In this document: in pieces, positions 1-28,736 of the stretch | How positions within the stretch are numbered: the first letter of the stretch is position 1 | How the letters are laid out: every line of letters begins with the position of its first letter | From: a virus | Direction: 5' to 3' (one strand) | Length of the DNA: 28,736 nucleotides | IMG/VR virus record: IMGVR_UViG_3300047994_000204 | Span: 1 to 28,736 of that record | Notes under the pieces: model-generated | Told to the model about the DNA's origin: nothing | The model's input: only the letters and a program-made list of their open reading frames with translations | The model's database searches: none | Position numbers and translations under genes: made by a program

Positions 1-1242
1 AGACGTTTAAGAAAATTTGCGGCAGGTCATGCTGGTCGTGACGCTAGTTTCAGCGGTGGCGGTGATAAGGATATTTCCGACATTTTAATGACGCAACTTG
101 CAGGCGGGACTGGAAAGAGCACAGAAGCGGTTCCAAATAGAGGTAAAGGAAACCGTTTGCTGGATACTTCTGGTTATAAGACACCTTATAATGTGCTTCA
201 AATGCGAGAAATTTTAACGCAAATAGAAGAAGAGGGACGTGAAGCTGATACCGCTCACGCAAGTGCCAGAGCAATGGCCGATGAAGCAATCAAAGAGAAG
301 AAAGACGTTGGAGATGAAGTAATCGATATGTTAAGAAATGGGGTTAACCAGCAGGTTGACTTCAAGATGAATTTAACTGGTTTGTTGTCCAATTTGTATC
401 AACAAATAGGTGGGCAATCCAAAGAAGATGCAGAAAAAACTGCTGAGAGACAAATAAAAGGATGGGCAGAGGATGGAATTAGCTCTGCTGAGCAAATGCT
501 GTCTGCGTTCAAAATGCTTCCTGTTACTCAAGAAGCTATAAGCAAAGACAAAGGTCAAATTCAAGCAAGTGAAAAAGAAGTTCCTCATCCGAAAGAAAAA
601 GAGGCTCTCGAATTTGCACGTTTGGCGATTGATAATATGGAACATGCTCTTTCTCAATCAAAAGATGATGATGGGCATCCTTTGGATGAAGATGAAATTC
701 AAAGAGAATTGAAAAATAAGTTTCTTGCAAGCCCTGGTGAACCATATAGCCGAGCTGTAAAAGAGATGATTAAGTCACATTTCGGAGATGATCCGAAATT
801 GTTAGATCGTGTACAAGCAGAAATTAACCGCCGTTTCAAGGTGATTGATACTCCAATTACACAAAAACAAGCGGCAAGAGTTGTCACGCCAGCGAAGCCC
901 AATACTGAAGTTGATATAAAATCTCAGAGCAATAAATTAAAAGATGTGCTCAACAGGAGAAAATTAAACACTACCAACACAGATTCTGTGCCATCGCCAG
1001 CGACTCCTTCGCAAGTGTCTCCTTTGAAGGTGCCAATTGCGACGGCACCCATAGACGAATTGAAGGCGAAAAAAGATTGGCTATCTCTATCGCATCATCC
1101 AGAATGGTTGGGTGGTAAGGGATCGTTCAAAAATAAACAATTCGTTCTAAACCATTTCCAAAGTAATAAACACTTATATCAACCTCATGAACATGAGTCG
1201 GCTATTGCTAATTTAAGAAAATCATTAGGAGAGGATGAATAA
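1..1242 (+). CDS. Unknown phage protein, 5' end outside window
   Basis: The reading frame is open from base 1, so the gene starts upstream; the ATG at 88 is probably internal, because the 29 codons before it read as ordinary protein with no stop. At least 413 residues are present. The protein is hydrophilic and mostly helical, rich in Glu, Lys and Gln. A Pro/Thr/Ser-rich linker lies near two thirds of its length (around bases 885-1050). A compact C-terminal segment rich in His and Trp follows. There is no signal peptide or membrane segment. It lies directly upstream of neck and tail genes, so a head, neck or assembly role is possible, but I do not recognise the family. The next gene overlaps its stop by one base, which suggests translational coupling. 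Confidence 0.75.
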   Translation, partial: RRLRKFAAGHAGRDASFSGGGDKDISDILMTQLAGGTGKSTEAVPNRGKGNRLLDTSGYKTPYNVLQMREILTQIEEEGREADTAHASARAMADEAIKEKKDVGDEVIDMLRNGVNQQVDFKMNLTGLLSNLYQQIGGQSKEDAEKTAERQIKGWAEDGISSAEQMLSAFKMLPVTQEAISKDKGQIQASEKEVPHPKEKEALEFARLAIDNMEHALSQSKDDDGHPLDEDEIQRELKNKFLASPGEPYSRAVKEMIKSHFGDDPKLLDRVQAEINRRFKVIDTPITQKQAARVVTPAKPNTEVDIKSQSNKLKDVLNRRKLNTTNTDSVPSPATPSQVSPLKVPIATAPIDELKAKKDWLSLSHHPEWLGGKGSFKNKQFVLNHFQSNKHLYQPHEHESAIANLRKSLGEDE

Positions 1243-1508
1243 TGGCAAGTTGGATGGATTACATGACTAATCCTCGTGGGCATTATTTAAAAAAAACAAT
1301 GTTTGAAATATTACAAGAAAGATATTCAAACAATGAACCAGTAATAGAAAGATTGGGAGTTTCTTTGACAACAGAAGGAGATTTGAACTCTTTTATGAAG
1401 TTGGTCACAGATATTTACGAAATAGCGTATTTAAAAGCCGTTAATGACCACAAAGAAGCTCTTCAAAAAGCTGGTTTGGTGGCCAAAATTGTAAGTCCAA
1501 AGTCATAA
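1242..1508 (+). CDS. Small helical protein of unknown function
   Basis: This 88-residue protein starts at an ATG sharing one base with the upstream stop (TAATG), behind an AGGAGAGG ribosome site. It is predicted mostly helical, with no cysteine pairs and no membrane segment. The tight coupling suggests it is made together with the preceding protein and perhaps binds it. Its 3' end overlaps by a few bases the 3' end of the convergent minus-strand gene. I do not recognise the family. Confidence 0.7.
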   Translation: MASWMDYMTNPRGHYLKKTMFEILQERYSNNEPVIERLGVSLTTEGDLNSFMKLVTDIYEIAYLKAVNDHKEALQKAGLVAKIVSPKS

Positions 1509-2096
1509 ATCAAAAGAAGGCTGGTAGCTAGATGGAGAAAGCATCAAGACCCAGCCTCCTCCTTTTTGAGTTTTATCCTGAACTTTCCACCATCTTCTAT
1601 ATCCGGTTTTTGGATAAAGGACAGATTCTATGCTTACTTCAGCATAATCTGTCCATATTTCCATAGACAAGTCTTGTTGATCCAAAATAACACCTTCAAA
1701 AGAAGTGGGTTTGCCATATTGGATGGTTTTATAGGTTTCTCCATAAAGAAAGTCTTTTCTTTCTTTTATGTTGGCCGGTAAACAGTGGATAAAAATCTTT
1801 TCTATAGTGTTTTTTTCTTCTTCAACTTTTTTTGTATCAGCTTGAACTATTGGTTTTCTTTCTGGTGGCTTTTCAACTACTTTAATTTCATCCCTTGCTT
1901 TATCCAAGGCAGACAAAAAAGTATCTCTGACCTCAAAATCTGAGATTATTGGGCTGATTCTATTGGTATCTTCGGCTTTTTCGCCTTCCCATTTCATATT
2001 GTGCGTAACAAAGCCGGTCCATAACTCTTGTGATTTCATAACGGGGTTTGGTCCACGGAGACGATAGACACTACCATCTTTATTTTTCAATGCCAT
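1503..2096 (-). CDS. Unknown protein with MALKN-type N-terminus
   Basis: This is a 197-residue minus-strand gene among plus-strand virion genes. The first 11 residues (MALKNKDGSVY) match the pattern at the start of the neck protein at 2652 (MALKNPDGTPY), so the two share an N-terminal peptide or come from a common ancestor. A charged, Lys/Glu-rich linker sits at about residues 70-105. A C-terminal domain of about 90 residues follows, rich in aromatic residues, with YRRWWKV and a GGGW motif near the end. The C-terminal region feels like a conserved family of large phages, but I cannot name it. No Shine-Dalgarno sequence precedes the ATG; a TATATA box lies 4-5 bases upstream. It diverges from the gene at 2137. 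Confidence 0.7.
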   Translation of the reverse strand: MALKNKDGSVYRLRGPNPVMKSQELWTGFVTHNMKWEGEKAEDTNRISPIISDFEVRDTFLSALDKARDEIKVVEKPPERKPIVQADTKKVEEEKNTIEKIFIHCLPANIKERKDFLYGETYKTIQYGKPTSFEGVILDQQDLSMEIWTDYAEVSIESVLYPKTGYRRWWKVQDKTQKGGGWVLMLSPSSYQPSFDL

Positions 2097-2100
2097 ACTC

Positions 2101-2107
2101 TATATAA
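2101..2107 (+). promoter_or_regulatory. Possible late-type promoter box (TATATAA)
   Basis: TATATAA lies in the 40-base gap between divergent genes, about 30 bases before the plus-strand ATG at 2137. T4 late promoters read TATAAATA at about -10 with no -35, and this window encodes a gp55-like sigma factor, so the box is a reasonable candidate. The motif is AT-rich and could be chance. Confidence 0.35.
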
Positions 2108-2136
2108 GTTGGTTGGTTGCAAGAAAAGGAAGATTT

Positions 2137-2562
2137 ATGAGTCTTGTTGTGCCGAATACCGCCGATATTTTAATGCTCCAATACATAGTAAATATGATTG
2201 CGCAAGATGGCGGTGCGGCTCCTGTGGGTGGAGAACGTCTGCTCCGTCTTTATACAAACAATTTAACACCTGGGAAAAACACTGTAATAGGCGACATAAC
2301 CGAAGCTACAGAAGCAGGTTATGCGGCGATTACATTGGCTGGTGCGAGTTGGACAACTACATCAATTCTTGGTGTGAATTCAGCAACGTATAGCGAGCAA
2401 ACTTTCACATTTACGGCAGCAGTGACTGCTTATGGTTATTATATTACTACTACTGAAGTTACTCCGAATTTGTTGTGGGTGGAAAGATTTTCCGACGGGC
2501 CGTATACACTACCAGCAGGTGGTGGCGACATCGCAATAACCCCACGTTTAACATTAAATTAA
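2137..2562 (+). CDS. Small virion structural protein (decoration or fibre-like)
   Basis: The 141-residue protein starts at the ATG at 2137 behind AAGGAAG; an upstream in-frame start at 2113 has no ribosome site. Residues 1-45 show the pattern VVPN, then a helix, then LLRLYTNN-TPG, which recurs in small structural proteins of many phages. The rest is rich in Thr, Ala and Tyr and looks all-beta, and the last 20 residues are Gly/Pro-rich. No enzyme motif is visible. It lies before the neck gene and ends just before a strong terminator. A capsid decoration, neck or fibre-tip role is inferred, not shown. Confidence 0.6.
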   Translation: MSLVVPNTADILMLQYIVNMIAQDGGAAPVGGERLLRLYTNNLTPGKNTVIGDITEATEAGYAAITLAGASWTTTSILGVNSATYSEQTFTFTAAVTAYGYYITTTEVTPNLLWVERFSDGPYTLPAGGGDIAITPRLTLN

Positions 2563-2585
2563 GTTTAAAGCACTTTTAACTCCGG

Positions 2586-2616
2586 AAAGACCCACCCATA
2601 ATAGGTGGGTCTTTTC
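2586..2616 (+). terminator. Rho-independent terminator
   Basis: An 11-base perfect stem (AAAGACCCACC with GGTGGGTCTTT) has a 7-base loop and ends in a T run. It closes the transcript of the structural protein ending at 2562. The A-rich left arm makes it potentially active in both directions. Confidence 0.85.
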
Positions 2617-2641
2617 ATTGAGCATTTCAATAGAAAATCTC

Positions 2642-2648
2642 TATATAA
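2642..2648 (+). promoter_or_regulatory. TATATAA box immediately before neck gene
   Basis: CTCTATATAA ends only a few bases before the ATG at 2652. The same sequence, CTCTATATAA, occurs at 2098-2107 beside the other MALKN gene. If it acted as a T4-type late promoter the start site would fall at or past the ATG. It may therefore be a shared upstream remnant, or it may mark leaderless transcription. Confidence 0.25.
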
Positions 2649-2651
2649 AAC

Positions 2652-3194
2652 ATGGCACTAAAGAATCCAGACGGAACTCCATATCAAACCAACGGTAGCG
2701 TGCAGATGTTCGATCTGCAAAATCCTATGTTTGATTTGTTCAACCTTTGGGATCAAGAAGCAATTATGCGTGGCGGATCGCCAATCTATTACTATGAAGT
2801 CATTATTCGTCCAGACATGATTGACCCTGTTTACTTGGAAGCTCGTGGAAAGCTGTTTTCAAACAATCCTGTGCAATTATGGTGTAATTATGATCCAATT
2901 GCATCCCAAAACTTTTTAAATCAATTCGGAATAGACTCTCCAGACGAAATGAAATTTGAACTTAATTACAGTGCTGTATTACAGTCTGTTGGGCATCCCC
3001 CTAAGATTGGTTCAAGATTGTTCACTCCACATTTAAGAGAAAATTGGGTAATTGTTCAACGAAATCTAGCAGAATTTAAAATGTGGGGCGTGCTTCATAT
3101 TGAACTAATTTGCCAACGGTTCCAAGAGGATGTCGTCACAGGCGAAGGAAGAGTTACACAAAAACAACCCGATTCAAAAATCAAAATCGTTTAA
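2652..3194 (+). CDS. Neck (head-to-tail connector) protein, T4 gp14-like
   Basis: At 180 residues this is close to the T4 gp14 type. In T4, gp13 and gp14 form the neck that joins filled heads to tails. The pattern follows gp14 as I recall it: a YYYEV strand near residue 47, an acidic pair-containing helix, LWCNYDPI, then FLNQFGIDSPDEMKFEL (the gp14 equivalent is a KFGLEI-type stretch). A G-x-x-L-x-x-P motif and a closing strand HIELICQRFQED follow. Its place ahead of a gp15-like gene matches T4 order. No Shine-Dalgarno sequence is seen, but the first 11 residues match the minus-strand gene at 1503-2096, which supports this start. Remote homology only, so the name is moderately certain. Confidence 0.65.
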   Translation: MALKNPDGTPYQTNGSVQMFDLQNPMFDLFNLWDQEAIMRGGSPIYYYEVIIRPDMIDPVYLEARGKLFSNNPVQLWCNYDPIASQNFLNQFGIDSPDEMKFELNYSAVLQSVGHPPKIGSRLFTPHLRENWVIVQRNLAEFKMWGVLHIELICQRFQEDVVTGEGRVTQKQPDSKIKIV

Positions 3195-3206
3195 CCCAAG
3201 GAAATC

Positions 3207-3572
3207 ATGCAATCTTTCTATCAGTTCCATCAAAAAATGCTCAAAGAATTAGCGGCTCCTGCGGCTCCTGCCCCAGCACCCGCTGCAACTCCCGTAGCTC
3301 CAAGTTCGCAAGGAACAGCCCCCGCAGTTGGTGTAAATCCTGATATAGCGGCACTTACAAACCAAACATTCATCAAAGCAATGAATGATATGGCAAAATC
3401 AATGCAAACGATTAAATCACCAGCAATTAAGAATCCTTTTAATCAACTGCAAACTGCTATGCAACAGATCACTAGCGGTCAAAGCACGGGACAAAATGCT
3501 CCAGTTGCAGCCCCAGCAGCGACCCCTGCGGCGGCGACTGCTCCAGTGGCTCCGGGAGCTCCTGCACGTTAA
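3207..3572 (+). CDS. Ala/Pro-rich low-complexity protein
   Basis: This 121-residue protein has an AAGGAA ribosome site a few bases before the ATG. Residues 1-15 are helical. Two Ala/Pro-rich stretches (about 16-40 and 95-121, with repeated APA and AAP) flank a helical core of about 45 residues containing several Met, Gln and Asn. Such composition suits a flexible linker, scaffold or chaperone. Position between neck and tail-terminator genes suggests a virion or assembly role. I do not recognise a family. Confidence 0.65.
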   Translation: MQSFYQFHQKMLKELAAPAAPAPAPAATPVAPSSQGTAPAVGVNPDIAALTNQTFIKAMNDMAKSMQTIKSPAIKNPFNQLQTAMQQITSGQSTGQNAPVAAPAATPAAATAPVAPGAPAR

Positions 3573-3691
3573 TTTCAAATTTAATTTGAGATTTGTACAG
3601 CGTAGGACGATGTATAGACCGAAAAAACCGGTTGGGTAAGTTAGGTTTTGGGAAAGAAGCTATTGAAGGACCGACAATATAAACTTGTTGG

Positions 3692-4534
3692 TTATGGCTT
3701 CTTTTCTTGATTTTGAATGCTTTCATCTTTCCTTTTCATAATGAATTTGCCTAATTTTTTCTTAGATGTCTTATTTGCTACTGAATCTAAAAAATCTCTA
3801 ACGCCTTGAGGTCCATTTTTAGCAAAAACAGCACTTAAAACTTTATATTTGTCATCAAAATTATGTCCTAAATGATCTTTCCAATCATTATTGACAAACT
3901 TTTTACAATATTTGTTGAGTTTATCATCTGTAATTCCCCTTTCGGTCGATTCCCCTACAGTCATTTCTTTGATGTCATAAGTCGCTTTTTTAGGCAGAAT
4001 CAGAGCTTGTCCGTATGGTTCTCCATTTTTGAAAATTAAAGTTTGTCCAGGCATAGGGTTTTTGAAAACAACAAAAAATATTTTTGGCCACCATTCTGTT
4101 TGTATATGTCCAGGAAGACAACAAGGAACTGTATAAGTTGTGTCGGTGTAATATCTTGGGTGGGGTTCTGTCCTGAGTATATATCCCGAAGGCACTTTAA
4201 TGTCTAAACAAGAAGACATTCCGAAGTGTCCTGGGGCGAAACTCATAAAAGGAGGCATTGGTATATCGGGGCATTCCTTTTGTTCTTCAATAAAATCTCC
4301 GTCAAACTTTATCTCCCCGTTAACTAAACTAACATGACATTCACTTTTAAACGGGTAACACAATTCAAGACCATAAGTTGAACCTTCGACAAATGGTGGA
4401 CAATGCCAGGGTTGAGGGCGATCTCCATTTGTATGGCCATTAGGTTCGCCTGCCCAACCTGGAATTTGCAGTTTAATTGGGCGGGGAGGTATTCCTTTTC
4501 GCCAAGTTCTGTATTTAATTTCTAGTTTGTTCAC
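3692..4534 (-). CDS. DUF6065-like protein
   Basis: This 280-residue minus-strand gene uses GTG at 4534, preceded at about 9 bases by AGGGA. Family features recalled for DUF6065 are visible: GLELCYPF near residue 55, a SFAPGHFG-type segment, SGYILRT near residue 120, PGHIQTEWWPKIFFVVF near residue 140, and F-K-NGEPYGQALILP near residue 168. The last 90 residues are a Lys-rich helical extension. The family has no established function that I know of. It interrupts the structural cluster between the Ala/Pro-rich gene and the gp15-like gene, so it behaves like an inserted accessory gene. Its 3' end overlaps a weak hairpin. Confidence 0.6.
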   Translation of the reverse strand: MNKLEIKYRTWRKGIPPRPIKLQIPGWAGEPNGHTNGDRPQPWHCPPFVEGSTYGLELCYPFKSECHVSLVNGEIKFDGDFIEEQKECPDIPMPPFMSFAPGHFGMSSCLDIKVPSGYILRTEPHPRYYTDTTYTVPCCLPGHIQTEWWPKIFFVVFKNPMPGQTLIFKNGEPYGQALILPKKATYDIKEMTVGESTERGITDDKLNKYCKKFVNNDWKDHLGHNFDDKYKVLSAVFAKNGPQGVRDFLDSVANKTSKKKLGKFIMKRKDESIQNQEKKP

Positions 4535-4571
4535 AATTAAATTTCCCTGAATACCTAATTATAGGAGAACA

Positions 4572-5567
4572 ATGAGTAGCACCAATAACCCAAATCATCA
4601 ACAAAAAAATCTATACGAATGCAATGACAAAGGTATTCCTGCCTCTGTCAACCTCGATCCATCTCCTCCTTATTGTAGTGAAGGGGAATGTGGTGATGAA
4701 AACAAACGTGCAATTAACGACGATAGTCTGAATTTTCTTAAAGACGCAACGATGAAAAAAACTGGCTTTGGGGCCAGAGTCGATTGTGATCCTATGCAAC
4801 GTGGACTAATTATTAACGATCTAGAGAACCCTGAAAGGTCTACTCTTTATCGTTATTCTAAGTCTATTCGTGGGACAGACGAAGCTATGTTGGACATGTT
4901 TAACAATCTTATTGTGATTGATGAAGATGGGAAAGCATGGCCAATCCCCGTAATGTTAGGACCACCTGAAAAAGCGGTAGCGGCAATAGTACAAGACAAT
5001 GTTAGGAAAGATGAAACCTTGGTAGTTGACAGAATAAAGCTGCCAATGTTAGCACTTACTCAAACGCAAATTGATTACGATCTAGAAAGATACACATATC
5101 ACAAAGCAATAAATTTATTTAGGAATGAAAAAGGTCATCCAGGACTAACTGTAAACGAAAAATTCAATAGAGATACAGTTTTTGGATTGGCAAGAGGCGT
5201 GCCAGTTAACATTGGATACACAATTACAGCCTGGACGACTTATCGTGAGGATATGAACCAGATAGTTGAACAAATCCTAACAAAATTCAGTCATGCAGCA
5301 TACATACGAGTAACAGGCGTGCCTTGGGAGGTAATCGTCAAATTAGATTCAATTGCTAATAACTTGGAAGTAGAACCAGGGGATCAGAAAACTAGAGTAT
5401 TTAAATACGAATTTAATATGACGACTCAAACATATATACCTCAACCTATTGAACGAAAGAAAGCAGTCCTAAAGATGAAAATTGATTTTGTCGATGGGCT
5501 GTCTGAAGAAGAAATCACTGAGGTATTGGCAAGAATAGAAGAATCCGTCAAGGAAATAGAATGCTAG
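4572..5567 (+). CDS. Tail terminator and sheath stabiliser, T4 gp15-like
   Basis: In T4, gp15 forms a hexameric ring on the tip of the finished tail, stabilises the sheath and docks the head. The landmarks of gp15 are present: LDMFNNLIVI-DEDG then IPVMLGPPEKA near residues 112-140, KLPMLAL near residue 155, a YDLERYTYHKA stretch, then PVNIGYTI-AWTTYREDMNQIVEQILTKF near residues 215-243. The final region (R-FKYEF-M-TQTYIPQPI) is the usual closing strand. An N-terminal extension of about 90 residues, Cys- and Asp-rich, is not in T4 gp15. A GGAG ribosome site precedes the ATG. The next gene begins inside its last codons. Confidence 0.85.
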   Translation: MSSTNNPNHQQKNLYECNDKGIPASVNLDPSPPYCSEGECGDENKRAINDDSLNFLKDATMKKTGFGARVDCDPMQRGLIINDLENPERSTLYRYSKSIRGTDEAMLDMFNNLIVIDEDGKAWPIPVMLGPPEKAVAAIVQDNVRKDETLVVDRIKLPMLALTQTQIDYDLERYTYHKAINLFRNEKGHPGLTVNEKFNRDTVFGLARGVPVNIGYTITAWTTYREDMNQIVEQILTKFSHAAYIRVTGVPWEVIVKLDSIANNLEVEPGDQKTRVFKYEFNMTTQTYIPQPIERKKAVLKMKIDFVDGLSEEEITEVLARIEESVKEIEC

Positions 5568-5782
5568 AAATAAAAAACAAACAGAAATTTCCAGTTCAGT
5601 TAATCATTAGGTCAAGGACGGCTCCACGTTCTTTTACAGTGTTAAATGTGCCAGGGATAGGACGAGGAAAAAACATTTATCATCTCGAAGATGAGAGAAC
5701 CACTGAATACATAGAAAGAGCAGTAAAAGATGGATTGATTTCCACCAAGCACATACCAAATAAGTTAAGAAAGGGAGAATAA
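5561..5782 (+). CDS. Small protein upstream of tail sheath
   Basis: A 73-residue basic protein whose ATG lies inside the last codons of the gp15-like gene, so it is probably translationally coupled. It has a beta-rich first half (PVQLIIRSR, FTVLNVPGIGRGKN) and a helical second half (DERTTEYIERAVKDG), ending in basic residues. Its constant position between tail terminator and sheath suggests a tail-assembly or tail-completion role. I cannot assign a family. Confidence 0.7.
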   Translation: MLEIKNKQKFPVQLIIRSRTAPRSFTVLNVPGIGRGKNIYHLEDERTTEYIERAVKDGLISTKHIPNKLRKGE

Positions 5783-5786
5783 GACT

Positions 5787-8141
5787 ATGGCGATTCTACA
5801 GGGGTTCCCGCCTTCTAACACAATTAGTCCAAGTGTTAGAATCACTGAGAAAGACTTGAGCTATAACGCTCCCGACCAGTCCTTTCACCGGGCAGGTTTG
5901 ATCGGCTTTGCATCTAAGGGTCCAGTGAATTTGCCGACTCTTATTCAAACAAGTCGTCAATTGCACATAACTTTTGGAAATCCTCACCCAGATGTTGGTG
6001 ATCCATTCCTCATTTATGCTGCCGAACAGTATCTCTTGGTCGCAAATGAATTATTCGTCGTCCGAGTTGCCGACGTTGATCCAGTGAGCGATGAACAAGC
6101 AACGACTGCCGTGGTTAACGTGCCAGCAGCCGGAACATTAGTAAAAATTGAATCGGCCACAGCCGGTCCTTACACTTTTGCCGAAGACTCCTTCTTCAGA
6201 TGGAGATTAAACGGCATTCTGGCTTCTAAAACCCTAGTTGTTTTAGCTGGAACCTATAGTGTTTCGGATTTAGTAGACGATCTCAATAGTCAGTTGGATT
6301 TTGAAAACGACGGAATTAAGTTCTACATCACTGGAATTAGCACAATCGGAGTTCAAACAATTTGGGCATATGGTCCAGATGCTTCGCTGGAACTCGTATC
6401 TGTTCAAAGTGCTATTTACGGTGGAACAGTTATAAGTGGAAACCCAACCGGTTTAGGCACGGGTATGACCCAAGCCAGCATAACTGGCACAGCAAGTATG
6501 TATCCTAATGTTTCTTATCAAACGCCTGGAGTCTATGACTTCACTGGTTTGTCTGATTTGAACATTCAGATTGTATTGGACGGAACAGACAACGTCCTGA
6601 TCGACGGATTCGTACAAGTCATCGACCTCACAGCACTTGAAGGCACTTCGAGTACAATATCGCAAGTTGTAACCGCAATCAATGCAGAAAAAGCAGTAAA
6701 CGGCGGGAGTCTCCCTGGTGGATGGACAGCAGTTGCAGTTGGAAACAACCTTCAAATTCATACAGACCATCATGGACAAGATGCTCGCCTGCTCATCAAG
6801 ACAGACAGCACCGCCGATGGATTGTTTGGGTTAGATAACTTAACTCATACTGGCGTAACTCCTTCCGGAGTCACCGGTGACGTTGCTATTGCAAGCTATG
6901 GCTATGTTGTAGGAGCTGCCAACACCACAAATAGCATTTCCTTCCTCATCCAAGCAGACAGTCCAGGCATTGAAGGTAACTTGACGCAAGTTAGAGTTTC
7001 CAACGATGTTCGTGAAGACAATTTCATTTTGGAAGTCTTCAACGGTGGATTCTCTGTGGAATCTTGGGGTGGTTTGACCAAAAATCAAGCAAGTCGCTTT
7101 TATGTAGAGACTTACATGTCTTTGGTTTCGGATTTCATTAGAATTGTAGACAATACAGCAGAAGGTGCAGGTCCATTAGAAGGCACTTATAGTCTTTCGG
7201 GTGGTTCGGACGGTATTCCATCGGACCCAGACGAACAAGATAGTTTGCTTGTAGGAAGTCAGATTGGCTACACAGGAATTTATACACTATCAGAGCCAGA
7301 GCAAATTGATATTGATTTGATTGCTATTCCTGGGCACTCCAGCACATTTGTCGTCACTTCAATGTTGGATTTCTGTCAAAATGCCCGCCAAGACTGTTTG
7401 GCAATTATTGACCCACCATTTGGATTGACCGTAAACGAAATTCTTGATTGGCAAAATGGAACGCACCCATTGAATTCCAGCAGGTTTGATTCGGACTTTG
7501 GGGCATTGTATTGGCCTTGGGTTAAGATTCGTGACAATTTCAATAAAGTCGATGTATGGGTTCCGCCTAGCGGCTCTGTATTGGCTGTTATTGCAAGAAG
7601 CGATTTCTTGTCAGCTCCTTGGTTTGCCCCAGCCGGTGTAAGTCGTGGAACTGTTCCTAACATTACAGACGTTTACAATCGCCCAACACTTGCTGAAAGA
7701 GACTTGTTGTATGGAAATCGCAATTGCATTAACTGCATTGTGAGCTTCACCGACATTGAAGGATTCATGGTTTGGGGACAGAAGACGCTACAGCGTAACC
7801 CAACCGCCTTGGATCGAGTGAATGTAAGACGATTGATGTTTTATTTAGAAAAGAGAATTCGTACTGCAAGCAGAACGCTTCTTTTTGATCCAAACGATGA
7901 AGAATTCCAACGCAGGTTCGTAAGTCTTGCAGATGGTGTCCTTCGAGAAGTGAAAGTGGGTCGTGGCGTATACGACTACATTATCAAAGCTGACGCAGAA
8001 TTGAATACTCCTGATGTGATCGACCGTAATGAATTCCGGGCTCAAATTGGTGTACAACCGGTTAAAGCTGCTGAGTTTATTTATATCGAGTTCTCGATTC
8101 ACCGCACGGGCAGTTTCACCGAGAACGCAGATACATTCTAA
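5787..8141 (+). CDS. Contractile tail sheath protein, T4 gp18-like
   Basis: This protein polymerises around the tail tube and contracts during infection. The N-terminus (residues 1-100) has the usual sheath opening: PSNTISPSVRITE, GLIGFASKGPVN, then FGNP and the YLLVANELFVVRVAD strand. The middle (about 110-430) is a large beta-rich insertion, probably surface-exposed. The C-terminal domain is canonical: NVRRLMFYLEKRIRTASRT, LLFDPNDEEFQRRF, NTPDVIDRNEF, then VQPVKAAEFIYIEFSIHRTG. At 784 residues it is longer than T4 gp18 (659), mainly through the middle insertion. The AAGGGAG ribosome site is 9 bases before ATG. It is followed directly by the tube gene. Confidence 0.95.
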   Translation: MAILQGFPPSNTISPSVRITEKDLSYNAPDQSFHRAGLIGFASKGPVNLPTLIQTSRQLHITFGNPHPDVGDPFLIYAAEQYLLVANELFVVRVADVDPVSDEQATTAVVNVPAAGTLVKIESATAGPYTFAEDSFFRWRLNGILASKTLVVLAGTYSVSDLVDDLNSQLDFENDGIKFYITGISTIGVQTIWAYGPDASLELVSVQSAIYGGTVISGNPTGLGTGMTQASITGTASMYPNVSYQTPGVYDFTGLSDLNIQIVLDGTDNVLIDGFVQVIDLTALEGTSSTISQVVTAINAEKAVNGGSLPGGWTAVAVGNNLQIHTDHHGQDARLLIKTDSTADGLFGLDNLTHTGVTPSGVTGDVAIASYGYVVGAANTTNSISFLIQADSPGIEGNLTQVRVSNDVREDNFILEVFNGGFSVESWGGLTKNQASRFYVETYMSLVSDFIRIVDNTAEGAGPLEGTYSLSGGSDGIPSDPDEQDSLLVGSQIGYTGIYTLSEPEQIDIDLIAIPGHSSTFVVTSMLDFCQNARQDCLAIIDPPFGLTVNEILDWQNGTHPLNSSRFDSDFGALYWPWVKIRDNFNKVDVWVPPSGSVLAVIARSDFLSAPWFAPAGVSRGTVPNITDVYNRPTLAERDLLYGNRNCINCIVSFTDIEGFMVWGQKTLQRNPTALDRVNVRRLMFYLEKRIRTASRTLLFDPNDEEFQRRFVSLADGVLREVKVGRGVYDYIIKADAELNTPDVIDRNEFRAQIGVQPVKAAEFIYIEFSIHRTGSFTENADTF

Positions 8142-8182
8142 ACAACTGACCAGAAGAAAAATTGATTCATTAAGGAGAAATT

Positions 8183-8782
8183 ATGCCAGCAAGTTCACCT
8201 GCTTTTCAAATGGGACTCGGCAAATTAGCCGGTCCCGATCTGGTCTTCAAGCGGAAATACCGTTGGACATTCCAGATATTCCCAAGTTGCGGAAATCAAC
8301 CAATTCCAGCTCACTTCGTTAAATTGGCTTCACGTCCAAACTTAACGATTGAAGAAACTGAAATCAACTTTTTGCACGGCAAGATGTGGATTCCAGGTAA
8401 AGGAACCTGGGAAACAATTACTGTAACCTACTACGATATTGGTAATGCTGGTGCAGGTATGACTGCACTATTTAGTTGGTTAGCGACTGTTTATAACTTC
8501 ACCGATCCCGATGGTTTGCACCAATCTTCTAAGAGAGGAACTGGTCCTGGTTCGGGCGGTTATGCCGGACAAGGAATTTTGCTTCTTTATGATGGTTGCG
8601 GTGTGACAATGGAATCCTGGGAATTGGCTAATATGTGGCCACAGGCTGTAAACTTCGGAGAATTGGACTACTCCTCTTCAGAAGAAGTGACCATTGAATT
8701 GACCCTCCGTTATTCTGAAGTTAAGTATACTCCTCTATGTGGTGGTTCTATTACTCCTTGTTGCAAGGGTTGCCCACAGTAA
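8183..8782 (+). CDS. Major tail tube protein, T4 gp19-like
   Basis: The gp19 fold builds the inner tube that the sheath surrounds. Visible landmarks are a RKYRWTFQI strand near residue 25, RPNLTIEETEI near residue 51, a FLHGK-WIPGKGTWETITVTYYD block at 67-92, then LYDGCGV near residue 135 and FGELDYSSSEEVTIELTLRYSE near residues 155-180. Length is 199 residues against about 163 in T4, the difference being an inserted loop and a tail. The last 14 residues contain four cysteines (CGG, CC, GCPQ), which is odd for a tube protein. AAGGAG precedes the ATG and a terminator follows. Its place right after the sheath makes it the likely main tube subunit. Confidence 0.92.
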   Translation: MPASSPAFQMGLGKLAGPDLVFKRKYRWTFQIFPSCGNQPIPAHFVKLASRPNLTIEETEINFLHGKMWIPGKGTWETITVTYYDIGNAGAGMTALFSWLATVYNFTDPDGLHQSSKRGTGPGSGGYAGQGILLLYDGCGVTMESWELANMWPQAVNFGELDYSSSEEVTIELTLRYSEVKYTPLCGGSITPCCKGCPQ

Positions 8783-8810
8783 GCAACATAGAAATATTCG
8801 TAAAAATAAG

Positions 8811-8837
8811 AACCCATATCTTTTGATATGGGTTTTT
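8811..8837 (+). terminator. Rho-independent terminator after tail tube gene
   Basis: A 10-base perfect stem (AACCCATATC with GATATGGGTT) has a TTTT loop followed by TTT. It lies between the two adjacent tube-type genes, so the major tube protein can be expressed at a level separate from the second. Confidence 0.85.
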
Positions 8838-8855
8838 GACTAAAAAGAGGTTTAT

Positions 8856-9380
8856 ATGGGTCGAAATATGGGGTTCGATTTTGGATTACAAAATCCAGAT
8901 ACTTGTTTTAAACGAAGAAACAGATGGTTGTTTAAGATTGATGGAATTAGTGCGACTGACACTTCAACTTCCACAGGGATAAATGCTTTACCTCCTAGCA
9001 AAGCCGCAAGACCTTCTCTAACTTTCAAAGAAATTGAAGTCCAACATTTAAATGAAACTATTTACTTTCCAGGAAAACCTGACTGGAAACCGGTTTCTTT
9101 AGTTCTTTATGACCTAAAAAAGAACAAACATCCTATATTTGAATGGATTAAACTTGTTTACGATCCAAAGAATGGAGATTACAAGACAAGTTGTAATGGA
9201 TTTAAAAAACCGAATGCTACACTTGAACTTTATGATGGTTGCGGTGAAGTATTAGAAACTTGGGTATACGAAACTGTATACCCTCAAGTAGCAGAATTCG
9301 GTGAATTAGATATGTCAAGTAGTGAATTACTCACTTGTGATCTTACCATTAGATATGATCGTGCTTATATACAAGATTAA
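8856..9380 (+). CDS. Second tail-tube-family protein (gp19/gp54-like)
   Basis: A 174-residue paralogue of the tube protein just upstream. Shared features are RRNRWLFKI near residue 20, a RPSLTFKEIEV strand, PGKPDWKPVSLVLYD, LYDGCGEVLETW, and FGELDMSSSELLTCDLTIRYD at the end. In T4, gp54 shares the gp19 fold and starts tube growth on the baseplate, so this copy could be an initiator, a terminator ring or a minor tube subunit. GAGG lies 5 bases before ATG. It is separated from the first copy by a terminator, which suggests different dosage. Its last bases overlap the convergent minus-strand gene. Confidence 0.85.
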   Translation: MGRNMGFDFGLQNPDTCFKRRNRWLFKIDGISATDTSTSTGINALPPSKAARPSLTFKEIEVQHLNETIYFPGKPDWKPVSLVLYDLKKNKHPIFEWIKLVYDPKNGDYKTSCNGFKKPNATLELYDGCGEVLETWVYETVYPQVAEFGELDMSSSELLTCDLTIRYDRAYIQD

Positions 9381-9643
9381 ATTTCTTCTTCCTCTTCTTC
9401 TTGATCGCTTAATTCGCTCCTAAGAAGTTCTTGACAAGCTTTTATGGCGTCTTCTAAATCTTTAGGTTTACACTTAAGCACTCGACAGGCTCCACTTTTA
9501 TTCAGTCTGCCTTTTTTTGTGTAAACTTTACCATCATTAAGAAGAAACGCATCTACAATATTTCCGTATCCACTATCGACTAATTTTTGAATCATTTCTT
9601 GATTTTCTAACTGGTCGAAAGAATTGCTTATAAAATTTGACAT
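9377..9643 (-). CDS. Small protein with acidic C-terminus
   Basis: The protein has 88 residues from the ATG at 9643; a GTG three codons upstream is possible but lacks a ribosome site. The N-terminal half is helical and a central segment (DGKVYTKKGRLNKSGACRVLK) is basic. A helix then leads to an acidic end with seven Glu or Asp in a row. No family is recognised. It is convergent with the second tube gene and lies downstream of the late sigma gene on the same strand, past a terminator. Confidence 0.55.
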   Translation of the reverse strand: MSNFISNSFDQLENQEMIQKLVDSGYGNIVDAFLLNDGKVYTKKGRLNKSGACRVLKCKPKDLEDAIKACQELLRSELSDQEEEEEEI

Positions 9644-9658
9644 ATGCCTCACAATAGA

Positions 9659-9689
9659 TAAAAAGACCGGGCAGTATTTAGCCCGGTCT
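9659..9689 (-). terminator. Minus-strand terminator after sigma factor gene
   Basis: A 9-base perfect GC-rich stem (AGACCGGGC with GCCCGGTCT, 8-base loop) is followed on the minus strand by TTTT. It ends the transcript of the sigma gene at 9723-10268 and separates it from the small acidic-tail gene. Confidence 0.85.
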
Positions 9690-9722
9690 GCCTAAGAAAT
9701 TCTAGGACTCTATAATACTTAA

Positions 9723-10268
9723 TCAAGAGTCATTGACAATATTATGTCTTTTGTATATACTGTTAACTTTTGCCGGCGGAAGCTGCTGATTCATTTGAAC
9801 TTCCAACCAATCTAAATATTTTTTCTTCAATTCATTGTAATTTCGGGCCGCACGATAAAGTTGACGGAAGTGATTAAGTATACAAGTGGTCATGTAGTTA
9901 AATGCTTTGCCTTTTTCTGGGTCGAAACGGTCAATTTTCTCGAAACAAATCATTACACCTTCTTGGACTGCATCGTCTTGATCGATAAGATTGAATTTTG
10001 CATATCTTACAATATTTTGTGATAGTGTGTAAAAAGCAAGTGCTAATTCATCTTGAACTACTTGAAAATCAGAAGAAACTGTGCGATAATCATTCGCTAT
10101 TTTAACCCAGGCGGCTGGTTTTTTATATTTTCCTCTTTTTAAAGTTCTTTTTTCCGTAGCAGCAATATCATCCATGAATATTTTGTATCTAGTATGCTCC
10201 TTCTTGGCTTGCTGGAATTTAACAATCAGAACCTCAAATGTCTTATTGTTGATATAATCTGTTGCCAT
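9723..10268 (-). CDS. Late-transcription sigma factor, T4 gp55-like
   Basis: The T4 gp55 type binds host RNA polymerase core and directs it to late promoters with a simple TATAAATA box. The conserved sigma region 2 is visible at about residues 95-155: DDAVQEGVMICFEKIDRFDPEKG, then AFNYMTTCILNHFRQLYR. This fits the gp55 pattern of a Tyr-x-Thr helix followed by a basic, aromatic helix. No region 4 is present, as in gp55. Length is 181 residues, like T4 gp55 (185). The ATG at 10268 has GGAG 4 bases upstream; a TTG one codon earlier is less likely. A TATATAAT box lies about 36 bases upstream. It probably controls the virion genes in this window. Confidence 0.82.
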   Translation of the reverse strand: MATDYINNKTFEVLIVKFQQAKKEHTRYKIFMDDIAATEKRTLKRGKYKKPAAWVKIANDYRTVSSDFQVVQDELALAFYTLSQNIVRYAKFNLIDQDDAVQEGVMICFEKIDRFDPEKGKAFNYMTTCILNHFRQLYRAARNYNELKKKYLDWLEVQMNQQLPPAKVNSIYKRHNIVNDS

Positions 10269-10304
10269 CAAGCTCCTGTAACTTGTGAAAAAGAAATTGG
10301 GGTA

Positions 10305-10311
10305 TTATATA
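10305..10311 (-). promoter_or_regulatory. Possible late-type promoter box before sigma gene
   Basis: TATATAAT on the minus strand, about 36 bases before the sigma factor ATG, overlaps the stop codon of the glycosyltransferase gene. It leaves room for a leader carrying the GGAG ribosome site. It resembles the boxes at 2101, 12723 and 27549. Confidence 0.35.
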
Positions 10312-11162
10312 TCTAACTCGCCATCAATTCTTGCTTGCTCCCAACTTCTTAGTCTCTCCAGAGCTTCTTTTTTGGCTTCCTTGTACCATTTATTTACTAC
10401 ATCATAATATTCTGGACTGTATAGTTTGCCAGAAGTATAACTCCGTAGATGGTCTATATTCTCATCTTTCTTTCTTGCGAAATTTTGCTCGCTACCTATC
10501 AAATGAGGTTTGATTTTGTAATTTCTTAAAATATAATTACCCAAAATCTCCGTATCAGGCCATTGTGGACGAGCAACATTGGGTCTATAGTCCTGGATAT
10601 TATAGTAATTACATAATCTTCTCATGCTCCAACCGAAGCCAATACGATCCATTGTAGGCATGTGATACATACTTGCCGTATGAGAAACCATCCCGTCTGC
10701 ATGGCACCTTGGACTAATTTCATAACCAACAACGGGAGATTGGCTGGGGCAAAGTGTCATTAAATGCTCAATAAAATCACGCCTTCTCAGAAAACAATCA
10801 GCGTGTGTTGCAAATAGGAGCTCTGTTCTGCATAGACTAAATGCCAAATCCATAGCAATAGCGGGAAAATCTGATGGGTGTAGAACCCCATTGAGTCGAA
10901 TTGCATGAACTTCTACATTTTCATCTCTTAATTTTTCAATTTTTGCATATTGTTTTGGAGAACTACCTGTATCGATGATTAAAATATAAGGCTTTTCTGT
11001 TTGCAGTTGCAAGAGTTTCAAACAAATTTCCATTTGTTCAAAAGTATCTAAAACGGGGATTGCGACTGTAACTTTATATTGCCAGGGCTTTTTTTCACAA
11101 TTACCCTCCCAAGGTTGCTTCCATTGAGGGATATTTCTAAGTGGGGCTAAATCCTTTTTCAC
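10305..11162 (-). CDS. Glycosyltransferase, GT-A fold (family 2-like)
   Basis: Probable sugar transfer enzyme. The opening strand VTVAIPVLDTFEQMEICLKLL and the later LIIDTGSS are the usual nucleotide-sugar fold of family 2 enzymes. A LLFATHADCFLRRRDF stretch stands where the metal-binding DxD normally sits, here reading HAD. The C-terminal 30 residues are a charged helix. The frame stays open to 11264, but that extension would overlap the divergent gene at 11181. I therefore chose the GTG at 11162; an ATG at 11258 or TTG at 11264 is possible. It may modify phage or host surface glycans or phage DNA; the sequence does not say which. Confidence 0.72.
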   Translation of the reverse strand: MKKDLAPLRNIPQWKQPWEGNCEKKPWQYKVTVAIPVLDTFEQMEICLKLLQLQTEKPYILIIDTGSSPKQYAKIEKLRDENVEVHAIRLNGVLHPSDFPAIAMDLAFSLCRTELLFATHADCFLRRRDFIEHLMTLCPSQSPVVGYEISPRCHADGMVSHTASMYHMPTMDRIGFGWSMRRLCNYYNIQDYRPNVARPQWPDTEILGNYILRNYKIKPHLIGSEQNFARKKDENIDHLRSYTSGKLYSPEYYDVVNKWYKEAKKEALERLRSWEQARIDGELDI

Positions 11163-11180
11163 TTTATTCTCTATTAAGTT

Positions 11181-11363
11181 ATGGAAATTTACAAGATACT
11201 TATCGCCATATTGGATAAGCCAAATGTACCTAAATTCTATCGTGAACTTCGCAATCATTACCAAAAAAATGGTCTATTTAACGAAGCTGCTGCCATAAGC
11301 CACCTAATAGAGAAGAAATTCAATGAAATTCCCACTAACGATACACCTGTTAATCAAGAATAA
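11181..11363 (+). CDS. Small helical protein upstream of glycosyltransferase
   Basis: Sixty residues with a clear helix-turn-helix repeat look, VPKFYRELRNHYQKNG then LFNEAAAISHLIEKKF, which resembles a single TPR-like hairpin. No strong ribosome site is seen before the ATG. It overlaps the next gene by about 40 bases in another frame, which suggests coupling. It diverges from the minus-strand glycosyltransferase. It may be a small partner of the TPR-bearing enzyme downstream, but this is inference. Confidence 0.5.
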   Translation: MEIYKILIAILDKPNVPKFYRELRNHYQKNGLFNEAAAISHLIEKKFNEIPTNDTPVNQE

Positions 11364-12285
11364 TGAATCAACCATAGAAAAATGCCTAGAATCAATTTCT
11401 TCACTAAATGCCCAAATTTTGGTCGGCGATCTTAGCTGTAAAGATCAAACAATAGAAAAATGTAAACCATTTGGTGTAAAGGTTGTCAAATTGTCTTTAA
11501 ATGACGATCTGTCGCAGGCTAGAAACTATATGCTAAAAACTACCGATAGTAAGTGGAACCTCTATCTGGAGCCTTGGGAGGTACTTATAAACGCAAAAGA
11601 AATAGAAAGCCTACTATCTGGAGTTAATGCTTATAAGGCCAATATCGTTCAAGGGGATATAATCACAAAGCAAATCCGCCTTTGGCATAAGGACACTAAT
11701 CTAAAATTCAAAAATCCAGTATTTGAAACTATTGAAGGTGAAGCACAAGACACAAATCTTTGCTTCATCTCCGGGAATAATAACTCAACTTTGTCAGGAG
11801 AGTTACTTAAAAAATGGCGAGAGAAATGCCCATTGAAAACAGAGCCAATTTATTACACAGCATTTGATAACTTGACAAACAAGAATTGGGATGGATTTTT
11901 GAATTATTCTAAATTATATCTACATCAAGAAAAAACCAACCAGATGTCCATGTATATGACACACTACTACTGCTCAATGGTGTATTGTTACATAAAATAT
12001 GATTACAAAAGTGCTTTGGAGTCCATTCTTCCTTGTATAGCTAAAAAGCCTACAATGGCAGAATTTTGGTGTTTATTGGCAGACATTTACTATGCAACAA
12101 AAGATTACGAGAAAGCTAAATCTTTTTATGAAAACGCCATTATTCTAGGTGGCAAAAGATTAAGAAGTGATGAATGGCCCTTGGAAGTATCCAAATATAA
12201 AGACTATCCGCAAAAAATGATTGATAGTTGCGAAAAGATCAAGCAATCTTCGCATGTTTATACAAACAGGCATCATTTTGCTTGA
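11323..12285 (+). CDS. Glycosyltransferase-like protein with TPR C-terminus
   Basis: The protein has 320 residues. Residues 1-120 follow the family 2 GT-A start: LTIHLLIKNNESTIEKCLESI, ILVGDLSCKDQT, then LSQARNYMLKTTDSKWNLYLEPWE. In active family members the last stretch normally ends in an acidic DxD or DADE; here it reads LEPWE, so metal binding is doubtful. Residues 200-280 form two TPR-like hairpins (YDYKSALESILPCIAKKP, then AEFWCLLADIYYATKDYEKAKSFYENAI). The enzyme could be altered or inactive, or use another catalytic geometry. Its 3' end overlaps the convergent PAS gene by 47 bases. Confidence 0.72.
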   Translation: MKFPLTIHLLIKNNESTIEKCLESISSLNAQILVGDLSCKDQTIEKCKPFGVKVVKLSLNDDLSQARNYMLKTTDSKWNLYLEPWEVLINAKEIESLLSGVNAYKANIVQGDIITKQIRLWHKDTNLKFKNPVFETIEGEAQDTNLCFISGNNNSTLSGELLKKWREKCPLKTEPIYYTAFDNLTNKNWDGFLNYSKLYLHQEKTNQMSMYMTHYYCSMVYCYIKYDYKSALESILPCIAKKPTMAEFWCLLADIYYATKDYEKAKSFYENAIILGGKRLRSDEWPLEVSKYKDYPQKMIDSCEKIKQSSHVYTNRHHFA

Positions 12286-12700
12286 TCTTTTCTAAAATGT
12301 GTTCTCTTAGAGAAGATATTTTTTCCAAATGTGGAATAAGTTTGGCTTCTTCCATATTGATGACGCCAGTCACATCTCGAATTGTACCTTCGATATATCC
12401 TTTGCTTAGGTTGATTTTAGCAGAAAGTACGACAGTAATTTCTTGTTCATCTTTTCTTTTCATTACAACGTAAAAATCGTTAATTTCTGATTCTATCTTT
12501 AGTTTATTGACTAATTGCTTACGAATGGCTGGGTCGTACAAATCTTTAGAGACACAATGGGAGAGTTCTGCAAAGTTGGCAAAACCTAAAATATGCACAG
12601 CGGCTTCATTGGCATGTATAAATTTGCCATCTTCGATATTGGTTCTCCACAATCCAATTGGCGAAGCTTCGTATAGGTCTTTGTAATCAAATTCACTCAT
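12239..12700 (-). CDS. PAS-domain protein
   Basis: This 153-residue protein is almost entirely one PAS sensor domain. The PAS opening is clear: LYEASPIGLWRTNIEDGKFIHANEAAVHILGF at residues 9-40. The FYVVMKRKDE and ITVVLSAKINL strands and the closing GYIEGTIRDVTG follow at about 75-112. A helix of about 35 residues, likely a dimerising coiled coil, ends the protein. No kinase, GGDEF or DNA-binding domain is attached, so it would act by binding another protein. PAS domains are uncommon in phages. An AGAGG ribosome site precedes the ATG, and a TATATAA box lies about 25 bases upstream. Confidence 0.85.
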   Translation of the reverse strand: MSEFDYKDLYEASPIGLWRTNIEDGKFIHANEAAVHILGFANFAELSHCVSKDLYDPAIRKQLVNKLKIESEINDFYVVMKRKDEQEITVVLSAKINLSKGYIEGTIRDVTGVINMEEAKLIPHLEKISSLREHILEKIKQNDACLYKHAKIA

Positions 12701-12722
12701 AGTATCCTCTCGGTACAGTAAG

Positions 12723-12729
12723 TTATATA
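12723..12729 (-). promoter_or_regulatory. Possible late-type promoter box before PAS gene
   Basis: TATATAA on the minus strand, about 22 bases before the PAS gene ATG, lies in the 39-base gap after the stop of the preceding minus-strand gene. It matches the boxes at 2101, 10305 and 27549. Confidence 0.35.
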
Positions 12730-12739
12730 TTATCTCAAA

Positions 12740-13117
12740 TCAATAAATAAGATCGAGTTCATTGACTACTACTGTGACGGTGTCTTCGTACCTTGCAACT
12801 GCCAATTGTTTTCTGCCAATTGGTAGTTTTTTCAACTTTTCTTCCAATTCATCAATATGGCAGTTGATAACGGAGAAATGATTTTCGGCTAGTTTCTTAG
12901 CATCCTCTTCCAAATTAGCAACAGACCTGTTAGGATAATATGTTTGCAGTTGCTCTTTTGCTTCACTCATGATTTTCTTGTAAATTGGAACATTACAAGC
13001 GCAACCAGGATTTTGGAGATATTTTTGTATTTCTTCTTGAAAAGAACTAGGCAAGCTCTCCCGGAAGCGACTGTCCCTCAGTGCTTGTTTCACGTCCATC
13101 AGCCCGATTGACTTCAT
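12740..13117 (-). CDS. Conserved phage protein of unknown function
   Basis: This protein has 125 residues. It has a helical N-terminus (DVKQALRDSRFRESLPSSFQEEIQKYL) followed by NPGCACNVPIYKKI, with two cysteines one residue apart. A second helical stretch, then a hydrophobic strand TVTVVVNELDL, ends the protein. The combination of an RFRESLP helix and NPGCACN feels familiar from large marine and T4-like phages, but no function is known to me. The start is uncertain: neither 13117 nor the internal ATG at 13099 has a good ribosome site. Either choice overlaps the upstream zinc-ribbon gene by 50-70 bases. Confidence 0.65.
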   Translation of the reverse strand: MKSIGLMDVKQALRDSRFRESLPSSFQEEIQKYLQNPGCACNVPIYKKIMSEAKEQLQTYYPNRSVANLEEDAKKLAENHFSVINCHIDELEEKLKKLPIGRKQLAVARYEDTVTVVVNELDLIY

Positions 13118-13412
13118 CAGTTTCTTGCTCCAAAAATTTGATTTTTTTAGCTTTTATAACAAAACCACATTTAGGACATTTGAATTTTTTGTCCTGTTTG
13201 ATAGAGGGGGGCACCGAAATGCCCGTAGTAATCACTGCCGGCTGATGCAAACCGCCGACAGTAGTTGACTTTTTAGCTTGCGCATTAAGCTGAGGAGAAC
13301 CTCTTGGTATAGGAGAAGTTGGTATTTCCACTAAATCTTTGATGTCCGTTCCGTCGCTAAACCTTTTATATCCACAATGTTCGCATAAGAACTGATATGA
13401 TTTAAGACTCAT
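13047..13412 (-). CDS. Zinc-ribbon protein
   Basis: The protein has 121 residues from the ATG at 13412; an earlier in-frame start at 13460 would run through the upstream gene. Two CxxC pairs, CEHCGYKRF near residue 10 and CPKCGF near residue 80, are separated by a Pro/Ser-rich linker of about 60 residues. The pairs could jointly bind one zinc or form two half-ribbons. The C-terminus is acidic. It overlaps both neighbours, as expected for a coupled minus-strand operon. Transcription- or translation-linked roles are common for such ribbons, but I cannot assign one. Confidence 0.68.
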   Translation of the reverse strand: MSLKSYQFLCEHCGYKRFSDGTDIKDLVEIPTSPIPRGSPQLNAQAKKSTTVGGLHQPAVITTGISVPPSIKQDKKFKCPKCGFVIKAKKIKFLEQETDEVNRADGRETSTEGQSLPGELA

Positions 13413-13746
13413 TTTTCTCGTTTGTTGATGGTGGCAAATTAACAATGGTTGAAGCTTCAATCCAATTAAGTATTACGGCAGCAAAGTTTGCCAAAAACCC
13501 ACCTGCGCATCCACAAGCAAATATCACAAATGGATTGTAAGAAATCCATATCGCACCCATCAGAAATCCCGTCCAAGTTCCACAGCACAAATAACAATCA
13601 ACTACGCTACCAAAACTAGAAAGACCAACTTTTGTGGAAGTAGACTTAACTAATTGTCGGAACCACTCCATAATAGAACCATCTACTATGATGTGGCTTA
13701 AACCAACAGTGCTCAAAGCAAATAAGATCAAAACTTCTAAACTCAT
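13402..13746 (-). CDS. Small membrane protein (DUF1360-like)
   Basis: The protein has 114 residues from the ATG at 13746, with AAGGGA about 6 bases upstream; a start further up lacks a ribosome site. Three hydrophobic segments are visible: residues 2-20, about 45-70 around the cysteine motif CYLCCGTWTGFLMG, and about 74-95 (IFACGCAGGFLANFAAVIL). A Cys-rich motif followed by Trp-x-Gly at the start of a membrane segment recalls DUF1360. The protein probably sits in the host inner membrane. The last codons overlap the zinc-ribbon gene by 11 bases. Confidence 0.62.
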   Translation of the reverse strand: MSLEVLILFALSTVGLSHIIVDGSIMEWFRQLVKSTSTKVGLSSFGSVVDCYLCCGTWTGFLMGAIWISYNPFVIFACGCAGGFLANFAAVILNWIEASTIVNLPPSTNEKNES

Positions 13747-13760
13747 ATTATTCCCTTTAT

Positions 13761-14120
13761 TTAACGCCAAAAAGATACACAAATTGCATCTTTTTTCTTG
13801 CTGATAGTAAAATCTCTAAATCCAGCGAATTCACACAATCTGTTGTCTTCGCCTATATTGAAATTATAATGAGCAACAATTCTATGATCTATTTTATTTA
13901 CCAAAATTTTATCAGAGAAATACTCTTCTAACTTTGAAATATTCTTTTCATTTAACGAATTTAGTAATTCTAGTACACTTCGTTGTCCCAATGTTCTCAT
14001 TCCAGGGACACGTAATCCAAGTTGCCACTGATCGAACAGATGGCGAAATTCAGGGAAAAAAGAGTGTACTTTTTTATCGAAGAAAATTAACTCTTCTATG
14101 TTTTGTAGATTTATTTCCAT
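13761..14120 (-). CDS. Conserved phage protein of unknown function
   Basis: This 119-residue gene is the first of the minus-strand run. A basic segment in the middle (FDQWQLGLRVPGMRTLGQRSVLELLNSL) is distinctive and seems conserved in large phages. The remainder alternates helices and strands, ending in FTISKKKDAICVSFWR. No catalytic motif is apparent. It diverges from the baseplate gene at 14180 across 59 bases, which must carry promoters for both directions. Confidence 0.6.
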   Translation of the reverse strand: MEINLQNIEELIFFDKKVHSFFPEFRHLFDQWQLGLRVPGMRTLGQRSVLELLNSLNEKNISKLEEYFSDKILVNKIDHRIVAHYNFNIGEDNRLCEFAGFRDFTISKKKDAICVSFWR

Positions 14121-14179
14121 AATACTATGTTAAACCCAAGAAGATGATTCACTATAAGGTAGTAATCTAAGGAGCAAAT

Positions 14180-15265
14180 ATGGCAGATGAAACATTTCGT
14201 CCAAGAAGACCACAAGCAAAGCCCATTGAAGAAGAACTTCCAGACGAAAATTCACCTTTACATTTGGCAGAAAGAGTAAGACAAGCTGCTAAGGAAGAAA
14301 CCGGAGCCGAAGACGATGGCCCATCTACAGGAAATTTCAATATAAAGGGACAAATTCCAGCAGAATTTGCCCAAGCACTCAAAGCAAATAAGTCAAAAGA
14401 AATAAGCCAAAAAGGACAAGCTCCTAGAGCCAGAGAAGCATCGCCAAATCTTGCTATGTCAGGGACAGGTTCTAGTCACCTAAGAGAACTTATCGAAGGG
14501 CTCAAAGGACACACGTTTGAAGAAATTGAACTTCCTTCTCGTGGGAGATTTTACGATGGCGACGATGGACCAAGCAACGGAGTGGTGTCTTTGCGTCCTA
14601 TGACTGGAGAGGAAGAGCAAATTTTGGCCACACCCCGATTCGTCAAGAAGGGGCAAGCGATCAATATGATTTTCTCGAAGTGTTTAAAAGAAGGCTTCCA
14701 GCCAGAAAAGCTATTGACTATTGATAGAACTTACATTCTAATTTATCTTCGTGGTATATCCTACTCACCAATTTATGATGTAGAAATCAAATGCCCAGAA
14801 TGTGATAAGAAATTCAGTCACAACATTGATTTGAATAGCCTTTATGTCGAAGGTTGCCCAGATGATTTTGGACCGCTCCTTCAAGATGTTCTCCCAAAAA
14901 GTAGATTGCCTTTTAGCTACAGATTGTCAACTGGACAAGATGAGCAAGACATTAACGACTACCGTGAACGTAGAGTAAAGGCATTTGGTGGAGATTCCGC
15001 TGACGATACATTGATTTATCGGACGGCAGCTTTATTGGATCACATCGACGGAATCACACAAAAAAATGAACTGCAAATATTGTTGAAAAATCTTTCAATT
15101 AACGATGTTTCTTATATTCGTGGTTGTATAAATGAGCCGCCATTCGGCGTAGATACAAATGTGGAAATTCTTTGCCCAATGTGCTTGCACGACTTCGAGG
15201 TCGATTTGCCGTTGGAAGCAAATTTTTTCTTCCCTCGGCGGAAAAAGACCAAGACCCAAGCATAA
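14180..15265 (+). CDS. Baseplate assembly protein, T4 gp26-type
   Basis: The protein has 361 residues. The first 100 are charged and probably disordered. The T4 base-plate protein domain follows: ELPSRGRFYD near residue 120, SLRPMTGEEEQIL near residue 138, then a helix pair, YILIYLRGISYSPIYDVEIKCPECDKKF near residue 190, and a second zinc-type pair CPMCLHDF near residue 334. It ends in FFFPRRKK, as family members often do. In T4 gp26 is needed for hub assembly. AAGGAG precedes the ATG. Its last 36 bases hold a T-TTT-TTC slippery site, and the short partner starts on its stop codon. Confidence 0.82.
   Translation: MADETFRPRRPQAKPIEEELPDENSPLHLAERVRQAAKEETGAEDDGPSTGNFNIKGQIPAEFAQALKANKSKEISQKGQAPRAREASPNLAMSGTGSSHLRELIEGLKGHTFEEIELPSRGRFYDGDDGPSNGVVSLRPMTGEEEQILATPRFVKKGQAINMIFSKCLKEGFQPEKLLTIDRTYILIYLRGISYSPIYDVEIKCPECDKKFSHNIDLNSLYVEGCPDDFGPLLQDVLPKSRLPFSYRLSTGQDEQDINDYRERRVKAFGGDSADDTLIYRTAALLDHIDGITQKNELQILLKNLSINDVSYIRGCINEPPFGVDTNVEILCPMCLHDFEVDLPLEANFFFPRRKKTKTQA
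15223..15229 (+). other. Candidate -1 frameshift site (T-TTT-TTC)
   Basis: In the frame of the baseplate gene, the seven bases read T TTT TTC, the ideal X-XXY-YYZ pattern for -1 slippage. A -1 shift here skips the stop at 15263 and enters the frame of the short gene at 15265, which is open from before this point. This would give a fused protein. Confidence 0.4.
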
Positions 15266-15453
15266 TGCTTTGGCAAGGACTAGCTGAAGAAATATTCTTT
15301 TTTCAGTATCACTTGCGTCTAAATCATTCTGAGACTATGACTATGCCAATCAATCTAAGAAAATGGATGATTGAAAGATTCATTACTCAGAAAGAAAAAG
15401 AAAATGAAGCAATGGAAGCTTCTCGCCGTAAAGCAAAGTCAAAATCAAGGTAA
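15265..15453 (+). CDS. Short baseplate partner (DUF6760-like)
   Basis: The protein has 62 residues. The ATG overlaps the previous stop by one base (TAATG). The sequence has the look of a short protein that follows the base-plate gene in contractile phages and extracellular injection systems: GLAEEIFFFQYHLRLNHSET, then R-W-M-ERF and a basic coiled tail. These small partners are usually needed for tail or tape-measure assembly. The -1 frame remains open upstream, so the protein could also be made as a frameshift extension of the baseplate protein. A longer start at 15172 is unlikely because it overlaps 94 bases of that gene. Confidence 0.7.
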   Translation: MLWQGLAEEIFFFQYHLRLNHSETMTMPINLRKWMIERFITQKEKENEAMEASRRKAKSKSR

Positions 15454-15459
15454 AATACA

Positions 15460-16179
15460 GTGGCAATAAAAGAACGACACCAAAATCCCACAATTGGCGA
15501 TACCATTAACCTGCGATTGTTCACTTATAACAGTAACAATCGCAGAGATGTCAAATCTATAGAAAAAATCGATATTTATACCCACGATGGCCACAATTTA
15601 AGACTTGTTCAAACAATAGATTCTACAAATGTAATAAAAGAATCAACAGGTCAATATTTGTTACAATTGGCTACAGAAGACCCTTTGTATACAATTGGAA
15701 ATTATAAAGATGTTTGGTCAATTGTATTTGAGGATAGCGATTCTGCTGTTGCTCAAATAGGAAATCATTTCAAAATATATTCAGATTTATGGTTCACGAC
15801 GCCAATTCCGCCAATTTATGACTTCAATTTTAATTTTAGACCGAATAAGTTTAGAAAAGGAAGCAAAAAGCATTTAATTATCCAGATTATTCCAAATGTA
15901 CCAAGAGGTTGTGAAATACTGCCATATTACGAAAATCTTGCAATAGTATCTGATTTAAGAGTATCTATAGAGTTGGTATGTGGGGATTGTGTTCCCGCAG
16001 AAAAAGACCTTCGCCTGATAGTTGACAAAGAATTAGTGAATTATCGGGAAAAGGGTTACGCATATTATTTCATCGATACAGAAGAATACGAAGAAGGCAT
16101 ATACGACATATGGTTTGAATTAGCTTTCGGAGAAAATGTCTTCATATCGGACAAAAACTCTTTCCAGGTACATAGTTAA
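15460..16179 (+). CDS. Beta-rich virion structural protein
   Basis: The protein has 239 residues from a GTG start, with AAGG about 9 bases upstream. Strand-rich repeats suggest two beta-sandwich domains. The first, residues 1-105, is marked by IGDTINLRLFTYN, IDIYTHDG and WSIVFEDSD. The second, about 130-235, is marked by KHLIIQIIPNVP, LRVSIELVCGD and YDIWFELAFGEN. No catalytic motif is seen. The gene sits between the baseplate and tube-like genes, so a baseplate or tail-tip component is likely. The start of the next gene is one base after its stop. Confidence 0.65.
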   Translation: MAIKERHQNPTIGDTINLRLFTYNSNNRRDVKSIEKIDIYTHDGHNLRLVQTIDSTNVIKESTGQYLLQLATEDPLYTIGNYKDVWSIVFEDSDSAVAQIGNHFKIYSDLWFTTPIPPIYDFNFNFRPNKFRKGSKKHLIIQIIPNVPRGCEILPYYENLAIVSDLRVSIELVCGDCVPAEKDLRLIVDKELVNYREKGYAYYFIDTEEYEEGIYDIWFELAFGENVFISDKNSFQVHS

Positions 16180-16180
16180 A

Positions 16181-16642
16181 ATGGCAGTATTCAATTTACC
16201 GGACGAACCAAACTCGCCGGCTGGCAAAGCTATTCAGAGAGCGAATGAACCCAAGAGCCTTGAAAGTAAAGCCATATCAAATAAATTCCTAATTGTATTC
16301 AAATCCAATGGACAATTAAGCAATACAGTTTCAAAAATACAAATGGACTTGTTAAAAAATGAACTAACATTCACAGCAACCGAAACTGGTGAATACAAAT
16401 GGATCGATTGGATCATGCATAGACCAAACAAAGAAATCGTCACTTTATATCTCATGGATGATGAGGGAAAACAAAATTGCAAGCTTAAAATTGAAGAAAT
16501 AGAAATAAAAGAGCATGAATGCCCTATTTCTAACGAAAACAACATATTTGGACTAGATGTCCCCAACAATCTAGAACATAAAATTAAAATCCAATTTAAC
16601 AAAATTGAAAGAATCAGCTCAGAAGAAGGGAGCAAAAGTTAA
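16181..16642 (+). CDS. Divergent tail-tube-like protein
   Basis: The protein has 153 residues from the ATG at 16181; an upstream in-frame start would overlap the previous gene and read as non-protein. Spacing and strand order resemble the gp19 family: a SNKFLIVFKS strand, a long helix-strand middle, EIVTLYLMDDEG where true tube proteins have LYDGCG, then KLKIEEIEIKEHECPIS, and a closing strand KIKIQFNKIERI. The Cys-Gly of the family motif is absent. It is probably a tail-tip or tube-initiator subunit of the same fold; homology is inferred from pattern only. Confidence 0.55.
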   Translation: MAVFNLPDEPNSPAGKAIQRANEPKSLESKAISNKFLIVFKSNGQLSNTVSKIQMDLLKNELTFTATETGEYKWIDWIMHRPNKEIVTLYLMDDEGKQNCKLKIEEIEIKEHECPISNENNIFGLDVPNNLEHKIKIQFNKIERISSEEGSKS

Positions 16643-16656
16643 ATTTTAGGAGTAGT

Positions 16657-17115
16657 TTGAAAATAGCACATGATATGGGATTTCCAGAAAAATTAAAGGG
16701 ACCAGCCGCCGTATTCCCGAGAGCTTATCGTTTCTTGTTTATTCCATTTAAAAATGCAGAAATAAAATCATTTGTTCAAAACTTATCAATTGATTTTATC
16801 AAAAAAGAAATAAAAATATCCGTTATGGAATTGGCTCCAGACTTGGATGCCCAAAAATGGGTTTTCCAAATAATAAATGAAAATTACACTGATGAATATA
16901 AATTGATCGCCTTAGACGGATGCGGCCACGAACTCTATTCATCAAAATTCAAAGACGCAAAAGCAATCGGTCATGAGGTACGATATGACTACAGTTCGTC
17001 TGATGTAGTATCGCACAATGTCACCTTAAAGTACGAAACAATGGAAAAGGTCGAAGAAACCTCTTCTCGCAACGAAAACCATTGGCTCAGTCGTCGGTCG
17101 CAATCCAAACAGTAA
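16657..17115 (+). CDS. Third tail-tube-family protein, TTG start
   Basis: The protein has 152 residues. AGGAG lies four bases before a TTG, and the next ATG (16675) is too far from any ribosome site, so TTG is the better start. The tube-family C-terminus is recognisable: LIALDGCGHELYSSKF near residue 90, a HEVRYDYSSSDVVSHNVTLKYE stretch near residue 110. It lacks the inserted loop of the main tube protein. It ends in a Ser/Arg-rich tail. It could be a baseplate-proximal ring such as T4 gp54. The rare start codon suggests low expression. Confidence 0.7.
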   Translation: MKIAHDMGFPEKLKGPAAVFPRAYRFLFIPFKNAEIKSFVQNLSIDFIKKEIKISVMELAPDLDAQKWVFQIINENYTDEYKLIALDGCGHELYSSKFKDAKAIGHEVRYDYSSSDVVSHNVTLKYETMEKVEETSSRNENHWLSRRSQSKQ

Positions 17116-17143
17116 TTTCTAACGACAAATCTGTATACCCAAA

Positions 17144-17182
17144 TTAGCCACAAGTTCCATCACAACATGAACTTGTGGCTAA
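17144..17182. terminator. Long hairpin ending the tail module
   Basis: A perfect 14-base stem (TTAGCCACAAGTTC with GAACTTGTGGCTAA) has an 11-base loop. The plus-strand side is not followed by a strong T run, so termination may be weak or the hairpin may mainly stabilise the mRNA end. It lies at the boundary between tail genes and the accessory region. Confidence 0.5.
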
Positions 17183-17232
17183 TCTGTTGATGGACACAAT
17201 TTGATCCATTTGCTGGAATCCTCCGATTCTGT

Positions 17233-17261
17233 TTTACAGTCAGGAAATTTCGGGGTAAGAT
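17233..17261 (+). promoter_or_regulatory. Sigma70-like promoter for ParB-like gene
   Basis: TTTACA, 17 bases, TAAGAT. It belongs to the family of promoters in this region, but its -10 extension reads CGGGG instead of CGTGG. It sits about 43 bases before the ATG at 17304. Confidence 0.6.
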
Positions 17262-17303
17262 TTGTTGTCGGCACTTACCTCGCAAAAGGCCAGGGGTGCA
17301 AAA

Positions 17304-18515
17304 ATGGGATCAAAACGAGCAATTCGGAAGCGACAAGAAAGACTGGCACGTCAGAAGAACCTCGAAACTGGAGGATTTGAACTCATGGCAGAGAAAAACA
17401 AGTTGTTTGGGGGTATTGGTCGTACAACGGTTGCGGACCTGATCGTTGCCCGAACACGCTACCTCAACGACAAACCGGCGATTCAAGTGGCACAACCCTC
17501 GACGCCACTGAAAAAGCTCGAAAACACATCGGCTGTACCGGTTGCACCAGACAAGGCCAAGACGCAAGACCCGTTCATTGCGAGTGACCGTCACAAAGAA
17601 ATGATCTTCAAGGAAGCAAAGGAAAACCGTGACTTCTACTTGAAAAAGCAGAAGGAAGACGGTGGGAAGCTTCCGTGGTTTCGTTACATTCGGAAAGAAA
17701 GCCAATACTCCGAATTCGTCATGCTCAGCACAGAGATGGCCAGGAGCCTTCTGGAAGCCATCTGGCAAGAGCAAGATGGCAATCGCAAGCTCAAGATTTG
17801 GCTAAAAGACGCCTACAAGCGTGATATTGATAATGATCGATGGATTCCTTCAGATGAAGCCATCGGAATTGATTACAACGGCGTTGTCTATAACGGTCGC
17901 CACCGAATGACCGCTCTTGTCGAATCCGGCAAAGAATGGCCATTCTATATGACCTTCAACTGTCTGGAAGAAGCAAAGTTCACGGTCGATTCTGGTGCTA
18001 AGCGCAACGCTTCTGAGAAGTTGCGGCTCGTGATCGACACGAAGCTGGGGAATCGAACGACGGGATTCTGTAAAGCCATTATGAAGGGCTTGCAAAGCAA
18101 GGCTCGGTATACTGAAACCGAGATTGCCGAGTTTGCCCACAAATGGCAGACTTTGGTTGCCTGGATGAGTGAACATCTGCCTTCGGCCCGAGCCGAAGTG
18201 CAAGCAGCCGTCGCAAAGGCATATCTCTGGTACGGTCCAGAGAAGATTGAACCCTTTGCTGAACGGCTCCGTGAAGTCAAGTTCGTTGAAGACGGCGATC
18301 CAGCCCGAGCGCTGTATTTGGCCTTGACGAAAGCCAAGATCAATCGTATCAATGTTGCTTTGGTTGCTTATAAAAAGACGCTTTCGAGCATCGAAGCGAC
18401 TATGAACGACAAGGCATTGGCTCGTTTGTATGAGCGAGATGAGGACATTTTCCAGTGGCAAGAGGGTTGGGAATTGCCACAAGGTTCATGGTGGGATTCT
18501 CAGAATAAGAATTAG
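17304..18515 (+). CDS. ParB/sulfiredoxin-fold protein with C-terminal helical domain
   Basis: The protein has 403 residues from the ATG at 17304 (AGGGG 7 bases upstream; an upstream TTG and the internal ATG at 17385 are alternatives). The N-terminal 80 residues are basic and probably disordered. At about 150-245 it matches the phage ParB-like family: LSTEMARSLLEAIWQE, then IGIDYNGVVYNGRHRMTALVESG at 188-210 with the signature N-G-R-H-R, then a FTVDSGAKRNASEKL stretch. A helical domain of about 150 residues follows, ending FQWQEGWELPQG. That domain recurs alone at 26109. The family may bind or cut DNA or bind nucleotides; the role in phage is unknown. A terminator and the next promoter follow. 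Confidence 0.68.
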   Translation: MGSKRAIRKRQERLARQKNLETGGFELMAEKNKLFGGIGRTTVADLIVARTRYLNDKPAIQVAQPSTPLKKLENTSAVPVAPDKAKTQDPFIASDRHKEMIFKEAKENRDFYLKKQKEDGGKLPWFRYIRKESQYSEFVMLSTEMARSLLEAIWQEQDGNRKLKIWLKDAYKRDIDNDRWIPSDEAIGIDYNGVVYNGRHRMTALVESGKEWPFYMTFNCLEEAKFTVDSGAKRNASEKLRLVIDTKLGNRTTGFCKAIMKGLQSKARYTETEIAEFAHKWQTLVAWMSEHLPSARAEVQAAVAKAYLWYGPEKIEPFAERLREVKFVEDGDPARALYLALTKAKINRINVALVAYKKTLSSIEATMNDKALARLYERDEDIFQWQEGWELPQGSWWDSQNKN

Positions 18516-18525
18516 AATTAACTCA

Positions 18526-18557
18526 ACAGACCCGGATATTTTCCGGGTCTGTTTTAT
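18526..18557 (+). terminator. Rho-independent terminator
   Basis: An 11-base stem (ACAGACCCGGA with TCCGGGTCTGT) with a 5-base loop is followed by a TTTATTT tract. It ends the ParB-like transcript eight bases before the next promoter. Confidence 0.88.
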
Positions 18558-18564
18558 TTCGGGC

Positions 18565-18594
18565 TTTACAGTTTGACTAAAAACGTGGTAGAAT
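18565..18594 (+). promoter_or_regulatory. Sigma70-like promoter for MoxR gene
   Basis: TTTACA, 18 bases, TAGAAT, with CGTGG directly before the -10. The same extension occurs in the promoters at 20264 and 23182. Confidence 0.75.
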
Positions 18595-18642
18595 CTTCTC
18601 AGACGCAACGAAGTATCGGTAATCGCAAGAGGAATGACGAAA

Positions 18643-20262
18643 ATGGCAGCAGCTTCCCATAACACCTTGGGTTCGACCAGCACCACCAAACTCGACTTTT
18701 GGGTCAAGCACAATAAGAACGTGCTTTTTGTTGGAAAGCATGGTGTTGGTAAGACAAGTATGGTAAAGCAAACATTTGATCGTCACAAGCTCAAGTGGCA
18801 ATATTTTTCGGCATCCACGATGGACCCGTGGGTGGACTTTGTGGGTGTGCCGAAGGAAAAGACCGATAACAAGGTGCCGGAACAATTCGAGATTATCAAG
18901 GAACTTGCCAATATTGAATTGCCCCTCGCTTACGAATGGGTGCAAAGCAATTGGAAAATGAACGAGGAAGCTGCAAAAAAGATCGTCTCTCATGCTTTGA
19001 ACCGCAAGCAAGGTTTAACATATCTCGACCTTGTTCGCCCCCAAACTTTCGCTGCTGGGGAAGTCGAAGCCTTGTTCTTCGATGAGTACAACCGTTCACC
19101 TAAGAAGGTGCGGAATGCCGTGATGGAATTGATTCAGTTCAAATCTATCAACGGGATGAAATTCCCTAACCTTCGCTTCGTTTGGGCGGCAATTAACCCT
19201 GATGATGACGAAAGTGAAACCTACGATGTTGAGCGGCTCGATCCGGCTCAAGCTGACCGGTATCATGTGACTACGCTTATTCCTTATAAGCCGAACGCAG
19301 AGTGGTTCCGCACTGAATATGGGCAGCGAGTTGCTGATGCAGCAATTCAGTGGTGGGAAGATTTGAATGACGAAGAAAAGAATCTCATTAGCCCTCGGCG
19401 GCTTCAATATGCTCTGGATATTTACCGTGAACGTGGCGATATGCGGGATATTCTCCCGTTTACCGTCAACGTCAGCAAGTTAAGCACGGCATTGAATACG
19501 GGTCCAATTACCGAAAAATTGGAAGCCCTGATGAACTCGAAGGATGTGACAGAAGCTCGCAATTTCCTTCAGAATGAGAATAACTACACTGCTGCCATGA
19601 AGTTTATTCCGAAGTCGGAAACTTTGACAGCGTACTTTATTCCGCTGCTGCCGAAAGAAAAAATGGCAGCACTGATGAACGATGATGATAAAACTTGTAG
19701 TTATATCATCAACAACACTGACAAAGTGCCAGTGTTCAAGGCGGTGTGCAAGGAAATTCTCAACGCCAAGACGAATGCTCGCTTGGAAAAGAAAATCCGC
19801 CGAGCCCTCACCGATAATCAAGAATTGGGGATGAAATTCAGCAGCGAAGGGGACTTAAATACTTCGCCGGCCGAATCGCATTTCAACAAAGCGAAAACTG
19901 GCTCCAAGAGTTGGACCGAAACCCTAACGGAGCTTAAAGCTGCTCCGCAAGATTCGGCTCAGCAACGGATTCAGGTTTACGAAAAGATTGCTTCTTCCAT
20001 CCCGGAGAAGCAAACGGCAGATGAGGCTTTACTGACACTGGAACTACTCAACACAGTATTCAGTGGAAATCAGTTTGCTTCAAGCATCGTGTCGAAACCG
20101 TTTGACAAACTGATGGGAATTGTCAACCACTGTGTTAGCGAAATTCATCGCAACACGGGTATGGATTGGTCAGGGATCATTAGTAAGCATGGTTCACGAT
20201 TCAAGGTGCTTCTTGAGAAGATTAAAGCGGGCGGGTTATTTTCCCACCTGCACACACCTTGA
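18643..20262 (+). CDS. MoxR-type AAA+ ATPase
   Basis: The protein has 539 residues. The AAA+ core is clear: Walker A GKHGVGKTS (31-39), Walker B ALFFDEYNR with D147-E148, sensor-1 WAAINPD near 181-187, and LDPAQADRYHV with the arginine that closes the MoxR-type site. ISPRRLQYALDIY serves as sensor-2. A C-terminal helical region of about 280 residues follows, without known motifs. MoxR ATPases remodel partner proteins, often with a VWA protein encoded next door, as is the case here. The GAGG site fits the ATG at 18643 (10 bases); the ATG at 18634 would leave one base. The gene has its own terminator-promoter before and after it, unlike a typical two-gene operon. Confidence 0.85.
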   Translation: MAAASHNTLGSTSTTKLDFWVKHNKNVLFVGKHGVGKTSMVKQTFDRHKLKWQYFSASTMDPWVDFVGVPKEKTDNKVPEQFEIIKELANIELPLAYEWVQSNWKMNEEAAKKIVSHALNRKQGLTYLDLVRPQTFAAGEVEALFFDEYNRSPKKVRNAVMELIQFKSINGMKFPNLRFVWAAINPDDDESETYDVERLDPAQADRYHVTTLIPYKPNAEWFRTEYGQRVADAAIQWWEDLNDEEKNLISPRRLQYALDIYRERGDMRDILPFTVNVSKLSTALNTGPITEKLEALMNSKDVTEARNFLQNENNYTAAMKFIPKSETLTAYFIPLLPKEKMAALMNDDDKTCSYIINNTDKVPVFKAVCKEILNAKTNARLEKKIRRALTDNQELGMKFSSEGDLNTSPAESHFNKAKTGSKSWTETLTELKAAPQDSAQQRIQVYEKIASSIPEKQTADEALLTLELLNTVFSGNQFASSIVSKPFDKLMGIVNHCVSEIHRNTGMDWSGIISKHGSRFKVLLEKIKAGGLFSHLHTP

Positions 20263-20263
20263 G

Positions 20264-20292
20264 TGTACAGTGAGCAAAAAACGTGGTATAAT
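20264..20292 (+). promoter_or_regulatory. Sigma70-like promoter for VWA gene
   Basis: TGTACA, 17 bases, a perfect TATAAT, with CGTGG before the -10. It starts one base after the MoxR stop codon. The -10 overlaps the left arm of the hairpin at 20291-20317. Confidence 0.82.
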
Positions 20293-20317
20293 GGGGTCAG
20301 CTAAGTGCCGACCCCAT
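20291..20317 (+). terminator. Hairpin overlapping the -10 box
   Basis: An 8-base stem (ATGGGGTC with GACCCCAT), 11-base loop, followed by TTTCC. Read-through from the MoxR gene would meet it as a terminator-like structure. Transcripts starting at the promoter would begin in or just after its left arm and so carry a 5' hairpin. Confidence 0.55.
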
Positions 20318-20337
20318 TTCCTTTATAAAGGCATAAA

Positions 20338-21726
20338 ATGGACGATACTCGTGGTGCGGCAAACGATGAAGCTCTCGGTGTTGCCGAAGATAATACTCTC
20401 GATGTAGCTTCGTCAGCTAAGCACAAAGTTCGCATTTCAAACGAAGAATGGTTTGAAATCAGCTTAGCGTTGGAACCTCACCACGCTGTTTTCTATAAAG
20501 TTTGGCAAATGGGGAAGCCTATTTTCAACGATCAAATTGAAACCGCTGCTGTTCAATTTGATGAAAATGGCGAGTTTATTTGGTTTCACTTCAACCCGCA
20601 TTTCTGGAAGCGGCTTCAATTCAAGGATAAGCTTTTTGTAATTTGCCATGAAGCACTGCATATCGTGCTGAATCACGGCGTAAGAACCCGTGATTGTGGA
20701 AGAAAGAATAGTCAAGCAGTCAATGTCGCACTAGACGTTGTTGTCAACCACACGTTGGTCAACAATTTTGGTTTCAATAAAGCCGAAATTGAAGGATGGC
20801 AGGACTATTGCTGGGTGGATACGGTTTTCAAGGATAAAAAACCTCTGCCGCCAGAAAATGAACAATATGAATTCTACTACAACCTTTTCGAGAAGGTTTA
20901 CGGCGACGGTGGTCCAGGCGATGGCGAGAATGGTGGTCCTGGGCTAGTGGACGACCACGAAATGATGGGAGAAGGTTCTGGAGATTGGAGCAAAGTAATC
21001 GATGAATTGAATGAAGGTCTTTCTCAAGAAGAGAAGGAATCACTCAAGTCAACGGTCAACAAACACTTTCAGCAACCGCCACCGAAAGACCCTAAAAAGA
21101 ACCAAAAAGCTGGGTCTGGTACGGGTGGACAATGGGTGTTTACTAACGTCGGGAGAGTCAAAAAGAAGCAAAAATGGGAAACCGTAATCAAAAAATGGAG
21201 TCGAAAGTATCTAATCGACAAAGATAAGGATATTGAACAGTGGGCAAGGGTAAATCGTCGCATGAATATGTTGCCTAGCAATATGTTCTTGCCGACCGAA
21301 ATGGAAGTTGAGGATGAAGATAAAGAAAAAACTCGCATTGACGTGTGGTTCTACTTAGACACGTCAGGTTCTTGTTGGGGACTCAAGGATCGATTCTTCG
21401 CTGCTGCTTTGAGTCTTCCAACGGAGAAATTCAATGTCCGGTTGTTCTGTTTCGACACCACAGTGCAAGAAACTACCCTTGAGAGTCGAAAAGTATACGG
21501 GGGTGGGGGCACAAGTTTTTCTATTCTGGAAGCTGAAATTCAGAAAGAAATAAACCAGGGGAAAATTACCAAATATCCAGAAGCAGTTTTCGTCATCACG
21601 GACGGATATGGCAATAATATCAAGCCAGAAAAACCAGAAAAATGGTACTGGTTTATTACGGAAGGTGGAGTGAAAAACTACATCGACCGCAACTGCAATT
21701 TTTACAATCTGAGCGAGTTTGAATAA
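20338..21726 (+). CDS. VWA protein with HEXXH metallopeptidase-like domain (DUF2201-type)
   Basis: The protein has 462 residues. The N-terminal half is a metallopeptidase-like domain: FVICHEALHIVLNHG places HEALH at 104-108, and a NVALDVVVNH helix about 25 residues later could give the third metal ligand. A Gly/Asp-rich and charged linker follows at about 195-290. The C-terminal half is a VWA domain with a complete metal-ion site: D341-T-S-G-S345, G388-GGG-T-S393, and T421-D-G423. VWA plus this peptidase-like domain next to a MoxR ATPase is a known bacterial pairing. The ATG has AAAGG at 6 bases. The protein is probably cytoplasmic; targets are unknown. Confidence 0.85.
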   Translation: MDDTRGAANDEALGVAEDNTLDVASSAKHKVRISNEEWFEISLALEPHHAVFYKVWQMGKPIFNDQIETAAVQFDENGEFIWFHFNPHFWKRLQFKDKLFVICHEALHIVLNHGVRTRDCGRKNSQAVNVALDVVVNHTLVNNFGFNKAEIEGWQDYCWVDTVFKDKKPLPPENEQYEFYYNLFEKVYGDGGPGDGENGGPGLVDDHEMMGEGSGDWSKVIDELNEGLSQEEKESLKSTVNKHFQQPPPKDPKKNQKAGSGTGGQWVFTNVGRVKKKQKWETVIKKWSRKYLIDKDKDIEQWARVNRRMNMLPSNMFLPTEMEVEDEDKEKTRIDVWFYLDTSGSCWGLKDRFFAAALSLPTEKFNVRLFCFDTTVQETTLESRKVYGGGGTSFSILEAEIQKEINQGKITKYPEAVFVITDGYGNNIKPEKPEKWYWFITEGGVKNYIDRNCNFYNLSEFE

Positions 21727-21727
21727 A

Positions 21728-23176
21728 ATGGATTTCACAATATTCGATCATCGTGAGCATATGACAGCGCTCACTTGGTTAGGACGAAAAGAATGGATGC
21801 TCTACCAAGATATTCCGGCTCAGCGTGCCATTAGCGCAAAACCTCGAAAACTAATCCTCAAGCCCAAGCAACCCATTCCGCTTGGGCCTGAATATCCAAT
21901 TGTCGTTAATGAGAAAGAGTTCAATCGACACCCTCCGGAAATGTGGAAGGTGTTGAAAGAAATCATTAACGTACTCGAATTCGACGTTGTAGGGACATTT
22001 TGGTATAATACTCTAGCTAAAGCATTAGCTGGTGGACCCAAAATCTTTCGCCCAACAGCGGCTCAGTGTGAGGCATTAGAACACGTTGAGGCTCGCTATT
22101 CTTTTAAAGACTACAAGCAACCTTTCCCTGTAATCACTTTGGAAATTCCAGAGGAATACCGGGCATTGCTCAACCAAAAATATGGAATTAAAGATTCTCC
22201 AAAGTACGTTCTCGTAAATCATGACGACACCAACAAATTCATCGCCGTCAGTGCTTTTTATAGCAAAAACAATATCATTTCGCACATTACGCCTGATCGA
22301 GAAGAATATTCAACAATTGAAGAGAACATAGTTCGCAACAGAGAACGTCGCCAGGACGATATTCGAGAAATTGATACTGGTCGTTTTGTGATGCCAGGAA
22401 ATCCTGAACTTCAGGGAAGCAGTGAAGGCGAATTTAATGCAGCAGAAAATGTCCAAAGGCTCGGTATCAATTTCGCAATGATGATGTCGCTCTACACAGT
22501 AAATGTGAACGGACCCCTTGATCCTAAAAACTACGAAATTTGGAAGAGGGAGTCAAGAGCAGTCCGTAGCGGTGGCATCCCTACAAACAGAGCTATTGAA
22601 GCACAGCAAAAACTCGCTGCTTCCATGCAATTGATTCAATTCGATCAAAAAGTTGAATTTTATGATGAAATTGAAGAACGGGTAGAAGTTGCACAAGGAA
22701 TAGATATGGAAAAATTGCACAAGTCACCACGCTCTCACTGGCGTCGTGGACATTTTGCTATGCAGCCATGCGGACTTGGCCGCAGAGAACGGAGAATGAT
22801 TTTTCGTAAACCTTCGCTGGTTAGAGCGAATTATTTCTTAGGGGATGTTAAAGACGCAAGCGTAACCTACACTATGCACCCTGGACGGGATAATCGTCAA
22901 CCGCCAAAACCAGAAACTCATACTCCAACACAGTTACCGCCGCCAAAACCAGAAACTCATACTCCAACACAGTTACCGCCGCCGGAACCAAAACTACAAG
23001 CCAACCAAAGAATTGAAGTGGTCCAAGCTGAAGATTGTCCTGTGCCTAACGGAACCCAAGGGGTGATTATCAAAGTAACTCAACTTGGATCAAACATGGT
23101 GCAGGTTGACGCAGTGACGGACGACGGAAAACGGTTTGCTCTGATTTCGCCACCAGATGAATTCAAAGCCATTTAA
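21728..23176 (+). CDS. AcrVA2-like protein with C-terminal KOW/SH3-like domain
   Basis: The protein has 482 residues, starting at the ATG at 21728, one base after the VWA stop. Residues 332-375 carry the signature I recall from the end of AcrVA2: S-P-R-S-H-W-RRGH (333-342), then a G-G repeat and a basic RRMIF-KPSLV stretch; AcrVA2 has KRPHIRRGHW in the same role. AcrVA2 lowers Cas12a by acting on its mRNA or nascent protein. Here an exact 39-base tandem repeat encodes two PPKPETHTPTQLP units (392-417), followed by a compact domain (VPNGTQGVIIKVTQ) that looks like KOW or SH3. The N-terminal 330 residues resemble the long variants of the family but are not diagnostic. Function in this phage is unknown. 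Confidence 0.65.
   Translation: MDFTIFDHREHMTALTWLGRKEWMLYQDIPAQRAISAKPRKLILKPKQPIPLGPEYPIVVNEKEFNRHPPEMWKVLKEIINVLEFDVVGTFWYNTLAKALAGGPKIFRPTAAQCEALEHVEARYSFKDYKQPFPVITLEIPEEYRALLNQKYGIKDSPKYVLVNHDDTNKFIAVSAFYSKNNIISHITPDREEYSTIEENIVRNRERRQDDIREIDTGRFVMPGNPELQGSSEGEFNAAENVQRLGINFAMMMSLYTVNVNGPLDPKNYEIWKRESRAVRSGGIPTNRAIEAQQKLAASMQLIQFDQKVEFYDEIEERVEVAQGIDMEKLHKSPRSHWRRGHFAMQPCGLGRRERRMIFRKPSLVRANYFLGDVKDASVTYTMHPGRDNRQPPKPETHTPTQLPPPKPETHTPTQLPPPEPKLQANQRIEVVQAEDCPVPNGTQGVIIKVTQLGSNMVQVDAVTDDGKRFALISPPDEFKAI
22901..22978 (+). repeat. 39-base exact tandem duplication in coding sequence
   Basis: Two identical 39-base copies (22901-22939 and 22940-22978) encode a Pro/Thr-rich linker of 13 residues each, with a partial third copy after. 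It keeps the frame and lengthens the linker between the AcrVA2-like and KOW-like parts. Perfect identity suggests recent duplication or slippage. Confidence 0.95.
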
Positions 23177-23181
23177 TTTGC

Positions 23182-23211
23182 TGTACAACTCAAACTCCCC
23201 CGTGGTATAAT
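23182..23211 (+). promoter_or_regulatory. Sigma70-like promoter for ART-HD operon
   Basis: TGTACA, 18 bases, a perfect TATAAT, with CGTGG before the -10. The -10 lies inside the loop of the hairpin at 23192-23226. Confidence 0.82.
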
Positions 23212-23226
23212 CTCTGCGGGGAGTTT
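23192..23226 (+). terminator. Hairpin terminator enclosing the -10 box
   Basis: A 9-base stem (AAACTCCCC with GGGGAGTTT), 17-base loop, and a T after it. The loop contains CGTGGTATAAT. It ends the AcrVA2-like transcript and at the same time carries the promoter of the next operon. Confidence 0.6.
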
Positions 23227-23248
23227 TGTGTTTGCAATGAGGCGTATC

Positions 23249-24382
23249 ATGACGTTGGATAAAGACTTCATGGAAATCCTGCAACGGCAGGAAGAGTTGC
23301 ATCCTGATTTGGTGCCTTGGATTCAAAACGCTTCATTTGGGAAAATGCTAAAGCATCCTTTGGTGTTTAGCATGTTTTATCATCCTGGCATGAATGCTTT
23401 GACCAATGAACAGTATAAACACAAATTAAAAGCTCTCGAAGAAGCAAAAAAGAACAAAAAGTGGGCATCTTATATTTGGATTCACGAACGGCCGCACCGT
23501 TTGGAAAAGTTTGCCGAAATTCAAAAAGAACTAAGCGACGAAGAATATTGGGAATTACTTGGCAGCATTTGGTCTGATAGTGAAAATCTTTGGCAATATG
23601 GTTCGTTGCTGGGCTTTCTTGTCAATATTGGTCGTCCTGGGCGGGAAGCCATGATGGATGATCGAGAGAAAGCATTTTTGGATAAATTACCGGATCAATT
23701 TGTTATTCACCGTGGGCATCAAAACAGAAATCGTCTGGGATATTCCTGGTCGCTGAGTTATTGGCGGGCCAAATGGTTCGCCCAACGATACCAACAGAAG
23801 AGTCAAGGAATCGTATCTGCTTTAGTGAATAAAAAAGATGTAATTGCAGTATTATTGGGTCGCAACGAATTTGAAGTAGTTGCTTCACCAAGAAATTTGG
23901 AAATTAAAACAAATCGCAAGACCGTTCGCCCAGATTGGTTGGAGGCGGCAAAAAAAGAATTTGAAAAGACATACGTTCTGGGGAAACAATCCTATCATGG
24001 ACCTTGGCATTGGGAAAAAGTTGAGAAAAATGCATTAGCCTTAGCCAAGAAAACAAAAGGTGCCGACAAGGAAGTTGTTCAGTTATTTGCCTTGATTCAC
24101 GATACCAAGCGGGAAAACGAAGACCAAGACCCAGAACACGGGCACCGGTCTGCCAAATATGCCGAAATGTTGTTCAATATGGGTAAATTCCCAATTACTA
24201 AACAACAACTGTATCTTTTGATGGAAGCATGTAAGTATCACAACGATGGAAAAGTATCCAACAATCCCACCATTGGGGTCTGTTGGGATGCTGATCGTTT
24301 GGACCTTACGAGAGTTGGCATAATTCCCGACCCCGAATTGCTCTCTACACAAGCGGGCAAGGAGCTTATGTGGAAAATCTGA
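23249..24382 (+). CDS. ADP-ribosyltransferase-like / HD-domain fusion
   Basis: The protein has 377 residues; the ATG at 23249 has GAGG 6 bases upstream, better than earlier in-frame starts. The N-terminal half carries the R-S-E pattern of ADP-ribosyltransferases: HRG (R155), the SWS triad at 166-168, an AKWFAQRY helix, and an ExE pair in GRNEFEVV (E207, E209). The C-terminal half is an HD hydrolase: HGPWHWEKVEKNAL near 250, LIHDTKR near 282-288, PEHGHRSA near 295, CKYHNDG near 328, CWDADRLDLTRVGI near 345. It is the first gene of a four-gene coupled operon. It could modify and then process a host molecule, but no substrate is indicated. Confidence 0.75.
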   Translation: MTLDKDFMEILQRQEELHPDLVPWIQNASFGKMLKHPLVFSMFYHPGMNALTNEQYKHKLKALEEAKKNKKWASYIWIHERPHRLEKFAEIQKELSDEEYWELLGSIWSDSENLWQYGSLLGFLVNIGRPGREAMMDDREKAFLDKLPDQFVIHRGHQNRNRLGYSWSLSYWRAKWFAQRYQQKSQGIVSALVNKKDVIAVLLGRNEFEVVASPRNLEIKTNRKTVRPDWLEAAKKEFEKTYVLGKQSYHGPWHWEKVEKNALALAKKTKGADKEVVQLFALIHDTKRENEDQDPEHGHRSAKYAEMLFNMGKFPITKQQLYLLMEACKYHNDGKVSNNPTIGVCWDADRLDLTRVGIIPDPELLSTQAGKELMWKI

Positions 24383-24945
24383 ACCGTGTCTTAATTGGAA
24401 CCGGCCACTTCACTTGGGATGCCGTTGAACGCCGAACAGATCGTTACGGTTCTGTTCGCTTGAAAACAGACAAAGATAAAAATGTTCTATTCGACACAGC
24501 CCTGGATAAACTGGAAGGTAAAAGAGGGCGGTTAGTTGCAGAAGTGCTCATTCCAGTGAAATCATCACATCCGGGTGATATAGCACGGGGTATCAAACCA
24601 AGTACCCCAGACAAAGGGGAAAATGTCGTTTTGGGGCATGGCGAATTATTCATCGAACATCGAGGGCAAGCAGAACACGAGAAAGCAGCCCACGAAAGAG
24701 CGGATGACGAAATGCATGAGGCAATGAATCAAGCATTTGCAAAAATGGGGATCAAAGTAAAATTATCCAAAAGTGGGCAAGCTGGCAACCCTCTGAAACT
24801 CAGAGAACCCCCGGCAGAAGTTTATGATCTTGTAGGGTTGAAACCAGCTAATGGAAGAGAAACTGATTGGTTATTTCCTCGCAGCTTTTATCGTCTGCAT
24901 ATGTCTAAAGTAAACTTATATTTTGAGGAAGAAAATGGGCCTTGA
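24370..24945 (+). CDS. Unknown protein, coupled to ART-HD gene
   Basis: The protein has 191 residues from a GTG with AAGGAG 5 bases upstream, overlapping the ART-HD gene by 13 bases. The middle has a beta-rich stretch VAEVLIPVKSSHPGD then a ENVVLGHGELFI strand, and a helical insert (about 100-130, many Glu, Ala and His). The end (VGLKP-NGRETDWLFPRSFYRLH, then VNLYFEE) looks conserved. I recall similar C-termini in bacterial and phage proteins, but not a function. Its 3' end overlaps the three-Cys gene. The constant neighbourhood suggests a shared role. Confidence 0.65.
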   Translation: MENLNRVLIGTGHFTWDAVERRTDRYGSVRLKTDKDKNVLFDTALDKLEGKRGRLVAEVLIPVKSSHPGDIARGIKPSTPDKGENVVLGHGELFIEHRGQAEHEKAAHERADDEMHEAMNQAFAKMGIKVKLSKSGQAGNPLKLREPPAEVYDLVGLKPANGRETDWLFPRSFYRLHMSKVNLYFEEENGP

Positions 24946-25690
24946 AACTGGCATTTCTTGGACCGACCACACTTTCAATCCAGTTTGGGGATGCGAAAAA
25001 GTATCCCCAGCTTGTGATAATTGTTATGCCGAAGTATTCGCCCATCGAATGGGATTGGATATTTGGGACGACAAAAAAGAAGGAAAAACTGGTTCTCCCA
25101 GAAGGACATTTGAACAAAAACACTGGAACGAACCGCTCAAGTGGCAAAAAAAAGCTGTCAAAGAAGGCAAACGGCATCGAGTGTTTTGCGGTTCCATGTG
25201 TGATTGGGCAGAAGATCATCCAACTGTCATTGGGCAACTACCCAAACTTTGGGACTTGATTCGTGCCACGCCCATGCTAGACTGGCAGCTTTTGACCAAA
25301 CGCCCGCATCGCATCGCTCAAAGCCTCCCCAAAGATTGGGGAACAGGATACGATAATGTCTGGCTTGGCACAACAGTTGAAAACAACCATTACGTCAAGC
25401 GTGCTGCCCAACTAATTTCCAATCCAGCTAAGGTTCACTTTATCAGCTACGAACCGGCTCTTGGTCCCTTGGACAAGCTGGACCTGACAGACATAGAATG
25501 GGTCATTTACGGTGGGGAGAGTGGAGCGAAACGGCGTCCGGAAGACTTGAATTGGGCCAGGGACATGAAAGCTCGTTGCGAAGCCGCAGGAGTTGCTTTC
25601 TGGTTCAAACAAACTTCTGGTCTTTATTCGGGTACTACTCCAACATTGGATGGAGAAGAAATTCACCGATTTCCACTGGAGTTAATCTAA
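24935..25690 (+). CDS. Gp37/Gp68-type three-cysteine protein (DUF5131)
   Basis: The protein has 251 residues from the ATG at 24935, with GAGGAAG upstream. The family signature is complete: ISWTDHTFNPVWGCEKVSPACDNCYAE, with Cys20, Cys27 and Cys30 (CX6CX2C). It continues with a FCGSMCDWAEDH block near 90, LLTKRPHRI near 122, WLGTTVENN near 145, FISYEPALGPLD near 172, and WVIYGGESG near 189. Family members resemble radical-SAM proteins in fold and cysteine pattern, but no reaction is established that I know of. It overlaps both neighbours and is therefore co-translated. Catalytic activity is inferred only from the motif. Confidence 0.88.
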   Translation: MGLETGISWTDHTFNPVWGCEKVSPACDNCYAEVFAHRMGLDIWDDKKEGKTGSPRRTFEQKHWNEPLKWQKKAVKEGKRHRVFCGSMCDWAEDHPTVIGQLPKLWDLIRATPMLDWQLLTKRPHRIAQSLPKDWGTGYDNVWLGTTVENNHYVKRAAQLISNPAKVHFISYEPALGPLDKLDLTDIEWVIYGGESGAKRRPEDLNWARDMKARCEAAGVAFWFKQTSGLYSGTTPTLDGEEIHRFPLELI

Positions 25691-26043
25691 TGACCGACCT
25701 AATGAATCAGTCACTCAAAAATCTATTGGGATTACTTCGTGAATTAAAAGTGGTGGATATAGTTGGGAAATATTACGGAGAATTTGGCAATGAAGCCCCG
25801 CCAAAGCTCTTAGAAAGAGAAATTGGATGGGTAACTCATGAACTTGAAAATAATCCCAAGGAACCCAATCCCAATAACGACAAAGCAATGTCAGAGTTGC
25901 ACAAGTTCGTGGAAGATTGGTCCGCTCGAAATAACTTGCAAGGCGCAAGAGAATTGCATTATTTGGGGCTTTATTTGAGCGGGCGGCTTGAAGTTCAAGT
26001 GAATTTGCAAAACCTCAAAAAAGACTTGAATGATCTTGAATAA
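25690..26043 (+). CDS. Small helical protein ending the operon
   Basis: The protein has 117 residues; the ATG shares one base with the upstream stop (TAATG). A start further upstream would run through the three-Cys gene and is not credible. The sequence is helical throughout, with a basic and acidic mix (REIGWVTHELENNPKEPNPNNDK) and a coiled C-terminus (LEVQVNLQNLKKDLNDLE). No motif is recognised. The coupling makes it a likely partner of the three-Cys protein. Confidence 0.65.
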   Translation: MTDLMNQSLKNLLGLLRELKVVDIVGKYYGEFGNEAPPKLLEREIGWVTHELENNPKEPNPNNDKAMSELHKFVEDWSARNNLQGARELHYLGLYLSGRLEVQVNLQNLKKDLNDLE

Positions 26044-26078
26044 AAAGACCGACCCTTATGATCGCATAAGTGTCGGTC
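26036..26078 (+). promoter_or_regulatory. Hairpin leader with possible promoter
   Basis: GACCGAC-C-CTTATG pairs with CATAAG-T-GTCGGTC (26047-26078, 4-base loop, one mismatch). The T run is on the minus side only, so it is not a normal plus-strand terminator. TTGAAT (26036) and TATGAT (26057), 15 bases apart, could form a promoter with the -10 in the hairpin tip, similar in plan to 23182. The spacing is short, so this is weak. Confidence 0.35.
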
Positions 26079-26108
26079 CCCAACAAACCAGCCAGAAGGA
26101 GGTTTACG

Positions 26109-26612
26109 ATGCCTGCTAGACCAATTTTGATCGAACAGGTTGCTAGTCAAATGATGAAAAGTGGGCGTCCGGGGCGACCTCTTGCAACAGAACAGCAAAA
26201 ACGAGAATTTCAAAAACGACACGAAAGTTACATTGTTTGGGTTCTCGACAATCTTCCCAGGACAAGCGCAGCATTTCCTGCTGTTATTGTTAAATGTTTT
26301 CTAAAGTATGACAAAAATGTTGTGTTGGAATTTTGCAAGGCTATTCGCACAGCAACATTCAAAGGGCAAAATGACCCAGCGTTTTTGTTGTGGAAATTCT
26401 TGCAAAAATACCGTGGACACGACAGTATCCTGGTGTATCGACGTTCGGTTTGTGCTGCTAAAGCTTATATGGAAGGAAGAACGCTAACTGCTCTTAGATT
26501 GGTTAAAGATGATATATTTGATTGGAATGATGATTGGACTGTTCCAGACAAATATCTAAAAAACCGAATCTCTGAAAATACCTCGCAAGAAGCTACGAGT
26601 GCATTCTCTTAA
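26109..26612 (+). CDS. Stand-alone copy of ParB-like protein's helical domain
   Basis: The protein has 167 residues; AGAAGGAGG lies a few bases before the ATG at 26109. After a basic N-terminus (RPGRPLATEQQKREFQKR), residues 90-155 follow the C-terminal domain of the protein at 17304: NDPAFLLWKFLQK against GDPARALYLALTK, then DDIFDWNDDWTVP against EDIFQWQEGWELP. The ParB-like part with N-G-R-H-R is absent. It is therefore a partial paralogue or a truncated relative, and could compete with or partner the full-length protein. It is preceded by a hairpin leader. Confidence 0.65.
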   Translation: MPARPILIEQVASQMMKSGRPGRPLATEQQKREFQKRHESYIVWVLDNLPRTSAAFPAVIVKCFLKYDKNVVLEFCKAIRTATFKGQNDPAFLLWKFLQKYRGHDSILVYRRSVCAAKAYMEGRTLTALRLVKDDIFDWNDDWTVPDKYLKNRISENTSQEATSAFS

Positions 26613-26657
26613 AACAGAGAGGTAAACTATCTATAGTAGGTGATTGCAAAAAAAACT

Positions 26658-26691
26658 CGGGGGAAAAATGGAAATTCTTTGTCCCCGTTTT
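26658..26691 (+). terminator. Terminator-like hairpin
   Basis: CGGGGG pairs with TCCCCG (including a G-T pair), then a mismatch, then AAA with TTT, followed by TTTT. It lies in the gap between the genes at 26109 and 26740. It is imperfect but its T run is correctly placed. Confidence 0.5.
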
Positions 26692-26739
26692 GCAGTTGAC
26701 TCCGTTAAACTCTTGTCTCGAATTCAAAGAGGAGGAGTC

Positions 26740-26937
26740 ATGTCAAAACTCGGGAATGGTAAACAAACCGAACTGAAAGACTACATCGACATTGCACTCG
26801 AACACGGTTTGAGTTCCCCTCAAGCAATGGAATTCAAAGAAAATGCCAAAGAAGAAGAATTAGCGTCACTCATTCGCCTAACAGATTTCTTCTTCAGAAA
26901 AGCCAAGGAAATACTTGGAATTGATTTCAAAGAGTAA
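26740..26937 (+). CDS. Small helical protein of unknown function
   Basis: The protein has 65 residues; a strong GGAGGAG site lies just before this ATG, so I prefer it over earlier in-frame starts at 26644 and 26668. It is helical and acidic-basic mixed (EENAKEEELASLIRLTDFFFRKAKEIL-type pattern), with no cysteines. It is probably cytoplasmic. No family recognised. A strong terminator follows immediately. Confidence 0.55.
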   Translation: MSKLGNGKQTELKDYIDIALEHGLSSPQAMEFKENAKEEELASLIRLTDFFFRKAKEILGIDFKE

Positions 26938-26944
26938 CCTGAAA

Positions 26945-26976
26945 AAAATAGCCCTCATTGATTGAGGGCTATTTTT
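26945..26976. terminator. Bidirectional terminator
   Basis: A 13-base perfect stem (AAAATAGCCCTCA with TGAGGGCTATTTT), 5-base loop, with T runs on both strands. It separates the plus-strand gene ending at 26937 from the convergent minus-strand nuclease gene. Confidence 0.9.
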
Positions 26977-27530
26977 CATTTATCAGTCTCATCTATAAAG
27001 AAATCATCAGTTAGCTTCAAAAGATGCTCAAGTGCAACAACGGACCATTTTCCATAATTTAACTTGTACTTGAAGTTTTGTCCAACCAAGTCTTTACTGT
27101 GGACAAAAGCCAGCCAAGGCTTTCTTGTTTTCTTCCAACACAACATAGGTTTGCGACCACATCTTTTGCTATCTTTGGTGACTTGGCCCAGGAAATCATC
27201 TATTTCACTGTTACCACGCACGAAGATAGAACTCATATCAATGCCGTCATAGCCGCCCTTGCTTTCGATGACGAATTTGAAACCTTTAGGTACTATCAAA
27301 TCCCCGCTGAAAATCTCTCTGGCGTGTTCTGGAAGATGGTTGACTTGTCCCCAGCGATTCCCCGATCCAACAGCACGAGAGAAACCATTGCCGAATCTAG
27401 CATTAAAAACCTTCGTCAAATCAAGTTCGGTTCGGTTTCCTTTCTTTTTCCCATCCACTTTTTTGGCCTTTTTCTTGCTTAAAATATCATCAAGTAAAAA
27501 ATCATTTACATCTTCAAAGTCATGTTCCAT
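26976..27530 (-). CDS. Holliday-junction-resolvase-like nuclease (PD-(D/E)XK)
   Basis: The protein has 184 residues. After an acidic then Lys-rich N-terminus it shows the archaeal-resolvase-like pattern: KKGNRTELDLTKVFN with E35, a SRAVGSGNR loop, GDLIV with D77, then FVIESKGG with E89 and K91. These are the expected acidic and lysine residues of the PD-(D/E)XK core. The C-terminal half (KPMLCWKKTRKPWLAFVH) fits the rest of the fold. It probably cleaves branched DNA during phage recombination or packaging. A AGGGGA site precedes the ATG, with a TATATAAT box further upstream. Confidence 0.68.
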   Translation of the reverse strand: MEHDFEDVNDFLLDDILSKKKAKKVDGKKKGNRTELDLTKVFNARFGNGFSRAVGSGNRWGQVNHLPEHAREIFSGDLIVPKGFKFVIESKGGYDGIDMSSIFVRGNSEIDDFLGQVTKDSKRCGRKPMLCWKKTRKPWLAFVHSKDLVGQNFKYKLNYGKWSVVALEHLLKLTDDFFIDETDK

Positions 27531-27548
27531 GATAATCCCCTATATTTA

Positions 27549-27555
27549 TTATATA
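27549..27555 (-). promoter_or_regulatory. Possible late-type promoter box before nuclease gene
   Basis: TATATAAT on the minus strand, about 18 bases before the nuclease ATG, in the 31-base gap after the amidotransferase gene. It matches the boxes at 2101, 10305 and 12723. Confidence 0.3.
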
Positions 27556-27561
27556 GTGGGA

Positions 27562-28736
27562 TTATTGACTTATTATCAAACTCAATTCCTCCAACTCTTG
27601 TCGTTGCTGTTCTAAATGCTGGATTAACTGATCGAAGTCATGCTTGATAATTGACCGTTCGTTAATCAACTGTTCGGTTTGAATACGAATATTATTGACT
27701 ACATTGACTATATCATTGCATTTTTTCTCAACATCTTTGAACTTCAATTCTTCGTATTCTACAACTTGTGGCAATGGTTTTCTAGGATTTTGTCCTTGTT
27801 CTAAAACATTATCATTTTCGTCCAGACGGGTTATAACTTGAAATTGTGCATTTTTAGGCAAAGAATTGATCTTTTTCCCATCAAATTGCCAAGGTGAAAT
27901 ACTTTCTCTATGCACTTCATATCTTTTGACATTTTTAGGACAAGGATGATCCGAATTGATTTGGAAATTCCAGACTTCTTCAATAGGCAATTCAATCAAC
28001 TTTTGAGTCCTGGCTATGCTTTTTATACCAGAGCATTCTCTGACCGCATCTTCCCAGATAGTAGGCTCTGAAACAAAGAATACTTGTCCCAAAGCCTCCC
28101 TCATATCCACGACCCAAAGTGGACGATGCTTATTGCGAAATAACCACAGCAAACGACTACCGTCCAAACTCCTCTCTCCGATAGCAACAGCCATGTGACC
28201 TTCGTTTATAAGGCTGAATATATCTTTTATTCCGGCTAGTCTGTGTGAGCCTTCTGCCTCTCCAAATGATTCTTTGAGCTCTTTAGAAGTATAAGATTCC
28301 CCGCCTTCAAATATCCTCAATAACATTTCAGAATCACATTGAGTTTGCAGTTCATATTTTTGCTTAAAAGCATTATATTCACAGTCATCAACACGACCAT
28401 TATGAATCAAACCAATAGATTTGTCTGAATTTGTGAAAGGGTGATTATTTTGATTTATGCTTGGTTCGCCGACCCCTTTGGAGGCTCCACGGGCATGAAC
28501 TAGCAAAAGATTTGGATTGTGTTTGAATATTACTTTCCACACATCTTTTTTGACGAACAAACTCGATTTACCGGGCTCTTTATGATAGAGAACATTGCCA
28601 GAAATGCCAGTTTCCGTTCCCCAATAACCAGCGGCATCAATACCTCTGGAGTCGCTTTTCTCGAATAATTTGGTTATCAGTTGATAGGTCAAAACTGGTT
28701 TTTTTGACTCACCTATGTAACCAGCTAAACCACACA
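27562..28736 (-). CDS. Class II glutamine amidotransferase with coiled-coil tail, start at window edge
   Basis: The frame reads C-GLAGYIGE from the window edge and the two bases before it are TG, so an ATG straddles the edge and the N-terminal catalytic cysteine is codon 2. Other family features are VHARGASKG, NQNNHPF, GLIHNGRVDD and QCDSEM, matching the Ntn-type glutaminase domain of GlmS and PurF (residues 1-250). A C-terminal region of about 140 residues has no synthetase or isomerase domain and ends in a long coiled coil (IRIQTEQLINERSI onward). It should release ammonia from glutamine for an unknown acceptor. The minus-strand gene precedes the nuclease gene. Confidence 0.82.
   Translation of the reverse strand, partial: CGLAGYIGESKKPVLTYQLITKLFEKSDSRGIDAAGYWGTETGISGNVLYHKEPGKSSLFVKKDVWKVIFKHNPNLLLVHARGASKGVGEPSINQNNHPFTNSDKSIGLIHNGRVDDCEYNAFKQKYELQTQCDSEMLLRIFEGGESYTSKELKESFGEAEGSHRLAGIKDIFSLINEGHMAVAIGERSLDGSRLLWLFRNKHRPLWVVDMREALGQVFFVSEPTIWEDAVRECSGIKSIARTQKLIELPIEEVWNFQINSDHPCPKNVKRYEVHRESISPWQFDGKKINSLPKNAQFQVITRLDENDNVLEQGQNPRKPLPQVVEYEELKFKDVEKKCNDIVNVVNNIRIQTEQLINERSIIKHDFDQLIQHLEQQRQELEELSLIISQ

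What the first reader, a model, noticed from the sequence alone, without database searches (positions are those of the whole stretch)
23249..24382. ADP-ribosyltransferase-like domain fused to an HD hydrolase
R155, S166 and E207/E209 follow the R-S-ExE pattern of ADP-ribosyltransferases, and five HD-family motifs follow in order in the same chain. Modifying and hydrolysing activities in one protein is unusual and could be a two-step effector or a self-limiting toxin. It leads an operon with a three-Cys protein.
Basis: partly seen in the sequence, partly recalled or inferred. Interest (0 to 1): 0.75.

Follow-up and report, generated by a model that had tools for sequence, protein, structure and literature searches.

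The report
Phage ADP-ribosylating-like and phosphohydrolase fusion enzyme
Large tailed phages carry one protein that joins a compact enzyme domain predicted to use NAD to attach ADP-ribose to a metal-dependent hydrolase domain of a family that repeatedly turns up beside NAD and ADP-ribose enzymes, which suggests that the phage makes and then trims an ADP-ribose product with a single protein.

Summary
The 377-aa ORF is real. Full-length fusions occur in at least six lineages of viral contigs, up to 532 kb, and form one clade of the N-terminal-domain tree (100/99).

The N-terminal domain is phrog_4776 (unknown function, no Pfam family). R155, S166, R205, E207 and E209 are invariant in 41 relatives. 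The AlphaFold model (pLDDT 93) puts them on or beside strands 1, 2 and 5 of a compact ADP-ribosyltransferase (ART)-like core. No PDB hit is individually significant, but the best-ranked hits are mostly ART-fold proteins. R-to-S spacing is only 11 residues.

The C-terminal half is an HD phosphohydrolase with all six dinuclear-metal residues conserved. New here: this HD family keeps turning up with NAD/ADP-ribose enzymes: fused to ART-like domains in up to four other architectures, and next to a sirtuin, ARPP-1 or a NadM-Nudix gene.

Best explanation (0.45): the ART domain makes an ADP-ribosylated product and the HD domain hydrolyses a phosphate bond in it. Substrate, order of steps and a 'toxin' role are inferred. 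Legionella SidE (mART plus HD-like phosphodiesterase) is the mechanistic precedent. DUF5131 coupling is not conserved. New variant of a known kind.

The parts
23249..24382 (+). Fusion gene, 377 aa: ART-like domain + HD phosphohydrolase (in-frame GTG alternative start at 23228)
   Evidence: full-length relatives in at least six viral lineages
23249..23689 (+). Residues 1-147: conserved helical N-terminal part of the phrog_4776 domain (HPL36-38, E80, P82, R84, Y100-W101, W108, E112-N113)
   Evidence: phrog_4776 E=2.5e-69 over residues 8-221; conserved columns; helices in the model
23690..23914 (+). Residues 148-222: compact ART-like core, b1 150-157, b2 166-168, helix 171-179, b3 187-194, b4 198-202, b5 209-212, b6 217-221
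   Evidence: Model pLDDT 93.4, pTM 0.86; PDB fold search
23711..23713 (+). R155 codon (strand 1, predicted NAD-binding Arg of an R-S-E ART)
   Evidence: Invariant in 41 sequences; His in the Agrobacterium plasmid relative
23744..23746 (+). S166 codon (strand 2, S-W-T/S motif)
   Evidence: Invariant in 41 sequences
23861..23875 (+). R205-x-E207-x-E209 (ExE motif at strand 5; E209 predicted catalytic)
   Evidence: Invariant in 41 sequences
23990..24379 (+). Residues 248-377: HD phosphohydrolase domain
   Evidence: PDB HD hydrolases 3djb, 2qgs, 2pq7, foldseek 2pq7 E=1.1e-3, phrog_3921 9e-6, 14-sequence alignment A7
24008..24295 (+). HD metal-ligand set H254, H284-D285, H297, H331, D349 (plus H250 and D347)
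   Evidence: All invariant in A7; matches the dinuclear H...HD...H...H...D motif of PMC8177086
23182..23226 (+). Promoter-like TGTACA-18-TATAAT inside/next to a terminator-like hairpin, directly upstream of the fusion gene
   Evidence: z -3.4; same layout with changed stem bases in L001-L003
20264..20320 (+). Second copy of the promoter/hairpin layout (TGTACA-17-TATAAT, GGGGTC...GACCCC) before the vWA gene
18634..20262 (+). AAA+ (MoxR-like) ATPase, conserved upstream neighbour
   Evidence: phrog_1297; synteny in L001, L003, L006
20338..21726 (+). DUF2201-type metallopeptidase + vWA protein, conserved upstream neighbour
   Evidence: PF13203; synteny; MoxR-vWA pair of jumbo phages in PMC7824862
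21719..23176 (+). 485-aa protein of unknown function, conserved upstream neighbour
   Evidence: Synteny in L001-L003, L006, L028
24370..24945 (+). 191-aa protein of unknown function overlapping the fusion gene by 13 bp
   Evidence: homologue downstream in L001 and L002 only
24923..25690 (+).
   Evidence: PF07505 3e-70; among the fusion lineages found near the fusion only in L028

Best explanation
A phage-encoded two-domain enzyme. The N-terminal domain is a compact R-S-ExE ADP-ribosyltransferase that uses NAD+ to put ADP-ribose on a host molecule or small ligand; the C-terminal dinuclear-metal HD domain hydrolyses a phosphate bond in that ADP-ribose product (for example ADP-ribosyl to phosphoribosyl plus AMP, or a phosphorylated ADP-ribose to ADP-ribose). 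Shown: the fusion, invariant active-site-type residues in both halves, the predicted folds, purifying selection, and the recurrent link of this HD family to NAD/ADP-ribose enzymes. Inferred: catalytic activity, that the HD substrate is the ART product, the target, and use during infection.
For: ART: R155, S166, R205, E207, E209 invariant in 41 diverse relatives; residues lie on or beside strands 1, 2 and 5 of a model with pLDDT 93.4; PDB fold search of that model ranks IcmQ, TreX, CNFy, TreTu, cholera/LT A and Tse6 among its best hits, which to my knowledge are ART-fold. HD: best sequence and fold hits are HD hydrolases, H...HD...H...H...D set invariant, a motif diagnostic of dinuclear HD phosphatases such as YqeK (PMC8177086). 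Coupling: the same or a related HD is fused to ART-like domains in Pontibacillus and Jeotgalibacillus megaplasmids (N-terminal-domain profile E=1e-17 to 1e-21); this HD is fused to divergent YRG-type or ART-PolyVal-like N-termini in Variovorax plasmids, Bradyrhizobium L156 and L200 (weak: PF18760 E 0.12-0.18); it sits directly downstream of a Sir2 gene in an Aliarcobacter plasmid, of ARPP-1 in two unrelated gammaproteobacterial groups (ARPP-1 base rate about 1%), and one small gene after a NadM-like/Nudix gene in a Vibrio phage. Iyer et al. 2022 list an HD phosphatase among the partners of ADP-ribosylglycohydrolase systems (PMC9503650). SidE enzymes join mART and HD-like PDE on one ADP-ribose product (PMC6941232).
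Against: No PDB hit for the N-terminal domain is individually significant (best E 0.27); profile comparison with single T4 ModA and ModB sequences is not significant. R-to-S spacing is 11 residues against 24 in ModA (counted). Most relatives of the N-terminal domain have no HD, and most of the HD family is standalone, so neither strictly needs the other. No NAD or metal binding was tested.
Confidence: 0.45

Rival explanations
1. Two unrelated host-takeover activities fused for co-expression or co-delivery: the ART modifies a host protein, and the HD domain hydrolyses an unrelated nucleotide (Ap4A, dNTP or an alarmone).
For: The nearest characterised HD relatives are nucleotide hydrolases (YqeK type 2o08; YqeK and YpgQ chemistry in PMC8177086). 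Both domains occur alone in phages and bacteria. Phage polyvalent proteins join unrelated effectors (PMC5512222).
Against: The HD family is associated with NAD/ADP-ribose enzymes in several separate contexts, more than chance co-delivery predicts.
Confidence: 0.22
2. Self-limiting or proofreading enzyme: the HD domain removes or destroys the ART product to restrict its own activity.
For: Opposed activities in one chain; DupA/DupB show an HD-like PDE reversing the product of an mART-PDE pathway (PMC6941232).
Against: No toxin/antitoxin context; the fusion is kept in phage tail and assembly regions and standalone N-terminal domains without HD are abundant, so the N-terminal domain evidently does not require a limiter.
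Confidence: 0.15
3. The ART-like domain is an NADase or NAD+ phosphorylase making a small ADP-ribose derivative, and the HD domain clears it or converts it to a signal; a metabolic or anti-superinfection device rather than a macromolecule modifier.
For: Tse6, among the fold hits, is an ART-fold NADase (own knowledge); RES-type phage ARTs make ADPr-1''-P (PMC9503650); Mesh1-type HD enzymes act on NADPH (PMC9765508 abstract).
Against: The invariant ExE (rather than a single Glu or Asn) is typical of transferases (own knowledge); Iyer et al. find NADase ARTs under-represented in viruses.
Confidence: 0.1
4. The N-terminal domain is a catalytically inactive ART-like module that binds NAD, nucleotide or a partner protein and regulates or targets the HD domain.
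For: IcmQ, the top fold hit, is to my knowledge an NAD-binding ART-like domain without transferase activity; the R-S spacing is unusually short.
Against: The full R, S and ExE set is invariant, which a binding-only module would not need.
Confidence: 0.08

Closest known systems
phrog_4776 (PHROGs family of unknown function; mycobacteriophage and Gordonia phage proteins such as Vagabond gp79)
   Same: Whole N-terminal domain, 35-41% identity, same invariant R, S, RxExE
   Different: Standalone 210-250 aa proteins without HD; never annotated as ARTs in the records seen
Legionella SidE family (mART + HD-like PDE; PMC6941232)
   Same: An mART and an HD-like phosphodiesterase in one chain; the two steps act on one ADP-ribose product
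   Different: Order is PDE then mART and the chain far larger (own knowledge); PDE catalysis uses H277/E340/H407 with a His intermediate, whereas here a metal-binding HD set is kept; the target is eukaryotic ubiquitin
T4 ModA/ModB (R-S-E clade phage ARTs)
   Same: Phage-encoded; RG, S-motif and ExE in the same order
   Different: No significant profile similarity, longer R-S and S-E spacing, no HD domain
YqeK / YpgQ HD phosphohydrolases (2o08; 3djb, 2qgs, 3dto)
   Same: HD fold and motif order; H-x3-H as in YpgQ and the extra two His as in YqeK
   Different: Distinct sequence family (CWDADRLDLxRVG), mostly standalone in bacteria, substrate unknown
ARG/ARPP ADP-ribose processing systems (PMC9503650)
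   Same: HD phosphatases reported among the partners; here the HD family sits next to ARPP-1 in two bacterial groups
   Different: Those are predicted host counter-measures and hold no ART; the phage protein fuses an ART-like domain
KptA-Nudix fusion of Bodo saltans virus (PMC9503650)
   Same: ART fused to a hydrolase proposed to process its ADP-ribose product
   Different: KptA is an RNA 2'-phosphotransferase of the H-H-h clade; Nudix instead of HD

Membership tests
R-S-E clade ADP-ribosyltransferases | Arg on strand 1, Ser (STS-like) on strand 2, ExE at strand 5, in this order | tested here: met
   R155 in 150-157, S166 in 166-168, E207/E209 at the start of 209-212; invariant in 41 sequences
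R-S-E clade ADP-ribosyltransferases | ART split-sheet fold | tested here: inconclusive
   Best-ranked PDB hits of the model are mostly ART-fold proteins but none is significant alone (best E 0.27)
R-S-E clade ADP-ribosyltransferases | Sequence or profile similarity to a known ART family | tested here: not met
   No Pfam ART family matches; hhalign against single T4 ModA and ModB sequences not significant
R-S-E clade ADP-ribosyltransferases | NAD+-dependent transfer of ADP-ribose | not testable with these tools
   Needs a biochemical assay
HD-domain metal phosphohydrolases | H...HD...D metal-ligand motif | tested here: met
   H254, H284-D285, D349 invariant
HD-domain metal phosphohydrolases | HD fold | tested here: met
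   Foldseek 2pq7 E=1.1e-3 prob 1.00, 2o08, 2qgs and others; phmmer 3djb E=0.0015
HD-domain metal phosphohydrolases | Extra two His for a dinuclear site (YqeK type) | tested here: met
   H297 and H331 invariant; motif from PMC8177086
HD-domain metal phosphohydrolases | Pfam PF01966 gathering score | tested here: not met
   14.0 bits against a cut-off of 22; a divergent subfamily, while fold and motif are met
SidE-type mART-PDE enzymes | mART and PDE domains in one chain | tested here: met
   ART-like + HD in one ORF
SidE-type mART-PDE enzymes | Sequence similarity of the PDE to SidE/Dup, catalytic H-E-H | tested here: not met
   No sequence hit to SidE/Sde chains in the PDB search; weak fold hits only (6b7p E 0.33, 7pqe E 0.39); canonical metal HD set instead
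SidE-type mART-PDE enzymes | ADP-ribosyl to phosphoribosyl conversion and transfer to serine | not testable with these tools
   Biochemistry needed

The most novel reading that the evidence does not exclude
A phage protein that installs ADP-ribose on a bacterial target and, with its own metal-dependent HD domain, trims it to phosphoribose or joins it to a second molecule: a prokaryotic, metal-dependent counterpart of SidE chemistry, and first member of a wider ART-HD class in which one HD family is the dedicated ADP-ribose hydrolase of bacteria and phages.
Probability: 0.15. Interest if true: 0.9.

Novelty: new variant of a known kind. Interest (0 to 1): 0.6.

Why it matters
It gives a testable function to a phage family of unknown function found in over a hundred sequenced phages (phrog_4776), and to a bacterial HD family with more than 568 hits that has no specific Pfam model, only sub-threshold matches to the general HD model. 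If the HD domain processes ADP-ribose products, phages and bacteria would have a further, metal-dependent class of ADP-ribose hydrolases beside macrodomains, ADP-ribosylglycohydrolases, NADAR and Nudix, and the fusion would be a compact model of making and processing an ADP-ribose product in one chain.

Tried and rejected
Toxin-antitoxin module: no antitoxin-like neighbour, and conserved neighbours are virion-assembly type genes. DUF5131 as partner: near the fusion in only two of the lineages examined (window and L028). Membership in a Pfam ART family: no match in 30 members. Profile comparison with single T4 ModA/ModB sequences: not significant, although the short local pairings do put the S motif (ModA) and the RG motif (ModB) in register. 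Chance ORF or recent accidental fusion: rejected by synteny, tree and pN far below pS. First genome-contig scan with the N-terminal-domain alignment found no confirmed relative, so cellular chromosomal relatives of that domain were not sampled; relatives were seen on plasmids. Full-length fold search returned only HD hits, so the N-terminal domain was folded and searched alone. PADLOC: no hit for the fusion protein. A paper search for CNFy and IcmQ as ART-like folds found no confirming text in the library, so those assignments rest on my own knowledge; one review notes no NAD binding by purified CNFy.

Full report
What is there. The window is a 28.7-kb virus record. Tail sheath, tube, sheath stabiliser and baseplate hub genes place it in a contractile-tailed phage, and the relatives lie on contigs up to 532 kb. 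The ORF at 23249-24382 encodes 377 aa. It follows an AAA+ ATPase, a metallopeptidase/vWA protein and a 485-aa protein, in an order kept in L001, L003 and L006. A MoxR AAA+/vWA-peptidase pair of this kind is described in jumbo phages and proposed to act in virion assembly (PMC7824862).

N-terminal domain. Residues 8-221 match phrog_4776 (E=2.5e-69), a PHROG of unknown function, and mycobacteriophage, Gordonia phage and plasmid proteins at about 30-41% identity. No Pfam family matches it in any of 30 members. In 41 relatives 24 columns are invariant, including R155, G156, G164, S166, A174, F177, R180, R205, E207 and E209. In a more distant set the Agrobacterium plasmid copy has His at the R155 position. 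The domain model has pLDDT 93.4 and pTM 0.86. After a helical region the core runs strand 1 (R155), strand 2 (S166), helix, strands 3 and 4, strand 5 (E207/E209), strand 6: the order expected of an R-S-E ART lacking the usual stretch between strands 1 and 2.

Fold comparison. No PDB match reaches E 0.001. The ranking is nevertheless telling: IcmQ, three TreX chains, CNFy, TreTu, cholera toxin A and Tse6 make up most of the first 19 rows, and cholera/LT A chains recur down to row 50. From my own knowledge these are ART-fold domains; I could not confirm IcmQ or CNFy in the paper library. I put the ART fold at about 0.85. Similarity to single T4 ModA and ModB sequences was not significant.

HD domain. 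Residues 248-377 match HD hydrolases by sequence (3djb E=0.0015) and fold (2pq7 E=1.1e-3, then 2o08, 2qgs and others), although the Pfam HD model stays below its cut-off. Across 14 relatives H250, H254, H284, D285, H297, H331, D347 and D349 are invariant. A review gives H...HD...H...H...D as the mark of a dinuclear site, with YqeK as the phosphatase example (PMC8177086). Which of D347 and D349 is the ligand is inferred from spacing.

The fusion. Full-length fusions occur in L001/L002, L003-L005, L006-L009, L028, L029 and L030. On a tree of 60 N-terminal domains the fused rows form one clade (100/99), so this fusion arose once and was kept. Non-synonymous change is low while synonymous change is near or beyond saturation in both halves (pN about 0.13-0.21 against pS 0.67-0.85, window against L001). 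None of the 113 INPHARED records with a match has one covering 80% of the query.

Links of the HD family to NAD/ADP-ribose enzymes. These are the main new evidence. (1) Pontibacillus and Jeotgalibacillus megaplasmids carry the N-terminal ART-like core (E=1e-17 and 1e-21 by a profile of the phage domain) fused to an HD domain more distant from the phage one. (2) Variovorax plasmid proteins join the same HD to an N-terminus with YRG motifs; no Pfam match. (3) L200 (468 aa) and Bradyrhizobium L156 join it to N-termini weakly like ART-PolyVal (E 0.12 and 0.18, below cut-off). (4) In an Aliarcobacter plasmid the HD gene directly follows a Sir2 gene (PF02146 6e-40). (5) In six loci, two independent groups with HDs about 50% identical, it directly follows ARPP-1, a family named for its association with ADP-ribosylglycohydrolases; ARPP-1 occurs in about 1% of sampled genomes and this HD family in about 1%. 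(6) In a Vibrio phage it lies one small gene after a cytidylyltransferase-like/Nudix gene. Items 2 and 3 are suggestive only. Most HD neighbours in bacteria show no such link, so the association is enriched, not universal.

Mechanism. I commit to a coupled enzyme: ART step on NAD+, then HD hydrolysis of a phosphate bond of the ADP-ribose product (0.45). Precedents are SidE enzymes, where an mART and an HD-like PDE act in turn on one product (PMC6941232), the KptA-Nudix fusion, and HD phosphatases in ADP-ribosylglycohydrolase systems (PMC9503650). ARTs are enriched in contractile-tailed phages and often lie near virion genes (PMC9503650), which fits this location; delivery with the virion is a guess. 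Shown: fusion, conservation, predicted folds, contexts. Inferred: activity, substrate, target, order of steps.

Operon. A terminator-like hairpin with an extended -10-like element lies at 23182-23226. The layout recurs in L001-L003 with changed stem bases that keep the pairing, and a second copy precedes the vWA gene. The fusion gene may therefore open a transcription unit, but the downstream partners vary: 24370-24945 is kept in L001 and L002, DUF5131 in L028 only.

Limits. Neighbour counts rest on 80 best-scoring loci and longest-ORF gene calls. One genome scan with the N-terminal-domain alignment found no relative, so its spread on bacterial chromosomes is unknown.

Noticed in passing
window 23182-23226 and 20264-20320; L001 5906, L002 2440, L003 5902: A repeated TGTACA-17/18-TATAAT promoter-like sequence combined with a hairpin, kept in relatives with changed stem bases; possibly a phage promoter/terminator module.
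   Followed up: partly
[quoted passage not shown]
   Followed up: no
L051 2819-5827: A 1003-aa viral protein with the ART-like domain embedded at residues 367-576 (E=1.8e-79), resembling a polyvalent protein.
   Followed up: partly
L155, L167, L172, L175, L191, L195: ARPP-1 gene directly upstream of a standalone HD gene in two unrelated gammaproteobacterial groups.
   Followed up: partly
L112 3193-8429: Aliarcobacter plasmid cluster Sir2, HD, PD-(D/E)XK nuclease, two DUF262 genes: looks like a possible defence cluster.
   Followed up: no
L129 4392-5423: DUF3293 fused to the same HD domain in a Spartobacteria genome.
   Followed up: no
L019 1-254 and 3863-4687: On a Photobacterium plasmid an ART-like relative lies within 4 kb of an annotated RNA 2'-phosphotransferase.
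   Followed up: no
window 20338-21726: PHROG label 'HNH endonuclease' (phrog_1314) conflicts with the Pfam metallopeptidase (DUF2201_N) match; the label is probably wrong.
   Followed up: no
L022 3-482 (Roseobacter phage CRP-901): The HD homologue at the record's end is not annotated as a gene.
   Followed up: no
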